Translations under genes and position numbers: made by a program | Shown here: positions 1-64,000 of the stretch, piece after piece | Numbering within the stretch: position 1 is the first letter of the stretch | How the letters are laid out: each line of letters starts with the position of its first letter | The notes under the pieces: generated by a model | The model's input: the letters and a program-made list of their open reading frames with translations, nothing else | Told to the model about the DNA's origin: nothing | Database searches by the model: none | NCBI GenBank assembly: GCA_963812945.1 | Contig: CAWEXD010000003.1 | Coordinates: 1-64,000, forward strand | Source: DASRDR01 sp963812945 [NCBI: uncultured Candidatus Rokubacteria bacterium] | Lineage (GTDB): Bacteria; Methylomirabilota; Methylomirabilia; Rokubacteriales | Direction of reading: 5' to 3' | Length of the DNA: 64,000 bases

Positions 1-68
<68 letters not shown>

Positions 69-104
69 ATGCCACGAAAACACTACGTGGATCGGCCGAT
101 GCTG

Positions 105-818
105 TCAAGAGGTCGGCGGCTCAGGCGACAGGTCGCCAGGCGGCGCGGCCCGGGGTGGGAAGCGAATCTCGCCGTCCACGATCGCCATCGCGCCGGTCGC
201 GAAGTAGCGGCGGCGAAGCCCGGCCCTCCGCCAGCCGACGGTCCCGAGACGCTCCCAGCCCAGGAGCTCGGCCCACTGGAGGCTCGCGCGATTCCAGGCG
301 GCGACGAGCCCCATGTACCTCCGGGCGCCCCGTCGCCGGGCTCGCTCCACCGCGGCGGTGACCAGCTCCGCGCCGAGGCGGAGGCGGCGGCTGGCGGGGA
401 GCGTCCGGGTGTCGTAGACGAGCGCGTCGCCCGGGTCCAGTCGCACGCTTCGGTCGAGATACGGGAGGTGGAACGCGCCGGCGGATCCGGTCACGTCCCA
501 GCGGTAGGCGACGATCGCACCCGCGTGCCACAGGACCATGCAGTCGATGCCGGCCGCCCAGCGGCGCCGGATCTCCCGCGCGGTCAGCTCAGGGCATCCG
601 GCCACGAACGCCCGCAGTCCGGTTTCGTCGAGGACCGTCCACCGCGCTCCCGCTCGCGCCGGGCCGGCCTCCGGGAGGGCCGGAATCGGCCGGGCGACCG
701 CGACGAACTCCCGGCGCAGGAACAGCCAGGCGGGCAGCACGCTCAGGCTCCGGCGGGGTCCGAGCGTGCGAACCAGGTCGTCGAGGCGGGTCAGGCGGAC
801 GCGAATCGGTACCAGCAT
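105..818 (-). CDS. GNAT-like N-acetyltransferase family protein
   Basis: A 237-residue soluble protein. The region from about residue 75 to 205 has the pattern of GNAT-fold acyltransferases: a sensor stretch with a conserved Trp/His-rich core, a beta strand (LVYDTRTLP), then a helix beginning LGAELVTAAVERARRRG and a C-terminal stretch on which an aromatic residue precedes LGWERLG. This resembles the peptidoglycan-bridge or FemX-like branch of the fold more than ribosomal acetyltransferases, but the substrate cannot be read from the sequence. It lies 33 bases downstream of the membrane glycosyltransferase at 852-2396 on the same strand, so both may modify the cell surface. It is the last gene before the initiator tRNA. 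Confidence 0.6.
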   Translation of the reverse strand: MLVPIRVRLTRLDDLVRTLGPRRSLSVLPAWLFLRREFVAVARPIPALPEAGPARAGARWTVLDETGLRAFVAGCPELTAREIRRRWAAGIDCMVLWHAGAIVAYRWDVTGSAGAFHLPYLDRSVRLDPGDALVYDTRTLPASRRLRLGAELVTAAVERARRRGARRYMGLVAAWNRASLQWAELLGWERLGTVGWRRAGLRRRYFATGAMAIVDGEIRFPPRAAPPGDLSPEPPTS

Positions 819-851
819 CGGATCCCAGCAGGCGGACGGCCGCCTGCCGCC

Positions 852-2396
852 CTACGCGCGCCGGAGGCTCCGCCAGCCCGCCTCGCCCCTCAGGACGCGG
901 TCGGTCTTGGCCGGCTCGTAGCGTCCGTGCCGCGCGAGCTGCCAGAGCACCCGCCAGGCCGCCCGCGTGGCGAGGAGCCAGTAGGTCTGGCAGCGGAACG
1001 TAGCGAGGAGCCACTCCCCCCAGGTGGTCCACCGAAGGCGCATGGGCCGGGGCAGGTACGGCTCCATCGCCTGGATCTCCCGCTGGGTCACGATGCCCCC
1101 GACCCACACGGTGAGCCCGAGGGACACCGTGGGCACCAGGACCGCGACGAAGAACAGGATCGGATGCTCCTGCCGGTACGCGTAGGCGAAGTGCCAGCCG
1201 AGATAGCCCATGGCCGGGTAGACGAGCGCCGCCACCGGCCACTCGACGACCTTGTTCACGACGTGGCGGATCAGCTGGGCGAGGTTGAACGACGTCGGGG
1301 CGGCGCGCCAGGTCCCCCAGAGGTGGCCGATGTCGTCGAGCACGCCCTTGTACCACCGGGCGTTCTGGCGAACGATCTTCTCCGTCGTCTCGGGCAGGTC
1401 GGTCAGCTCGATCATCGGCATCGCGCGGATGAGGACGCCGCGCGCGCCCAGCATGTAGCCGAGCGTCGAGTCCTCCGTCGCCCCGCCCGTCGGAAACCCT
1501 CCGAGGGACTGGAGCACGTCCAGCCGGACGAACTGATGGTGCCCGAGGCAGATCTGGGCGCGGCGGAAGCTGAACGCGAGCGCCGTGCGGGCCCACCGGC
1601 CCGCCCGGCCGGGAATCCGGGCGGTCACCCGCTCGATGACGCGGATGCGCCGGACCTCGTTGACGAGCCGCGCGAGGGACACGCGGGTGAAGATCGACGA
1701 CTGCTGCACGGCGCAGATCCGCCCCCGGATCCCGAGGCTCTCCCAGTTGGCGAGCGAGAGCGTCACGCCCTGGTAGGCGAGCGCCCCCCGCCCGGCGAGC
1801 TCCTCCCCGGCGATCCAGCGGAGCGTGTCGGGGTCGGGGACCGAGTCGGCGTCGAAGACGCCGACGAACACGCGCGTCGGGTCCGTGGCCTCCCCCTCGA
1901 GCACCTGGGCGAGAGTCTCCGGGCGGAGCGCCCAGTTCAGCTGCTCCGCCTTGCGCCCCGGCCCGGGCAGGACGAGGTGGGCGAGCCGCTTGGCGTCGTA
2001 GGCGGGCAGGTCCCCGAGAAGCTGCCGGCAGAGGGCGCCCGTGCTCAGCGGCATCGCCGGGTGCGGGGCGGCGTCCTCGCCGGCCTTCGTGATCACCGCG
2101 CAGCGCGCGCGGCCGGCGGGATACCGGAGGGCGAGGAACCCGGCGAGCGTCCCGGCGATCCCCGGCTCCTGGTAGGCCGCGACCAGCGAGAGGAAGACGG
2201 GCGCACGCGCGTCCGCCGCCAGCGCTTCCTCGGTGGGGAGCTCGCCGCGTAGCGCGTAGGCGGCGCGGACGAACCGGATGGTCGTGACCATGCCGGCCCA
2301 GTCGATCGCGAGCTTCCACGCCGCGCGGAGGTTGAAGAGCAGGGTGGCGGCGAACAGCCACCCCGCGTACGGCCCGAGCCAGGAGGTCCAGCGCAT
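852..2396 (-). CDS. membrane-bound family 2 glycosyltransferase
   Basis: A 514-residue inverting glycosyltransferase of the processive GT2 type (BcsA/hyaluronan synthase-like architecture). An N-terminal membrane segment spans about residues 8-40. The catalytic domain shows the DxD motif FDADS at 181-185, the acceptor-site acid in TEDS at 307-310 and the QxxRW-like motif RQNARWYKG at 343-351. At least two hydrophobic segments follow (about 370-425). The ATG at 2396 was chosen because the protein before it in the open frame has no domain character. It sits 26 bases after the ftsB-like gene and before a GNAT-type gene. The sugar donor and product are unknown; an exopolysaccharide or glycolipid role is inferred. 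Confidence 0.8.
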   Translation of the reverse strand: MRWTSWLGPYAGWLFAATLLFNLRAAWKLAIDWAGMVTTIRFVRAAYALRGELPTEEALAADARAPVFLSLVAAYQEPGIAGTLAGFLALRYPAGRARCAVITKAGEDAAPHPAMPLSTGALCRQLLGDLPAYDAKRLAHLVLPGPGRKAEQLNWALRPETLAQVLEGEATDPTRVFVGVFDADSVPDPDTLRWIAGEELAGRGALAYQGVTLSLANWESLGIRGRICAVQQSSIFTRVSLARLVNEVRRIRVIERVTARIPGRAGRWARTALAFSFRRAQICLGHHQFVRLDVLQSLGGFPTGGATEDSTLGYMLGARGVLIRAMPMIELTDLPETTEKIVRQNARWYKGVLDDIGHLWGTWRAAPTSFNLAQLIRHVVNKVVEWPVAALVYPAMGYLGWHFAYAYRQEHPILFFVAVLVPTVSLGLTVWVGGIVTQREIQAMEPYLPRPMRLRWTTWGEWLLATFRCQTYWLLATRAAWRVLWQLARHGRYEPAKTDRVLRGEAGWRSLRRA

Positions 2397-2422
2397 CGTG
2401 ATGCTCGAGGTGCGACGCCCCC

Positions 2423-4071
<1,649 letters not shown>

Positions 4072-4120
4072 TCAGTATCGCTCAGCCGGTCCGAGACCGG
4101 AACAAGCGACTTCTCGCGCG

Positions 4121-5029
4121 TCAGGCCCGGCGGTTCAGGACGAAGTCGGCCAGCGCCCGGAGGGGCGCCGCCGCCGGGCCCAGCGGCACGAGCGCCGCGT
4201 GGGCCTCGCGCGTGAGCACGGCCGCCCGCGCCTTGGACGCGTCGAGGCCGTGGAGCCCCGGGTACGTGATCTTCTGCTTGCGCTGGTCGCTCCCGGCCGT
4301 CTTCCCCAGGGTCTCGAGCGAGCCCTCGACGTCGAGGATGTCGTCCACGATCTGGAAGGCGAGCCCGATCCGGTCCCCGTAGGTCGTGAGCGCGCCCAGC
4401 TGGGACTCCGAGGCTCCCGCCAGGAGCGCCCCCGACCGAAGGGCCCCGCGGATCAGCGCCGCCGTCTTCCGGGTGTGAATGTAGTCGAGCGTCTCGGCGG
4501 AGACCGCCTGCCCTTCCGACTGGACGTCCACGACCTGGCCTCCGACCATGCCGTCGGGGCCCGCCGCGCGGGTGATCTCCCCGAGCACGCGCGGGAACAC
4601 CTCCGCCGCCGCCTTGCCGAGGCCGAAGTTGACGGCGACGAGCCCGAGGGCGTGCGTGAGAAGCGCGTCGCCGGCCAGGATCGCCATCGCCTCGCCGAAG
4701 ACCTTGTGACTCGTAAGGCGCCCGCGCCGGTAGTCGTCGTCGTCCATGGCGGGCAGGTCGTCGTGGATCAGGGAATAGGTGTGGACCAGCTCGAAGCAGC
4801 AGGCGGTGGGCATGACGTCGTCCATCTGGCCGCCCACCGCCTCGGCCCCCGCGATCACGAGGATCGGCCGGAGGCGCTTCCCGCCGGCGAACACGCTGTA
4901 GCGCATCGCCTCGTGGATGACGGGCGGGTACGCGGTCGCCGCCGGCAGGTAGCGCTCGAGGGCCTCGTCCACGGCGCGGCGGCGCTCGGCCAGGTAGCCC
5001 TCGAGGTCGTACGGCGGCGAGCTCTTCAC
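4121..5029 (-). CDS. ispA: polyprenyl (farnesyl/geranyl) diphosphate synthase
   Basis: A trans-prenyltransferase of 302 residues that condenses isopentenyl diphosphate with allylic diphosphates to make short isoprenoid diphosphates for lipid carrier and quinone synthesis. The first aspartate-rich motif is at 90-97 (DDLPAMDD) and the second at 229-233 (DDILD). The binding motifs GGKRLRP (about 49-55) and the FQIVDD block are intact. Its stop overlaps the xseB region by four bases, the common xseB-ispA order in bacteria, where dxs often follows; here eno follows 55 bases on instead. Chain length (C15 or C20) cannot be fixed from sequence alone; farnesyl diphosphate is most likely. Confidence 0.93.
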   Translation of the reverse strand: MKSSPPYDLEGYLAERRRAVDEALERYLPAATAYPPVIHEAMRYSVFAGGKRLRPILVIAGAEAVGGQMDDVMPTACCFELVHTYSLIHDDLPAMDDDDYRRGRLTSHKVFGEAMAILAGDALLTHALGLVAVNFGLGKAAAEVFPRVLGEITRAAGPDGMVGGQVVDVQSEGQAVSAETLDYIHTRKTAALIRGALRSGALLAGASESQLGALTTYGDRIGLAFQIVDDILDVEGSLETLGKTAGSDQRKQKITYPGLHGLDASKARAAVLTREAHAALVPLGPAAAPLRALADFVLNRRA

Positions 5030-5310
5030 CCCTGCCCCTCCTCCCAGCGGAACGGCTCGGCCCGCGGCTCCCCCTCGTCCTGCATCAGGATCTCGATGCG
5101 CCGCTCCGCGTCCTCGAGGCGGCGCGTGCAGAACCGGAGGAGACCCGTTCCCTCCGCGAAGACGCGCAGCGAGTCGTCCAGCGAGAGGTTGCCGGCCTCG
5201 AGCGCGTGGACGATCTCCTCGAGGCGCGCCATCGCCGCCTCGAACTGGAGACCCTCGTCGGGCGCGGCGGCGGGCTCAGGCGTCGCGGGCATCGCTCGCT
5301 TTCGCGCCAT
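5026..5310 (-). CDS. xseB: exodeoxyribonuclease VII small subunit
   Basis: A 94-residue helical protein with the XseB core FEAAMARLEEIVHALEAG followed by LSLDDSLRVFAEG and a final helix containing CTRRLEDAERRIE. It is the regulatory subunit bound by the long helices of XseA in the single-strand-specific exonuclease VII complex. The start overlaps the end of xseA by 35 bases if the ATG at 5310 is used, or by 17 if the ATG at 5292 is used; both fit translational coupling. Its own end overlaps ispA in an ATGA. Length is typical. Confidence 0.93.
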   Translation of the reverse strand: MARKRAMPATPEPAAAPDEGLQFEAAMARLEEIVHALEAGNLSLDDSLRVFAEGTGLLRFCTRRLEDAERRIEILMQDEGEPRAEPFRWEEGQG

Positions 5311-6664
5311 GCAGGTCCTCCACGCGGCAGCCGAGGCTCCCCTCGTGGAGCCGCACCGTGACGCGCTCGCCGGGACGGACTCGCTCCGCGCGCGTCAGCA
5401 CCTCGCCCGTCGGCAGGGCGGCGATCGCGTAGCCGCGCGCCAGGCAGGCGAGCGGGCTCAGGCCGTCCAGCCGCGCCGCCAGCGCCTCGACCGCGCGCCG
5501 GCGGCGGGCGGCCCCTTCCCGGGCGCCGCGCTCGAGCCGGCCCCCGAGCTGCCCGGCGAGCCGGCGCTGGTGGCGCACCGGGGCGGCGAGGAGGCCCGGC
5601 CGGAGGGCCCGGGCGGCCCGCTCGAGGCGCTCGCGGGCCCGGGCGTCGTGGCGGGCCATCGCCCGATGGAGACGGGTGCCCAGATCGTCGGCGCGCCGCG
5701 CCCAGTCGCGCAAGGGCCGCCCCGGATCGGTGAGGACACGCCGGCGACGGAAGTCCGCCAGCCGGTCGGCGAGGCGCCCCGCGCGCTGGCCCATCGCCCG
5801 GACGAGCCGGGTCCGGAGCGTGGCGACCTGTCGCGCGAGCTCGGTCTTCTCGCGCACGACCAGCTCGGCGGCGGCCGACGGCGTGGGCGCCCGGAGGTCG
5901 GCCACGAAGTCGGCGATCGTGACGTCCGTCTCGTGCCCGACCGCGGAGATGACCGGGATCTTCGACGCGGCGATCGCCCGGGCGACGACCTCCTCGTTGA
6001 ACGCCCAGAGGTCCTCGAGCGACCCGCCGCCGCGGGCGAGCACGATCACGTCGAGGTTGCCGAGGCGGTTCAGGGTTGAGAGCGCCGCGGCGATCTCCCC
6101 GGCGGCCGTCTCGCCCTGGACCCTGACGGGGCAGACCAGGACCTGGAGGCCCGCGAAGCGCCGCGTGACGACCCGGAGAAAGTCCCGGACCGCCGCCCCT
6201 GTCGGCGACGTGACCAGCCCGACGCGCCGCGGGAGCGCCGGCAGCGGGCGCTTCCGGGCGGCGTCGAAGAGCCCCTCGGCGAGGAGCCGGGCCTTCAGCT
6301 GCTCGAACGCGAGCTGGAGCGCGCCCACGCCCTTCGGCTCGAGCACCTCGCAGACCAGCTGGTACTCGCCGCGGACGGCGTAGACGTCGAGACGGCCGAA
6401 GGCGAGGACGTGGAGCCCGTCGACCGGCTCGAAGCGGACTCGCCGCACGCGGCTCCGGAAGAGCACGGCCCGGATCTGGGCCTCCTCGTCCTTGAGCGTG
6501 AAGTAGACGTGACCCGACGTGTGCGACCGGAGGTTCGAGATCTCCCCCTCGACCCAGAGCCCCCCGAAGCGCCCCTCGAGTGTGTCCTTGACGGCGCGGG
6601 TCAGCTCCGAGACGGTGAGGACGCGGCGACCGGCATCCGGCATCGGGAGCGGCAGGACCGCCAT
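5276..6664 (-). CDS. xseA: exodeoxyribonuclease VII large subunit
   Basis: Catalytic subunit of exonuclease VII, 462 residues. An N-terminal OB-fold domain (about 12-110: VSELTRAVKDTLEG ... GEISNLRSHTSGHVYFTLKD) binds single-stranded DNA. The nuclease domain (about 120-320) shows the family blocks VGLVTSPTGAAVRDF, ARGGGSLEDLWAFN and SAVGHETDVTIADFVADLRAPTPSAAAE. A long Arg/Ala-rich helical stretch (about 285-420) provides the XseB-binding coils. It runs into xseB with an overlap and follows folD by four bases, so the folD-xseA-xseB-ispA block is probably one transcript. Confidence 0.97.
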   Translation of the reverse strand: MAVLPLPMPDAGRRVLTVSELTRAVKDTLEGRFGGLWVEGEISNLRSHTSGHVYFTLKDEEAQIRAVLFRSRVRRVRFEPVDGLHVLAFGRLDVYAVRGEYQLVCEVLEPKGVGALQLAFEQLKARLLAEGLFDAARKRPLPALPRRVGLVTSPTGAAVRDFLRVVTRRFAGLQVLVCPVRVQGETAAGEIAAALSTLNRLGNLDVIVLARGGGSLEDLWAFNEEVVARAIAASKIPVISAVGHETDVTIADFVADLRAPTPSAAAELVVREKTELARQVATLRTRLVRAMGQRAGRLADRLADFRRRRVLTDPGRPLRDWARRADDLGTRLHRAMARHDARARERLERAARALRPGLLAAPVRHQRRLAGQLGGRLERGAREGAARRRRAVEALAARLDGLSPLACLARGYAIAALPTGEVLTRAERVRPGERVTVRLHEGSLGCRVEDLHGAKASDARDA

Positions 6665-6668
6665 CGAC

Positions 6669-7523
6669 TCAGCCTAGCCCGGATTGCCGGCGCGCGGCGT
6701 CGAGCGTGTTCCGCATGAGCATCGCGATCGTCATCGGCCCGACCCCGCCCGGGACCGGCGTGATGGCGCGGACGCGCTGGCTCACGCTCGCGAAATCGAC
6801 GTCCCCGGCGAGCCGCCCGTCGGGCATCCGGTTGACCCCGACGTCCACGACGACCGCGTCGGGGCGGACCATGTCCCCCGTCACGACGGCGGGCCGGCCG
6901 GCCGCGACCACGAGCACCTCGGCGCGGCGCGTGTGGGCGGCGAGCTCGCGGGTCCGCGTGTGGCACACGGTCACCGTCGCGTGCCGCCCGAGGAGCAGGT
7001 GCGCCACGGGCTTCCCGACGATGCGGGAGCGCCCCACCACGACGGCCTCCGCGCCCTTCAGGTCGATTCCGTAGTGGTCGAGGATCTCGACGATGCCGGC
7101 CGGGGTGCACGGGAGCACGCCCGGCGCCCCCGCCAGGAGGCGGCCCAGGTTCTCGGGATGGAAGCCGTCGACGTCCTTCCGAGGGTCTACGGCCCCGATC
7201 ACCCGGTCCTCGTCGATCCCGGGGGGCAGCGGCAGCTGGACCAGGATCCCGTGGATCGACGGGTCGGCGTTGAGCTCGCGGACCAGGGCCAGGAGCTCCG
7301 GCTCGGCCAGCCCGCGCGGGTAGAGGTGGTCGCGCGCCTCGATGCCGAGGGCCTGACAGGCCCGACGCTTGCCGCCGACGTACACCTTCGACGCCGGGTC
7401 CTCGCCGACCAGCACGACCGCCAGGGTCGGATGGACGCCCCGCGCGCGAATGGCGCCGACGCCCTCGGCCACGGCCGCCTGCACCTTGGCGGCCACGGCC
7501 TTGCCGTCGAGGATCAGCGCCAC
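6669..7523 (-). CDS. folD: bifunctional methylenetetrahydrofolate dehydrogenase/cyclohydrolase
   Basis: FolD interconverts 5,10-methylene-, methenyl- and 10-formyl-tetrahydrofolate using NADP. At 284 residues it is full length. The catalytic Y48-x-x-x-K52 pair lies in KVYVGGKRRAC; the substrate loop QLPLPPGI and the block DPRKDVDGFHP follow; the Rossmann part has VVGRSRIVGKP. The start is GTG at 7523, 13 bases after the YmdB gene ends. Its C1 product links to the glycine cleavage cluster further along the window, which makes methylene-tetrahydrofolate, although the two are not in the same operon. Confidence 0.97.
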   Translation of the reverse strand: MALILDGKAVAAKVQAAVAEGVGAIRARGVHPTLAVVLVGEDPASKVYVGGKRRACQALGIEARDHLYPRGLAEPELLALVRELNADPSIHGILVQLPLPPGIDEDRVIGAVDPRKDVDGFHPENLGRLLAGAPGVLPCTPAGIVEILDHYGIDLKGAEAVVVGRSRIVGKPVAHLLLGRHATVTVCHTRTRELAAHTRRAEVLVVAAGRPAVVTGDMVRPDAVVVDVGVNRMPDGRLAGDVDFASVSQRVRAITPVPGGVGPMTIAMLMRNTLDAARRQSGLG

Positions 7524-7536
7524 CGGCCGAGCCCGG

Positions 7537-8328
7537 TCAGGAAGCGAGGTCCCGCTGGACCCGCTCGATGGCGAGCGCGCGCCCCGACTCCGGGTCGATC
7601 CGGATCACGGCCCCCTGGAAGCGGGCCCGGCCCTTGGCCGGCTCGAACCGGTTCGGCATGCCAGTCCGGAAGCGCTGGATCGCCAGCTCCGGCTCGACGC
7701 CGATCACGGAGTCGATGGGCCCCGTCAGCCCGAGGTCGGTGAGGTAGGCCGTCCCCTGGGGCAGGATGCGCTCGTCGGCCGTCTGGACGTGCGAGTGGGT
7801 GCCGACGACGGCGGAGACGCGCCCGTCCAGGTACCAGCCCATGGCCTGCTTCTCGGAGGTCGCCTCGGCGTGCATGTCGACCACGACCACCGTGGTTTCG
7901 GCGCGGAGCCTCCCGAGCTCCTCGTCGGCCTTCGCGAACGGGCAATCGATATTGGCCATGAAGGTGCGCCCCTGGAGGTTCAGGACCCCGACCTGGTGGG
8001 CGCCCGCCTTCACCACGACCGACCCCACGCCCGGCGAGCCCGCCGGGTAGTTCGCGGGACGGAGCAGGAGGTTCTCCTTGACGATGTAGCCGAAGATCTC
8101 CTTCCGGTCCCAGATGTGGTTCCCGCTCGTCATCACGTCCACGCCGGCGTCGAGGAACCCGCGGGCAAGGGCAGGTGTCACGCCGAACCCGGCCGCGGCG
8201 TTCTCCACGTTGGCCACCACCAGGTCGACCTGGTGCTCCTGCCGGAGACGCGGCAGGAAGACCGTGAGGGCGCGGCGCCCCGGCTCCCCGAAGACGTCCC
8301 CGATGCACAGGACCGTCAGCGCCTTCAC
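7537..8328 (-). CDS. ymdB: YmdB-family metallophosphoesterase (TIGR00282 type)
   Basis: A 263-residue calcineurin-like phosphoesterase of the YmdB family. Metal-binding motifs are visible: D11 in GDVFGEPGR, VEN at 41-43, GNH at 69-71 in the block TSGNHIWDRKEIF, and later HVQTADERILP near the C terminus. In Bacillus subtilis YmdB is a 2',3'-cyclic nucleotide phosphodiesterase that affects biofilm genes and RNase Y activity. Here the gene lies 44 bases downstream of rny, the usual pairing, which supports a joint role in RNA turnover. The start is GTG. Substrate is known only from the family. Confidence 0.92.
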   Translation of the reverse strand: MKALTVLCIGDVFGEPGRRALTVFLPRLRQEHQVDLVVANVENAAAGFGVTPALARGFLDAGVDVMTSGNHIWDRKEIFGYIVKENLLLRPANYPAGSPGVGSVVVKAGAHQVGVLNLQGRTFMANIDCPFAKADEELGRLRAETTVVVVDMHAEATSEKQAMGWYLDGRVSAVVGTHSHVQTADERILPQGTAYLTDLGLTGPIDSVIGVEPELAIQRFRTGMPNRFEPAKGRARFQGAVIRIDPESGRALAIERVQRDLAS

Positions 8329-8372
8329 GTGCTCTCCTTCGGGGCCGTCGCCGAGCCGGATCCGGTCGCGGC

Positions 8373-9950
8373 TCAGCGCGCGAGCTCGGTCGCGCGGTGC
8401 TCCCGGATCACGGTCACCTTGATGTGGCCGGGGTACTGCATCTCGGCCTCGATCCGCTTGGCGATGTCCTTGGCGAGCTGGTAGGTGTCGAGGTCCGACA
8501 CCAGGTCGGACTTGGTGATGATCCGGAGCTCCCGGCCGGCCTGGATCGCGTAGGCGGCGTCCACGCCCTTGAACGAGTGCGCGATGTCTTCCATGGCCTT
8601 CACGCGCTTGATGTAGCTCTCGAGCACGTCGCGGCGCGCACCGGGCCGGGCGGCCGAGATCCCGTCGGCCGCCTCCACCAGCACCGCCTCGATGGTCTCG
8701 GCCTCCTGCTCGTCGTGGCCCGCCAGGATCGTGTTCAGCACGGCCCGCGGCTCGTTATATCGCGTGATCACGTCCACCGACAGCTCGACGTGGGTCCCCT
8801 CCTGCTCGTGGGTCAGCGCCTTGCCGATGTCGTGGAGCAGGCCGCACCGCTTGGCGAGCTTCACGTCGGCGCCGACCTCGGCGGCCAGCATCCCGGACAG
8901 CCAGGCGACCTCCTTCGAGTGCTGGAGACAGTTCTGGCCGTACGACGTCCGGTACTTGAGCCGCCCCACCAGCCGGACCAGCTCGGGGTGGAGACCATGG
9001 ACCCCCACCTCGAAGCAGGCGCGCTCCCCCTCCTCCTTGAGGTGCTGCTCGATCTCCTTCTTGACCTTGTCGACGACCTCCTCGATCCGGGCGGGGTGGA
9101 TGCGCCCGTCGCTGATGAGGCGCTGGAGCGCCAGCTTGGCGATCTCCCGCCGGAGCGGGTCGTAGGCGGAGATGATGACCGCCTCCGGCGTGTCGTCGAC
9201 GATGAGATCCACGCCCGTGGCCAGCTCGAGCGCCCGGATGTTCCGCCCCTCGCGCCCGATGATGCGGCCCTTCATGTCGTCGGAGGGCAGATCGACGATG
9301 GACACGGCGGTCTCCACCGTGTAGTCCGGCGCGAGCCGCTGGATGGTGGTGGCGAGCACCTCGCGCGCCTTGCGCTCGGCGCCCTCGCGCGCCTCCTCCT
9401 CGAGCCGCATCGCGATGAGGGTCGCCTCGCGCCGAGCCTCCGTCTCCATCTGGGCGAGCAGCCGCTGCTTGGCTTCCTCGGCGGTCAGCCCCGCGATCCG
9501 CTCGAGCTGCCGGCGCTGCTCATCGACGAGCGCCTGCTGCCGCGACTCGCTCTCCTTGAGCCCCTGCTCCCGCGTGCGGAGACTTTCCTCGCGCGTGTGG
9601 TGGTCGCGGTCCCGGCGGTCGAACTGGTCGAGCCGCCGCGTGACCTGCTCCTCCTTCTGGCTGAGCCGGCGCTCGAGCGCCTGGACTTCCTTCTGGCGCT
9701 CCCGGCTTTCCTGCTCGAGCTCGGTCCGGGCCCGGTAGACGGTCTCCTTGGCCTCGATGGCGGCGTCCTTCAGGCGCGCCTCCGCCTTTCGCTCGGCCTC
9801 CTCCAGGAGTCGGCTCCCGCGCTCCGTGACGCTTCCGACGCGTTGGGCCGTGAGGCGTCGCTCGAGCCACGCCCCCCCGAGCCACGCGAGAGGCAACAGG
9901 GCGGCGGCGACCAGCAGGACGATCAGCGTGGTGGACTGCAGGATGCCCAC
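8373..9950 (-). CDS. rny: ribonuclease Y
   Basis: Membrane-anchored endoribonuclease that initiates mRNA decay, 525 residues. One N-terminal membrane segment (8-28) is followed by a long charged coiled coil (about 30-205), a KH domain with GRIIGREG at 228-235 and an HD domain whose metal pair is H373-D374 (LLHDIGKA), preceded by the block QHSKEVAWLSG. Architecture and length are standard. The start is GTG at 9950, with a GGAAGG stretch four bases before it. It is followed at once by ymdB. The upstream 160 bases contain only the 6S RNA terminator and a short AT-richer stretch. Confidence 0.96.
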   Translation of the reverse strand: MGILQSTTLIVLLVAAALLPLAWLGGAWLERRLTAQRVGSVTERGSRLLEEAERKAEARLKDAAIEAKETVYRARTELEQESRERQKEVQALERRLSQKEEQVTRRLDQFDRRDRDHHTREESLRTREQGLKESESRQQALVDEQRRQLERIAGLTAEEAKQRLLAQMETEARREATLIAMRLEEEAREGAERKAREVLATTIQRLAPDYTVETAVSIVDLPSDDMKGRIIGREGRNIRALELATGVDLIVDDTPEAVIISAYDPLRREIAKLALQRLISDGRIHPARIEEVVDKVKKEIEQHLKEEGERACFEVGVHGLHPELVRLVGRLKYRTSYGQNCLQHSKEVAWLSGMLAAEVGADVKLAKRCGLLHDIGKALTHEQEGTHVELSVDVITRYNEPRAVLNTILAGHDEQEAETIEAVLVEAADGISAARPGARRDVLESYIKRVKAMEDIAHSFKGVDAAYAIQAGRELRIITKSDLVSDLDTYQLAKDIAKRIEAEMQYPGHIKVTVIREHRATELAR

Positions 9951-10112
9951 CTCCCCTTCCCGCGCCGGCCGGCAAGGCGCCGGGCCGATGCGGGGCGACC
10001 CTGTCCATCCTACGAATCTTCTCTAAATCCGCTTCACATTAGGCTGTTTTCACTTCGGTGTCAAGGCATCGATGCGGTCGCGCCCGCGTGCAGGAGCGGA
10101 TTGCAGAAATGC

Positions 10113-10140
10113 GACGGGCGGGACTCGCGTCCCGCCCGTC
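10113..10140 (-). terminator. hairpin terminator of the 6S RNA
   Basis: A perfect 12-base-pair inverted repeat with a four-base loop directly abuts the 3' end of the 6S RNA. On the minus strand it is followed by GCATTTC, so the T tract is short. Its position and stability suggest it ends the 6S transcript. Confidence 0.7.
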
Positions 10141-10335
10141 CGGTAATTCCCCGCCTCTGCCGTGTGCTCGGCTGGTTCGAACCTGGCTCACCAGGTGGGA
10201 GCCCAGTGCGCGGCTTCAGGCTTCCCCTCTCGCGAGGGGCATGCTCACCGCTCGCGCGGGAGGACTCCCGTTCACGTTAATAGGCTCGCAACCGTCGCCT
10301 GACATCACGCACAGCGCAGGGAAGCGATTACCCGG
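10141..10335 (-). ncRNA. ssrS: 6S RNA
   Basis: Downstream of zapA, the classic position of ssrS, the minus strand holds about 195 nt that match 6S RNA. The conserved stretch of the proteobacterial RNA is present: GGTGAGCATGC, then a G/C-rich hairpin, then GAAGCCTGAAGCCGCGC (compare GAGAAGCCTTAAAACTGCG in E. coli). Further on, an ACCTGGTGAGCCAGGTTCGAACC segment corresponds to the E. coli GAACCAAGGGTTCAAGG hairpin. The two ends pair with each other (CCGGGTAAT with ATTACCGG), giving the closing stem. 6S RNA mimics an open promoter and sequesters sigma-70 RNA polymerase in stationary phase. Ends are estimated to within a few bases. Confidence 0.85.
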
Positions 10336-10340
10336 GACCT

Positions 10341-10372
10341 ATTATAGGCCTCCGGGCCTCGGTCCGCGTCAA
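10341..10372 (-). promoter_or_regulatory. sigma-70 promoter of 6S RNA
   Basis: A consensus -10 box TATAAT lies at 10341-10346 on the minus strand, six bases before the predicted 6S RNA start. A TTGACG hexamer at 10367-10372, overlapping the zapA stop codon, is the best -35 candidate, although the 20-base spacer is longer than the usual 17. Its position fits a promoter nested at the end of zapA. Confidence 0.65.
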
Positions 10373-10674
10373 GTCCTCGAGCGGCCCTCCAGGACGGCCC
10401 CCAGGCGCTCGGCCAGCCGGTCGACCCGCGCCACCAAGTCGACGTCCGCCATGCGGACCCCGGTCGTCTCGCGGCACCGGTACAGCTCGTCCACGACGTG
10501 GAGTCCGGCCAGGAGCGAGAGCCGTAGCGGGTCGAACACCCGCGCCTGCTCTCGCACCGCCTGGATCCGCCTGTTCAAGTAGTCGGCCAGCTCGTGAATG
10601 TACTCGGGCGTGCCCCGCCCGCGCACGGACAGGCGCTGCCCCAGGATCTCGACGTCGGCCCGGCCCTCGGTCAT
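10369..10674 (-). CDS. zapA: cell division protein ZapA
   Basis: A 101-residue FtsZ-ring-associated protein. The N-terminal globular part has the family pattern VEILGQRLSVRGRGTPEYIHELADYLNRRIQ, and the C-terminal helix (about 50-95) forms the coiled coil that makes dimers and cross-links FtsZ filaments. It sits between a small coiled-coil gene upstream and the 6S RNA downstream, an arrangement found in many bacteria (zapA-ssrS). The -35 hexamer of the 6S promoter lies on its stop codon. Confidence 0.92.
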   Translation of the reverse strand: MTEGRADVEILGQRLSVRGRGTPEYIHELADYLNRRIQAVREQARVFDPLRLSLLAGLHVVDELYRCRETTGVRMADVDLVARVDRLAERLGAVLEGRSRT

Positions 10675-10716
10675 GCGCCGCCTCCTTTACCCGCTGGCGC
10701 CCGGAAGGTCAGGGCG

Positions 10717-11004
10717 TCACAGCCCCTCGATCCGGGCGAGCTCCTTCAGGATGCCCTCGACCTGGCCCAGCAGCTGGCGCCGCTCGTCGAGCAGCCGGCG
10801 CTGCTCGGCCTCGAGGCGCCCAATCGCGCCGAAGCGGGACCGGAGGCTCTCCGCCTCGGCGGTGAGGTCGGCCACCCGCGCCTCCAGGCGCCGCCGGTCC
10901 GCGGCCAGCTGCGCATTCTCCCCGCGGAGCGTGCCGATCAGCTCGATCGCGCGCTGGACGTGCTGCTCGAGAACGGCCAGACGCTCCTGCACGTCGTCAC
11001 TCAC
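10717..11004 (-). CDS. small coiled-coil protein (possibly ZapB-like)
   Basis: A 95-residue protein that is almost entirely a heptad-repeat alpha helix (VQERLAVLEQHVQRAIELIG ..., then LEARVADLTAEAESLRSRFG). It has no membrane segment. It lies directly between pheT and zapA, so it is probably co-transcribed with zapA. Other bacteria often have a similar short coiled-coil protein at this place, sometimes called ZapB or cell division protein; that role is inferred from position and shape only. The start codon is GTG. Confidence 0.65.
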   Translation of the reverse strand: MSDDVQERLAVLEQHVQRAIELIGTLRGENAQLAADRRRLEARVADLTAEAESLRSRFGAIGRLEAEQRRLLDERRQLLGQVEGILKELARIEGL

Positions 11005-11022
11005 GACGGCACCCTCGGTCCG

Positions 11023-13470
11023 TCATGCGGAACCCTTCCCGCCCCCGGCGTCGCCGGATCCGTCGGGGCTGTCGGCGCCGCGCACCTCGGCGCCGAGCTC
11101 CGCCCGAAGCCGGGCCACCACCTCGGCATGCGCCCGGTTGACCTCGGCGTCGGTCAGCGTCCGGTCCGGAGCCTGGTAGAGCAGGCCGTAGGCGAGGCTC
11201 TTCCGGCCGGGCCCGACCTGAGCGCCCTCGTACACGTCGAACAGCACCACCTGCTGCAGCCAGTCCGCGCGGATGTCCTCGATCGCCCGGCTCACCTGGG
11301 CCGATGGCACGTCTCGCGGGACGACCACCGCCAGGTCTCGCTGGATCCCGGGGTGGCGGGCGAGGGGCCGGTACTGGACCGGCCGGCTCGGCAGGGCCTC
11401 GATCGCGTCGAGCGACAGCTCGGCGACGAAGACCGGCTGGGGCAGGTCGAAGGCGCGCTGGACGTCGGGGTGAAGCTCGCCCAGCGTCCCCACCGGCGTC
11501 CCCTGGACCAGGACGGAGACGGCCCGGCCGTCCTCCAGGGAGGGCACCGTGGCGGGCTCGACGGTCACCTCGCCCCGGCCGAGCGCATCGACCAGTCCCT
11601 CGGCCGCACCCTTGACGTCGAAGAGGTCCGTGCGGGTGCGCGTCGCGTACCACGCGCGCGGCTCGCGGAGCCCGGTCATCACGATCGCGACGCGCGTGTC
11701 CTCCCGGGGCAGCTCGTCGGGTCCCCGCCCCTCGAACACGCGCCCGATCTCGAACAGCCGGACGTCCGGGGCCTGGCGCCGCACGTTGGTCGCGACTGCC
11801 TCGAGAAGCCCGAGGAGAAGCGTCGGGCGGAGCACCGACCGGTCTGCCCCCAGCGGATTCTGGAGCCGCACGACGCGGGGGTCGTCCGGGGCGAGTCCCA
11901 GGTGCCGGAGCTGCGCCGGGTCGATCATCGACAGCGTGACGGCTTCCCGGCAGCCCGCGCCGGCGAGCGCGCGGCGCGCGACGTCCCGCGCCACCAGGGC
12001 CCGCGGCCGGCGCGTCAGCGCGAGCGCGCCGGACGGCAGCGTCGACGGGATCTGCCCGTAGCCCCAGACGCGCGCGACCTCCTCCACCAGATCGTCCTCG
12101 ATGGCCACGTCGCGCCGGAAGGCGGGCACCACCACCTCGAAGCCGCCGTCCTTCTCCGTCGCCGGGAACCCGAGGCCGCGCAGGATGTCGCCCACGTCCC
12201 CGCGCGGGGGGCAGGCGCCCAGCACGCGCCGGATGCGCTCGAGCCGGAGCGGCACCGTGAGCGGCCGGCGGTGCACGGGATAGGCGTCGAGCACCCCGGT
12301 GGCGACGCGCCCGCCGCCGAGCTCGGCGATCAGCCGGGCGGCGCGATCGAGCGCGCCCCGGAGCCCCTCGATGTCCGCGCCCCGCTCGAAGCGGTAGGAC
12401 GCCTCGGTCGAGAGCGAGAGAGCCTTCGCGGTCCGGCGGATCGAGCCGGGCGCGAAGTACGCGCTCTCGAGGAGCACGGTGCGGGTCGAGTCGCGCACCT
12501 CGGTGTTGGCCCCGCCCATGACGCCGGCCACCGCCACCGCGCGCTCGGCGTCCGCGATGACGAGCATCGCCTCACCGAGCGACCGGCTCTGCCCGTCGAG
12601 CGTGACCACCGCCTCGCCGGGCCGGGCGCGGCGGATGACGACGTGGCGGCCCGCCAGGAGGTCGCCGTCGAACGCGTGGAGCGGGTGACCCAGCTCCCAC
12701 AAGACGTAGTTCGTCACGTCGACGACGTTGTTGATCGGCCGGAGGCCGGCCGCGCGGAGCCGCTGGGCGAGCCAGGCGGGGGACGGCCCGACGGTGACGT
12801 CCGTGATCAGCCGGGCCGCGTAGCGCGGGCAGAGGTCGGGGGCCTCGATGCTGACCCGCCAGCCCGCCGTCGCCAGCGCCGGCTCCTCGCGCACCGTCGT
12901 GTCCGGGGGCCGGAGGCGGCTGCCGGTGAGCGCGGCCACCTCGCGGGCGACGCCCAGAATGGACAGGCAGTCGGGCCGGTTGGGCGTCACCTCGACCTCG
13001 AGGATCGCATCGTCGAGCCCCAGGTGGCCGACCAGGTCCGCGCCCACGGGCGCGTCCGCGCCCAGGAGGAGGATGCCGCCCGCGTCCTCGCCGACCCCGA
13101 GCTCGGCCTCCGAGCACAGCATCCCCTCCGACACGGTGCCCCGGATCGTGGCGACGTCGACGCGCCGGCCCCCGGGCAGGAGGGCGCCCGGGGTGGCGAA
13201 GGCCGCCCGGACGCCGGCGCGGACGTTCGGCGCCCCGCAGACGACGCGGTACCGCTCCGCGCCCGTCGACACCTCGCAGACCCGGAGCGTCTCGCTGGCC
13301 GGATGGGGAGCCACGGCCAGCACCTCGGCCACCATCAGTCCCGCCAGCTCCGAGGCGCCCTCCGCGACCGGCGCGGTCTCGATGCCGGCCATCGTGAGCC
13401 GCTCGGCGACGTCACGCGGGGCGGCCGCGATGTCGACGAACTCCCGGAGCCAGCGGTACGGGATCCTCAC
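11023..13470 (-). CDS. pheT: phenylalanine--tRNA ligase beta subunit
   Basis: The 815-residue beta chain of the (alpha-beta)2 PheRS. Domains in order: a short N-terminal helix region (MRIPYRWLREFVD), a tRNA-binding/EMAP-like OB fold at about 40-150, the B3/B4 editing domain at about 210-380 (with NNVVDVTNYVLWELGHPLH), the B5 DNA-binding-like fold at about 400-470, the catalytic-like core and a C-terminal ferredoxin-like anticodon-binding domain (RHPGIQRDLAVVVP ...). The length is typical. It starts with GTG, 12 bases after pheS, and continues toward the zapA genes. The last dozen residues are Gly/Ser-rich and not conserved. Confidence 0.97.
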   Translation of the reverse strand: MRIPYRWLREFVDIAAAPRDVAERLTMAGIETAPVAEGASELAGLMVAEVLAVAPHPASETLRVCEVSTGAERYRVVCGAPNVRAGVRAAFATPGALLPGGRRVDVATIRGTVSEGMLCSEAELGVGEDAGGILLLGADAPVGADLVGHLGLDDAILEVEVTPNRPDCLSILGVAREVAALTGSRLRPPDTTVREEPALATAGWRVSIEAPDLCPRYAARLITDVTVGPSPAWLAQRLRAAGLRPINNVVDVTNYVLWELGHPLHAFDGDLLAGRHVVIRRARPGEAVVTLDGQSRSLGEAMLVIADAERAVAVAGVMGGANTEVRDSTRTVLLESAYFAPGSIRRTAKALSLSTEASYRFERGADIEGLRGALDRAARLIAELGGGRVATGVLDAYPVHRRPLTVPLRLERIRRVLGACPPRGDVGDILRGLGFPATEKDGGFEVVVPAFRRDVAIEDDLVEEVARVWGYGQIPSTLPSGALALTRRPRALVARDVARRALAGAGCREAVTLSMIDPAQLRHLGLAPDDPRVVRLQNPLGADRSVLRPTLLLGLLEAVATNVRRQAPDVRLFEIGRVFEGRGPDELPREDTRVAIVMTGLREPRAWYATRTRTDLFDVKGAAEGLVDALGRGEVTVEPATVPSLEDGRAVSVLVQGTPVGTLGELHPDVQRAFDLPQPVFVAELSLDAIEALPSRPVQYRPLARHPGIQRDLAVVVPRDVPSAQVSRAIEDIRADWLQQVVLFDVYEGAQVGPGRKSLAYGLLYQAPDRTLTDAEVNRAHAEVVARLRAELGAEVRGADSPDGSGDAGGGKGSA

Positions 13471-13482
13471 CCGGCGCGCCCG

Positions 13483-15201
<1,719 letters not shown>

Positions 15202-15612
15202 TTACGGGCAGTCCGCGAGCGTCGCGGTGAAGCTGATGTTGCCGTTGTTCTTGTCGTAGGACGGCGAAACCGCGCAGTTGAAGACGGGGGCCGGCGTCAC
15301 CAAGGACTCGAGGGCCCCGAACGAGGCCGGAAACAGTCCGTTGCTCTTGCCGTAGTAGATGGCCACCGCCGAGCGAAGGCTCGACACGATCCCTTGATCT
15401 GCGGCCAGCTTCGATTTCTTGACGATGTCCTGGTACACCGCAATGGCGACGGCCGCGAGGATGGCGATGATGGTCACCACGATCATCAACTCGACGAGGG
15501 TGAGACCCCTCTGCCCCCGCCTCAGGAAGCGTCGCCGGCGCCGAGTCGCTGCCGACACCCCCCTGAGTTCAGGGCCGGTACCCCACCACCCCCTGCCATC
15601 GTTCCCGCTCAT
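15202..15612 (-). CDS. type IV pilin (PilA-like major or pseudo-pilin)
   Basis: A 136-residue prepilin. A 34-residue basic leader (RRRRFLRRGQRG) precedes the prepilin peptidase site G-LTLVE with the essential Glu at mature position 5, then the hydrophobic N-terminal helix LMIVVTIIAILAAVAIAVY. The C-terminal part has a Cys pair (FNCAV ... LADCP) that would close the D-region loop. The leader is longer than usual, but a GGGAGGG ribosome binding site supports the start at 15612. The gene stands alone, away from the pilM-Q operon, and has its own sigma-54 type promoter. It is probably the major pilin of the system encoded at 53-64 kb. Confidence 0.88.
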   Translation of the reverse strand: MSGNDGRGWWGTGPELRGVSAATRRRRRFLRRGQRGLTLVELMIVVTIIAILAAVAIAVYQDIVKKSKLAADQGIVSSLRSAVAIYYGKSNGLFPASFGALESLVTPAPVFNCAVSPSYDKNNGNISFTATLADCP

Positions 15613-15655
15613 CGCACCCTCCCGCGTAGCCTAGATCGCCATCGGCGGGGTATAC

Positions 15656-15671
15656 AGCAATTCGGATGCCG
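15656..15671 (-). promoter_or_regulatory. sigma-54 (RpoN) promoter of the pilin gene
   Basis: The minus-strand sequence CGGCATCCGAATTGCT matches the -24/-12 consensus (TGGCAC-N5-TTGCW): GGCA and TTGCT are exact and the spacing between GG and GC is the required 10 bases. It would start transcription about 32 bases before the pilin ATG. Sigma-54 control by PilS/PilR is established for pilA in Pseudomonas and Myxococcus. Confidence 0.65.
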
Positions 15672-15758
15672 AGTGAGTCCTCAAGGGTCTGTGGAGCATG
15701 TTAGCCCGTGGACACCTGCTCTACGCCGGGGATTTCGAGCGTAAAAGCCGTGCGACCA

Positions 15759-15783
15759 CCCTCCGGCCCCCCGCGCCGGAGGG
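15759..15783 (-). terminator. GC-rich hairpin between rplT and the pilin gene
   Basis: A nine-base-pair inverted repeat (CCCTCCGGC ... GCCGGAGGG) with a seven-base loop lies downstream of rplT on the minus strand. A CTTTTA stretch follows 12 bases later. It may end the rplT transcript; the T tract is too far for a canonical intrinsic terminator. Confidence 0.4.
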
Positions 15784-15790
15784 CCCCATG

Positions 15791-15819
15791 GCTGACAAAG
15801 GGCGGGTGGGTGCTGACAA
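15791..15819 (-). promoter_or_regulatory. tandem TTGTCAGC boxes, possible enhancer sites for the pilin promoter
   Basis: Two copies of TTGTCAGC (minus strand) start 21 bases apart, two helical turns, and lie about 120-160 bases upstream of the sigma-54 promoter. This is where bacterial enhancer-binding proteins act. They contain TGTC, the core of the published PilR sites. Further GTGTC cores occur near 15709 and 15906. The assignment is inferred from position and repetition. Confidence 0.4.
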
Positions 15820-15964
15820 TTCCTGGCGTCAGGGTGTTTCGCCCGGGGGCTTCCCGGGGCCCCCCACCGGGGAGTCCCGGCCCGAGGAAGAACTCGCGGG
15901 CATGCTCCGGACACCCCCCAGTGACCCGGCCCCGGCACGGGCCGCATCCGGGCTTCCGACCCCC

Positions 15965-16324
15965 CTAGCGGCCCCCCTGGGCGCGGGCAGTCTCGACCAG
16001 GCGGGCGAATGCCGCCGGGTCCGCGACCGCGAGCTCGGCGAGCACCTTCCGGTCCAGGGTGACGCCGGCGCGCTTGAGCCCGTTCATGAAGCTCGAGTAC
16101 GGCATCCCCAGGGCCCGGCAGGCGGCATTGATGCGGAGGATCCACAGGGAGCGGAACTGCCGCTTCTTCGCCCGGCGATCCCGGTGGGCGAAGGCGAGCG
16201 CCCGGAGCACGGTCTCGGCAGCCGTCCGATACAGCCGGCGCCGGCCCCCCCAGTAGCCCTTGGCCTGCTTGAGGACCTTCTTCCGTCGCTGGCGGGTCTT
16301 CGGCCCGCCCTTGGCACGCGGCAT
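15965..16324 (-). CDS. rplT: 50S ribosomal protein L20
   Basis: Ribosomal protein L20, 119 residues, required for early assembly of the large subunit. The basic N-terminal extension ([34 protein letters not shown]) and the globular C-terminal part ([26 protein letters not shown]) are canonical. It is the last gene of the thrS-infC-rpmI-rplT group but is separated from rpmI by 271 bases, far more than usual, with an apparent promoter in the gap. Confidence 0.98.
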
Positions 16325-16595
16325 GGTACAGCTCCTTCTCGCCTCACTTTGGGCCCGGGGGGAGGCACGCCCCTCTGTCACCCGGCCCAGGCGCGCCTGC
16401 CGATGCAGACGGCTGGGTCGCAGGACTCCGGCTGTCGGTCTCGCCGGGGCACTTGGTAAGCATTGGCCTTCCGCGGGGAAGGCCAGGCGCGGTGAGCCAG
16501 TGGCGCGCTCGCCGAACGCCGGAAGAGTGTACCACGCGGGATGCGGTCGGCAACCGGCGCCGGGCCGAACCTCCGCGGGCGCGGGCCCGGGGACC
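16325..16595 (-). promoter_or_regulatory. rplT leader region with its own promoter
   Basis: This 271-base gap has no gene. On the minus strand a TTGCCG hexamer (16548-16553) and a TACACT hexamer (16526-16531) are 16 bases apart and form a plausible sigma-70 promoter. It would give rplT a leader of about 195 nt that can fold into several GC-rich hairpins, for example CCTTCCCCGCGGAAGG. L20 represses its own operon through leader structures in E. coli and B. subtilis, so an L20-binding leader is possible, but I cannot show a pseudoknot. Confidence 0.45.
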
Positions 16596-16793
16596 CTAGA
16601 GGTAGGGGACCAGGCGCCGGATGCGCTTCTCGTCGGACGGCGCGATCAGCGTGGCCTTGCCGAGCTGACGCTTCCGCTTCGAGGGCTTCCACTCGAGCTT
16701 GTGCTTCTTCCATCCCTTGGCACGCTTCAGTTTTCCGGTGCCCGTGACCTTGAGCCGCTTGGCGGCGCTGCGCTTCGTCTTGATCTTCGGCAT
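16596..16793 (-). CDS. rpmI: 50S ribosomal protein L35
   Basis: Ribosomal protein L35, 65 residues, with the standard sequence pattern [21 protein letters not shown], then [15 protein letters not shown] and a C-terminal RRLVPYL. It lies 25 bases after infC, the conserved order. Confidence 0.98.
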
Positions 16794-16818
16794 GGCGTCC
16801 CGTCTCCTGCCAGAGGGC

Positions 16819-17340
16819 CTAGCGCTGCTTCGGGGTCAGAATCATGACCATGTTCCGCCCCTCCAGCCGCGGGTGGTTCTCGATCGTGGCGATGTCGAGC
16901 ATGTCCTGCGTCATGCGATCCAGGAGCCGGCGCCCGATCTCCGTGTGGACCATCTCGCGCCCGCGGAACCGGATCGTGACCTTCGCCTTGTTCCCTTCCT
17001 CGATGAACCGGCGGACGTGCCGCGCCTTGAACTGGAAGTCGTGCTCGTCCGTCTTCGGCCCCATCTTCACTTCCTTGACCTGGATGACCGTCTGCTTCTT
17101 GCGCGCGTCCTTCGCGCGGCGGCTCTGCTGGTACTTGAACTTGCCGAAGTCCATGATCCGGCACACCGGCGGCACCGCCTCCGGCGCGACCTCGACGAGG
17201 TCCAGCTCCTTCTCCTGCGAGATCCGGAGCGCCTCGGCGATCGGCAGTATGCCGAGCTGCTCCCCTTCCCCGGTGATGACCCTGACTTCCCGAGCCCGGA
17301 TTCCTTCGTTGATCCTCAGGTCCCGCTGCAGTGTGGAGAT
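16819..17340 (-). CDS. infC: translation initiation factor IF-3, apparent AUC start codon
   Basis: IF-3 monitors start-codon and initiator-tRNA pairing on the 30S subunit. The N-terminal domain ([14 protein letters not shown] ...) and the C-terminal domain ([41 protein letters not shown]) are complete. No ATG, GTG or TTG exists near the N terminus; the first Met is inside the protein (MDFGKF). The codon ATC at 17340 is preceded by a GGGGG stretch at suitable distance that overlaps the thrS stop, giving a 173-residue protein of normal length. E. coli infC starts with AUU, which lets IF-3 repress its own translation; AUC here would do the same. Five bases separate it from thrS. Confidence 0.9.
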
Positions 17341-17345
17341 GCGCT

Positions 17346-19148
17346 TTACCCCCGTTCCGGCCCGATCCGTGTAGCCACGGCTCGGGTCCGGATCTCGGCC
17401 GTGACCTCGGCGAGGAACCGGTCGAGCGGAATCGCCCCGACGTCCTCGCCCCCCCTCTTGCGAACGCTCGCGGTGCCCTCGCGGGCCTCCCGCTCGCCCA
17501 CCACCAGCACGTACGGCACCTTCTGCAACTGCGCCTCGCGCACCTTGTACCCGAGCTTCTCGGAACGGTCGTCGAGCTCGGCCCGCACGCCGGCGTCGAG
17601 CAACCGCCGGTGCACGGTCCCCGCGTACTCGGCGTGCTTGACCGAGACCGGGAGGACGCGCGCCTGGACGGGCGCCAGCCACACCGGGAACGCGCCCGCG
17701 AAATGCTCGATCAGGATGCCGATGAAGCGCTCGAACGAGCCGAGTATCGCCCGGTGGATCACGATCGGCCGCTTCGGCCGGTTGTCCGCGTCGACGTATT
17801 CGAGCTGGAAGCGATCCGGCAGCATGGTCAGGTCCGCCTGCACGGTGGCCATCTGCCAGTCCCGCCCGAGGACATCCTCGATGTGAATGTCGATCTTGGG
17901 GGCGTAGAACGCCCCGTCGCCCGGCTTGAGCGTGAAGTCGAGCCCGTTGGCCCGGAGCGCCTCCTCCAGGGCCCGCTCGGCGTGGTCCCACTGCTCCGCG
18001 GTTCCGAGGTACTTCTCCGGGCGGGTGGCGAGCTTGAACGTCGGGGCGATCCCGAAGGTCCCGTAGAACGCGCTGACGAGCTCGAGCACGCCCGCGATCT
18101 CGGCCTGGAGCTGGTCCGGCCGGCAGTAGACGTGGGCGTCGTCCATCGTGATCTGCCGGACCCGGAAGAGGCCGGTCAGGGTGCCCGAGCGCTCGTTCCG
18201 GTGAAGCCGCCCCATCTCGGAGAACCGGAGCGGCAGGTCGCGATACGAGCGGAGCGCGTGCCGGTACGCGTACGTCGACTCGGGGCAGTTCATGGGCTTC
18301 AGGCTGAAGATCTGCTCTTCCGCCTCCACCTTGAACATGTTCTCCGAGTAGTGCTCCCAGTGGCCCGACTGCTCCCAGAGACGCTTGTTCACCAGGATCG
18401 GCGTCGAGATTTCCTGGTAGCCCCGGGCGTCCTGGAGCTCCCGCGCGAACCGCTCGAGCTCGCGGAACACCACCATCCCCTTGGGCAGCCAGAAGGGCGC
18501 CCCGGGGGACACGTCGTGAAACATGAAGAGATCGAGCTCGCGGCCGAGCTTCCGGTGGTCTCGGCGCTTGGCCTCCTCGATGCTCCAGACGTAGCGGTCG
18601 AGCGCCTCCTGGGTGAACCACGCGGTCCCGTAGATCCTCTGCAGCATCGGGCGGTGCTCGTCGCCCCGCCAGTAGGCGCCGGAGGATGAGAGCAGCTTGA
18701 ACGCCCGGATGTGGCCCGTCGAGGGCACGTGGGGTCCCCGGCACAGGTCGACGAAGTCCCCCTGCCGGTAGAAGGACACGCGGGTCACGTCGGGGGCCAG
18801 CGCCTCAAGGATCTCGACCTTGAACCGCTCGTCCCGCTCTTGGTAGAAGGCGATGGCCTCGGCGCGCGATCGCTCCTCGCGGACGATCGGATAGTCGGCC
18901 TTCGCGAGGTCGCGCATCCGCTCCTCGAGGCGACCGAGATCCTCCTCGGTGAAGGGCGCGTCCCGGTGAAAGTCGTAGTAAAAGCCGTTCTCGATGGGGG
19001 GCCCGATGGCGAGCTTCACCTCCGGGAACAGCTGGGTCACCGCCTGGGCCAGGAGGTGAGCCGTCGAGTGCCGGAGGGTCGGCAGGGGCTCGGGCGCGCA
19101 GTCGTACTGGCCCGCTCCCGTCAGGTGGGCGTGTGTCTCGTCGGTCAT
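17346..19148 (-). CDS. thrS: threonine--tRNA ligase without TGS domain
   Basis: Class II threonyl-tRNA synthetase, 600 residues. The editing domain begins almost at once: HxxxH at 27-31 (HSTAHLLAQA), the site that hydrolyses Ser-tRNA(Thr). The catalytic core has motif 2 and zinc-ligand blocks (KPMNCPESTYAY, FRVRQITMDDAHVYC) and motif 3 (AILGSFERFIGILIEHFAG), followed by an anticodon-binding domain. The usual 60-residue N-terminal TGS domain is missing, and an in-frame TAA eight codons before the ATG rules out an upstream start. TGS-less ThrRS is known in other bacteria. It heads the thrS-infC-rpmI-rplT group, downstream of a terminated tRNA-Val. Confidence 0.96.
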   Translation of the reverse strand: MTDETHAHLTGAGQYDCAPEPLPTLRHSTAHLLAQAVTQLFPEVKLAIGPPIENGFYYDFHRDAPFTEEDLGRLEERMRDLAKADYPIVREERSRAEAIAFYQERDERFKVEILEALAPDVTRVSFYRQGDFVDLCRGPHVPSTGHIRAFKLLSSSGAYWRGDEHRPMLQRIYGTAWFTQEALDRYVWSIEEAKRRDHRKLGRELDLFMFHDVSPGAPFWLPKGMVVFRELERFARELQDARGYQEISTPILVNKRLWEQSGHWEHYSENMFKVEAEEQIFSLKPMNCPESTYAYRHALRSYRDLPLRFSEMGRLHRNERSGTLTGLFRVRQITMDDAHVYCRPDQLQAEIAGVLELVSAFYGTFGIAPTFKLATRPEKYLGTAEQWDHAERALEEALRANGLDFTLKPGDGAFYAPKIDIHIEDVLGRDWQMATVQADLTMLPDRFQLEYVDADNRPKRPIVIHRAILGSFERFIGILIEHFAGAFPVWLAPVQARVLPVSVKHAEYAGTVHRRLLDAGVRAELDDRSEKLGYKVREAQLQKVPYVLVVGEREAREGTASVRKRGGEDVGAIPLDRFLAEVTAEIRTRAVATRIGPERG

Positions 19149-19190
19149 TCCGTTAGTCGAATCGCTCCCTTAGACGGCCCCGGGGTCCTC

Positions 19191-19226
19191 AAGACAAAAA
19201 CATCACGAAGGGTCACCCTTCGTGAT
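19191..19226 (-). terminator. intrinsic terminator behind tRNA-Val
   Basis: A perfect 11-base-pair inverted repeat (ATCACGAAGGG ... CCCTTCGTGAT) at 19202-19226 is followed on the minus strand by GTTTTTGTCTT. This is a textbook intrinsic terminator and separates tRNA-Val from thrS. Confidence 0.88.
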
Positions 19227-19296
19227 GCGGGCAGAGCCGAGCTCACTCGGGTCGCTCACGTCGTGCGTCGGGACACCCCTCGCGCGATCTCGTACG

Positions 19297-19371
19297 TGGT
19301 AGGGACGGGCGGTTTCGAACCGCCGACCTCCTGTGCGTCAGACAGGCGCTCTCCCACTGAGCTACGTCCCT
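19297..19371 (-). tRNA. tRNA-Val (GAC)
   Basis: A complete cloverleaf with encoded CCA at the 3' end (19297-19299). The acceptor stem pairs AGGGACG with CGTCCCT; the D arm is TAGCTCAGTGGGAGAGC; the anticodon loop CTGACGC gives anticodon GAC, reading GTC valine codons; the T arm has GGTTCGAAACC. A terminator follows at 19191-19226. Confidence 0.96.
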
Positions 19372-19445
19372 GTTCAAGAAAAGTGCAAAACAGCGTACCA
19401 ATCGGGGCTTCGGGCTGTCAAGCGTCATGCGGCTCCGGGACTCGT

Positions 19446-20966
19446 TCAGGGGCTCGTCCGAGTGATCCGCCCCTCGGTGCCCGGCGCGATCGAGCCCGCG
19501 CGCTCGATCGCCTCGAGGAGCGTCTCGGCGAGGCCGGGACCGTCCTCGGGGAACACGAGGGGCTTCGCCGTCGCCAGCATCGCGTAGCCGTCGCCGCCCT
19601 GGGCGGTGTAGTTGTTGAGGGCCACGGAGTAGCGCCGCTCCGGATCGAGCGGCTGGCCCCCCACCAGCACCCGAACCACGCGCTGCCCGGGCGGCCGCGC
19701 GGGATCGAAGGTGAAGGTGAGGCCCGACACCTGGAGGAACCCGCCGAACTCTCCCGGGTAGACGCCGACCGACCGCTCGAGCACGTCCAGGAGGACCTTG
19801 CCCGGCAGCTCGAGCTTTACCAGCACGTTCAGGAACGGCACGAGCGCGTTGACGTCCTTCCGGGAGAGCGTCCCGGCGGGCATGATCTGGTTCCCGCGGA
19901 TTCCGCCCCCGTTCATGATCGCCACGTCGGCCGAGAGCCGCCGGCGCATGACGTCGGTCACGTAGTTCCCCACGTTCGTCTCGCCCGTCCGGAGAGCGGA
20001 GCCCCGGGCGTCCAGCGGCACCCCGGTCTCGCCGACGCGCACCCGCATCTCTTCGCCGAGGCGGGCCTGGTACCGGGCCACCAGCGCCGCCATCGCCGGG
20101 TCGTCCGGCAGCTCGGCCGTGACCGGGACGAAGCGATGCTGACGGGCCAGGACCTTGCCGTCGCGCGTCGCCTGGAGGTCGACGCGCACCACGAAGACAC
20201 CGTCCGCTCCGGCCTTGGTGATGAGCGTATCGCCGACCACGTTCTCCAGCGGGTCGTGCTCGTGGCCCCCGACGACGAGGTGAATGCCGGGCACTTCCCG
20301 CGCCATCCGCTCGTCCGCGGGCATGTCCTGGTGGGTGACCGCCACGACGATCGGGCTCCGCCCGGCCCGGAGCTCGGCCACGGCGCCGCGGGCGGCGGCG
20401 ATCGGGTCGCGGAACTCCACGCCGGGCCCCGGGCTCGAATTGTGCGCGGTGTCCTGGACCGTGACCCCGAAGAAGCCCACCGTCACGCCCCCCCGCTCGA
20501 CCACGAGCGTCGAGCGCGCGCCCCCGAACGGCCGGCCCGTCGCCCGGTCCAGGACGTTCGTGGACACCCACGCGAAGCGGGACTCGCGCATCCGCGCCAG
20601 CAGGGTCGGCGGGCCGAAGTCGAACTCGTGGTTCCCGAAGGTCGCGACGTCGAGCCCGAGCTGGTTCCAGGCCGAGATCATCTGCTCACCCCTGAGCACC
20701 GCGGACATCACGGAGGGCGAGATCGTGTCCCCGGCGAGCGCGAGGAGCGTGTGGGGCGACTCCGCGCGCGTCCGCGCGACGAGCGTCGCGATCCGGGCCA
20801 TGCCGCCCTTCTGGCCCTCCCGGTCGACCGGCTCCAGGATGTAGTGGTCGTTGAACTGGAGGAACGTGAGGCGCACCGGTGGCTGGTCGGGCTCCCGCGC
20901 GACGCAGGCCGAGAGCAGTCCCGTGGCGAGCAGCGCCAGGGCGATGCGTCCAGGGGGCCGACTCAC
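19446..20966 (-). CDS. 5'-nucleotidase/UshA-like metallophosphoesterase lipoprotein
   Basis: A 506-residue exported phosphoesterase. The GTG start at 20966 overlaps the stop of the TonB-like gene (GTGA) and begins a signal peptide ending in the lipobox LLSAC (about 17-21). The metallophosphatase domain shows LQFNDHY, LAGDTISPS, FGNHEFDFG, VTHQDMP and VGGHEHD, the metal-ligand blocks of the family. A C-terminal 5'-nucleotidase domain (about 310-490) has NGGGIRG and YTAQGGDGYAML for nucleoside stacking. It probably cleaves 5'-nucleotides or similar phosphoesters in the periplasm. Coupling with a TonB-like protein may point to uptake of the product, but no receptor gene is nearby. Confidence 0.85.
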   Translation of the reverse strand: MSRPPGRIALALLATGLLSACVAREPDQPPVRLTFLQFNDHYILEPVDREGQKGGMARIATLVARTRAESPHTLLALAGDTISPSVMSAVLRGEQMISAWNQLGLDVATFGNHEFDFGPPTLLARMRESRFAWVSTNVLDRATGRPFGGARSTLVVERGGVTVGFFGVTVQDTAHNSSPGPGVEFRDPIAAARGAVAELRAGRSPIVVAVTHQDMPADERMAREVPGIHLVVGGHEHDPLENVVGDTLITKAGADGVFVVRVDLQATRDGKVLARQHRFVPVTAELPDDPAMAALVARYQARLGEEMRVRVGETGVPLDARGSALRTGETNVGNYVTDVMRRRLSADVAIMNGGGIRGNQIMPAGTLSRKDVNALVPFLNVLVKLELPGKVLLDVLERSVGVYPGEFGGFLQVSGLTFTFDPARPPGQRVVRVLVGGQPLDPERRYSVALNNYTAQGGDGYAMLATAKPLVFPEDGPGLAETLLEAIERAGSIAPGTEGRITRTSP

Positions 20967-22063
20967 TGGAACCCGAAGAGCCGAAAGCCGTGCAGCGTGT
21001 AGGTGAAGTTGAGGCTGATCGGGATCAGGTCCTCGCCGACGGACGGGGGGATCGGCGGGAACGGCTGCGCGAGGCGGATCGCGTTCTCGATGTAGGAGTC
21101 CAGAATCCTGACCCCCGAGGAGTGGACGATCTCCACCGTCCGGACCGAGCCGTCCTTGCGCAGGATGAACCGGATCTCCCCCTGACCCGACTGCCCCCGG
21201 CGAGACGCCTCCTGCGGGTACACCCACTTGTCCTCAATCCGTCGCTTGAGCTCCGCGAAGTACCCCGCGTAGCGCGGGTCCGGAGTGTTCAGCGGGACGG
21301 CGATCTGGCCGTCGGTCTCCCCCCCGGACTCACCGGCGCCCGCGCCGTCGGACCGAGTGCCGCCCCGGCCCGACGGAGCCGGCAGCGGCGGCAGCTGAAG
21401 CTTCGGGCTGAGAAGCGAGAACCCGCGTCCGGACAACGGAGACTCGGATGGCTCCGCCGGCGCGGCGGGAGGGGCCGGGCGGGCAGGCGCGGCAGGCTCG
21501 GGGGGCCTGGCCGCGACCGCCGGCGGCGCCGGGGCCGGCGGACTTGCAGGAGGCCCCGGCGCGGGGGTCACCGGAGCAACCTCAGGAGCCGGCTCGGGGC
21601 TCGGCGGAGGTGGCGGCTCGGGGGCGCGCGCCACCGCGGGCGGCGCCGGAGCGGCCGGGGTCGGCGGTGGCAGCGGTGCCAGCGGTGGAGACGGAGGGGG
21701 GGCAGGCGTGGGCGTTGCCGGTTGAGGCGGCGCCTCCGGCGGCTTCGCCAGCACGGGCGGAGCCGGAGGCCGAGGCGCCGGGGCGGGGGCGCGGCGCTCC
21801 TGGGGCGCGGGCCGCGCGGCCTTGCCGGACGACGGCGGCGGCGTCTCGGGCCGGACGAGAGGGGCTCCCGGCTCGGCGGGCGGCAGCTCGACGATCAGTG
21901 GCGCGCGGGACGGGGGCGGAGGCTGCCACGGACCCCCCGCCAGCCAAACCAGGAACGCGAACCCCGCGACCAGGTGCAGCGCCAGCGACGCGCCGACCAG
22001 TCGCGCCAGGCTCGGGCGGCGAAAGCGCCGCCAGGAACGAACGAGCGAGCGCCGCACGGCCAT
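20963..22063 (-). CDS. TonB-like energy transducer
   Basis: A 366-residue protein with one N-terminal membrane helix (about 20-42: LVGASLALHLVAGFAFLVWL), a long Pro/Ala-rich periplasmic spacer (about 48-230) and a C-terminal TonB fold (about 270-366) containing YAGYFAELKRRIEDKWVYPQEA, GEIRFILRKDGSVRTVEIVHSSG and the final strand. TonB passes energy from the proton-driven ExbB/ExbD motor to outer-membrane receptors; TolA-type roles use the same build. No exbB/exbD is present in the window. The ATG at 22063 starts just before the basic stretch and the membrane helix; 17-22 further residues upstream are possible. Its stop codon overlaps the next gene. Confidence 0.82.
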   Translation of the reverse strand: MAVRRSLVRSWRRFRRPSLARLVGASLALHLVAGFAFLVWLAGGPWQPPPPSRAPLIVELPPAEPGAPLVRPETPPPSSGKAARPAPQERRAPAPAPRPPAPPVLAKPPEAPPQPATPTPAPPPSPPLAPLPPPTPAAPAPPAVARAPEPPPPPSPEPAPEVAPVTPAPGPPASPPAPAPPAVAARPPEPAAPARPAPPAAPAEPSESPLSGRGFSLLSPKLQLPPLPAPSGRGGTRSDGAGAGESGGETDGQIAVPLNTPDPRYAGYFAELKRRIEDKWVYPQEASRRGQSGQGEIRFILRKDGSVRTVEIVHSSGVRILDSYIENAIRLAQPFPPIPPSVGEDLIPISLNFTYTLHGFRLFGFQ

Positions 22064-22150
22064 GTGGCTTACGCCATTATGCCATCCCCCCGCCGCCGGC
22101 CCCAGGTCCGGCGCGCGGGAGCCCACGGGCCGTCACAGTGCCCCCACGGG

Positions 22151-22246
22151 TCGCCTCAGGCCGCCACAGGCCGCCACAGGCCGCCACAGGCCGAAGGCCC
22201 GTCCAAGACCCCGTCCAAGACCCCGTCCAGAACCCGTCAAAGACCC
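22151..22246. repeat. two short tandem repeat arrays
   Basis: Between the TonB-like gene and aroF the sequence CCGCCACAGG occurs three times in tandem (22161-22190) with a degenerate fourth copy before it. It is followed by GTCCAAGACCCC twice (22201-22224) and two decayed copies to 22246. No open frame or hairpin of interest uses them. The remaining part of this 195-base gap shows nothing else. Confidence 0.75.
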
Positions 22247-22258
22247 GGGCTGCGCGGC

Positions 22259-23275
22259 TCAGAGCGTTCGGCCCAGGGCAGAGGCAAGGGCTCGAAGCTC
22301 CGTCATCAGCCGGGCGAACTTGTCGGGCTTGAGCGACTGTGGCCCATCCGAGAGCGCTTCCTCCGGTCGGTGGTGCACCTCGATCAGGAGCCCGTCGGCC
22401 CCGCATGCGAGCCCCGCCTTGGCCATGGGCGCCACGTACTCCCAGTGGCCCGTCCCGTGGCTCGGATCGACGACGACCGGCAGGTGCGAGAGCTTCTTGA
22501 TCACCGGGACGGCGTTGAGGTCGAGGGTGAAGCGGGTGGCCGTCTCGAACGTCCGGATACCCCGCTCGCAGAGGATCACGTTCGGGTTGCCGCCGGCGAG
22601 GACGTACTCGGCCGACAGGAGGAACTCCTTGATCGTCGTCGCCATCCCCCGCTTGAGGAGGACGGGCTTGCCGCACTGGCCGACCTCCCTCAGGAGCGAG
22701 AAGTTCTGGCAGTTGCGCGCCCCGACCTGCAGCACGTCGGCGTACTCGGCCACGACGCCGACCTTGTCGGGCTCGAGGACCTCGGTGATGACCGGAAGGC
22801 CGGTCGCCTTCCGCGCCTCGGCGAGGAGCCGGAGCCCCTCCTCCTCGAGCCCCTGGAACGCGTAGGGCGAGGTGCGCGGCTTGAACGCCCCGCCGCGCAG
22901 GAGGTGGGCCCCGCCGGCCTTCACGCCCTCGGCCACCGTGAGGAGCTGCTCCCATGACTCGACCGAGCACGGTCCCGCCATGACCGCAATGCGTCCACCG
23001 CCGATCGCCGCGCCGTCGATGTGGACGACGGTGTCCGCGCCCCGCACCTCGCGGCTCGCGAGCTTGAAGGGCTGGAGGATCGGCACCATGCTCTCGACGC
23101 ACTCGAGCGCCTCGAGCGCCTGCAGCCGCGTCTTGAAGCGATCGTCGCCGATCGCCCCGATCACCGTGCGCTGCTCGCCGCGGCTCACGTGCGCGCGGAG
23201 CCCCAGCGCCTCGATGCGCCGACACACGTCCTCGATGTCCCCGTCCCCGGTTCCCGGCTTCAGCACGATGATCAT
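22259..23275 (-). CDS. aroF: 3-deoxy-7-phosphoheptulonate synthase (type I-beta, with regulatory domain)
   Basis: DAHP synthase joins phosphoenolpyruvate and erythrose 4-phosphate, the first shikimate step. The 338-residue protein has an N-terminal ferredoxin-like/ACT-like regulatory domain (about 1-70, [21 protein letters not shown]), as in Thermotoga DAHP synthase where it senses Tyr/Phe, then the TIM barrel with [53 protein letters not shown] and DPSHGTGH. An aromatic-rich leader peptide and attenuator precede it, so transcription and enzyme activity may both respond to aromatic amino acids. The aroB gene for the next step is at 51.7 kb. Confidence 0.96.
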
Positions 23276-23382
23276 CTCGAACCTCCCCTACGACCTCGCT
23301 CACCCCCGTCGTCCGCCACCGCCGGGACTCCCCGAGGGTGACGAGGGCCGCGCGGCCCGGCCCGGAACCCGGCGCGCGCCCG

Positions 23383-23429
23383 AAAAACAAAAAGGGCCAC
23401 GAGCGGCGGGTTCCGTCCGCCCGTGGCCC
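23383..23429 (-). terminator. attenuator (intrinsic terminator) in the aroF leader
   Basis: On the minus strand an inverted repeat (GGGCCACG ... CGTGGCCC, 23394-23429, with a GC-rich interior) is followed by TTTTTGTTTTT. It lies after the stop of the aromatic leader peptide and 108 bases before the aroF start. GGGGCC at its 5' base is complementary to GGCCCC inside leader codons 22-24, which could form the competing antiterminator. Confidence 0.8.
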
Positions 23430-23447
23430 CTGTTTCGTTCGGTCGCG

Positions 23448-23528
23448 CTACGGCATGGGGCCGCCGGGCAGACGGTAGCTAAAGTAGTAGCCGAAGAAGC
23501 CCGTCCGGCCGGTGTCCCGTGCCTGCAT
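23448..23528 (-). CDS. aromatic-rich leader peptide of aroF
   Basis: A 26-codon open frame in which six of eight residues at positions 11-18 are aromatic: Phe 11, 12 and 16 and Tyr 14, 15 and 18 (FFGYYFSY). It lies between a strong promoter and an intrinsic terminator upstream of a DAHP synthase gene, the layout of ribosome-mediated attenuation. Stalling at Phe or Tyr codons when charged tRNA is scarce would favour the antiterminator and aroF expression. There is no Shine-Dalgarno sequence: the ATG is only 10 bases after the -10 box, so the mRNA is leaderless or nearly so. A longer in-frame version could begin upstream, but it would run through the promoter. Confidence 0.8.
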   Translation of the reverse strand: MQARDTGRTGFFGYYFSYRLPGGPMP

Positions 23529-23538
23529 GATGGCCAGC

Positions 23539-23567
23539 AGAATAGAAGGCCGGCCGCATGGTGTCAA
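23539..23567 (-). promoter_or_regulatory. sigma-70 promoter of the aroF leader
   Basis: A perfect -35 hexamer TTGACA (23562-23567) and a -10 hexamer TATTCT (23539-23544) are exactly 17 bases apart on the minus strand. Transcription should begin near 23532, only about three to five bases before the leader peptide ATG. Confidence 0.85.
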
Positions 23568-23593
23568 GCGGGTGGCAAGAACGGCGGTCAGGC

Positions 23594-24205
23594 TCATGCG
23601 CGCTTCTCGAGGAGAGCCATGGTCCACGGAAGCGGCGTCGCCAGCTCCGATACTCGGAAGCGGCGTTCGACGAGAGTCACGAACGCCCGGCGGCTGAAAT
23701 GCTGGATGTGCCCCGGCGTGTTCCCGAAGTCCCGCACGTATGCGCCGCGCGCCAGATTGAGGATGCGCCAGAGCGGTTCGCACGGCACGCTGGCAAGCGC
23801 CCAGCGCCGCGTCGTGCGCGCGAGCTCGTCGATCGCGGCTACGGGATCGTGAAGGTGCTCAAGCACTTCGCAGGCGACGACCAGGTCGAACGCGCCGTCA
23901 CGCACCGGCAGGCGCACCGCGTCGGCAACCAGCAGCGACGCGCCGGCGCGCGCCGCAGCCTCGCGGTCGAGCACATCGCATACCAGATCACACGAGACGA
24001 TGCGCGCACCGGGTCGCGAAAGCGCACGCAGGCGCATGGTCAGGTGCCCTTCGCCCGCCCCCACTTCGAGCGCGGATCGCCAGTCCACGCCGCGCACGAG
24101 GCGATCCAGGGCGCCGAGGAAGCCTGCAACGAGCCGCCGCGCGACTGGGTTGCGCGACCCGTACTTGTCGTAGACGTTGCCGGCGACGATTGCGGAAGCG
24201 CTCAT
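23594..24205 (-). CDS. class I SAM-dependent methyltransferase
   Basis: A 203-residue methyltransferase with the Rossmann motif I ALEVGAGEGHLTMRL, motif II-like acid in VSCDLVCDVLDREA, and the motif IV/V block FDLVVACEVLEHLHDP, as in Methyltransf_11/UbiE-like small-molecule enzymes. The C terminus (YVRDFGNTPGHIQHFSRRAFVTLV) is characteristic of sugar or lipid-linked methyltransferases found beside glycosyltransferases. The ATG at 24205 overlaps the stop of the GT2 gene upstream (ATGA), so the two form a unit, perhaps for modifying a cell-surface glycan. The substrate is unknown. Confidence 0.82.
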   Translation of the reverse strand: MSASAIVAGNVYDKYGSRNPVARRLVAGFLGALDRLVRGVDWRSALEVGAGEGHLTMRLRALSRPGARIVSCDLVCDVLDREAAARAGASLLVADAVRLPVRDGAFDLVVACEVLEHLHDPVAAIDELARTTRRWALASVPCEPLWRILNLARGAYVRDFGNTPGHIQHFSRRAFVTLVERRFRVSELATPLPWTMALLEKRA

Positions 24206-25179
24206 CCGTGCCGCTCCGGCACCCCTGCGCGGTGGCGGCCTTCCACTTCCATTCGCTTCACCCGGTACAGCGTCTCCTCGAGCAGGCGTCGATTCATCGC
24301 GATGAGATCGGCGGCAACCCCGATCAGCGCCACCTGGAACCCAACAACGAACAGCACGGCGCCCAGGATGAGCGACTGTACGTGGCCCGTGGGCCCAGGA
24401 TGAGTCAGGAAATACCACATGAAGCGCAGCCCGAGCACGATACCTCCCAGCGCGAGCAAGATGCCAAGCGTGACGAACACGCGCAGCGGCTCGTACATCG
24501 CATAGATGCGCAGAACGGTCGCCCCGCTGCGACGGAGGTACTCCGGCACGCTGCGGAAGAGGCGGCTCGGTCGCATCGGCCGATTCGTTTCGACGGGGAT
24601 CGAGGCGACAACAAGGTCACGCTTGCCCGCCTGGATGATGGTCTCGAGCGCGTACGAGAACTCGCTCACCACGTTCAGCCGCAGCGCCGCCTCGCGCGAG
24701 AAGGCACGAAAGCCGCTTGTGGCGTCCCGGACTTCCGTGCCGCTCAGCCGGCGCACCAGCCAGCTCCCGAGACGCTGCAGCTTCTTCTTGAGCCACGAGA
24801 AGTTCGCCACGCGCTCCACTTGACGGTCACCGACGACAAGATCTGCGCGCCCCTCGAGGATCGGCTCCACGAGCCGCGCGATGTCGGCACCTCGGTACTG
24901 GTTGTCGGCATCGGTGTTCACGATAATGTCCGCCTCGGCGCGCAAAGCCGCATCGAGTCCAGCCTTGAACGCGGTGGCAAGTCCGCGGTTCTGCGGGAAG
25001 CGCACCACGTGGTGAACGCCGTGCGCGCGCGCGACCTCCGAGGTACCATCGGTCGAGCCGTCGTCGATGACGAGCCACTCGATGGCGTCGATCCCGGGCA
25101 CCGTGCGGGGCAGCGCCCGCAGCGTAACCGGCAGCGCCTCGGCCTCGTTGAAGCAGGGAATCTGGATGACGAGCTTCAT
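24202..25179 (-). CDS. family 2 glycosyltransferase, dolichol/undecaprenyl-phosphate sugar transferase type
   Basis: A 325-residue GT2 enzyme. The GT-A domain has IPCFNEAEALP, the nucleotide-binding DDGSTDGT and the DxD-type NTDADNQYRG, with the block GLATAFKAGLDAAL between them. Two hydrophobic segments near the C terminus (about 235-260 and 270-300) resemble DPM1-type and ArnC-type enzymes that move a sugar from a nucleotide to a polyprenyl phosphate. The polytopic GT39-type protein encoded upstream could use such a lipid-linked sugar. It is translationally coupled to the methyltransferase downstream. Confidence 0.87.
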   Translation of the reverse strand: MKLVIQIPCFNEAEALPVTLRALPRTVPGIDAIEWLVIDDGSTDGTSEVARAHGVHHVVRFPQNRGLATAFKAGLDAALRAEADIIVNTDADNQYRGADIARLVEPILEGRADLVVGDRQVERVANFSWLKKKLQRLGSWLVRRLSGTEVRDATSGFRAFSREAALRLNVVSEFSYALETIIQAGKRDLVVASIPVETNRPMRPSRLFRSVPEYLRRSGATVLRIYAMYEPLRVFVTLGILLALGGIVLGLRFMWYFLTHPGPTGHVQSLILGAVLFVVGFQVALIGVAADLIAMNRRLLEETLYRVKRMEVEGRHRAGVPERHG

Positions 25180-25610
25180 CGGCCGGCGCCGGGCGGCTCC
25201 TGGAGAGAGCCGCGCCCATGAGGGCCTTGAGCGCGATCCGTGGCGTTGCGCACCTCCTGTCCACTCTGGAGGGTGCTGAACGCGATCGCGCCCGCTCGCG
25301 TCGTCGCCTCTCTTTCCTTCATGAGCGGCGCACAGAGTGTCTCACGGGTGGCACAGATCCTGTGCCTCCGCCATCTCATCGTCAAGTGCCGGATCGCCTG
25401 GATGTCGGGGTGCGAAGAATCCGGGAATGACGGGTAGTCGACCATTGGGGAACCCGCAGGCTCGGATCCGGACATGTTCCCGCGGAGTCGACGCCGCCCT
25501 CGCCGGGGGGACCGCATCAGGGCTACCGCGAGGGCTGCAGCGACCAGGAGAGCCAGGCGACGTCCAGCAGGACCGCTCGGGAATCGTTTCAGGGGCCTCG
25601 ACTCGCTCAC
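25176..25610 (-). CDS. uncertain small open frame between two glycosyltransferases
   Basis: A 144-codon frame that ends in an ATGA overlap with the GT2 gene and starts 17 bases after the GT39-type gene. One hydrophobic stretch (RLALLVAAALAVALM, about 18-32) could be a signal anchor. The rest is rich in Arg, Ser and His and matches no family I know. It may be a real small membrane protein or simply unconstrained sequence. Apart from this frame, the 448 bases from 25180 to 25627 hold nothing I recognise. Confidence 0.3.
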   Translation of the reverse strand: MSESRPLKRFPSGPAGRRLALLVAAALAVALMRSPRRGRRRLRGNMSGSEPAGSPMVDYPSFPDSSHPDIQAIRHLTMRWRRHRICATRETLCAPLMKEREATTRAGAIAFSTLQSGQEVRNATDRAQGPHGRGSLQEPPGAGR

Positions 25611-25627
25611 CGCGGTCCCCCCTTGCC

Positions 25628-27283
25628 TCAGTTCACCTTGTCTCCGTAGTCGGGAGGAATGGGATCGGTCACCCGTCGGAGCGTCTCCGGCGTGACCCGG
25701 AAGAGCAAGTACGAATACGCCACGTGGTCAACCGGCTCGAAGTTCTCCCGGAGCCAGCGGAACTGCTCACGCCGCAGCAGTCCCGAGTAGTCGTTGACCG
25801 GCAGCAGAATCGTGCCGGCCCGAGGACGGTCGGGCATGAAAAGCACGTCCGGATGGTCCCGGAGGTACCGCGCCAGGTATCCTCCGCTCTGGCCCCAATC
25901 GAGGTTCGAGTCGACGAGGATCCGGTATGCCTGCTTCCGGTCCCAGACGAGCTCGTTGAAGTAGGCCAGGAAGTGTGGGTAGTAGGACAGGACGGAGACG
26001 ACCAGATACACGAGGAGAGCGCCGATCACGATCCAGAGTCGGCGCCCCACGATGGCCGCACCGCGCAGCAGGCTCCCCGTGAAAACGAAGAGGATTGGCA
26101 GCACGATCAGCGCGAAGCGAAACCCTTTCTGGCGGTTGAACACGAACGTGAAGTACCACGCGAAGAACAGGACGGTGCAGGCGAGCGGCCATTCGTTCCG
26201 GCGGAAGTCGAACCGCCGGAACCGGGCCACGTACGCCGCGAGCGCCAGCAGCAGCAGGACCTGGGTCGCGATCGGCTCCTTGTACAGCCAGGCGACGGCG
26301 TAGTACTCGGGGAACCGCCGCCCCGGAACGCCGTCCTTGCCCAGCTGGCCCAGCAGGTATACGTTCGCGCCTTCACGCTCGCCGGCGAACACCCAATCCA
26401 GGCCTTCGATGTACGGCCAGGGCACGGGCACCCGCAGACCGGGCACGGCCTGCAGGGCGGCGCCCTGGAATCTCTGGAACTGGCTCGATCGGAACTCACA
26501 GCTCGCCAGAGTCCGGAACGTGTCTTGGCCCCAGTATCCGATGTTCACGATGACCAGGAACGCCACGACATAGACGGCGGCGTACGTCCCGGCAGTCAGA
26601 AAGCGCCCGATCAGCGTCCTCCAATCCCCCGCGCGCGCGAGCGCCCAAAGCTCCGGGGCAGCGTACCCGAGGGCGATCAGGATCAAGATCGGCACGAGGT
26701 AGGCCGAGGTGTACTTGGCCAGCTGGGCCAGGCCGAACGCGACCGCGCTTAGGGTCACCGCCCGCCACACGCCAGGCCCCGGGTGGTTGAGGAGCCGCCA
26801 GAAGGACCACACCGTCAGAGTGATCATCCACGTCGCGTACAGGTCCGTGGTGACCAGCCCCCCGTGCGCGAGGATGCTCGGGTCGAAGACGAACAGGGTG
26901 AGAGCCAGCAGGCCGGCCGCCGGCCCGTAGAGCTCGCGCGCCCAGCGGAAGACCAGCCACCCCAGCAGCACCGTGCAGAGGACCGTCGCGTACCGGCCGA
27001 ACTCGATCGTCTCGAGGCGCCGTCGCAGCGGGCCGGGGTCCAGGAGCTCCGTGGCGATCTTCCGGGGCAGCGCGTTGAGCGCCGAGAACGGCATCTTGCT
27101 GTTGTCGAACCGGGTCGCGTCGAAGTTGACGATCTGCCACCCGTACAGGTAGTGGGCCGGCTCGTCGACGGTGAGGGTCATGCGTCGCAGGCTTCCGACC
27201 TCGATGAGCACGAACGTGGCGAGCAGCATCGCGACCGCCACGCCCACGCGGTCGGGCACCAGCCGGGTGAGTGGTCGGATCAC
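25628..27283 (-). CDS. GT39/PMT-type integral membrane glycosyltransferase
   Basis: A 551-residue polytopic protein with about ten hydrophobic segments. The first periplasmic loop carries the acidic MTLTVDEPAHYLYGW, matching the DE/D-x-x catalytic motif of the GT-C fold (GT39/ArnT-like), and a later loop has DPSILAHGGLVTTDLYATW. Such enzymes transfer sugars from polyprenyl-phosphate donors to proteins or lipids on the outer face of the inner membrane. The GTG at 27283 was chosen because it follows a GAGG ribosome binding site at seven bases; upstream codons have no membrane or domain character. The GT2 gene at 24202-25179 could make its lipid-linked donor. Confidence 0.8.
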   Translation of the reverse strand: MIRPLTRLVPDRVGVAVAMLLATFVLIEVGSLRRMTLTVDEPAHYLYGWQIVNFDATRFDNSKMPFSALNALPRKIATELLDPGPLRRRLETIEFGRYATVLCTVLLGWLVFRWARELYGPAAGLLALTLFVFDPSILAHGGLVTTDLYATWMITLTVWSFWRLLNHPGPGVWRAVTLSAVAFGLAQLAKYTSAYLVPILILIALGYAAPELWALARAGDWRTLIGRFLTAGTYAAVYVVAFLVIVNIGYWGQDTFRTLASCEFRSSQFQRFQGAALQAVPGLRVPVPWPYIEGLDWVFAGEREGANVYLLGQLGKDGVPGRRFPEYYAVAWLYKEPIATQVLLLLALAAYVARFRRFDFRRNEWPLACTVLFFAWYFTFVFNRQKGFRFALIVLPILFVFTGSLLRGAAIVGRRLWIVIGALLVYLVVSVLSYYPHFLAYFNELVWDRKQAYRILVDSNLDWGQSGGYLARYLRDHPDVLFMPDRPRAGTILLPVNDYSGLLRREQFRWLRENFEPVDHVAYSYLLFRVTPETLRRVTDPIPPDYGDKVN

Positions 27284-27392
27284 GGTCGAGCCTCGGCTCC
27301 GGCCCTTTCCTTGGTTCTCGTCAAGAAGATGGTTGCCGGCAGCCCGGCCAGCGGGCCGTCGCGGCATGCCGCCAGTCGTGCCAACCCACGGA

Positions 27393-28643
27393 TCACGGCC
27401 GGATCCCGGGCGCCGGCACCCGCGGGGCGCCCGTCCCGGTGACGGTCCCCGCGTAGTGGAAGGAGCCACTCTGGACCCGGTAGATCGACACGACAGGATG
27501 CTCCAGGTCCCCGTTGATGTCGAACGACACGGGCCCCTGCACGCCGTCGGGCAGGCGCGTGGCCTGGATCGCGTCGCGCATCCGCGAGCGCGTGACCGGT
27601 AGCCCGCGTCTGGCCATCCGCCCGACGGCGTCCCCGACGACCTTGACGGCGGTATACGCGGCGAGCGAGTGCCCGGTGGGGGCCTCGCCGAACCGGCGCC
27701 GGAACCGATCCGCCCAGGCCGCCGCGGCGGGGCTCGCGGCCAGGTCGGGGGCCACGCTCGACACGTGCCACCCTTCGGCGGCGGGGCCGGCCTGGATCGG
27801 AAACGCGTGATCGAACAGGCTCTCGGCTGACAGCCGGTGGACCGAGGGCAGGATCTCGGCGACCTGGCGGGCGATCTTCAGTCCGACCGGATAGCCCCCG
27901 GCGAAGTACAGCGCGTCCGGCTGGAGGGCTCGCACCTCGCGAAGCTCGGGACGGTAGTCGGCCGCGGTCCAGGTGATCTGCTTCCGGGCGAGCACCGTCA
28001 TGCCGAGCACGCCGGCCTGCCGGGCGAACGTCAACGCCATTCGCCCCCCGAAATCGGTCCCGTCGTCGATCAGGACGACGCGGCGAACGCCCAGACGGCC
28101 GTGCGCGAAAGAGGCCATGGCCTCGCTCTGCGCCAGGTCGGTCCCGACCGTCCGGAAGTACACGGCGCGGTCACCGGGACGAAACCGCGCCTTGAGCGCG
28201 GGGTCCGTGATGTCGAAGGTCGTCGAGCTCGGCGTGATCGTCGCCATGTCCGCGCGGCTCAGCAGCGGCGCCACCGCACGCCCCTCGCCGCTCGTCTGCG
28301 GTCCAATGACGGCGACCACCGCCGGGTCGGCGATGAGACGCTCGTAGTTGTTCATCCCGCGCCAGCGCGAGATGCCCTCGAGGCCGGGCCCCGCGCTGTC
28401 CAGGACGACGGTCTCGAGGGCGTGGCCCCCGGGACCATCGCCGCCGCCGTTCGCCTCGTCGACGGCCAGCTCGATGCCCCGCAGCATCGGGACGCCCCAC
28501 CGTCCGTCCAGCCCGGTCAGCGCGAGCGAGACCCCGATCTTCACGATCGGACGCGCCGCCGCCGCCCCCGCCTGCGGGAGCCACCCCGTCGCCGCCATCA
28601 GCACCGCGGCCGCGGCGAGCCGCAGGACCCGTCGCTGTCGCAC
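27393..28643 (-). CDS. ABC transporter substrate-binding protein, branched-chain amino acid type
   Basis: A 416-residue periplasmic binding protein of the Peripla_BP_6/LivK family. A signal peptide (about 1-32, ending QAGAAAA) precedes IVKIGVSLALTG, followed by VDEANGG, VVAVIGPQTSGEGRAVAPLLSRADM, VYFRTVGTD, VVLIDDGTDFG and SLAAYTAVKVVGDAV. No ATG fits; the GTG at 28643 gives a normal signal sequence. It is an orphan, with no permease or ATPase beside it, and is distinct from the LivK at 42448-43737. The ligand is unknown. It is 11 bases from the PHP gene on the same strand. Confidence 0.85.
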   Translation of the reverse strand: MRQRRVLRLAAAAVLMAATGWLPQAGAAAARPIVKIGVSLALTGLDGRWGVPMLRGIELAVDEANGGGDGPGGHALETVVLDSAGPGLEGISRWRGMNNYERLIADPAVVAVIGPQTSGEGRAVAPLLSRADMATITPSSTTFDITDPALKARFRPGDRAVYFRTVGTDLAQSEAMASFAHGRLGVRRVVLIDDGTDFGGRMALTFARQAGVLGMTVLARKQITWTAADYRPELREVRALQPDALYFAGGYPVGLKIARQVAEILPSVHRLSAESLFDHAFPIQAGPAAEGWHVSSVAPDLAASPAAAAWADRFRRRFGEAPTGHSLAAYTAVKVVGDAVGRMARRGLPVTRSRMRDAIQATRLPDGVQGPVSFDINGDLEHPVVSIYRVQSGSFHYAGTVTGTGAPRVPAPGIRP

Positions 28644-28654
28644 GGAGCGGAGCG

Positions 28655-29482
28655 TCAGCGCCCCGCGCGACGCCGCAGCGCCTCCCAGGCCTCCCACGGA
28701 ACCGGCGGCTGGCCGAGCGTCGACGCCCTGACCCGTGGCCCGTGGAAGTCGGAGCCGCCGGTCGGCACCAGGCCAAGCTCCCGGCAGAGGCCGAGAAAGC
28801 GCGCCGTCTGCCCCGGTGTGTGCTCGGCGTAGTAACACTCGACGCCGTCGAGGAGGCCCGCCCCGGCAAGCTCCCGGATCATGGCCTCGGGATCCTGATG
28901 GAATCCCGGGTGCGCCACGACCGCGAGCCCGCCAGCCCGGCGGATGATCTCGCACGCCTCTCGCGAAGTGACCTTTCGATGCGGGACGTAGGCAGGCTTG
29001 CCGGCGGCGAGGAAGCGGTCGAAGGCCTCGCGCACCGTGCCGACATATCCGCGGCGGACCATGACCTGCGCCACATGGGGCCGACCCGCCGAGCCCTCCT
29101 GGACGAGCGCCAGCACCTCCTCGGCATCGATGGGATGCCCGAGCGCCGCCAGCCGGTCGGCGATGCGATGCACCCGGGCCGCGCGTTCTTGCCGGAACTC
29201 CCGGAGCAGATCCTGGAGCCAGCCCGCGCCATGATCCAGGAAGTATCCGAGAACGTGCACCTCGCCCCCGGGCTCGTCCGTGTTCAGCTCGATGCCCGGC
29301 ACCACCTCGAGCGGCGCATGCGCCCGGGCGGCCAGAGTCGCCGGCGCGATCGCGTCGACCGAATCGTGATCCGTCACCGCCAGGACACGCACGCCGCGCC
29401 GCGCGGCCTCGCGAACGAGCTCGGCGGGGGTGTAGGTACCGTCCGACGCGGTCGTGTGCGTGTGGAGGTCGACGCCGCTCAC
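28655..29482 (-). CDS. PHP-domain phosphoesterase (RNase AM/TrpH type)
   Basis: A 275-residue metal-dependent phosphoesterase of the PHP family. Conserved metal motifs: DLHTHTTASDG at 5-15, VTDHDSVD (about 41-48), the acid in PGIELNT, VVAHPG and the final GGSDFHG. The relatives YciV/RNase AM and TrpH remove short RNA 5' nucleotides or hydrolyse 3',5'-nucleoside bisphosphates such as pAp. The GTG start at 29482 is right before the first motif, as usual for the family. It lies between pepA and an ABC binding protein; context does not add to the assignment. Confidence 0.87.
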   Translation of the reverse strand: MSGVDLHTHTTASDGTYTPAELVREAARRGVRVLAVTDHDSVDAIAPATLAARAHAPLEVVPGIELNTDEPGGEVHVLGYFLDHGAGWLQDLLREFRQERAARVHRIADRLAALGHPIDAEEVLALVQEGSAGRPHVAQVMVRRGYVGTVREAFDRFLAAGKPAYVPHRKVTSREACEIIRRAGGLAVVAHPGFHQDPEAMIRELAGAGLLDGVECYYAEHTPGQTARFLGLCRELGLVPTGGSDFHGPRVRASTLGQPPVPWEAWEALRRRAGR

Positions 29483-29498
29483 CGGGCTCCCAGTGGGC

Positions 29499-31001
29499 TC
29501 ATCGACCGGCCGCGAGCACGAACTCGAGCAGGGTCCGTGTGCCGAAGCCCACGCCGCCCTTCGCCGCGTAGGGCAGATCCCGATCGGTGAAGGCGGCCCC
29601 CGCGATGTCGAGGTGCACCCACGGGGTCTCTCCCACGAACTCGCGGATGAAGAGCCCGGCCGTGATCGCGCCACCGGGCCGGGGTCCCGTGTTCCGGAGG
29701 TCGGCGACCTCGCTTCGGAGGCCCTCGCGATACTCGTCGATCAGAGGAAGCGGCCAGAGGCGTTCCCCGGCGCGCTCGCCCGCCGCCAGGACGCGCGCCT
29801 GGAGGCCCGCGTTGTTCGTCATGGCCCCCGCGCACAGGCTGCCCAGCGCGATGGCGGCCGCCCCGGTCAGGGTGGCGATGTCCACGATCTCGTGGGGCTT
29901 GACGTCCTTCCGCGCGTAGGCGATCGCGTCGGCGAGGGTCAGGCGTCCCTCGGCGTCGGTGTTGTTGACCTCGATCGTCTTGCCGTTCATGGCCCGGAGC
30001 ACGTCCCCGGGCTTCGTGGCCGAGCCGGACGGCATGTTGTCCGTCGCGGCGATGAGTCCGTGCACCTCGACGGCTGGCCGGAGCCGCGGCAGGACCTTGA
30101 GGACGCCGAGCACGGCCGCGGCGCCCGACATGTCGCCCTTCATGGTCGCCATGCCCTCGGCGGTCTTGAGGTCGAGGCCGCCGGAATCGAACGTGATGCC
30201 CTTCCCGATCAGCGCGATCCGGCGGCGCGCCGGTCTCCGGGGAGCGTACGTCAGGTGAATGAAGCGGGGCGGCTCCACGCTGCCGCGATTCACGCCCAGG
30301 AACGCGCCCATGCCCATCCGCTCGCACGCGGCGCGGTCGAGGACACGGACTCGCAGCCCCGACTCCCGCGCGATGGTCCGCGCCGTCTCGGCGAGCGCCG
30401 TCGCCGTCACGCTGTTCGCGGGCTCGTTGATGAGGTCGCGGGCAAAGCAGGTCGCCTCCGCCGCCAGCTCCGCGTGCCGAAGGCCTTCCCGGGCGGCCGC
30501 ACGATCGCGCGCGGACGGGACGAGCAAGGTCAGGGCCTCCACGGCTCGATCCCCGTTTCGCTTCTCCTTGTAGCGGTCGAAGCGATACAGGCCCAGCAGC
30601 ACGCCCTCGCCGGTCGCCTGGGCGCGAGCGGTCAGGTCGAGGCCCCGGGCGCCGGCGCCGAGCACCGAGATCGCGACGCTGGCCGCGCCGAGGTCCCGGG
30701 CCCGGCGCGCCGCCGCCGCCGCCGCGCGCCGCAGCACCTCGGCGGTGCACTCCCCGCGAGCGCCCAGCCCCACGACCAGCACTCGCTTGGCCGGGAGCCG
30801 CCCGCCGGTGTGGATGTCCGCGACCTCGGCGACTCGGCCCTCGAAGCGCTGGTCCCGGAGCGCGAGCCCGAGGAACCCGCCGAGCGCGGCGTCCACGCGT
30901 CGCAATTCCGGCCCGAGCCGGTCTTCGCCGGCGTACCGCTCCAGGACCAGGGTGTCCGCGGCGATCGTGATCGGAGTCGTCACGCTGACGTCGAGCTTCA
31001 T
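29499..31001 (-). CDS. pepA: leucyl aminopeptidase (M17 family)
   Basis: Cytosolic manganese/zinc aminopeptidase of 500 residues. The C-terminal catalytic domain holds the metal and active-site blocks IGKGITFDSGGLDLK, KGDMSGAAAVLGV, the signature NTDAEGRLTLADA and the Arg-loop that binds bicarbonate. The N-terminal domain (about 1-165) is the variable macro-like fold. The ATG at 31001 is preceded by AGGAG at five bases; a GTG one codon upstream is also possible. PepA also binds DNA in E. coli, but no XerCD system is visible here. Confidence 0.95.
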   Translation of the reverse strand: MKLDVSVTTPITIAADTLVLERYAGEDRLGPELRRVDAALGGFLGLALRDQRFEGRVAEVADIHTGGRLPAKRVLVVGLGARGECTAEVLRRAAAAAARRARDLGAASVAISVLGAGARGLDLTARAQATGEGVLLGLYRFDRYKEKRNGDRAVEALTLLVPSARDRAAAREGLRHAELAAEATCFARDLINEPANSVTATALAETARTIARESGLRVRVLDRAACERMGMGAFLGVNRGSVEPPRFIHLTYAPRRPARRRIALIGKGITFDSGGLDLKTAEGMATMKGDMSGAAAVLGVLKVLPRLRPAVEVHGLIAATDNMPSGSATKPGDVLRAMNGKTIEVNNTDAEGRLTLADAIAYARKDVKPHEIVDIATLTGAAAIALGSLCAGAMTNNAGLQARVLAAGERAGERLWPLPLIDEYREGLRSEVADLRNTGPRPGGAITAGLFIREFVGETPWVHLDIAGAAFTDRDLPYAAKGGVGFGTRTLLEFVLAAGR

Positions 31002-31079
31002 CACGTCTCCTCGCGTCGCCGGCGCGGGCCGTCCGGCGCGCGGCGACCCATCGACGGGAGCTTCCTCGTCACGGCCAGC

Positions 31080-31970
31080 TCAGTCACGCGCCGGCCGCTC
31101 GCCATCGGCACGCATCGCGGCCACCGCGCCCGCGGGGACTCCGGCCGAGCCGACCCCGCCCGGGAGGCGCCCGAGCGCCGTCCAGGCCTCCGTGCCGTAC
31201 TTGTCGGCGACCAGGGCTTCCACGAGCGCCCACTCCTCCGAAGCGAGGCTCGCGGGCGGGAGCGGTGCCCCGAGCGCCTCCGCGAGACCCGCGGCCAGCG
31301 CCGCCTCCACCGTGCCGGCGTCGGGCCGGCGGCCGAGCTCGGCGGCGAGCGTGGTCATGCCGCGCGTCGGCTCGGGCTCGTGCGGAAAGACCGCACGGAT
31401 TCGCGCGGGGTCCGCGTCGAGCACGACCGAGCCGTGCTGGAGGAACGCCCCCCGCTGCCGGCGCTGGGCGCTGCCGACGAGCTTCCGGCCTCCGACGGCG
31501 ATCTCGTAGGCGCCGGTGCGACGGAAGCAGAACGCGGGCGGGTCCGCGGGGTCGCGGCGGCCCCGGATCAGCGGGGCCAGCTCGGCCGGCACCCCGAGGC
31601 GGCCGAGCCCGGCCGCGAGCCCCCGGCCGATCACGCGATAGGTCTCGAGCACGTCGTCCGCGCCGGGGAAGTCCCCGGCCCGCGCCACGACGCTGTAGGT
31701 GACCTCGCGCTCGGGCAGCTCGTGGAGGATGGCGCTCCCCCCGGTGGGCCGCCGGACGAGCCCGATGCCGAGCGCGTCACAGCGCGCCCGATCGACGGTC
31801 GTGTCGAGAGGCTGCGCGTAGCCCAGGGACACCGTGGCCGGGCGCCAGCCGTACAGCCGCACGGTGGGCGCGCCGCCCTGGATTCGCGAGCGGAGGAGCG
31901 CCTCGTCCACCGCCATGTTCGTGGCGCCGTCGAGGGGCTCGGTGACCAGGAGGCGCCAGGGGGTACCCAT
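31080..31970 (-). CDS. lipM: LipM-like octanoyltransferase / lipoate-protein ligase family
   Basis: A 296-residue member of the biotin/lipoate A/B protein ligase family. The substrate loop RRPTGGSAILH is at 73-83, the lipoyl-binding lysine K163 in GRKLVGSAQRR, followed by the QHGS motif. A cysteine at 148 (AFCFRR) sits where Bacillus LipM has its catalytic Cys150, which favours octanoyl transfer from acyl carrier protein to GcvH over ATP-dependent ligation. It lies 68 bases downstream of gcvPB, next to the GcvH it would modify. LipL-type amidotransferase activity is the main alternative. No lipA is in the window. Confidence 0.8.
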   Translation of the reverse strand: MGTPWRLLVTEPLDGATNMAVDEALLRSRIQGGAPTVRLYGWRPATVSLGYAQPLDTTVDRARCDALGIGLVRRPTGGSAILHELPEREVTYSVVARAGDFPGADDVLETYRVIGRGLAAGLGRLGVPAELAPLIRGRRDPADPPAFCFRRTGAYEIAVGGRKLVGSAQRRQRGAFLQHGSVVLDADPARIRAVFPHEPEPTRGMTTLAAELGRRPDAGTVEAALAAGLAEALGAPLPPASLASEEWALVEALVADKYGTEAWTALGRLPGGVGSAGVPAGAVAAMRADGERPARD

Positions 31971-32037
31971 TGCGCCCCCGCTCAGGGGCCGGCGAGCCGC
32001 CGCGCCCGCGCGGGGCCGCGCCGCGCAGCCGCGCGTG

Positions 32038-33507
32038 TCAGGAAGCCGGCTCCCGCGGTGTCCATCTGAGGTTCGGCTGCCGCGCCGCGAGGGTCTGGTC
32101 GAGCCGCCGCACGGGCGTGGTCACCGGCGCCTGGAGGAGCGTGTCCGGGCTCGAGCCGGCCTCCCCGGCGATCTGGATCATCGCGTCGCAGAACTGATCG
32201 AGCGTCTCCTTGGACTCCGTCTCGGTCGGCTCGATCATGAGCGCCTCGTCGACGATCAGCGGGAAGTAGATCGAGGGCGCGTAGAAGCCGAGGTCCAAGA
32301 GGCGCTTGGCGATGTCGGTCGCCGAGATCCCCTGCGCCTTCTGGCGGCGCGCCGAGAACACGACCTCGTGCATCGAGGCAGCCTCGTAGGGAAGCTCGTA
32401 GTGCGGTAGGAGGCGCGCCCGGATGTAGTTGGCGTTGAGGATCGCGTTCTCCGCGACCGCCCGGAGCCCCTCGGGACCCATGGTCCGGATGTACGTGTAC
32501 GCCCGGACATGCATGCCGAAGTTCCCCCAGAAGGACTGCAGCTTGCCGATGGACTTCGGCCGCTTCCAGTCCAGCCGCCACTCGTCGGCGTCGCGGGCCA
32601 CCACCGGAGCCGGCATGAACGGCGCCAGGTGCGCCTTGAAGGCGACCGGCCCGGCGCCGGGGCCGCCGCCGCCGTGCGGCGTGGTGAAGGTCTTGTGGAG
32701 GTTCATGTGGACGACGTCGAACCCCAGATCGCCGGGCCGCGTCAGGCCGAGGAGCGCGTTCAGGTTCGCCCCGTCCATGTAAACCTGGGCGCCCTTCGCG
32801 TGGCACATCTCGGTCACCTCGAGGATGCGCGACTCGAAGAGCCCGAGCGTGTTGGGCACGGTGATCATGAGGCAGGCGACGTCCTCGTCGAGCTGCCGCT
32901 CGAGATCGGCGAGGTCGACCTCGCCGTTGGCGTCGGACTTGATCTGCACGGTCTGGTAGCCGGCGATGGCCGTCGACGCCGGATTCGTGCCGTGGGCGGA
33001 GTCCGGGACGAGCACCTTCTTCCGCGGCTTGCCCTCCCGATCCAGGTGGAACGCCCGGATCATCAGGACGCCGGTCAGCTCCCCCTGCGCGCCGGCCGCC
33101 GGCTGCAGCGAGGTGGCGTCCATCCCGACGATCTCCGCCAGCATCTCGCCCAGCTCGCCCATGAGCTGAAGGGCGCCCTGCGCCGCGTCCTCGGGCGTCA
33201 GGGGATGGAGCCTCGCGAACCCCGGCAGGCGCGCCATGTCCTCGTTGAGCTTGGGGTTGTACTTCATGGTGCACGAGCCGAGCGGATAGAAGTGCGTGTC
33301 CAGGCCGTAGTTCAAGCGACTCAGCCGCGTGTAGTGGCGCACGGCGTCAAACTCGCTGACCTCGGGCAGGGCGGCTGGCGTCCGCCGGAGGTGCGCCGCC
33401 GGCAGGAGGCGCGCCGGATCGGCCTCGGGCACGTCCGCCTCGGGAAGGGAATGTCCGACGCGGCCGGGGACCGAGAGCTCGAAGATCAGGCCGTCGTAGG
33501 CGTTCAT
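32038..33507 (-). CDS. gcvPB: glycine dehydrogenase (decarboxylating) subunit 2
   Basis: The pyridoxal-phosphate-bearing half of a two-part P protein, 489 residues. The PLP lysine is K272 in [18 protein letters not shown], with AHGTNPAST and [10 protein letters not shown] before it as family blocks. With GcvPA it decarboxylates glycine and passes the aminomethyl group to the lipoyl arm of GcvH. It follows gcvPA by ten bases and precedes lipM. The final residues ([17 protein letters not shown]) are typical of the B subunit. All expected motifs are present. Confidence 0.97.
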
Positions 33508-33517
33508 CGCGCGCTCC

Positions 33518-34861
33518 TCACGCCACCACCGCCACCAGGGCCTGGGCGTAGGCGTCGATCTCGGCTCGGGTGCGCCGTTCCGTCACCGCGACGAGGATGG
33601 AGTCCTTGAGCCGCCGGTCGAACTGCGCGAGGGCGAGACCGCCGAGGATGCGGCGGCGCCGGAGCGCGCGCAGAACCATGCCGGGGTTCTTCGGCAGGCG
33701 GAGCGCGAACTCCTTGAAGAACGGGGCCGCGAAGCGCGGGCTCACCCCGGGGACCCGTCCGAGGGTCTCGGCGGCGTAGTGGGCCTTCGCGGTGGACAGG
33801 GTGGCGGCCCGGCGAAGCCCCTCCTTGCCGAGCAGCGCCACGTGGATCGTCGCGGCCAGAGCGATCAGCGCCACGTTCGTGCAGATGTTGGAGGTGGCCT
33901 TCTCGCGGCGGATGTGCTGCTCGCGCGTCTGGAGCGTCAGGACGAACCCGCGCTTGCCGTCCCGATCGACCGTGGCCCCGACCAGGCGGCCGGGCATCCG
34001 CCGGACGAGCTCCTTCCGGCACGAGAACAGCCCCAGGTACGGGCCGCCGAAGTTCAGGTGGTTGCCGAGGCCCTGGCCCTCGCCGACCACGATGTCCGCG
34101 CCGGCCTCGCCGGGCGGCCGGAGCAGCGCGAGGGCAATCGGGTCCGCGCTCACCACGAGCAGCGCGCCCCGCTCGTGGGCGATCGCCGCGGCCTGATCCA
34201 AGTCTTCCAGGCATCCGAAGAAGTTCGGGTACTGGATCATGACGCACGCCGTCTTGCCGGTCACCGCCTTCCGGAGGGCGTCGAGGTCGGTCACGCCCTC
34301 GGCCCACGGCACGGTCTTCACCGGCAGGCGCGGGCCCGCGCAGTACGTGTCGACCACCCGCCGAGCCAAGGGAGACAGCGTTCCCGAGACCACGATCTGG
34401 TCCCGTTCGGTCACGCTGTGCGCCATGAGCGCCGCCTCCGCGAGCGCCGACCCCCCGTCGTAGAGGGACGCGTTCGTGACGTCCATGCCCGTCAGCTCGC
34501 AGATCATCGTCTGGTACTCGTAGATCGTGCGCAGCGTCCCCTGGCTCGCCTCCGGCTGGTAGGGCGTGTACGCGGTGAAGAACTCGCCGCGGAGGAGCAG
34601 GTGGTTGACCGCGCTGGGAACGTAGTGGTCGTAGGCGCCCCCGCCGAGGAACGTCACGAAGTGGTCGGCGTCGGCGTTGCGGTCGGCGAGGCCGCGGAGG
34701 TGGGCGATGAGATCGCTCTCCGCCAGCGCCGCGGGCACCGCCAGGTCACGCCCGAGCCGCGCCTTCGACGGGATCCGCTCGACCAGCGTCTCCAGGTCTC
34801 CGACCCCGATCGTCCGCAGCATGTCACGCCGCTGCGCCAGAGTGGTGGGCAGGTAGCGCAT
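33518..34861 (-). CDS. gcvPA: glycine dehydrogenase (decarboxylating) subunit 1
   Basis: The PLP-lysine-free half of the split P protein, 447 residues. The N terminus [15 protein letters not shown] matches other GcvPA proteins, which is why ATG 34861 is preferred over the GTG six codons upstream. Family blocks include [41 protein letters not shown] and [13 protein letters not shown]. It lies 21 bases after gcvH. A two-gene P protein is usual in many bacteria and archaea; a single fused gcvP is not present here. Confidence 0.97.
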
Positions 34862-34882
34862 CGTCTCACCGTGCCGCACGGC

Positions 34883-35278
34883 TCAATGCCCTCCGGCGGT
34901 CTTGAGGAACTCCTCGTACGCCTGCGCGCTCATGAGCTTGTCGGCCTCGGCCGGGTTCGCCAGCTCGACGACGATGAGCCAGCCGCCGCCGTACGGATCG
35001 CGGTTCACGCGCTCCGGTTGCTGGGTCAGCTCCTGGTTCACCTCCACGACGGTCCCGGACACGGGCGCGAAGAGGTCCGACACGGCCTTCACCGACTCGA
35101 CGACGCCGAAGGTCTGCATCTGAGTCACGCGCGTGCCGACCTTCGGCAGCTCGACGAAGACGACATCACCCAGCTGGTCCTGGGCATAGTGCGTGATGCC
35201 CACGCGGGCGCGCTTCCCCTCGACCTTCGCCCATTCGTGCTCGCGGGTGTAGCGCAGCTCGGCCGGATACGTCGCCAT
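34883..35278 (-). CDS. gcvH: glycine cleavage system H protein
   Basis: The 131-residue lipoyl carrier of the glycine cleavage system. The lipoylated lysine is K64 in the motif GVVESVKAVSDL, inside the barrel-sandwich fold that begins YTREHEWAKVEG and continues with VGITHYAQDQLGDVVFVELP. ATG 35278 lies ten bases after gcvT. GcvH also serves as the first octanoyl acceptor in LipM-type lipoate synthesis, which fits the lipM-like gene in the same cluster. Confidence 0.98.
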   Translation of the reverse strand: MATYPAELRYTREHEWAKVEGKRARVGITHYAQDQLGDVVFVELPKVGTRVTQMQTFGVVESVKAVSDLFAPVSGTVVEVNQELTQQPERVNRDPYGGGWLIVVELANPAEADKLMSAQAYEEFLKTAGGH

Positions 35279-35288
35279 TGGATGTCTC

Positions 35289-36401
35289 CTATTTCTTGAC
35301 GCGCGGCGGATGGAACGGCGTCTTGACGACACGAGCGGCCTGGCCGCGGGCGCGGACCTCGACGGAGATCGCGGTGCCCACGGCGGCGAGCGCCGCCGGC
35401 ACGTAGCCGATGCCCACGTAGCGGTCGACCGAGGGACCGTAGGAGCCCGACGTCACCACGCCGACCGGCGCGCCGTCGTGCAGGATCGGGTATCCGTGCC
35501 GGGCGACGGCCCGGTCCACCATCTCGAAGCCCACGAGCCGGCGCCGGGGGCCCGCGGCCCGCACCTGCTCGATCGCATCCCGTCCGAGGAATGGCCCCTT
35601 CGCGGGCTTCACGACCCAGCCGAGCCCGGCCTCGAGCGGGTTGGTGGTCTGATCGATGTCGTTGCCGTAGAGCGCGTACTTCATCTCGAGCCGGAGGGTG
35701 TCCCGGGCGCCGAGGCCGATGGGCGCCGCGCCGTCGGGCTTCCCCTCCGCCAGCAGGCGCTCCCACACCCTCTCGGTGCCCTCCGCGGGTAGATAGAGCT
35801 CGAAGCCGTCCTCCCCCGTGTAGCCGGTACGGGAGACGATTCCCGGCACGCCCGCCACGTGGCCGCGGCGGAACCGGTAGTAGCCGATCGCCGCGACGTC
35901 CACGTCGGCCACGCCTCCCACCAGGCGCTCCGCGTGAGGTCCCTGCACCGCGATCAGCCCCGTGTCCTCGCTCACGTTCCGGGCCTCCACCCGGCCCTCG
36001 AGGTGGCGGCCGACCCACGCCCAGTCCTTGTCGATGTTGGAGGCGTTCACGGTCATCATGAAGTGGTCGTCGGTGACCCGGTACAGCGTGAGGTCGTCGA
36101 CGATCCCGCCGTCCTCGTAGCAGAGAAGCGAGTACTGGACCTGGCCGATCTCGAGCGACGCCACGTCGTTCGTCGTGAGCCGCTGGAGCGCCCGGACGGC
36201 GTCGGGGCCCTTGAACTCGAACTCCCCCATGTGGCTCACGTCGAAGCACCCGACGGCGGTGCGGACCGTGCGGTGCTCCTCGACGATGCCGGCGTACTGG
36301 ACCGGCATGTCCCAGCCGCCGAACGGGATCATCCGCGCGCCGGCCCGGACGTGGGCGGCGTGGAGCGGCGTGCGCTTCAGGGCGGGATCCGGCTGGCTCA
36401 T
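35289..36401 (-). CDS. gcvT: aminomethyltransferase (glycine cleavage T protein)
   Basis: A 370-residue T protein that moves the methylene group from the lipoyl arm to tetrahydrofolate and releases ammonia. Visible family blocks: FGGWDMPVQYAGIVEEH, CFDVSHMGEFEFKGPDA, the folate-binding region around NASNIDKDWAWV, SRTGYTGEDGFELY and the C-terminal GVVTSGSYGPS. It is the first gene of gcvT-gcvH-gcvPA-gcvPB-lipM, under the promoter at 36445-36473. The leader of about 37 bases is too short for a glycine riboswitch. Confidence 0.97.
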   Translation of the reverse strand: MSQPDPALKRTPLHAAHVRAGARMIPFGGWDMPVQYAGIVEEHRTVRTAVGCFDVSHMGEFEFKGPDAVRALQRLTTNDVASLEIGQVQYSLLCYEDGGIVDDLTLYRVTDDHFMMTVNASNIDKDWAWVGRHLEGRVEARNVSEDTGLIAVQGPHAERLVGGVADVDVAAIGYYRFRRGHVAGVPGIVSRTGYTGEDGFELYLPAEGTERVWERLLAEGKPDGAAPIGLGARDTLRLEMKYALYGNDIDQTTNPLEAGLGWVVKPAKGPFLGRDAIEQVRAAGPRRRLVGFEMVDRAVARHGYPILHDGAPVGVVTSGSYGPSVDRYVGIGYVPAALAAVGTAISVEVRARGQAARVVKTPFHPPRVKK

Positions 36402-36444
36402 CGGAGACGTTCCTCAGGGGCCGGGTGGGTGCGCAACGGTCGTT

Positions 36445-36473
36445 ATTATCCTCTCGCCCCCCCCGATTTTCAA
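36445..36473 (-). promoter_or_regulatory. sigma-70 promoter of the gcv operon
   Basis: TTGAAA (36468-36473) and GATAAT (36445-36450) are 17 bases apart on the minus strand. The spacer contains a run of eight G. Transcription would start near 36438 and give a leader of about 37 nt to gcvT. Confidence 0.75.
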
Positions 36474-36493
36474 CCGCCGGCGCCCGACGCGGG

Positions 36494-36892
36494 CTACGGG
36501 ACCACCAGGAGCTCGACGCTCGCCGGCTCGCTCTGCTCGCGCTCGTCGGTCACGAGCGTGAGCCCCACGCGCTTCCGGCCCGGGGTCACGAAGTCGACCG
36601 GCACCAAGAGGTCGCCCGCCTCGCGGCCGAACGCCGCGACGACCACGCCGAGCTCCCGCTGCCGGGTGGCCCGATGCGCCCCATCCAGGTCCTCGACGAC
36701 CTGGATCACCGCGACGACGTTGGCCCGGGGCGCGCGATACACGATGCGCACATCGGCCAGGCGGCCAAGGGCCAGGCGGTCCGGAGCCACCACGGAGAGG
36801 ATCTCCGGCCGGTCGGCCTCGTCGGCGCGCGCGGCCGCGCCGGCGAGGAGCACCGCGGCGAGGCACGCCAGGACGGGCAGCCGCCGCCTCAC
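36494..36892 (-). CDS. small secreted protein of unknown function
   Basis: A 132-residue protein with a signal peptide (1-23, ending AAARA). The mature part has alternating hydrophobic residues suggesting a beta sandwich (LGRLADVRIVYRAPRANVVAVIQVVEDLDG ... FVTPGRKRVGLTLVTDEREQSEPASVELLVVP), similar to immunoglobulin-like folds. I do not recognise a named family. It lies between the FAD oxidoreductase gene and the gcv promoter and starts with GTG. A carrier or structural role in the periplasm is possible but unsupported. Confidence 0.55.
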   Translation of the reverse strand: MRRRLPVLACLAAVLLAGAAARADEADRPEILSVVAPDRLALGRLADVRIVYRAPRANVVAVIQVVEDLDGAHRATRQRELGVVVAAFGREAGDLLVPVDFVTPGRKRVGLTLVTDEREQSEPASVELLVVP

Positions 36893-36928
36893 GGCCGGAG
36901 GGCGGGGCTCGTGCTCACCGCCGCACGG

Positions 36929-38131
36929 TCACCGAAGGTAGGAGTGGGAGAAGGCGCCGGCGTCGTCGGGCGGCAGGGCGGCGAAGCGGTCGAGCCGGAA
37001 CGGCGCGAGGTCGGCGAGGTCCGAGTGGCCCCGGGTGATGAGGTCGGCCATCATCCGGCCGACGGCCGGGGAGAGCTTGAAGCCGTGGCCCGACATCCCG
37101 GCGGCGACGTAGAGGCCGCGGACCCCGGTCTCGTCGAGCACCGGCATCCAGTCGGGCGTGATGTCGAACGCCCCGGCGTACCCGCGCTGGTAGCGCGCCT
37201 CGGCCAGCGACGGCACGCACCGGCTGACGCGCTCCATGATGCGGGCCACCTCGTCGAAGCCCACGTCGCCCCCCAGGGCCTCGGGATCCATCGGATGGCT
37301 CGGCTCGTCGGCGTCGAGGAACCCCGTCAGCGTGAGCCCGCCGGTCTCCGGCCGGAGGAACGTGCCGCTCGCGAGGTCAAGGTAGACCGGATGCGGGCGA
37401 CCGAACGTCGGCGTCCGCTGGACGACGAACACCGGGTGGCGGCCCACCACGATCGGAAGCTTGACCCCCGCGAGGGCCGCCACCGCGGGCGACCAGAGGC
37501 CGGCGGCGTTCACGACGATCCGCGCGGCGATTCGCTCGCCACCCGCGAGGCGCACCGCCTCGATCCGGTCTCCGCCGACCTCCAGGGCGGCCACCTCCGC
37601 GCCCTGCTCGATCACGACCCCGGCCCGCGCCGCGGCCCGGGCGAAGCCGTTGGTCACGCCGGTCGGATCGCCGTACCCCGACTCGGGCTCCCAGACGGCG
37701 GAGCCGACCGCGTACGGGTCGATCCGGGGGTCCAGGGCCCGGATGTCGTCGGGGCCGAGGAGCCGCGTGTCGATGCCGAGGAGGCGCTGGGCCTCGACGG
37801 TCCGCGCCAGCGCCTCACCCTGCCCGGGTCCCACCGCGAGGAGGGCCCCGCACTGCACGTATCCCGCGTCGCCGCCGGTGATCTCCCCGAAGCCCTGGAA
37901 CACGCGGAGCGAGTGCAGGACCATGCGCGAGGTGGCATCGGTGGGATAGAGCTGGCGCATCACGCCCACGGAGCGGCCCGTGCCGCCCGACGCGAGGAAC
38001 CGCCGCTCGAGCACGAGGACGTCGCGGAGGCCCTGCTCCGCCAGGTGGAACGCGATCGAGCAGCCCGTGACCCCGCCCCCGACGACCACGACGTCGGCCG
38101 TCCGCACGCGAGGGGTACCGGGGCCCGTCAC
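36929..38131 (-). CDS. FAD-dependent oxidoreductase, DAO/sarcosine oxidase-like
   Basis: A 400-residue flavoprotein of the D-amino-acid oxidase/sarcosine oxidase beta family. The FAD dinucleotide motif is VVVVGGGVTGCSIAFHLAEQG near the N terminus, with ATG-rich blocks VVNAAGLWS and the C-terminal GLYVAAGMSGHGFKLSPAVGRMMADLI. Its GTG start overlaps the MaoC-like stop codon (GTGA). Close location to the glycine cleavage cluster suggests oxidation of glycine, sarcosine or another N-methyl amino acid whose C1 unit enters folate metabolism. This link is inferred; the true substrate cannot be read. Confidence 0.85.
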   Translation of the reverse strand: MTGPGTPRVRTADVVVVGGGVTGCSIAFHLAEQGLRDVLVLERRFLASGGTGRSVGVMRQLYPTDATSRMVLHSLRVFQGFGEITGGDAGYVQCGALLAVGPGQGEALARTVEAQRLLGIDTRLLGPDDIRALDPRIDPYAVGSAVWEPESGYGDPTGVTNGFARAAARAGVVIEQGAEVAALEVGGDRIEAVRLAGGERIAARIVVNAAGLWSPAVAALAGVKLPIVVGRHPVFVVQRTPTFGRPHPVYLDLASGTFLRPETGGLTLTGFLDADEPSHPMDPEALGGDVGFDEVARIMERVSRCVPSLAEARYQRGYAGAFDITPDWMPVLDETGVRGLYVAAGMSGHGFKLSPAVGRMMADLITRGHSDLADLAPFRLDRFAALPPDDAGAFSHSYLR

Positions 38132-38583
38132 GCGGACTGCCGCTTGATCATGCGCACGATCGTCGCCTCCATCACCGTCTCACCGCGCTGATTGGCGATG
38201 CGGTGCCGGAACGTCACCACGCCCCGATCGGGCTTCTTGGTCTCGCGCCGGTCGACCACCTCGATCTCCACCGAGATCGTGTCGTCCGCCAGCACGGGGG
38301 CCAGGACCCGCACGTCGTAGGACAGGAGGGCGAGGCCTGTCCCGTGCAGGATCCCCGTCTGGAGGGTCAGACCCTCGGCGAGCGCGAAGGTCAGGACCCC
38401 GGGAGCGACCCGTGTCCCGAACACGCTCTCCCGGCGGACGTACTCCATGTCCATGAAGAGCGGCTCCGTGAAGCCGGTCAGCGTGACGAACTGGAGAATC
38501 TCGAAGTCGGAGACGGTCCGCCCAAGCGTCCGGTAGCGATCGCCGGGCTGGAAGCGCTCGTAGCTGAGTCCCTCGGTCGGCAC
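38128..38583 (-). CDS. MaoC-fold (hotdog) protein lacking the hydratase residues
   Basis: A 151-residue hotdog-fold protein of the MaoC-like family. The helix and loop TLTGFTEPLFMDMEYVRRESVFGTRVAPGVLTF align with the (R)-specific enoyl-CoA hydratase block, but the catalytic Asp and His of the usual GDxNPxH motif are both Phe here (TGFTEPLF). It is therefore unlikely to be an ordinary hydratase. The GTG at 38583 follows a GGGAG site; a GTG at 38622 would add 13 residues. Translational coupling to the FAD oxidoreductase suggests a joint pathway. Confidence 0.75.
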   Translation of the reverse strand: MPTEGLSYERFQPGDRYRTLGRTVSDFEILQFVTLTGFTEPLFMDMEYVRRESVFGTRVAPGVLTFALAEGLTLQTGILHGTGLALLSYDVRVLAPVLADDTISVEIEVVDRRETKKPDRGVVTFRHRIANQRGETVMEATIVRMIKRQSA

Positions 38584-38673
38584 CGCCTCATTCTCCCACC
38601 GAACGGCGCCGGGCGTCACCACGTCGTCCGAAGACGCTCGCCGCGGAGCCCGGCGAATGGCTCCGCGCCGCCA

Positions 38674-39440
<767 letters not shown>

Positions 39441-39444
<4 letters not shown>

Positions 39445-41432
39445 GCGGGAGTCAGCTCGGCCTCGTAGCCCTTCCCGAGATACGCCTCGATCACCTTCGG
39501 GTCGCGCTGGATCTGCGCGGGTGGGCCCTCGGCGATCCGGGTCCCGTAGTCGAGCACCGTGATCCGCTCCGAGATGCCCATCACGACTTCCATGTGGTGC
39601 TCGATCAGGAGCACCGAGATGCCGAGCTCGCGCCGCAGGAGGTCGATGAACTCGGTGAGGGCGTCGGTCTCGCGCGGGTTCATCCCGGCGGTGGGCTCGT
39701 CGAGCAGCAGGAGCTTGGGCTCCGTCGCGAGCGCCCGGGCGATCTCGAGCCGGCGCTGGTCGCCGTAGGGCAGGTTCCGGGCGAGGTCCTCCGCCTTGTC
39801 CGAGAGGCCGACGAACGCCAGGAGCTCGCGGGCGCGGGCCCGGGCGCGCGCCTCCTCCGCGACGACGCTGGCGGGCCGGATCACGGCCCCGGCCACGCTC
39901 GCGTGGAGACGGCAGTGCTCGCCCACGAGGATGTTCTCGAGGACCGTCATGTTCTGGAAGAGGCGAATCGACTGGAACGTCCGGGCGATGCCCCGGCCGA
40001 CGATGGCGCTCGGGCGGAGGCCCACGATGTCCTGGCCGTCGAAGCGAATCTCGCCGGAGTCGGGCTGGAGGAGGCCCGTGACCACGTTGAAGAACGTGGT
40101 CTTCCCGGCCCCGTTCGGGCCGATGAGCCCGACGATCGTCCCCTCCGGGATCACCAGGTCGACGTCGTTCACCGCGACCAGGCCTCCGAAGGCCTTCCGG
40201 ATGCCGCGCGCCTCGAGGAGCGCCCGGGCGCCTCCGCCCGTGGACCGGCGCTCGCGGAGCCAGGCCGGGATGTCCACGGCGCGCGGCCCGGGGGGCGCCT
40301 CCACCAGCGCGGCCGACTCCTGCTCCTCGTCGACGACCACCGCCGCCGGCCGCACCCGGCGGCCGGCCAGCCCCTCGGGCTTGAAGAGCATGCACAGGAT
40401 GAGGCCCAGCCCGAAGAAGAACCAGCGCCAGAGCGAGAGGTCGATCGTCGTGAGGGCGGCGATGCCGACGGTGTGCCCGACCCACCGGACCAGCCGCGTC
40501 ATCTCGGCCAGGAGGAGGCGGTCGAACAGCGTGATCAGCATGCCGCCAAGGATCACGCCCTTCAGGCTGCCCATACCGCCCAGCACGACCATGCAGAGGA
40601 GGATGATCGACACCTGGAACTCGAAGGCCCCCGGCGTGATCGCCTGGAGCTTGGCCGCGTAGATCGAGCCCGAGAACGCCGAGAACGAGGCCCCGAGGCC
40701 GAAGGCCAGGAGCTTCGTCTTGATCGGGTTGACGCCCATGCAGTCGGCGGCGGTCTCGTCTTCCCGGATCGCCATCCACGCTCGGCCCAAGCGCGAGTCG
40801 CGCAGCCGGTTCATCGCGAACAGTGTCAGCGCCCCCACGATGAGGATCAGGAAGTACCAGGAAATCGGGTCCGTATCGAAGTCCACCCCGGGCAGGGCCG
40901 GCCGGCCGACGGGATTCACGCCGTTCTCGCCGCCCGTGAGGTTCAGGCGCTCGACGACCTTCACGCCCCCGATCTCGATCGTGATGTCGCCCAGGTTTCG
41001 GATGGCGACCGGGATGATCTCGCCGAACGCCAGCGTGATGATGGCCAGGTAGTCGCCGCGCACGCGGAGGGTCGGGGCGCCGATCATGACCCCCAGCGTC
41101 CCCGAGACGATCGCCGCGATCCAGATGCAGACCCAGAAGCTCCAGCCGTGGCCGTAGAGCGGCGACCCCAACACCGGGGAGTTGAGCAGCCCCATCGCAT
41201 ACGCGCCGATGGCGAAGAAGGCGGCGTACCCGAGGTCGAGCAGCCCGGCCCAGCCCACCACGATGTTGAGTCCGAGCGCCAGCAGCACGTAGATCATCGC
41301 GTCGGACACGGCGTGGACGGTGTGGATGGGCGAGATCGAGCGGTCCACGAAGGGGTAGGCGATCAGCACGGCGACGAGCAGGCCCCAGCGAAGCGCGGAC
41401 GTCCCACGGCGCGGGGCCTCGACCGTGGTCAC
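39441..41432 (-). CDS. fused LivM permease - LivG ATPase of a branched-chain amino acid transporter
   Basis: A 663-residue protein. Residues about 15-345 form a LivM permease with eight or more hydrophobic segments and the family block WAGLLDLGYAAFFAIGAYA. A charged, Pro-rich linker (about 345-400) leads into a LivG ATPase (about 405-663) with Walker A GPNGAGKTTFF, signature LPYGDQRRLEIARAL and Walker B LLLLDEPTAGMNP. In most bacteria these are two genes. The single open frame without a stop or internal ribosome site supports a real fusion. It starts with GTG and is flanked by livH and livF in tight coupling. Confidence 0.92.
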
Positions 41433-41436
41433 GCGT

Positions 41437-42375
41437 CTAGACCTTCTCGGGCGTCCGCTCGCCCAGGAGCCCCTGCGGGCGGAAGACCAGGACGAGGATC
41501 AGGATGGAGAACACGATGGCGTTGGTCCAGCGGGCGGAGATGTACTGGTCGCTCCACGCCGACAGGAAGCCGATCACGATCCCACCGAGCGCCGCGCCGG
41601 GCATGTTCCCGATGCCGCCCAGCACGGCGGCCGTGAACGCGCGGAGGCCAGCCTGGTACCCGATGTAGTAGGTGCCGATGTTGTAGTAGAGGCCCTGGAT
41701 GAGCCCGCCGGCGCCGGCCAGGGCGCCTCCAATGAAGAACGTGAGGAGAATCGTCTTCTCGACGTTGATGCCCATGGCCGCCGCCGTCTCCCGGTCCTGG
41801 GCGGTCGCGCGCATCGCCCGCCCCCAGCCGGTCCGCGTGATGAAGTACTGGAGGACGAGCATGAGGGGCACGGTGGCGCCGACGACGAGCAGGTCCTTGG
41901 TGGTCACGAACACCTTGGTGTCCCACCCCAGCCACTCGTAGAGAATGTCGACCGAGGGGAAGATGTCCGGGTACGGCACCGGAGCCGGTCCGACGGCGAG
42001 CATGGCGAGGTTCTCGATCACGAAGGAGACGCCGATGGCGGTGATCAACGGCGCCAAGCGAGGCGAGTTCCGGAGAGGCCGGTACGCCAGCCGATCGATC
42101 GTGACGTTGATCATCCCCGTCAGGAGCATGGTCAGGAGGAACACCAGGGGCAGGACGGTCACGAGCTCCCAGCCGGTGAGCGTCCGAGCCATGCCGAGCA
42201 GCGTGAAGATGGTCAGCGACAGGAACAGCCCCAGCATGAAGACGTCGCCGTGGGCGAAGTTGATCAGCTCGATGATCCCGTAGACCATCGTGTAGCCGAG
42301 GGCGATCAGGGCGAAGACGGCGCCGCGGGTCAGACCGTTGATGGTCTGCTGGACGAGAACCTCGTACCACTCCAT
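41437..42375 (-). CDS. livH: branched-chain amino acid ABC transporter permease LivH
   Basis: A 312-residue inner-membrane permease with about eight transmembrane helices. It begins MEWYEVLVQQTINGLTRGAVFALIALGYTMVYGIIELINFAHGD, the standard LivH start, and has the EAA-like block RAMRATAQDRETAAAMGI. It lies 72 bases after livK and four bases before livM-livG. It forms the translocation pathway with LivM. Confidence 0.95.
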   Translation of the reverse strand: MEWYEVLVQQTINGLTRGAVFALIALGYTMVYGIIELINFAHGDVFMLGLFLSLTIFTLLGMARTLTGWELVTVLPLVFLLTMLLTGMINVTIDRLAYRPLRNSPRLAPLITAIGVSFVIENLAMLAVGPAPVPYPDIFPSVDILYEWLGWDTKVFVTTKDLLVVGATVPLMLVLQYFITRTGWGRAMRATAQDRETAAAMGINVEKTILLTFFIGGALAGAGGLIQGLYYNIGTYYIGYQAGLRAFTAAVLGGIGNMPGAALGGIVIGFLSAWSDQYISARWTNAIVFSILILVLVFRPQGLLGERTPEKV

Positions 42376-42447
42376 GCGCGCGGGGGGACGGGCCGGGCGG
42401 TGCCGGGCGGACGGCGGGGACAGCCCCGCCGCCCGCCCAGGATCGCG

Positions 42448-43737
42448 CTATTCCAGGATGGTCTCGAACTCGAACTTGCAGCCGAGCGCCGACGACATCG
42501 CCGTCGTGTCGACCTTGACGACCTTGTATCCGGACATGGTCTCGCTCGACGTGTCACCGTTCTCGTCGAAGCTCCACTTCCCGTTGATGCCATCGAAGTT
42601 CTTCGTGTTGGCAATGGCCTGGCGGACCGCCTCGCGCGCCGCCTTCAAGTCCTTCGCGGCCATGGCCTTGTCGATCTGCGGGGCGGCCCGCTTGATGCCG
42701 TCGAGCGCCACGCGCGCGGCCTCCGCCGCGTACAGAGCGTAGGCTGTCGGCTCAATCTTGTACTTCTCCTTGTAGCCCGTGTACGTCTTCGCCCCGATGC
42801 CCCTCAACTTCTCGAACGGGAGGCTGGCGAACGTGATCCGCATGTCAGTTGCCATCGCGGCGTCGCAGGTCGCACCCTTCAGGACCTCCTCCTCGAGGAG
42901 GCCGTCCGGGCCGATGAACTTGACACCCCGCGCGGACACCAGACCGAGCTCCTTCATGCCGCGGATCACGATCGGGGCACCGGTGTCGACCACGCCGCCC
43001 ATGTAGATCAGGTCGGCGCCCGCCGCCCGGGCCTTGGTCAGGACGGGCTTCTGGTCGGGCTGCTTGTAGTCGATCCCCTCGTTGCCGACAACCGCGAGCC
43101 CGAGCTTCTTCGCCGCGGCGTCGAAGACGTCCGCGATCCCCTTGCCGTAGAGCTCCTGGTCGTGGATGATGAACACCTTCTTGGCGCCGCGCTGCTTCGC
43201 CCACTTCGCGCCGACCGCGCCCTGGATGTCGTCGGCCGGCACGGGTCGGAAGTAGTTCACGAAGCCCATCGGCCGGTAGATCTCCGGCTCGCCCGGCGCG
43301 GCCCCGCGCTTCTTGGTGAGCCCGGGGTACGTGTTGGCGGGCGTGATCTGGGCCATGTTGGCGCGGTTGTTGATGGGAATGGAGACCTTGGCCGCGCCCG
43401 AGTTGTACGTGCCGATGTAGACGATCGCCAGAGGGTCGGCCACCGCCTTGTTCGCGTTCTCGGCCTCGACGGCGCCGTCCCATTTGCCGGTCTGCGCGGA
43501 CGCGTCGTCCAGGTTCACCACCTCGAGGCAGTACCCCGCGACGACGCCGCCGGCCTCGGCAACGGCCAAGTTCACGCCGTTCTTCATGCCGGTGCCTTCG
43601 GGAATCATCGCGCCCTGCATCGGCCACGACGTGTAGATCTTGAGCTTACCCTTCGGACACGACTGGGCGTCCGCCGGCCCGGCGATCGCGACGGCGAGCG
43701 CCCCGATGCCCAGCACTGCGAGCCACTTCCCTCGCAT
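42448..43737 (-). CDS. livK: ABC transporter substrate-binding protein LivK type
   Basis: A 429-residue periplasmic binding protein with a signal peptide (1-24, cleaved after PADAQS) and the Peripla_BP_6 fold: IYTSWPMQGAMIPEG, VAEAGGVVAGYCLEVV, VYIGTYNSGAAKVSIPINNRANM, VFIIHDQELYGKG and a C-terminal YALYAAEAARVALDGI. An AGGAGG ribosome binding site stands before the ATG. It is the first gene of livK-livH-livMG-livF behind the promoter at 43872-43900. The specific solute is not identifiable; related proteins bind amino acids, amides or aromatic compounds. Confidence 0.92.
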   Translation of the reverse strand: MRGKWLAVLGIGALAVAIAGPADAQSCPKGKLKIYTSWPMQGAMIPEGTGMKNGVNLAVAEAGGVVAGYCLEVVNLDDASAQTGKWDGAVEAENANKAVADPLAIVYIGTYNSGAAKVSIPINNRANMAQITPANTYPGLTKKRGAAPGEPEIYRPMGFVNYFRPVPADDIQGAVGAKWAKQRGAKKVFIIHDQELYGKGIADVFDAAAKKLGLAVVGNEGIDYKQPDQKPVLTKARAAGADLIYMGGVVDTGAPIVIRGMKELGLVSARGVKFIGPDGLLEEEVLKGATCDAAMATDMRITFASLPFEKLRGIGAKTYTGYKEKYKIEPTAYALYAAEAARVALDGIKRAAPQIDKAMAAKDLKAAREAVRQAIANTKNFDGINGKWSFDENGDTSSETMSGYKVVKVDTTAMSSALGCKFEFETILE

Positions 43738-43871
43738 ACTCAACCTCCTCCTGCGCGATGTGGAATCTGACTGGATGTCATGAGGCGGGCCGACGGCGCC
43801 CACCTCGCCTCGAACCTCGTTCCGTTCACCTGTTTACGTGGGCCGCGTTGCCCGGAAATCGAGTGGCCCGT

Positions 43872-43900
43872 ACGCTACTATGCGCTCCCAGGAGTGTCAA
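43872..43900 (-). promoter_or_regulatory. sigma-70 promoter of the liv operon
   Basis: A perfect TTGACA (43895-43900) lies 17 bases from TAGCGT (43872-43877) on the minus strand. The start site would be near 43865, leaving a leader of about 128 nt to livK. The -10 box is imperfect. Confidence 0.65.
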
Positions 43901-43936
43901 GGCGACACGCCCCGGGCGCCCGCGCTGACAACCGTC

Positions 43937-43965
43937 GGGCCCGTGCCGAGGTTCCCGGCGGGCCC
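43937..43965 (-). terminator. possible hairpin terminator of the acc operon
   Basis: An inverted repeat GGGCCCG ... CGGGCCC with a 15-base partly paired loop lies just after accC and before the liv promoter. There is no T tract, so factor-dependent termination or chance remain possible. Confidence 0.35.
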
Positions 43966-43974
43966 AGGCCGCGC

Positions 43975-45309
43975 TCAGAGCCCGGACTCCAGGAAGGTCG
44001 TGGAGTAGTCCCCGGCCGCGAACCGCGGGTCGGCCAGCAGGCGGACGTGGAGGGGGATCGACGTCTTGATCCCTTCCACGACGAACTCCGCCATCGCCCG
44101 GCGCATGCGGGTCAGCGCCTCCGTCCGGTCGGCCCCGTGCGTGATGACCTTCGCCAGCAGCGAATCGTAGTACGGGGGCACCGTGTACCCCGCCAGGCAG
44201 TGGCTGTCCACGCGAACGCCGGGACCGCCCGGCGCCGCGTAGGCCGTGATCTGCCCCGGGCTCGGCGCGAAGCTGACCGGGTCCTCTGCCGTCACACGGC
44301 ACTCGATCGCGTGCCCCCGGAAGACGACGTCCTCCTGCCGGAGCCGGAGGGGCTCGCCGGCCGCGATCAGGATCTGCGCCTGGACGAGGTCGACCCCGGT
44401 CACCGCCTCGGTCACCGGGTGCTCGACCTGGATGCGCGTGTTGACCTCCAGAAAGGAGAACCGCCCGCTCCGGTCCAGCAGGAACTCCACCGTGCCCGCG
44501 TTCTCGTAGCCGACGGCCCGGCAGAGGCGAAGCGCCGCGGCCGTCAGCTCCCGGCGCACCGGCTCGGTCATGACCGGGGACGGCGACTCCTCGATGAGCT
44601 TCTGGTGGCGCCGCTGGATGGAGCAGTCTCGCTCGCCCAGGTGGATCGTGTGGCCGCGGGAGTCGGCCAGGACCTGGACCTCGACGTGGCGGGCGCCCTC
44701 CACGTACTTCTCGAGGTAGATCTCCGAGGAGCCGAACGCGGCGGCCGCTTCACCCTGGCAGGTCCGCACGGCCGCGGCCAGGGCCTCCGCCTCCCACACG
44801 ATCCGGATCCCGCGCCCGCCCCCGCCCATCGACGCTTTCAGGAGCACGGGGTATCCGAGCGCTTCGGCGATGGCTTGCGCCTCCGCCGGGTCGCGAATGG
44901 CCCCGTCGCTCCCGGACAGGAGCGGCACGTCCGCCTTCTTGGCCAGCTCGCGCGCCCGAACCTTGTCCCCCAGGAGACGGATCACCTCCGGGCTCGGGCC
45001 GATGAAGCGGATGTTGCAGGCCCGGCAGATCTCCGCGAACGTCGCGTTCTCGGCGAGGAACCCGTAGCCGGGATGGATCGCCTCCGCCTCGGTGACCTCG
45101 GCGGCCGCGATGAGCCGCGGGATGTTCAGGTAGCTCTGCGCGCTGTCCTCGGGCCCGATGCAGATGCTCTCGTCGGCGAGGCGCACGGGGAGCGACCCCG
45201 TGTCGGCCGTCGAGTGGGCCACGACCGAGCGGATGCCCATCTCCCGGCACGCCCGGAGCACGCGGAGCGCGATCTCCCCGCGGTTGGCGATCAGGATCTT
45301 CGAGAACAT
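43975..45309 (-). CDS. accC: biotin carboxylase subunit of acetyl-CoA carboxylase
   Basis: A 444-residue ATP-grasp enzyme that carboxylates the biotin on AccB, the first step of fatty-acid synthesis. It begins [24 protein letters not shown] and contains the glycine-rich ATP loop [11 protein letters not shown], the ligands in [16 protein letters not shown] and the C-terminal domain. All canonical blocks are present and the length is normal (E. coli 449). Unusually, a zinc-ribbon/TPR metallopeptidase-like gene lies between accB and accC. Confidence 0.97.
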
Positions 45310-45354
45310 GCGGGCGTCAGTCCCCCGGGGTCCGGCGGGCGAGTCCGCGCACGG

Positions 45355-46899
45355 TCAGCTCCGGCCCCCGGCGGCCAGGAGGCGGGCCTCCACGTCCTCG
45401 ACGCTGACGCCGACGCCTTCCTTGAGCGCCTGGGGGAGCGGCTCCCCCTGCCCGAGCCGCTCGAGGAAGGCGCGGATGCCGCTCATGCCGCCCCGGTCCA
45501 CCAGGTACTCGACCACGATGTGGGAGAACTGGTACGCGGCGCCGACCGCGTTCGATCGGAACAGGCGCTCCAGCCCGTCGAGCGTGAAGTACTGGCGATC
45601 CAGGACCACGTCGGTCTCGACCAGACGCGGGGCGGAGCGCGGCTCGACGACCTGGGCCAGCCCCTCGTGGAGCCACCGGGGCGCGCGCCCCTTCGTGGCC
45701 TGATGGATCAAGAGGTGCGCGTACTCGTGGCGGGCGAGACGCTCGAGCCCGATCGAGCCGGCCTGGGACGCCGACAGCCGCAAACGCAGCTTCTGGTAGT
45801 CGTAGAACCCCAGCACGTGCTCGGCGAACTCCTGCGGGATGCCGCCGATCTCGGCGAACGTCTTCGTCACGTAGATGCCGACCTGGACCCGTTCCTTCGG
45901 GTAGACGCCCAGCTCCCGGCCGAGCGACTCGTAGGCCTGCTCGAGCGCGTCCACCACCGAGCGGCCCACGTCGATGCCGCCGCCGCCCTCGTAGCGGACC
46001 AGGAAGTGCGGGCTCTCCTGGCTCCAGTAGCCGCCCTCGAACCCCTGCTCGCGCTCGAGCCGCGCCAGGAGTGTCCGGCCGCGCGCGTGGCCGCTGTCCC
46101 GCGCGAGGAGGCGCTTCAGCGTCTCCACGGCCTCCCGGCTCCGCCCCTGGCGCTCCTGCAGGTCGGCGAGAAGATACAGAAGCTCCGGATCCTCGGGGAA
46201 TGTCCGGAGCGCCTGCTCGACGACCGACTGTCCGCGACCGAGCTCGCCCGCCCGCGCGTGGGCGAGGGCGAGGCCCGCCCAGTGGTCGCGCTGGGGCGCC
46301 GCGTCCACCGCCTGCCGGTAGTATTCGATCGCGTCGGCCGCGCGGCCCTCCTGGTACGCGTCACGGCCCAGCCGCGCGTAGCAGCCCCCCAGCGATCGCC
46401 GGACGTCGTCCCGCCGGCTCCTCGCGGCAAGGTCACGGTACCGCTCACAGGCGGCTGCCACCTGGCCGCGCTGGAAGAGGTTGTACGCTTCCCGCGCGGC
46501 CTGGGAATGCGGGTCGTCGCCGCTGGGCGCGGTGACGGACTCGACGGCGCGCGGCAGGCTGGGCTCCGGCCTGGCGTCGGCCGACGTCGGCGTCGGCGCG
46601 GCTTGGTCGCCCGCCGGGCTCGCCGCCCGCTGGGCTTCCCACCAGCGGACGAGCGGCGGGCCGGCCACGAAGAGCACGAGCGCCCCGGCGACGGCGGCGT
46701 TCACGTATGCCAGGTTGAGACCACCCCGCCGGACCGGAGCCGGCGCACTCGACGGCGCGCGCGGTGGAGGCGCCGCCGGCGGCCCGGTCTCGGCGGCCGC
46801 GCCAGGGGGCGGGGTGACGGCCACCCGGGGGTCGCGCTGGCACTTCGGGCATTGCTCGGTGCCGTCGGGAAGGTTGGCCCAGCAGGATCGGCAGAACAT
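45355..46899 (-). CDS. zinc-ribbon, TPR and gluzincin (peptidase MA-like) membrane protein
   Basis: A 514-residue protein with a distinctive layout. A zinc ribbon (CRSC ... CPKC, residues 3-19) and a Pro-rich stretch precede one membrane helix (about 62-80). TPR-like helical repeats follow (about 120-270: EAYNLFQRGQVAAACERY, YYRQAVDAAPQRD, VEQALRTFPEDPELLYLLADLQER). The C-terminal half is a gluzincin domain with the zinc motif HEYAHLL and the downstream WLHEGLAQ, typical of the peptidase MA family. It would face the periplasm. It is inserted between accB and accC on the same strand, so it is probably co-expressed with fatty-acid initiation. Its substrate is unknown. Confidence 0.8.
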   Translation of the reverse strand: MFCRSCWANLPDGTEQCPKCQRDPRVAVTPPPGAAAETGPPAAPPPRAPSSAPAPVRRGGLNLAYVNAAVAGALVLFVAGPPLVRWWEAQRAASPAGDQAAPTPTSADARPEPSLPRAVESVTAPSGDDPHSQAAREAYNLFQRGQVAAACERYRDLAARSRRDDVRRSLGGCYARLGRDAYQEGRAADAIEYYRQAVDAAPQRDHWAGLALAHARAGELGRGQSVVEQALRTFPEDPELLYLLADLQERQGRSREAVETLKRLLARDSGHARGRTLLARLEREQGFEGGYWSQESPHFLVRYEGGGGIDVGRSVVDALEQAYESLGRELGVYPKERVQVGIYVTKTFAEIGGIPQEFAEHVLGFYDYQKLRLRLSASQAGSIGLERLARHEYAHLLIHQATKGRAPRWLHEGLAQVVEPRSAPRLVETDVVLDRQYFTLDGLERLFRSNAVGAAYQFSHIVVEYLVDRGGMSGIRAFLERLGQGEPLPQALKEGVGVSVEDVEARLLAAGGRS

Positions 46900-46925
46900 C
46901 GGCCGCTCTACGAGGCCGGCGCGCG

Positions 46926-47372
46926 CTAGGGCTCCAGCAGGAACAGCGGCTGGCCGTACTCGACAGGTTGCGCGTTCTCGACGAGCACCTTGACGACGCG
47001 CCCGGCGACCTTGGACTCGATCTCGTTCATGAGCTTCATCGCCTCGATGATGCACACGACCTGCCCCTTCTTCACGCGGTCCCCATCCCGGACGAACGGC
47101 TGGGCATCCGGGGACGCCGCGCGGTAGAAGGTGCCGACCATGGGCGCCTCGATCGTGAGGAGGTGGGCCTCGTTCGCTCCCGGCGCGGCGGCCCCGACGG
47201 CCGGAATCGCGGTGGCCGGCGACGCGGCGCCGGCGGGTCCGAAGGCGGCCGCCGCCACCGGCGGGGACTCCCGGCGCAGGCGGATGCGCACGCCCTCACG
47301 CTCGACCTCGACCTCGCTGAGGCCGTACTCCCTGAGGAGCTCGGCGAGCCGGCGGATCTCGCGCTGGTTCAC
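46926..47372 (-). CDS. accB: biotin carboxyl carrier protein of acetyl-CoA carboxylase
   Basis: A 148-residue BCCP. The biotinylated lysine is K113 in EAMKLMN, within the C-terminal barrel ([26 protein letters not shown]). The N-terminal helix region is followed by an Ala/Pro-rich hinge. It starts with GTG and lies six bases after efp, the frequent efp-accB-accC order. Confidence 0.97.
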
Positions 47373-47378
47373 GGCGCC

Positions 47379-47936
47379 TCAGGCCCGCTCGATGTACGCC
47401 CCGGTCCGGGTGTCGATCCGCAGGGTCTCGCCCTCGTTGATGAAGAGCGGCACCTGGACGACGGCGCCCGTCTCGAGAGTGGCCGGCTTGGAGCCGCCCG
47501 ACGCCGTGTCGCCCCGGACCCCCGGATCCGTCTTCACGACCACGAGCTCGACGAAGTTCGGGACCTCGAGGCCGGCGGGCGAGCCGTTGATGACGAAGAC
47601 CTCGACCTCCATCGTCTCCTTGAGCCAGTCCGCCGCGTCGCCGACCACGTCCCGCGAGAGCCCGATCTGCTCGTAGGTGTCGAGGTTCATGAAGTGGAAG
47701 TTGTCGTCCTTGTACAGGAACTGCATCGCGCGCTGCTCGTAGTCCACCAGACCGACCTTCTCCCCCGCCCGGAAGGTGCGGTCCACTACCCGGCCGAGCC
47801 GGAGGTGCTTCAGCTTGGTCCGGACGAACGCGCCGCCCTTCCCGGGCTTCACGTGCTGGAACTCGACGATGTTGTACGGCTGCCCGTCGAGCTCGATCTT
47901 CAGGCCCTTGCGGAACTCCGCGGTCGACACCTGCAT
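47379..47936 (-). CDS. efp: elongation factor P
   Basis: EF-P, 185 residues, relieves ribosomes stalled at polyproline stretches. The N-terminal KOW-like domain has the tip PGKGGAF with lysine at position 33, the residue modified by EpmA-type enzymes in some bacteria. Two OB domains follow (the block [25 protein letters not shown] and the C-terminal [22 protein letters not shown]). Pro-rich proteins in this window (the TonB-like protein, PilQ tail, PilP) are obvious clients. It lies four bases after the TPR gene and six before accB. Confidence 0.97.
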
Positions 47937-47939
47937 CGT

Positions 47940-48569
47940 CTATCCTCGTGGCCGCCGCGCCGGGCCCCTCGGTCGTCCGAGCTCCCCGAGGCGCGCGCGG
48001 GCAATCTCATGGTCGGGCTGCCGAATCACGATCCGGCTGAACACCGCGGTGGCCTCGTCCGTGAGCCCCTGCGCGAGGCAGAGATCCCCGAACGCGACCG
48101 TCGCGTACGTATCGTCGACGAGGAGCGGCCAGAGTCCGCCCGCGTCCCCGCCTGCATGTCCGGTGACACCCACCGCGAGCGCCCGGGACAGGCCCTGCAT
48201 CGTACGGTCGTGGGGGTCCAGCGCTCCCAGGCGCCGCGCGTGCGCCAGCGCCTCCGCCGGCTCCCCCACGCATAGCGCGCACTCCACGGCGATCCTGAGC
48301 GCCGGCTCGTGGTCCGGCTCGCCCTCGAGGAACCGGTGAATCTCCGCCCGGGCCGCCGGAAGGTCGCCGACCTCGAGGAGCGCCTTCGCCAGGATCAGCC
48401 GGGTCGTCTCGTACCCCGGATGGCGCCCGAGCCCCTCGCGGCAGAGGGTCACCGCCTCCTCGGCCCGGCCGGCCCGGCGATACGCCTCGGCGAGCGCCGC
48501 GTAGGCCTGGGAAGTAGATTCCCGCGCCAGTCGCGCCTCGAACTTTCGGATCTCGTCGGTGGTCGGCAA
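47940..48569 (-). CDS. TPR protein of unknown function
   Basis: A protein of about 209 residues made of tetratricopeptide-like helical pairs (YAALAEAYRRAGRAEEAVTLCREGLGRHPG, LILAKALLEVGDLPAARAEIHRFLEGEPDHEPAL, FGDLCLAQGLTDEATAVFSRIVIRQPDHEIARARL). It heads the efp-accB-accC transcript. The open frame extends to a GTG at 48602, but the -10 box of the promoter covers that codon, so the TTG at 48569 is the most likely start. Such TPR proteins often precede efp in related genomes; the role is unknown. Confidence 0.7.
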   Translation of the reverse strand: MPTTDEIRKFEARLARESTSQAYAALAEAYRRAGRAEEAVTLCREGLGRHPGYETTRLILAKALLEVGDLPAARAEIHRFLEGEPDHEPALRIAVECALCVGEPAEALAHARRLGALDPHDRTMQGLSRALAVGVTGHAGGDAGGLWPLLVDDTYATVAFGDLCLAQGLTDEATAVFSRIVIRQPDHEIARARLGELGRPRGPARRPRG

Positions 48570-48600
48570 GCGATGTCTCGACCGGTCCGAGCCGGCCCTC

Positions 48601-48630
48601 ACTATACGGGCGCGGTTCCGGCCTTGTCAA
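48601..48630 (-). promoter_or_regulatory. sigma-70 promoter of the TPR-efp-accB-accC operon
   Basis: TTGACA (48625-48630) and TATAGT (48601-48606) are 18 bases apart on the minus strand. Transcription would begin near 48594 and excludes any start codon upstream of it. Confidence 0.8.
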
Positions 48631-48642
48631 CGTGGGTGGCGC

Positions 48643-49075
48643 GCAAACGTGCGTCGTGCCGTACCGTTCCCGACCGGGCCCGAGCGTGCGGACGAGACCC
48701 GTCAGAGGGAGCTCACGCCAAAATGCGTCGGGGGCCCAGCGCCGAAGACTTTCAGCACCAGCCCCGAGATACAGGTTGAAGAGGGGTGGCTGCGAACGAA
48801 GGTGGCCGACGCTCCGGAAGAGGAGGAGGTCGAGCTCGATGTACGTCGAGTACCCGAAGACGGGGCTTGGGTCGAACGGGACTCCGGCTCCGTCGTACGC
48901 AATCCAAGAGACGCCGCCGTGAGCAGTGGTGGCCAGCGCCATCTTTGGATGAACCCGATCATGGGCGGCGCGCCGGGGATCTCCGACCGACATGGGGCCG
49001 CGACCATTGCGCAGGCTCCGGGTCCATGTCGACAACACGCAAACCTGCGTCGTGACTACCGTTTCTGACCCATCC
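48643..49075 (-). pseudogene. possible remnant of a membrane glycosyltransferase flanked by imperfect direct repeats
   Basis: No intact gene occupies this stretch. In one minus-strand frame it reads GYSTYIELDLLLFRSVGH followed by QPPLFNLYLG, a combination typical of a conserved loop of GT39-type membrane glycosyltransferases. The rest has no domain character and lacks further membrane helices. Imperfect 33-base direct repeats (sharing CGCAAAC-TGCGTCGTG and TACCGTT) flank it at 48643 and 49039, 396 bases apart, and encode similar peptides in the same frame. This looks like a decayed gene fragment with a local duplication. Confidence 0.35.
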
Positions 49076-49081
49076 ACATCG

Positions 49082-49110
49082 TTGGGTCCGGTCACCGCGC
49101 CCGGTATAGT
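49082..49110 (+). promoter_or_regulatory. promoter of the SNase-fold gene, leaderless type
   Basis: TTGGGT (49082-49087) and TATAGT (49105-49110) are 17 bases apart. Only six bases separate the -10 box from the ATG at 49117, so transcription should start at or next to the A of the start codon. Confidence 0.65.
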
Positions 49111-49116
49111 GGGGCC

Positions 49117-50217
49117 ATGCGGGGGGTCCGGCAGCGGCTTCGCGGGATGGGCACGGGCCTCGCGCTCACCGTGGCCCTGTCGGCGCCGGCCGCGGCGGCC
49201 CCCGCGAACACGCCGGAAGGCGCACGTGCCAAGCGCCCCACCGCGTATCTGATCTATCTGATCGATGCCGGCGACCCGATCGTGGTCCAGAAGTACGTCG
49301 ACGAGGGTGGCCAGATCCGGTTCGAGAAATACGGGGGGTGGGTCGGGATCCCGAGCTACGAGGTGCTCCGGATCGTCCCGGACGAGTCGGAGGATCCAAT
49401 CGTCACACTCCCTCCGGCGACGAAGCCGGGCGATGGCGCCACGGCGCCGCTCTACGTCGCCACGCGGGGCGGCGCCACGGTCAAGGCGACCGCGGTCGGG
49501 GCGACGGGCAACGAGGTCCGCGTCAGCACCGCCGAGGGCTCACTCACCTTCCACCGGGCGGACCTGGTCGGCGTGGTGCGCGTCCCCGCCGCCCCGGCGG
49601 CGCCGGAAGCCTGGATCACCCTCTGGGGGGCCGACGATGGCCGCCCGGGCGCGGCACGGCCCGTGGCGGCGCAGGTGGTGCCGCCACCGCACGCTCCGGT
49701 GCCCACCCTGACCGATCGCCCCCATCTCCTCCAGCTCGCGAGCGGCGTGGTGTTCCAGGTCGACGGGTTCTGGCTCGAGGCTGGCGAGATCCGGTTCCGG
49801 CGCCTCGGCGGGGTCGTCGGGTTCGCGCTCGGCGAGATCGCCCGGCTCCTTCCCCAGGAGGTCGGGCCGGTCCAGGGGCGGCTCGCGGCCCGGTTCATGC
49901 GCCAGCTCGGTCCTGATCGGATGGAGGTGCGGCTGGGCCGGGGTCTCGAGCGGATTCGCCTGATCGGCGTTGACCCCGTGGTCAGTGACCGTGAGCTGGA
50001 GGATCCGTGGGCCGGGCTCGAGAAAGAGCAGCCGGTCCGCCTCGAGTTCGATCGCGAGCGCTACGCCCCCGACGGGACCTGGCTCGCCTACGTCTACCTG
50101 CCGAACGGGCGGATGCTGAACGCCGAGCTGATCCGGCTGGGTCTCGCGCGGCCCCGGGCCGAGGCCCAGAACGTCCGGTACCTCGACCTGTTCGAGGAGA
50201 TCTGGTCCCGCCGCTAG
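49117..50217 (+). CDS. exported SNase-fold protein with three related N-terminal repeats
   Basis: A 366-residue protein with a signal peptide (about 1-28). Three similar segments follow, each with a sequence like V-x-G-x-x-V-x-x-Y-x-x-EGGQIRFEKYGG-x-VG (near residues 50-90, 120-150 and 210-255). The C-terminal part (about 265-366) has the staphylococcal nuclease pattern: IRLIGVD, VRLEFD, LAYVYLPNGRMLNAELIRLGLA. The first catalytic Arg is kept, but the Glu after the IGVD strand and the second Arg (normally YGR) are replaced (DGTW). It is probably not an active nuclease. It converges on the aroB-lipoprotein transcript and shares its terminator. Confidence 0.75.
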   Translation: MRGVRQRLRGMGTGLALTVALSAPAAAAPANTPEGARAKRPTAYLIYLIDAGDPIVVQKYVDEGGQIRFEKYGGWVGIPSYEVLRIVPDESEDPIVTLPPATKPGDGATAPLYVATRGGATVKATAVGATGNEVRVSTAEGSLTFHRADLVGVVRVPAAPAAPEAWITLWGADDGRPGAARPVAAQVVPPPHAPVPTLTDRPHLLQLASGVVFQVDGFWLEAGEIRFRRLGGVVGFALGEIARLLPQEVGPVQGRLAARFMRQLGPDRMEVRLGRGLERIRLIGVDPVVSDRELEDPWAGLEKEQPVRLEFDRERYAPDGTWLAYVYLPNGRMLNAELIRLGLARPRAEAQNVRYLDLFEEIWSRR

Positions 50218-50278
50218 CCGGGCCCGTCCGGCCGACGGCCGGGCCGAGCGTTGCCGCCAATCGGAGCCCAGAAAAGCA

Positions 50279-50304
50279 TCACCCCCTCCGCGGGGAGGGG
50301 GTGA
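50279..50304 (-). terminator. shared hairpin terminator
   Basis: A perfect 11-base-pair inverted repeat (TCACCCCCTCC ... GGAGGGGGTGA) lies between the two converging genes. On the minus strand it is followed by TGCTTTTCT, so it should end the pil-aroB-lipoprotein transcript. On the plus strand it lacks a T tract but may still act behind the SNase-fold gene. Confidence 0.7.
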
Positions 50305-50331
50305 CGTTGTGCGAAGGCAGCGAGTTTCTGA

Positions 50332-51204
50332 TCAGGGGCCGATGGTCACCGTCGCGTTGCCGCCCCCCGTGTAGCTGGGATCGGCGCTGATTGTCACGCT
50401 GACGGTTTCAGGTGCGGGACCACCACCAACCGCACAGGGTGTCACCGTGACTGTCGCAGACGCCTGGTTAGGTGGAATGGTGACGGCCCCGGGAAGCGCC
50501 ACGTAGTCCCCAGGGCACGCGCCGACAGGCGTCGCCGTACCGCCGGTGGAGAAGAACACCTGCAATGCCGAGGCGCTTGAAGGGCTGCGCGTGAAGGTGA
50601 ACGTCCCGGGGTCGGGACCGGTATACGCCGCCGTCGGATCCGAGGCCGTGACCGAGACGCTCGGAAGCGCCGCGCCACCGCCGCCGCCGCCACCGGGCGG
50701 CGGCGTGCCGGCGATGCCGGCGCACGGGTCACTGGCGACCGCGGTCACCGCATTCACGGTCGCCGTCGCGGCGACCTGGGACTGGTTGTCCGCAAACGCC
50801 GTGACGGTGACGGTCCCCGGGCCGGTTTCGCAGGGGATGTAGACCGACGTCGTGAACCGGCCGCTGGCGTCGGTAGTGCCGGTGGTCGCGTCCAGGCGAC
50901 CGCCGAGCGAGGACAGATCGACCCGGCGACCCGTGAGCCCGAAGCCGTTGGGGCTCGAGACGATGACCACCACGCTGCCCCGCCGGCCTCGGTCGATCGT
51001 GCCCGGGTTGATCGTGACGGAGGTCTTGATGTTTCCGCCGATCGCGTCCCCGGTGACCTTCGACTCCGTGCCGGTGACGCGGCCGTTGTTGTCCGAGCAG
51101 CCCTGGACCAGGATGCCGGCCAAGACGAGGGCGGCCAGCAGCCCCGTCGTAGGCCACCTGCGGCCTCGGCCTCCGAAGACTCGTCTCGACGCTGTGGCGT
51201 CCAT
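50332..51204 (-). CDS. Calx-beta-domain lipoprotein
   Basis: A 290-residue exported protein with a lipobox (LVQGC, Cys near 36). The first half of the mature part is an Ig-like/invasin-type beta sandwich (VTINPGTIDRGRRGSVVVIVSSPNGFGLTG ... TTDASGRFTTSVYIPCETG), separated by a Gly/Pro linker (PPPGGGGGGG) from a Calx-beta domain (about 185-290: VSVTASDPTAAYTGPDPGTFTFTR ... VTIPPNQASATVTVTP). Such domains support adhesion or surface display. It follows another small lipoprotein and precedes the shared terminator, so it ends the operon that begins with pilM. Confidence 0.75.
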   Translation of the reverse strand: MDATASRRVFGGRGRRWPTTGLLAALVLAGILVQGCSDNNGRVTGTESKVTGDAIGGNIKTSVTINPGTIDRGRRGSVVVIVSSPNGFGLTGRRVDLSSLGGRLDATTGTTDASGRFTTSVYIPCETGPGTVTVTAFADNQSQVAATATVNAVTAVASDPCAGIAGTPPPGGGGGGGAALPSVSVTASDPTAAYTGPDPGTFTFTRSPSSASALQVFFSTGGTATPVGACPGDYVALPGAVTIPPNQASATVTVTPCAVGGGPAPETVSVTISADPSYTGGGNATVTIGP

Positions 51205-51217
51205 GATCGTAAGCCCC

Positions 51218-51646
51218 CTAGAAGATGGTGATCAGAACGAAGTCGCTGGTTTCTTCCGCGGTGGCCGTGATGGTCGCGGTGCCGCGTTCCGACTTGGCGC
51301 ACCACACGAAGAGCGCGACGCCGCGCGTGGTTGTCTGCGTGATGGCCACGAACTCGTCGGTCCCGCTCTTCAAGACCCCCAGCGTCACGCTCACCGTGAC
51401 CAGCGCCCCGTCGACGAGCTGAGCCCCCTTGTGGACGACAACCTGGACCTGGGCGCACCCGCCGTCATCGCTACCGCTCCCGGCGGTGGCCCCCCGCACG
51501 ACGTTCGGGGTGGCCGTCGTGTCGATCGAGAAGCCCGAGACCCCGCTGACCTGTGTGTTCCCGCCTCGGTTGGGCCCGTCGCAGCTTGCCAGGGCCACTC
51601 CGCAGATGAGCACGCACAGCACCAGTCCCCACGGCGTCCTTCGCAT
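51218..51646 (-). CDS. small lipoprotein with Ig-like fold
   Basis: A 142-residue protein with a lipobox (ALASC, Cys near 22) and a short beta-rich body containing two Cys residues (DDGGCAQVQV and LFVWCAKS). The pattern VSVTLGVLKSGTDEFVAITQTTTRGVALFVWCA resembles bacterial Ig-like domains and the first half of the next gene, so the two may be related by duplication. A GGAGAAG ribosome binding site precedes the ATG at 51646, which is 38 bases after aroB. Confidence 0.7.
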   Translation of the reverse strand: MRRTPWGLVLCVLICGVALASCDGPNRGGNTQVSGVSGFSIDTTATPNVVRGATAGSGSDDGGCAQVQVVVHKGAQLVDGALVTVSVTLGVLKSGTDEFVAITQTTTRGVALFVWCAKSERGTATITATAEETSDFVLITIF

Positions 51647-51684
51647 CGGCTTCTTCTCCGTTGCCCTCGTCCGGGCGTCCGTCG

Positions 51685-52770
51685 TCACTGCTGGATCTCC
51701 CGCAAGACCTCGACGATCGCGTTCATCGGGACGTCGTGACACGCCTCCGCCCGCCCCAGTTCCCTGAGGAGGATGAAGGGCACGCGCCCGTCCCGGGCCT
51801 TCTTGTCATGGCGCAAGGCGTCCACCACCTCGCGCGGCTCGATTCCGGAGAACCGGGTCGGGAGGCCGACCCCCTGGATGAGCGCTTCCTGCCGCTCGGC
51901 CGTGCCGGCGTCCGTCCACCCGAGGCGCACGGCCAGGCGGCCCGCGGCGGTCATCCCGATGGCCACCGCTTCCCCGTGGAGCCAGCGCCGGTAGCCGGAC
52001 AGTGCCTCCAGCGCGTGGCCGACGGTATGCCCGTAGTTCAGCACCATGCGCAGGCCGGTCTCCTCGCGCTCGTCCCGCTCGACGACCCGCGCCTTCTCGG
52101 CGCAGCAGGCCGCCACGACGGCCTCCAGCAGGGCGGCGTCACGCCGCCCGAGCGCGTCCAGGCCCCTCTCGAGCGAGGCGAACAGGTCCACGTTGAGCGC
52201 CGCCCCGGTCTTCACGACCTCGGCCAGTCCGGACCGGTACTCGCGCTCCGGCAGCGTCCCCAGGACCTCCGGGTCGATCAGGACCAGGCGCGGCTGATGG
52301 AAGGCGCCGATCAGGTTCTTGCCCCGCGGAAGGTTGACGGCCACCTTCCCGCCGACGGACGCGTCGACCTGCGCCAGGAGGGTCGTCGGCACCTGGACCA
52401 CCGGCAGACCGCGCATGAACGTCGACGCGGCAAACCCCGCCAGGTCCCCCACGACGCCACCTCCCACCGCGACGACCGGCGAGCCGCGATCGAGGCCGGC
52501 CGCCGAGAAGCCGTCCCACAGCCGCTCGGCCTCCCGGAGGCTCTTGGCTTCCTCGCCCTCGGCCACGGTGAGCACGACCGGGTCGAAGCCGGCCCCGCGG
52601 AGGCTCTCGGTCACCCGGGTCGCGTGCGGCGCCACGGCCGACTGCGTCACGACCGCCGCGCGCCGACCGAGACGGAGCCGGGCGCACTCCGGTCCGGCCG
52701 CGTCGAGCAGACCCGATCCGATCTGGACCGCGTAGCTCCGGGCTCCGAGATGCACCATGACCTCCCGCAC
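51685..52770 (-). CDS. aroB: 3-dehydroquinate synthase
   Basis: The second shikimate enzyme, 361 residues. Family blocks are present: EGEEAKSL, AVGGGVVGDLAGFAASTFMRGLPVVQVPTTLLAQVDASVGGKVAVNLPRGKNLIGAFHQP, the zinc ligands in RSGLAEVVK and LNYGHTVGHALE (His), and HGEAVAIGM. The start at GTG 52770 keeps the usual distance to LGARSY; ATG 52758 is an alternative. It belongs to the pil operon, 15 bases after the hypothetical gene behind pilQ. A pilMNOPQ-aroB order is common in proteobacteria such as Pseudomonas. Confidence 0.97.
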   Translation of the reverse strand: MREVMVHLGARSYAVQIGSGLLDAAGPECARLRLGRRAAVVTQSAVAPHATRVTESLRGAGFDPVVLTVAEGEEAKSLREAERLWDGFSAAGLDRGSPVVAVGGGVVGDLAGFAASTFMRGLPVVQVPTTLLAQVDASVGGKVAVNLPRGKNLIGAFHQPRLVLIDPEVLGTLPEREYRSGLAEVVKTGAALNVDLFASLERGLDALGRRDAALLEAVVAACCAEKARVVERDEREETGLRMVLNYGHTVGHALEALSGYRRWLHGEAVAIGMTAAGRLAVRLGWTDAGTAERQEALIQGVGLPTRFSGIEPREVVDALRHDKKARDGRVPFILLRELGRAEACHDVPMNAIVEVLREIQQ

Positions 52771-52785
52771 TGCCTCGTGTGCGTC

Positions 52786-53403
52786 CTACCGGTGGAAGAA
52801 GAAGAAGCGCTGCCGCGCGCTCTTCGGGTACGTCTTCGACGCGTCGAGGAGCGCCCCGACCCGAGTCTCCGTCAACCGGATGTCGAACAGCGTGTCCTGG
52901 ATCTGGCTCTGCAGGAACGCGACGGCGTCGAGCGAGCGGCGGCGTGCCAGCTCCGCCTCGGCCCGCCGGGCGGGGTCGCCGACGAAATCGCCCGTCGCCG
53001 CGAAGGTCCCGATGACGGCCTGCGCGTACGAGCGGGTCTGCTCGCGGAGCCTCGCGATCGAGTCGTCGAGACGCTTGGCCTCGAGGTCCATGATCGCCAG
53101 GTACACTCGCGGCATCGTCGTGGGCAGCAACTCCACCGGGCACGCCGGCGGCGGGATCGCCGCCCCCCCGCGCTCGACCCGCTCCACGCGATCACAGCCG
53201 ACCGCGAAGACGTGATGGCTGTCGTCGTCCCGGAAGAACACCCAGGGCGTCTCCTCCGAGTAGAAGCTCGCCCTCACGGGCACGGTGTGGCCGCGCAGGT
53301 GGATCGTCCACTCCTGCGCGAGCGCCGGGAAGGCCGCGCCCCCGAGCAGGGCGAGACCGACCGTCACGCCGGCCGCGAATCTCGGCACCGCGCGCATCGC
53401 CAT
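52786..53403 (-). CDS. exported protein of unknown function between pilQ and aroB
   Basis: A 205-residue protein with a signal peptide (about 1-29, ending AFPALAQ). An N-terminal beta-rich part (WTIHLRGHTVPVRASFYSEETPWVFFRDDDSHHVFAVGCDRVERV) is followed by a helical part (about 95-180). Two Cys residues (VGCDR and PACPV) may form a disulfide. The end is KSARQRFFFFHR. I recognise no family. The start overlaps the pilQ stop by one base (TGATG), so it is translated with pilQ and might act in secretin assembly, but nothing in the sequence proves this. Confidence 0.7.
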   Translation of the reverse strand: MAMRAVPRFAAGVTVGLALLGGAAFPALAQEWTIHLRGHTVPVRASFYSEETPWVFFRDDDSHHVFAVGCDRVERVERGGAAIPPPACPVELLPTTMPRVYLAIMDLEAKRLDDSIARLREQTRSYAQAVIGTFAATGDFVGDPARRAEAELARRRSLDAVAFLQSQIQDTLFDIRLTETRVGALLDASKTYPKSARQRFFFFHR

Positions 53404-55337
53404 CACCGCTCTCCGGCGGGATCGGCTGGCGGTCTCGGCTGGGCGCTCACGACCGTCGCCGGCACGAGGGCCGCGGCCGACACCGTCTTCGGCGCGGTCA
53501 CGGGGGCCTCGCCGCTCGGTCCCGGAGCCACCGGGACGCCGGGCGCCCCCGGGAGCACGGACGGGGTCACCGCGCCCGTCGTCGGAGCGACCGCCGGAAC
53601 CTGACCGCTCGGTCCCGGAGGCGCCGGGACACCGGGCGCCGCCGGGAGCGCGGACGGGGTCACCGCCGCCTGGCCGGGGCTCGGCACGATCTTCGCGGTG
53701 AGGAACACGACGAGCTCGCGCCGGCTCGACTCCGTCAGGTCGTTCTTGAAGAGCCAGCCGAGGACGGGGATCTTGGAGAGCCACGGAATCCCCTTCTCGT
53801 CGTTCTGGAAATTCTCCTGGCGGAGGCCGGCGATGACCACGGTACCGCCGTCGGGGATGTCGGCCTGCGTCGCCGCCTGGCGGGTGGCCACCCGGGGCGC
53901 CACCAGCTGCAGGGACTGGACGAGCTCGAGCAGGACCTCGTCCTTGACGCTGATGGCCATGATGATCCGGCCACCCTCGACGACCCGCGGCGTGACCTGG
54001 AGCCGAGTCGTCACGTCCTGGAAGGTGACCGACGCCTGCTGGGCCCCTCCCACGCCCGTCACGCTGATGATCGGGATCTTCTGACCGCTGGCCACGGTTG
54101 CGGGCTGGTTGTCGGTCGTCAGCAGGCTGGGCGTGGAGAGGACACGCGCCCGACGCTGCCCTTCGAGCGCCTGGATCTGAAGGTCCAGCGCGAAGTTCGA
54201 CGCGAGCCAGCCGATTCCCAGACCGAACGGGTTCGCGCCGGCCAGGAGCGTGCCCAGCGCGGCGGGGAAGTTCGCGGCGGTCGTGGGCGAGGTCGCCCCG
54301 GCATCCTCGCCTCTGACCCCTCCCACGCCCGGCGGGGAACCCTTCACGTCGATGACCGGCGCGTTGGTGGCGGTGCGCGGGGTCCAGGCGCCGCCCCAGA
54401 TCACGCCGAGGGACCGCGCGTCGCCCCGTGACATCTCCACCAGCCGGGCCTCGATGAGCACCGACGGCGCCCCACGGTCGATCTTTGCGACGAACTCCCT
54501 GATCTTGGCGAGGTTGTCGGGGACGTCCCGGACGATCAGCGAGTTGGTCCGCTGGTCGGAGGTGAGAGAGCCGCGCGGCGAGAGCATCCCCGACGACTTG
54601 CCCTCCTCCTTCTTCACGCCGCCCGTGATCGCGTCCTCGATCCCCCGCTCTTCCTGCGTGGTGACGATGTCGGTGAGGAAGTCGATGGTCGAGACACGCT
54701 TGATCCCGACGTGCGCATACTTCAGCTTGAAGACCTCTTCCGAGAGCGGCGCCAGGAAGTCTTCCAGTTGCTTCCGCTTGACCTCGAACTCCTGCCGCGC
54801 GAGGGCGGCCGCGCGCTCCTGCTCGGAAAGCCGGAGGTCCGCCTCCTTCCGGCGCTGCTGGATCTCGACCTCGCGCTGCTCGGCCCGGAAGGACGCCTCG
54901 GCCTCCTTGGTCAGGTTCTCGAGCTTGTCGACCCGGATGATGTTGCCTTCCTGGACGTAGGCCAGCTTGCTGGCGCGGACGACGGAGTCGAGGGCCTGCT
55001 GCCAGGGGACGTTCTGGAGCTTGACCGTCACCTTGCCCTTGACGTCCTCGCTCGTCACGATGTTGAGCCCGCTGAACTCGGCAAGGATGCGGAGGATGTT
55101 GTTGATGTCCGCGTCCTTGAAGTCCAGCGAGATGAGGCGGGGCCGCTGCGGCGCGGCCGGGGCCTGGGCGACGATCGGCGCCCGGAGCTGGGCCACCAGC
55201 ACAGGGCCGCCGCCCCTGAGGTCGCTTCCCCCCGCCGCCCCCGCGAGAGACAAGATCCAGGCACAGCCCAGGAGGACCAGGACTCCTCGTCTAGCCACGC
55301 CGCTCCCCCCCATCCCCGGCCGCCTCGTTCGGTCCAT
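53403..55337 (-). CDS. pilQ: type IV pilus secretin PilQ
   Basis: Outer-membrane secretin, 644 residues. A signal sequence is followed by a secretin/TonB short domain (about 66-130: ISLDFKDADINNILRILAEFSGLNIVTSEDVKGKVTV). A long charged coiled-coil insertion (about 130-200) interrupts it before the N1 domain (DQRTNSLIVRDVPDNLAKIREFVAKID). The secretin core (about 290-560) has VIEARLVEMS-like, ARVLSTPSLLTTDNQPA and VAGLRQENFQNDEKGIPWLSKIPVLGWLFKN. No AMIN domain is present. The Pro/Ala-rich C-terminal tail contains a near-identical 30-residue unit twice. The gene starts 12 bases after pilP ends. Confidence 0.94.
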   Translation of the reverse strand: MDRTRRPGMGGSGVARRGVLVLLGCAWILSLAGAAGGSDLRGGGPVLVAQLRAPIVAQAPAAPQRPRLISLDFKDADINNILRILAEFSGLNIVTSEDVKGKVTVKLQNVPWQQALDSVVRASKLAYVQEGNIIRVDKLENLTKEAEASFRAEQREVEIQQRRKEADLRLSEQERAAALARQEFEVKRKQLEDFLAPLSEEVFKLKYAHVGIKRVSTIDFLTDIVTTQEERGIEDAITGGVKKEEGKSSGMLSPRGSLTSDQRTNSLIVRDVPDNLAKIREFVAKIDRGAPSVLIEARLVEMSRGDARSLGVIWGGAWTPRTATNAPVIDVKGSPPGVGGVRGEDAGATSPTTAANFPAALGTLLAGANPFGLGIGWLASNFALDLQIQALEGQRRARVLSTPSLLTTDNQPATVASGQKIPIISVTGVGGAQQASVTFQDVTTRLQVTPRVVEGGRIIMAISVKDEVLLELVQSLQLVAPRVATRQAATQADIPDGGTVVIAGLRQENFQNDEKGIPWLSKIPVLGWLFKNDLTESSRRELVVFLTAKIVPSPGQAAVTPSALPAAPGVPAPPGPSGQVPAVAPTTGAVTPSVLPGAPGVPVAPGPSGEAPVTAPKTVSAAALVPATVVSAQPRPPADPAGER

Positions 55338-55349
55338 GACGGCCCTCTG

Positions 55350-55889
55350 CTACTGTCCGTCCGGCTTCGACAGCCGGAGCTCGACGGTCCGTTCCCGCGT
55401 CCCGCTCCCCGGAACTTCCTCTCGGATCACGAACCGGACGCGGTCTCGTTCCACGGCCACGACCTTTCCACCGAACTTCTCCTCGTTGAGCCGCAGGTAG
55501 TAGCCGAGTCCGTCCGGCGTCTCGACGAGCGCCCGGATCGCCTCGGTGTCCTTCGTGTCCCACACCACGCCCACGAGCTTGAGATTGGCCACTTCCTGAA
55601 CGCGTCCTTCCCCCGGCTCCACCTTCCGCACCAGGGGCTCGAACGGGTCCCGCGGGCCCGAGGTCGCCGGGGCCGCGGCTGCAGGCGCATCGGCGGCCGG
55701 GGCCGGAGAGGCCGCGGGTGCCGGCGCGGCAGTCACCGCCGGAGCCTTCGGCGCCGGCAGCGGCACCGGGAACTTCGGCTGGGACTGAGCCCACGCCGGC
55801 GCCGCCAAGAGGCTCGCGAAGAGTGCCGCCGCGAGCCGGGTCCAGCCCGATCCGGACAACTCTCTCTGGCGCATCATCCGCTCCGTCAT
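55350..55889 (-). CDS. pilP: type IV pilus assembly protein PilP
   Basis: A 179-residue pilus alignment protein. A signal peptide (ending AAPAWAQ) and an Ala/Pro-rich linker (about 38-80) precede the PilP domain: RDPFEPLVRKVEPGEGRVQEVANLKLVGVVWD and the beta strands to the C terminus. It has no lipobox Cys, so it is not a lipoprotein as PilP is in Pseudomonas. It links PilNO to PilQ. Its ATG overlaps the end of pilO (ATGA). Confidence 0.9.
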   Translation of the reverse strand: MTERMMRQRELSGSGWTRLAAALFASLLAAPAWAQSQPKFPVPLPAPKAPAVTAAPAPAASPAPAADAPAAAAPATSGPRDPFEPLVRKVEPGEGRVQEVANLKLVGVVWDTKDTEAIRALVETPDGLGYYLRLNEEKFGGKVVAVERDRVRFVIREEVPGSGTRERTVELRLSKPDGQ

Positions 55890-56521
55890 GGCTTCTTGCC
55901 CGGGGCCGGCGCCGGCGCGGCCGCCTGAGCGGGCACCGGGAGCGCCTGGAAGACCACGGCGACGAGATCGGCTCGCATCGCCCCCGGGGCGAGATCGGCG
56001 CCACGCCCTGAACCCGGGGCTTGCGCGCGCCCCCGTCCCAGCACCTTCAGCTCGTTGAGCGTGACGAGCCGGGGCAGCTGCGCCAGCTGGTCGGCGAACT
56101 TGAGCAGATCGTGGTAGCCCCCGCTCACGCCGACCTCCATCGGGATCTCCACGTAGAGCTCCTGCGCCCGATTGGGCCGGCGCCGTACCTGGCCGACGGT
56201 CAGCCCGGACTTGCCCGCGATGGTCTCGACGCTCCGGAGCACCTGGGCGGACTCGTGCTCGGACGGCAGCCGGCGGGAGAGCTCGCGGAGCTGAACCTCG
56301 AGGGCTTCCCGCTCGCGCTTGATGCGCCCGAGATTGGCGACCATCTGCTGCGCGTTGGTGACCTGCCGCTGCAGGTCGTCACGCTCCCGCTGGAGCTTTG
56401 CGGTCTCCTCACGCAGTCCTCGGACCCCCTTGAAGCCGCCGAGACCCGACCACGCGAAGTAGCCGACTCCCAGGATGAGGAGAGCGACCAGGATGACCTT
56501 CTGGCGTTCCGCCCGGTCCAT
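55886..56521 (-). CDS. pilO: type IV pilus assembly protein PilO
   Basis: A 211-residue inner-membrane protein with one membrane helix (9-28), a coiled coil (about 35-95: LREETAKLQRERDDLQRQVTNAQQMVANLGRI) and a ferredoxin-like C-terminal fold with YVEIPMEVGVSGGYHDLLKFADQLAQLPRLV, the PilO signature. It forms heterodimers with PilN in the alignment complex. It follows pilN by 12 bases. Confidence 0.94.
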   Translation of the reverse strand: MDRAERQKVILVALLILGVGYFAWSGLGGFKGVRGLREETAKLQRERDDLQRQVTNAQQMVANLGRIKREREALEVQLRELSRRLPSEHESAQVLRSVETIAGKSGLTVGQVRRRPNRAQELYVEIPMEVGVSGGYHDLLKFADQLAQLPRLVTLNELKVLGRGRAQAPGSGRGADLAPGAMRADLVAVVFQALPVPAQAAAPAPAPGKKP

Positions 56522-56533
56522 GATGCCCTCCGC

Positions 56534-57268
56534 TCAGAGCTTGACGGTCGCCGTGACCTCGAAGGACACGACGCGCGTCTGCTCGACCCGCTCGGCCTCG
56601 GTCACGACGAAATCGACGTCTGCAAAGACGCCGACCTTGCGCAGGTTGTCCATGAAGTCGGCGATCTGGAAGTTGTTGAACGCGCTGCCCTTGATGACCA
56701 CCGCGTACCCGGCGAGCTGTGTGACCTCGCGAGTGGGCCGGGCCTGACCCCCGGGCTTCGGCGCCTTGGCCTCGACCTCGGTCCGCTTGGCCTCGAGCCG
56801 GCCCAGCGTCTCGCTCATGGCGGCGCCCGGAGGCGGGTCCTCGACCCGCACCTTGACCTCCTGGGGCTTCATCTCGACGCCGGAGAGCCACACGCCCTGG
56901 GGCACCGCCTTCAGCACCCCGTTGAGCATGGCCAGCGGCACGCCCTGGCTCTTCGCGACCTTTCCGATGACCTCGATCCGCCGCTGGATCTCGATCTTGG
57001 CCTCCTCGGCCTGGCGGAGCTCGGTCAGCTGGGTCTTCAGCTGGTCGTTCTGTGCCTTGAGGCTCGTGATCTGGGTCTGGAAGTCGCGCTTGGCGGACCA
57101 GGCGCGGTAGCCCAGCACGCCCATGACCAGGAGCATCAGCACGAAGACTCCGCCCAGGAGCTGGGTGAGGGTCCCGGCCCCGAGCCCGGCGCGTGGGGCG
57201 GCGGACACCGCGCGGCCCGGCCGGGCCGCACGCGCTTCCCGCGGAAGGAGGTTGACTTTGATCGCCAC
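56534..57268 (-). CDS. pilN: type IV pilus assembly protein PilN
   Basis: A 244-residue protein whose cytoplasmic N terminus KVNLLPREAR is the conserved PilM-binding motif (INLLP). A membrane helix (about 34-56), a coiled coil (60-100) and the periplasmic ferredoxin-like domain follow. The start is GTG at 57268; the open frame continues upstream without family similarity. It is 13 bases after pilM. The region GAAMSETLGRLEAKRTEVEAKAPKPGGQARPT is a charged insertion in the periplasmic part. Confidence 0.93.
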   Translation of the reverse strand: MAIKVNLLPREARAARPGRAVSAAPRAGLGAGTLTQLLGGVFVLMLLVMGVLGYRAWSAKRDFQTQITSLKAQNDQLKTQLTELRQAEEAKIEIQRRIEVIGKVAKSQGVPLAMLNGVLKAVPQGVWLSGVEMKPQEVKVRVEDPPPGAAMSETLGRLEAKRTEVEAKAPKPGGQARPTREVTQLAGYAVVIKGSAFNNFQIADFMDNLRKVGVFADVDFVVTEAERVEQTRVVSFEVTATVKL

Positions 57269-57281
57269 GGCTTTCCCGTCC

Positions 57282-58337
57282 TTACTTCCGGTCGTCCGGA
57301 TAGCGCATCGCCAGCCCGGTCGCGACAGTCGCGAGCGGCGCCAGCTTCTCCACCATGCCCGCGTCGGTTCCGGCACTCACCTCAACCCGCTTGAACGGGT
57401 TCGCCCGGATCACCTCGATCCCCCACTGTCCAGCGAGGAACTCCTGCAGGCCCGGAATCAGCGCGCACCCGCCCGAGAGGAGGATCCGCTGGATGCGCTC
57501 GTGCTCGGCGGTCGTGCCGAAGTAGTCGAGCGTGCGCTGGATCTCCTGGCCGATCTCCTGCGACACGAGGTCCAGGACCGGCTCCACCTCGACCCAGCTC
57601 ACCGCCCCCGGTTCCCCGCGGACGATCGCCTCGGCCTCGGCCGGAGCCAGGTCGAAGCGCTGGGCGATCGTCGAGGCATACTGCCGGCCGCCGACGAAGA
57701 TGTCCCGGGCATAGACGTTCATCCCGCCCTGCAGGATGTTCGTGTTCGTGGTCTCGTGACCGATGTTCACGAGGGCCACGACCTCGTTGCCCTGGCCGGG
57801 CTCGTTGTGCTGGTACTGAGTCTCCAGCGCGAACACGTCGACGTCCACCACCACCACGTTCAGCCCGCACGCCTCCACGACGTCCGCGTAGCTCTGGACC
57901 TTCCCCTTCTTCACGGCGACCAGCATGACCTCCAGCTGAGGACCGTCCTGCCGCAGGATCTGGAAGTCGATGTTGACGTCGTCGATGTCGAACGGGATGT
58001 GCTGCTCGGCTTCCCACCGGATGGACTCGCCGAGCTCGCTCTCCGACATCTTCGGCAGGTTGACGCGCTTGGCGATCACCGAGCCGCCCGACACACCGAT
58101 GACCGCCTCGGTGGCCTGGACCCCGCCCTGCACGAGCGCCTGGCGGATCGCCTGCTGCACCGCGTCCGGGTGCTTGACCTCGCCGCCCTGGATGGCGCCC
58201 GCCGGCACATGGGCGATGCCAAACCCGCCCAGCTCGAAGCCCGACCCCTTCGGCTTGAGCTCGACCACCTTGACGGCGCTCGTGCCGATGTCGAGGCCTA
58301 CTACTTCCGGTCGCTTCTTCTTCTTCCAGAACGTCAT
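57282..58337 (-). CDS. pilM: type IV pilus assembly protein PilM
   Basis: A 351-residue cytoplasmic actin-like protein that binds the PilN tail and the assembly ATPases. The ATP site phosphate motifs are VGLDIGTSAVKVVEL (about 13-27) and VALVNIGHETTNTNI (about 185-200), with LSGGCALIPGLQEFL near the adenosine site. A GAGGAA ribosome binding site precedes the ATG. It is the first gene of the pilMNOPQ operon behind the promoter at 58454-58482, with a leader of about 110 nt. Confidence 0.96.
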   Translation of the reverse strand: MTFWKKKKRPEVVGLDIGTSAVKVVELKPKGSGFELGGFGIAHVPAGAIQGGEVKHPDAVQQAIRQALVQGGVQATEAVIGVSGGSVIAKRVNLPKMSESELGESIRWEAEQHIPFDIDDVNIDFQILRQDGPQLEVMLVAVKKGKVQSYADVVEACGLNVVVVDVDVFALETQYQHNEPGQGNEVVALVNIGHETTNTNILQGGMNVYARDIFVGGRQYASTIAQRFDLAPAEAEAIVRGEPGAVSWVEVEPVLDLVSQEIGQEIQRTLDYFGTTAEHERIQRILLSGGCALIPGLQEFLAGQWGIEVIRANPFKRVEVSAGTDAGMVEKLAPLATVATGLAMRYPDDRK

Positions 58338-58379
58338 GGGTTGTTCCTCACTGCCAGCGAGTCTCGCCCAGGCCCCCTC

Positions 58380-58510
58380 GAAACCCCAAAACTATTTTTT
58401 TCCGCTCTCCGCTTCACTGTTTACGGTTCCTTGTAGTAATTCTTCGCTGGTGAGTATGGCTCGCGTGTTAGAGGGAGTCAAGCTTTTAGAAACACCAATA
58501 ACGACGGTAC
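58380..58510 (-). other. AT-richer pilM leader region
   Basis: This stretch is clearly less GC-rich than the surrounding genes and includes a run of seven A (minus strand) inside the leader. It holds the pilM promoter. I looked for a cyclic-di-GMP riboswitch and did not find its conserved core. No gene is supported here. Confidence 0.5.
58454..58482 (-). promoter_or_regulatory. sigma-70 promoter of the pil operon
   Basis: TTGACT (58477-58482) and CATACT (58454-58459) are 17 bases apart on the minus strand. Transcription would start near 58447. Confidence 0.65.
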
Positions 58511-58522
58511 GTTACAGCGAGG

Positions 58523-61273
58523 CTAGCCGCGTTTGCGGCCGGCCAGAAGCCCGCGAACGGTCGTCAGGAACTCCTGAATGTCGAACGGTTTCGAGATGAC
58601 GAGGTCGACCCCGAGCTCGCGCGCACGCCGGGTCGCGCGGGCCCGATCGAAGCCGGACAGGATCACGACGGGCGTGGTCCCGTCCACCTGCTTGACCGCC
58701 TCGACGACTTCCCATCCGGGCACGTCGGGCATGCCCAGATCGGTGATGACGAGATCGTACGCGCCGTCGTGCTCTCGCACCTTGGCGATGCCCTCGAGGC
58801 CCGAGCCGGCGAGCGTGACCGCGTACGCGGCCCCGCGGAGCATGTCGCCCACCGCCGTGCGGACGGTCTCGTCGTCGTCGACGAGGAGCACCTGGGGACG
58901 ATCCGCCTCGGCGGTGGCGAGCTGCTGAGGCGCGCCCTCGCCCGACGTCGGAAGACGCAGCGTGATCGTCGTGCCGCGGCCCTCCTCGCTGTCGACCGCC
59001 GCGTCGCCACCGTGCCGGGCCATGACGCCGTAGACCATCGAAAGCCCCAGGCCGAGACCCGTTTCGCCCTTGGTCGAGAAGAAGGGCTCGAACGCGCGCC
59101 GGCGAACGGTCTCGGACATGCCGACGCCCGTGTCCGACACGGCCAAGATGCCGCGATCGCCCTCGAGGCCCGTGCGGATCGTGATGGTCCCGCCCCTCGG
59201 CATGCTGTCCACGGCGTTGTGGACGAGCTGGATCACGGCCTCGAGGATTTCGGACTCGGCGCCGATGAGCTGCGCGTGCGGCCCGAAGTGCGTGATCAGC
59301 TCGACGGACGCGCCGCGGCTCGCAGGCTCGTCGCGCCACTTGGCCCGGGTCTGCTCGACCGCACGCTGGACGATGTCGTTCAGGTCGACCGGGGCAAAAG
59401 CCTCGGCTGGACGCGACCGGCTGAACTCCTGGATCCGGGTGAGCGCGTCGATCCCCGAGCGCGTGGCCGACTCGATCTCGTGGAGACCGGCGGCGAACTC
59501 CTTGGACTTCTCGCGCGAGGCCCGCTTGAGCAGGAGCTGCGTCCGGCCCAGGATGCCCGCCAGCGCGTTGTTGAAGACGTGCCCGACCCCGCCCGCCATG
59601 TTCAGGAGGGCTTGCATCTTCTCGTCGGCCGGGACCCGGCCCCCGCGCGCCGTCAGCTGATCCTGCGCGTTTTCCAGCTCCTCGAGCCGGCGCCGCAGTC
59701 GCCGGAGCTCCTCCTCGTCGATCCGGGTGGTGTCGCGGACCACCTCCCGGACGACCTCGCGGTCGACCGGCACCTCCCGGACGATCTCGACCGGGACATC
59801 CCGAACGATCTCCTTGATCACTTCGACCGGGACCTGGACCTCCCGGACGACCTCCCGGTCGACCGGCACTTCCCGGATGACCTCCACGGGAACTTCGCGG
59901 ATCACCTCGCGGTCGACCGGCACCTCCCGGACGACCTCCTTCACGATCTCGACCGGGATCTCCCGGACGACCTCCTTCACCACCTCCACCGGGACCTGGA
60001 CCGGGACCTCCTTGACGACCTCGATCTCCCGGATGACCTCGACGGGAACGGGCACTTCCCGGATGACCTCGCGGTCGACCGGCACCTCCCGGATGACCTC
60101 GACTTCCCGGATGACCTCGACTTCCCGGACGACCTCGACCTCCCGGATCACCTCGACCTCCCGGACAACCTCCTTCAGGATCTCCACCGGCACCTGGACC
60201 GGGACCTCCCTGACGACCTCGACCTCCCGGATCACCTCAACCGGGACTTCCTTGACGACCTCGCGCACGACCTCCCGGTCGACCGGCACCTCCCGGATCA
60301 CCTCGACCGGGACTTCGCGGATCACCTCGCGGTCGACCGGCACCTCCCGGACGACGTCGACTTCGCGGACGACCTCGACCTCCCGGATCACCTCGACCGG
60401 GACCTGGACCTCCCGGAGGACCTCCTTCACCACCTCCACCGGCGCGGCCGCGGTGGTGGTCAAGGCCCGCAGGGAGGAGGCGACGACTCCGGCCGCGAGC
60501 TGGCACGCCAGAATCTCGTTGGGGGTCGCGGCGCTGTCGCCCGATCGGCCCACGAGGAGGAGGCCCAGGACCGCCTCACCCGCGCGCAGCGGCAGGATGC
60601 CCGCCGCGCCCACGCCCTTGCTCGGCCGGGCGAGCCAGAGCACCTCACCCCGCCCCAGCACCTGCTTGACCTTGTCGGCCGGAAGCCGGGACAGCGCCAT
60701 GCTCTCCGGAGCGGCGACGATCCATGAGAGCGCGCCGCCCGCGCCGGGCATGGCGAGCGCCGCCCACTCCATCCCCGTGGCGTGGGCGATCCCGGGCAAG
60801 AGGGTCTTGACCGCATCACCCGGCGCGCCAGTGTGACGCAGCGAACCCTCGAGCGCCGCCGCCAGGGGCTCGAGCAGATGGATGCCGTCGGTGGCGGCCG
60901 CCGGCGCCGCGGCCTCGCCGCCCCCCGCGGCCCCCTCGGCCTTCTTCAGGAGGTCGATGAGCAGGCGAGCGCCCCGGACGCTCATCACCTCGACGCTGGG
61001 GGGCTTGATCGACAGGAGCCGCTCGTACTGCCGCTCGTCGCCGCTCACCTCGAGGATCAGGTTGGCCTCGGTCTTGAACACCTCCATGGCGTTCTTCACG
61101 ACCGGGAGATGGAGGGTCTTCGCCAGCTTCCCGCCCTCGGAGCGGTCGCTCGCGTCCGCGACGATGGCGATCGTGACCCCCGGGATGCCCCGGAGGGCCT
61201 CGATGGCGTGGACGAGATGGATCCCCGTCCCGACCAGCCCCACCTTGTACGCGGTCCCCGGGGTCGGTGGCAT
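58523..61273 (-). CDS. hybrid sensor histidine kinase with a long EV/REV repeat region
   Basis: A protein of about 916 residues with an unusual layout. Residues 8-115 form a Rossmann-like, NAD-binding-type domain (KVGLVGTGIHLVHAIEALRG, VADASDRSEG). A GAF-like domain follows (about 140-275). About 230 residues (277-509) consist of EVIREV, EVVREV, PVDREV and similar units. Then come HisKA with the phosphorylated His in GGVGHVFNNALAG, HATPase_c (NAVDSMPRGG, DTGVGM, GLGLGLSMVYG) and a receiver domain with DDD and the phosphoacceptor in LVITDLGMPDV, closing K in ISKPFD. No membrane segment is visible, so sensing is cytoplasmic. The ATG at 61273 is used because the one at 61282 lies in the -10 box. 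Confidence 0.9.
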   Translation of the reverse strand: MPPTPGTAYKVGLVGTGIHLVHAIEALRGIPGVTIAIVADASDRSEGGKLAKTLHLPVVKNAMEVFKTEANLILEVSGDERQYERLLSIKPPSVEVMSVRGARLLIDLLKKAEGAAGGGEAAAPAAATDGIHLLEPLAAALEGSLRHTGAPGDAVKTLLPGIAHATGMEWAALAMPGAGGALSWIVAAPESMALSRLPADKVKQVLGRGEVLWLARPSKGVGAAGILPLRAGEAVLGLLLVGRSGDSAATPNEILACQLAAGVVASSLRALTTTAAAPVEVVKEVLREVQVPVEVIREVEVVREVDVVREVPVDREVIREVPVEVIREVPVDREVVREVVKEVPVEVIREVEVVREVPVQVPVEILKEVVREVEVIREVEVVREVEVIREVEVIREVPVDREVIREVPVPVEVIREIEVVKEVPVQVPVEVVKEVVREIPVEIVKEVVREVPVDREVIREVPVEVIREVPVDREVVREVQVPVEVIKEIVRDVPVEIVREVPVDREVVREVVRDTTRIDEEELRRLRRRLEELENAQDQLTARGGRVPADEKMQALLNMAGGVGHVFNNALAGILGRTQLLLKRASREKSKEFAAGLHEIESATRSGIDALTRIQEFSRSRPAEAFAPVDLNDIVQRAVEQTRAKWRDEPASRGASVELITHFGPHAQLIGAESEILEAVIQLVHNAVDSMPRGGTITIRTGLEGDRGILAVSDTGVGMSETVRRRAFEPFFSTKGETGLGLGLSMVYGVMARHGGDAAVDSEEGRGTTITLRLPTSGEGAPQQLATAEADRPQVLLVDDDETVRTAVGDMLRGAAYAVTLAGSGLEGIAKVREHDGAYDLVITDLGMPDVPGWEVVEAVKQVDGTTPVVILSGFDRARATRRARELGVDLVISKPFDIQEFLTTVRGLLAGRKRG
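59745..60445 (-). repeat. coding minisatellite inside the histidine kinase gene
   Basis: About 700 bases are built from short units of six codons (GAG GTC ATC CGG GAG GTC and variants) in irregular order, with 24-base variants encoding PVEVIREV. They keep the reading frame of the kinase throughout. Glu, Val and Arg alternate with a period of two to three residues, which suggests an extended helix or charged fibre. Confidence 0.93.
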
Positions 61274-61280
61274 GGCAGCC

Positions 61281-61286
61281 ATTATA
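61281..61286 (-). promoter_or_regulatory. -10 box giving a leaderless kinase mRNA
   Basis: A perfect TATAAT stands seven bases before the ATG at 61273, so the transcript should begin at the start codon. The -35 region is weak. The other in-frame ATG (61282) is the end of this -10 box and could not be transcribed from this promoter. Confidence 0.55.
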
Positions 61287-61358
61287 CGCAGACGACCTCA
61301 GACTCCGAGATGTTGTGGAACGCTTGCAGGGGGGGGCCGGAGGGGCTCTGGCCGGCCC

Positions 61359-63040
61359 CTACTGGCAGGGGCTACCCCCACCCGTGTCGGCGGCGTAGTT
61401 GACGCAGACGATGAACGACTTCCGGACCAGGACCACGGTGTTGCCGGACCCCTCGGGGAACCCGGGCGGCGGGGTGGCATTGCCGTAGGTCGGGTTGTAG
61501 CTGTAGCTCGACGAGCTGCCCTGGGTCTGGATCTGGAAGCCCACGACGCCCCCATCCACGATGATGGGGTTGAATTCCACGTTCCCGCCCGAGTAGACGA
61601 TGCCGTGGATCTCGGTCCCGGACGCGCTCCCCATGTCGGCGCAGGTGTTCTGCTGGTTGAGCGGATTTGCAGTCGGCTGGGGCGCGTTGTTGACGGCCGC
61701 GACTGGGTCGAAGACGAGGTAGGCCAGGGGATAGCCGTAGACGTTGGTGGCCGTCCAGATACGGGCTCCGTTCCGGTGCTGGAGGTCGCGGTTGCCGCCG
61801 CTGCACCCGGCGTTGCCGTTGCCCTCGATGACCACGGCGCCGTGGAGATCGCGCCCCTGAATGGTGAAGTCTCCCGGGCGCATGACGTACGCGAGGATCC
61901 CGTTGTTGGTCGAGCCGTAGTTGGCGGGCCAGTTCAGGCTGGAGGTGAACACCATGCCGGTGTGCGTAACGCAGGGGGCGGCCTGGTACCGATTAGTATC
62001 CAACAGGCGGGAATCGAGCGGACTCGTCCCCGACTTCAAGCAACCCTTCCGCGTCAAGACCGGACCGCTCGATCCGCAGATCGCTGCCGGGCAAGGGGTC
62101 GAGAGCGCGCAGTCGAAGTAGCCCTGGTACTGGATCCCGTTGGGGCTATCGCAGGTGGCCTTGCTCCGGTCGCCCGTGACCACCAGCCGCGGCGGCGCCG
62201 ACCCGCCGGAGCCAGGATTCGGGTACGGGTAGTTCTTGAAGCTCGGGCCCTGGGCTGAACATGTCACCGGCCAACACGGGCTATATTCCCATGCCAGGCA
62301 ATTCGCAATGCCCAGGGCCATTGTCGCGCCCGCACCGTGGACCGAAGGATCGATCTCGGAGCACCCCAGCTGGGGCCGAGGCAGGTCGTCGTAGGCGGCG
62401 GGGCCGTTCGGGTCGTTGGGATCGGCCGGGGTGATGCTGGGGTTTCCGTTCCGGTTCGCGGGCTCGTTGCAGTAACCCGGGGGATTGTCCTGGCTCGAAT
62501 TCGAGCAGACGTGCTTCCAAGGGTTGTCGACCGCCAGAATCGCCCGGACGCGGGCGCGGCCTTGGCCGCCCGCCGCCGTCGCCCATCCGGTGACGACCGC
62601 CGTCTCGTTCGTGTCGCGGGCAGGTCCCCCGGCGAGGGCGGGGCCGCCCCAGCATCGCGGGTCCTGGATCGACGCCGGCACGAGGGGGTGCAGTCGTTGT
62701 CGATGACCGCGGAGTAGTCCCCCGCCGCCAGCGCGACGCCGTTGAAGAGCAGGTTGGCGAGCCCAGCGCCGCAGCCGGCGTACGAGCCCGAGTTTCCGGG
62801 ATCGGTCCACTTGGTGAACCCGCATGGCTCGTTGGCGGCCCCGCGCACGGCGTCCCGCCCGCGCTCGAGGCCGGCCTCGGCCAGGGCCTCGGCCTGCCCC
62901 TGGGCCTTGTAGTTGAACCCGGTCATCATCTCGAGCCGCGCCAGGAGCGCGAACGAGAAGCTCAGGATGGCCATGATGAGCATGGCGATGACGGCGATGA
63001 CGAGGACCGATCCCCGCTGGTCACGACGGCTCGCGTTCAT
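61359..63040 (-). CDS. PilX-like minor pilin assembly protein, frameshifted
   Basis: The N terminus (ATG 63040) has the PilX_N pattern: basic start, Gly-Ser-Val-Leu and a hydrophobic helix (LVIAVIAMLIMAILSFSFALLARLE), then EALAEAGLERGRDAV. After VIDNDCTP the frame turns into low-complexity Arg/Ser/Pro sequence. The other minus-strand frame continues sensibly from PLVPASIQDP to the stop at 61359, with Cys-rich and Asn/Gly-rich beta sequence typical of an exported pilus protein. The switch lies at a run of five G (62684-62688); one extra base would restore a single protein of about 560 residues. It lies between the kinase and pilW. Confidence 0.75.
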
Positions 63041-63050
63041 GGGTCCCCCG

Positions 63051-63887
63051 CTAGGTGCGGTTCCTGAGCGTGACTTCGGTGATGAGCGTGCGGCTCACCG
63101 TCTGCCCCGCGGTCTGCTGCTGCGCCTGGACCGAGATGCGGATGCGTCCGATGTTGTCGGCCTGCGCCTGGCTGGTGAGGGGCAGGGTGAAGGCGTTGTT
63201 GCAGGGGTTGGCCACGCCAGCGCACGGGCCGAAGTTCGGCCGCGGGAAGTACGTGAAGGTGAGGCCGTTGATGTCCACCGCCACCATCGCCACCGGCCCC
63301 GTCCCGTCGTCTCGCGTGATGCACTGGGGCACCCCCGGGGGGCAGTTCGCGGTCGACAAGGCGTAGAGCACGTCCTCCTCGCCCCGGTCCGCCGCGGACG
63401 CCGGTGAGGTGATGGCATTGCCCAGCCCGGCGATCCGACCGTTGTGGTTGCGGTCGGAGCGGATGCGTAGGCGCGTCGCTTGCGCGTCGGCGAACGGGAT
63501 CGCGAAGAGGTTCGTGCAGCCGGCGCCGCCCAGGCCGTTGTTCGTCTGCCAGGTCGGGGTGCCGCTCCCCGCGAGCCGGTTGGTGCACTGGGTCACCTTG
63601 GCCCCGTCGCAGTCCGTCGTCACGGCCGTCGCGTAGTCGAAGGCGCAAGTCGTGGCATCCCGGCCGGTCGACCGGAGCTCCCGGACCATGAAGTCGATGG
63701 CCGCCCGGACGTTCTGCTGGACCTCCGCCGTCTCCGATCCGACGAAGTAGGCCTCCTGGGCCTTGCCCCAGGTGCCGACGACGCCCATCATCACGATCGC
63801 GAAGAGCGCGAGCGTGACGATCAGCTCGGTCAACGTGAGGCCGCGCGCGTCCCGCAGCGGGTGGCCCATGTCGCGCGGGTCCCCCAT
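63051..63887 (-). CDS. PilW-like minor pilin
   Basis: A 278-residue prepilin. The class III cleavage site G-LTLTE is at about 16-21 with the mature Glu5, followed by the hydrophobic helix LIVTLALFAIVMMGVVG. The middle part EVQQNVRAAIDFMVRELRSTGRD is the typical helix after the PilW N terminus, and the rest is beta-rich with Cys pairs (CAFDYATAVTTDCDG, GAGCTNLF). Its ATG overlaps the end of the preceding gene by one base (TGATG). PilV-PilW-PilX is the standard minor pilin order and primes pilus assembly. Confidence 0.85.
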   Translation of the reverse strand: MGDPRDMGHPLRDARGLTLTELIVTLALFAIVMMGVVGTWGKAQEAYFVGSETAEVQQNVRAAIDFMVRELRSTGRDATTCAFDYATAVTTDCDGAKVTQCTNRLAGSGTPTWQTNNGLGGAGCTNLFAIPFADAQATRLRIRSDRNHNGRIAGLGNAITSPASAADRGEEDVLYALSTANCPPGVPQCITRDDGTGPVAMVAVDINGLTFTYFPRPNFGPCAGVANPCNNAFTLPLTSQAQADNIGRIRISVQAQQQTAGQTVSRTLITEVTLRNRT

Positions 63888-64000
63888 CAGTTCGCCCGGA
63901 TCGTCGCGACCGTGGTCCGGTAGATCGGATCCGGCACCGATCCGCTGAACACGACGACCGCGGTGATCGTGGTGGTGGTGCTGGTCGGGGTGCCGACCTG
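63887..64000 (-). CDS. C-terminal end of a PilV-like minor pilin gene (partial)
   Basis: The last 37 codons of a gene that continues beyond the window end. They are Thr-rich and end IYRTTVATIRAN before a TGA that overlaps the pilW ATG. Position upstream of pilW and the beta-strand pattern suggest PilV, but the diagnostic N terminus is not in the window. Confidence 0.55.
   Translation of the reverse strand, partial: QVGTPTSTTTTITAVVVFSGSVPDPIYRTTVATIRAN

Follow-up and report, generated by a model that had tools for sequence, protein, structure and literature searches.

In the trp and pheA attenuators of Escherichia coli, a ribosome stalls at the control codons of a leader peptide and the RNA forms alternative pairings among successive segments (1:2, 2:3 and 3:4). 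For the ilvBNC leader of Corynebacterium glutamicum, Morbach et al. reportedly described in 2000 an attenuator peptide that is made without a ribosome binding site (RBS). Attenuation of aroF by an aromatic leader is already known from the same species, where aroF transcription is controlled through the aroR leader (Phe-Tyr-Phe) and goes up under Phe limitation with no response to Tyr (Neshat et al. 2014 via PMC11802643), and the aroR leader is also predicted in PMC4046766. Such control has been proposed for two further groups: the portion of PMC8632094 that deals with aroF describes, in Acholeplasma, the uORFC-13-1 motif, a uORF with at least one Phe together with an RBS and a possible promoter and terminator, for which the mechanism is given there as a proposal only, and in Shewanella an attenuator sensing tyr-tRNA was predicted before aroF on the basis of a 1980 E. 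coli paper (PMC2659441).

Here we analyse the region upstream of aroF in a 64,000-nt stretch of Rokubacteria DNA (the window, meaning this stretch as a whole), and conclude that the element found there is very probably a ribosome-mediated transcription attenuator of aroF. It is like the E. coli trp and pheA systems in its logic, a control-codon stall combined with alternative segment pairing, and unlike them in its target, in its near-leaderless start, in having codons for two aromatic amino acids and in an antiterminator arm that is part of the ORF and directly follows the control codons. The ilvBNC leader is similar in the reported lack of an RBS, but belongs to branched-chain genes in Actinobacteria. 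C. glutamicum aroR, likened here by description and not by sequence, also has a DAHP synthase gene controlled by attenuation downstream of an aromatic leader peptide; it comes from an Actinobacterium, three aromatic residues are named for it vs six in the window, and the summaries cited above do not mention a two-hairpin form, whereas such a variant occurs in Rokubacteria. The Acholeplasma motif shares a Phe uORF and a possible promoter and terminator before aroF, but is from another phylum and is described, in the portion on aroF, with at least one Phe residue and with an RBS. The Shewanella prediction shares an attenuator before aroF, and no leader is shown in the part of that paper concerned with it. 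The aroF leader family described below, its two-hairpin variant and the apparent reuse of its RNA frame with Leu-, Val- or Gly-rich leaders look new: the literature searched, which included Rokubacteria and Deltaproteobacteria and had most subscription papers outside its coverage, held no description of this family, of its three-frame arm or of the codon exchange. The family makes a tRNA-charging control of shikimate pathway entry testable in two groups of bacteria, of which one has hardly any cultured members.

Arrangement of the aroF upstream region

The elements are listed below in the order of transcription, all on the minus strand.

23562..23567, minus strand: -35 hexamer TTGACA (promoter scan and sequence reading)
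23539..23544, minus strand: -10 hexamer TATTCT, 17-nt spacer from the -35, 10 nt upstream of the leader ATG
23448..23528, minus strand: leader ORF MQARDTGRTGFFGYYFSYRLPGGPMP, 26 codons, near-leaderless, without a Shine-Dalgarno match, start codon assigned
23501..23507, minus strand: segment 1, CGGACGG, upstream of the Phe codons; potential partner of A when the ribosome is absent (protector-like)
23475..23498, minus strand: control codons FFGYYFSY, leader codons 11-18, 6/8 Phe/Tyr
23466..23475, minus strand: segment A, CCGUCUGCCC, antiterminator 5' arm, inside the leader ORF directly after the aromatic codons
23457..23462, minus strand: segment A', GGCCCC, antiterminator extension
23425..23430, minus strand: segment B', GGGGCC, partner of A'
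23413..23422, minus strand: segment B, GGGCGGACGG, terminator 5' arm, pairing with A (antiterminator) or C (terminator)
23394..23409, minus strand: segment C, 3' arm of the terminator hairpin
23394-23429, minus strand: terminator hairpin (sequence and folding)
23383..23393, minus strand: U-tract TTTTTGTTTTT (sequence reading)
23282..23288, minus strand: Shine-Dalgarno-like GGGGAGG of aroF (read by eye)
22259..23275, minus strand: aroF, type I DAHP synthase with a ferredoxin-like N-terminal domain, ATG at 23275 (PF00793, E 3e-80; PF18152, E 1.1e-22)

The original prediction, made from the letters of the window, had set a perfect promoter, a 26-codon peptide with six Phe/Tyr in eight positions and a terminator with a T-rich tail in a row before a DAHP synthase gene. 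Peptide (FFGYYFSY in the ORF 23528-23448), terminator (hairpin 23429-23394, U-tract 23393-23383) and target (both Pfam domains) are as described, and TTGACA-N17-TATTCT is indeed present, but 'perfect' overstates a promoter with 10/12 consensus matches, which is nevertheless the sole promoter-like match in 22800-25200 (shuffle mean 0.1). The leader RNA (23381-23534) folds with z = -5.1 relative to dinucleotide shuffles, and the hairpin is absent from the output of a simple terminator scan, though sequence and folding show it. The prediction was also right that GGCCCC can pair with the 5' base of the terminator; this motif occupies leader codons 23-24 instead of 22-24, however, and is a minor part of an antiterminator whose main helix, A:B, had been missed. 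Since the leader frame is open further upstream of the ATG at 23528 (GTG at 23597, TTG at 23567), this ATG is an assignment.

Across all 64 kb and on both strands, the leader frame is the sole stop-bounded frame with an ORF of 12-50 codons and at least five aromatics in nine codons, and this same frame also contains the A motif and its downstream complement. When other parts of 36 relatives' loci were tiled as a chance control, an aromatic ORF with A and complement was met in 2 of 1230 tiles at 5/9 aromatics or more and in none at 6/9. The best identity of the window AroF in the initial set of relatives (Rokubacteria / Methylomirabilota) was 78%; the closest locus, L153 (genome G095), was found later, is 87% identical over aroF, and has the promoter TTGACA-N18-TATTCT at the same distance to its leader as in the window.

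Distribution of the leader

Of 77 distinct Methylomirabilota upstreams, 71 have a leader ORF with A:B pairing directly before aroF; 70 of these leaders are aromatic-rich and one (L003) weakly so. The 77 are what is left of 116 after removal of those with identical last 150 nt, and because this wider set was partly picked by the RNA model it is biased; the 71 leaders comprise 63 placed by script (at least three aromatics in nine codons), seven placed by hand (4-7 aromatic) and L003. The set that is independent of the RNA model, namely the 42 loci with Methylomirabilota, Rokubacteria, NC10 or Methylomirabilis titles among 80 aroF loci, gave a leader directly upstream of aroF in 37, the weakest being L003 with two aromatics in nine codons and L007 with three; two aroF loci (L059 and L072) had <120 nt upstream. 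A profile search with the aroF-leader RNA model found matches at E <= 0.01 in 74/95 Methylomirabilota genomes, part of them not at aroF. Six of the 77 upstreams have no adjacent leader. In three (L028, L031 and L044) other coding-like sequence extends up to aroF. Two (L001 and L014) belong to the second copy of a tandem duplicated aroF, and the genome of L014 has a leader before the first copy (L092). In the sixth, L029 (G025, same phylum set), ∼1.4 kb of intervening sequence, perhaps an insertion, lies between the leader and the aroF downstream of it (L191/L213 vs L029).

Outside Methylomirabilota, 8 of the 37 loci in the initial 80-locus set share leader and frame by eye (L051, L064, L065, L067 and L076-L079), with the L064 type reaching the same A:B pairing in other letters. 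L053 (Clostridiales) and L058 (Nitrospiraceae) also have aromatic-dense ORFs upstream of aroF. In the order of the L078 genome (record titled Desulfuromonadaceae), to which the L051 genome also belongs and which we call Desulfuromonadales-type, the leader model matched in 57 of the 58 genomes searched. An aromatic-dense leader (at least 5/9 codons) precedes aroF in 38/38 examined loci (L240-L277), which were taken one per genome from the best-scoring model matches, with at least three in genomes already in the initial 80-locus set. The strict CCAYGG-type terminator pattern is present in 32 of the 38, by a leader scan whose score includes a terminator bonus of two points, and the script resolved the A:B duplex in 33; the other five are anchor failures, with no anchor in L245, L247 and L270 and the wrong hairpin in L259 and L267. 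Peptides of this order are of FFWFGFFGFF and FWYGFYFRPSARG types, often with Trp, and the arms are very different in sequence yet retain their pairing. Most of these genomes carry a second, more distant DAHP synthase copy (∼50% identical).

Leader start codons were assigned by rule. A promoter-like pair with at least 8/12 matches precedes 54 of the 63 script-placed leaders, and in 42 of the 54, including the window (10 nt), the assigned ATG follows the end of the -10 by 9-16 nt and has no Shine-Dalgarno match. If transcription starts ∼7 nt after the -10, as is general, the RNAs of these 42 leaders would begin 2-9 nt before the AUG; the near-leaderless start pointed out for the window is thus a recurrent arrangement. 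Six leaders (L005, L013, L015, L016, L019 and L020) have 30-32 nt from -10 to ATG and a GGAG-type site. In Rokubacteria leaders starting ATGGGCA (e.g. L011 and L018), AUGGGCA can pair with the arm UGCCCA, and this pairing might tie near-leaderless initiation to the switch.

Selection on the codons and on the RNA arm

Within the 12 codons before the A motif of the 63 leaders, 367 of 755 codons in the leader frame are aromatic (F 228, Y 98, W 41). The two remaining frames hold 106 in 1384, and the aromatic share in AroF itself is 4.5%. Phe is present in all 63 leaders, Tyr in 59 and Trp in 31, the window leader having no Trp. The last aromatic codon lies three codons before A in 62/63, with the window as the exception. 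Comparison of the window with L153 over GFFGYYF gave four synonymous and no non-synonymous changes.

The arm itself is read as V-C-P in 60 leaders and as R-L-P in three (window, L039 and L153), and the script recorded P-S-A in 23 of the 38 Desulfuromonadales-type loci, where L249 is an R-L-P example and the frame recorded for L248 stems from a second copy of the motif. Because one RNA arm is kept across three reading frames, it is the arm and not the peptide tail that is conserved, an unusually clean split of RNA selection from peptide selection.

In an alignment of 38 rows the A:B helix is 97.9% paired, and the covariation score of A:B plus A':B' exceeded that of all 500 shuffles and all slid registers, with a count of double-change pairs that 17 of the 500 equalled or exceeded. 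Over 71 rows, four neighbouring A:B pairs are intact in 71/71, and one of these four reads U-G in 29, U-A in 25 and C-G in 17; the end pair is G-C in 36, C-G in 21 and G-U in one, and is unpaired in 10/68. Pairing of A' with B' is looser in the larger set (273/354 cells in 71 rows, compared with 86.2% of cells in 38 rows). The B:C helix is 97.7% paired in the 38 rows with a double change at a single pair only (G-C 19, A-U 15, G-U 4), and its pairs are intact in 57 to 71 of the 71 rows of the automatic alignment, depending on the pair. When the tails were recoded synonymously, the real A:B duplex was better at p < 0.05 in 22/64 (median p 0.09), a weak signal that we ascribe to GC-rich V-C-P codons pairing well anyway. 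The paired changes support the predicted A:B pairing. The check proposed earlier, a look in relatives for a conserved peptide with compensatory hairpin changes, thus turned up both, with GFFGYYF kept in L153; and the reading of the layout as ribosome-mediated attenuation gains from the 71/77 upstreams with leader and A:B, from the paired changes and from their occurrence in the Desulfuromonadales-type order.

Predicted RNA folding by ribosome position

Computed hairpin energies in the window are -39.4 kcal/mol for A:B and -32.6 kcal/mol for the terminator B:C, or -35.6 and -34.3 with other segment boundaries, and A:B is at least as stable as B:C in 67/71 upstreams. We folded the nascent RNA before C is made, with a 12-nt ribosome footprint, and took P(A:B) over the main 10 pairs; it stands at 1.00 with the ribosome anywhere from codon 10 to codon 14 and then drops to 0.90 at codon 15, 0.60 at 16, 0.27 at 17 and 0 from codon 18 through the stop. 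At codon 18, the last Tyr, the ribosome thus already masks the main A:B pairing and leaves GGCCCC free, the latter pairing with a probability of at least 0.92 for ribosomes up to codon 19. Equilibrium folding of the free RNA gave no switch, the terminator having a probability of at least 0.996 at every stall from codon 2 and for three footprints. As the terminator wins at equilibrium for every stall site, the switch must be kinetic, so that A:B forms first and then persists; kinetic switching is usual for attenuators. A is paired upstream with a probability of 0.86 in folds with no ribosome, and the counterpart of segment 1 in L153 is CAGACGG against CCGUCUG. Predicted pairing of segment 1 with A can complete the classical 1:2, 2:3 and 3:4 plan in the window leader.

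Probable mechanism and alternatives

The hairpin might serve only as the intrinsic terminator of the upstream gene, with the aroF promoter elsewhere and the aromatic ORF there by chance. The gene upstream of the window promoter, a methyltransferase by Pfam, does lie on the same strand as aroF and ends just before the promoter, as this explanation would have it; but the leader is set apart from that gene by a promoter-like pair, the 64 kb hold no second aromatic-dense short ORF, and the aromatic codons are conserved together with A:B. In many Rokubacteria loci, moreover, the leader still adjoins aroF although another short ORF (..YYYR.. type) sits farther upstream, and we consider a mere terminator extremely unlikely. 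Operation of the A:B / B:C switch by a ligand or a protein (riboswitch, TRAP-like) instead of the ribosome would agree with an RNA core that is kept regardless of reading frame, but aromatic codons that are kept with synonymous change and at near-fixed spacing to A make sense only if translated. Searches with Rfam leader families (Phe, Trp, His, Leu, Thr), T-box and riboswitch models gave no match at gathering score in the window or in 11 relatives' loci, and at E up to 5 the window returned only microRNA, viral and lncRNA models, all below their cut-offs, so that the absence of a relevant family also speaks against such a switch, which we regard as very unlikely.

The leader peptide might instead act itself, as a small protein or by ligand-dependent nascent-chain arrest, with attenuation secondary, and many leaders do end in a similar V-C-P-x-A-L-T. 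This tail is swapped for R-L-P-x-G-P or R-P-S-A in others while the RNA arm is unchanged, Cys to Arg changes within it keep the pairing (17 rows with C-G), and the first leader codons differ between the window and L153; an active peptide thus has a very slim chance of being the explanation. By sequence and folding, the region has clustered end-product codons, a terminator before the gene, a maskable antiterminator arm and a pathway target, DAHP synthase. Under ribosome-mediated attenuation, RNA polymerase would start a few nt before the leader AUG. With charged tRNA-Phe and tRNA-Tyr in ample supply, the ribosome would reach the stop codon and cover A, the B:C terminator would form and aroF would be off. 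With these tRNAs uncharged, the ribosome would stall in FFGYYFSY before A and the emerging B would pair with A, leaving C single and the terminator unformed, so that aroF would be transcribed. If there is no translation, segment 1 would pair with A and the terminator would form.

One- and two-hairpin leaders

By pattern, 54 of the 71 leaders have a first hairpin without a U-tract followed by a second, U-tailed hairpin. A single U-tailed hairpin is found in the window, L153, L039 and L037, and two U-tailed hairpins in L021, L026, L161 and L176; L144 and L149 are ambiguous by pattern, and among seven unparsed leaders L036 and L188 are single and the other five double by eye. In the two-hairpin form, which most Rokubacteria examined have, A:B formation may free C to pair with the 5' arm of the second hairpin (D). 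This C:D pairing is 96.3% kept, but its covariation score, reached by 117 of 500 shuffles, does not clearly exceed the random level; a relay from A:B to C:D is plausible in such leaders.

Apparent recurrence of the RNA frame with other control codons

The aroF model also matches upstream of ppdK (pyruvate phosphate dikinase) in 31 loci (L100-L105, L109, L110 and 23 others between L158 and L192), with weak-to-moderate E values of ∼2e-6 to 0.06. Their leaders are rich in Leu, which takes 172 of 403 codons over a 13-codon stretch, arm and hairpin are both present in 30/31, and three (L166, L175 and L182) have C-G where most carry U-A or U-G. In seven ppdK upstreams inspected, a promoter-like sequence of the TTGACA..TAACAT type lies between attenuator and gene. 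NC10-type genomes have Val/Ile-rich leaders with the same RNA frame before genes for isocitrate lyase, malate synthase, a Rossmann-domain protein and a D-glutamate cyclase-type protein (by Pfam), and also before an acyl-CoA dehydrogenase-like gene and others, identified by reading of the sequences; a Gly-rich leader (L225) with this RNA frame precedes a glyoxylate aminotransferase-like gene. These Val/Ile/Gly loci are L098, L107, L165, L169, L172, L185, L186, L190, L193, L224-L227 and L230-L238.

A model built on nine leaders of the Val type, with aroF leaders left out, recovers several aroF leaders (E 5e-10, 2.5e-8 and 5.5e-8). These cross-matches speak for a common origin of the frames but do not prove it. 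We give about even chances to the proposal that the aroF leader is a member of a modular Methylomirabilota attenuator family, composed of a leader ORF, a GUCUGCCC-type arm, a GGGCAGAC-type hairpin and often a second hairpin, in which exchanged control codons would make the transcription of enzymes at the branch points of phosphoenolpyruvate, pyruvate, acetyl-CoA and glyoxylate depend on the charging of tRNA for Phe/Tyr/Trp, Leu, Val/Ile or Gly, also for genes with no role in synthesis of the amino acid sensed. If codon reuse is true, gene-to-gene copying of attenuators as modules is possible, and central carbon flow would be directed by amino acid charging, unlike the usual understanding of attenuation.

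In the window, the best match of the Val-type model is the aroF leader, a marginal one (E 5.6e-4, with the next place at 9.7e-4). That next place, 19171-19301 on the minus strand, lies just after a tRNA gene (19300-19371) and is perhaps merely its terminator. The window also holds a 6S RNA at 10144-10325 on the minus strand (Rfam RF00013, E 3.3e-19).
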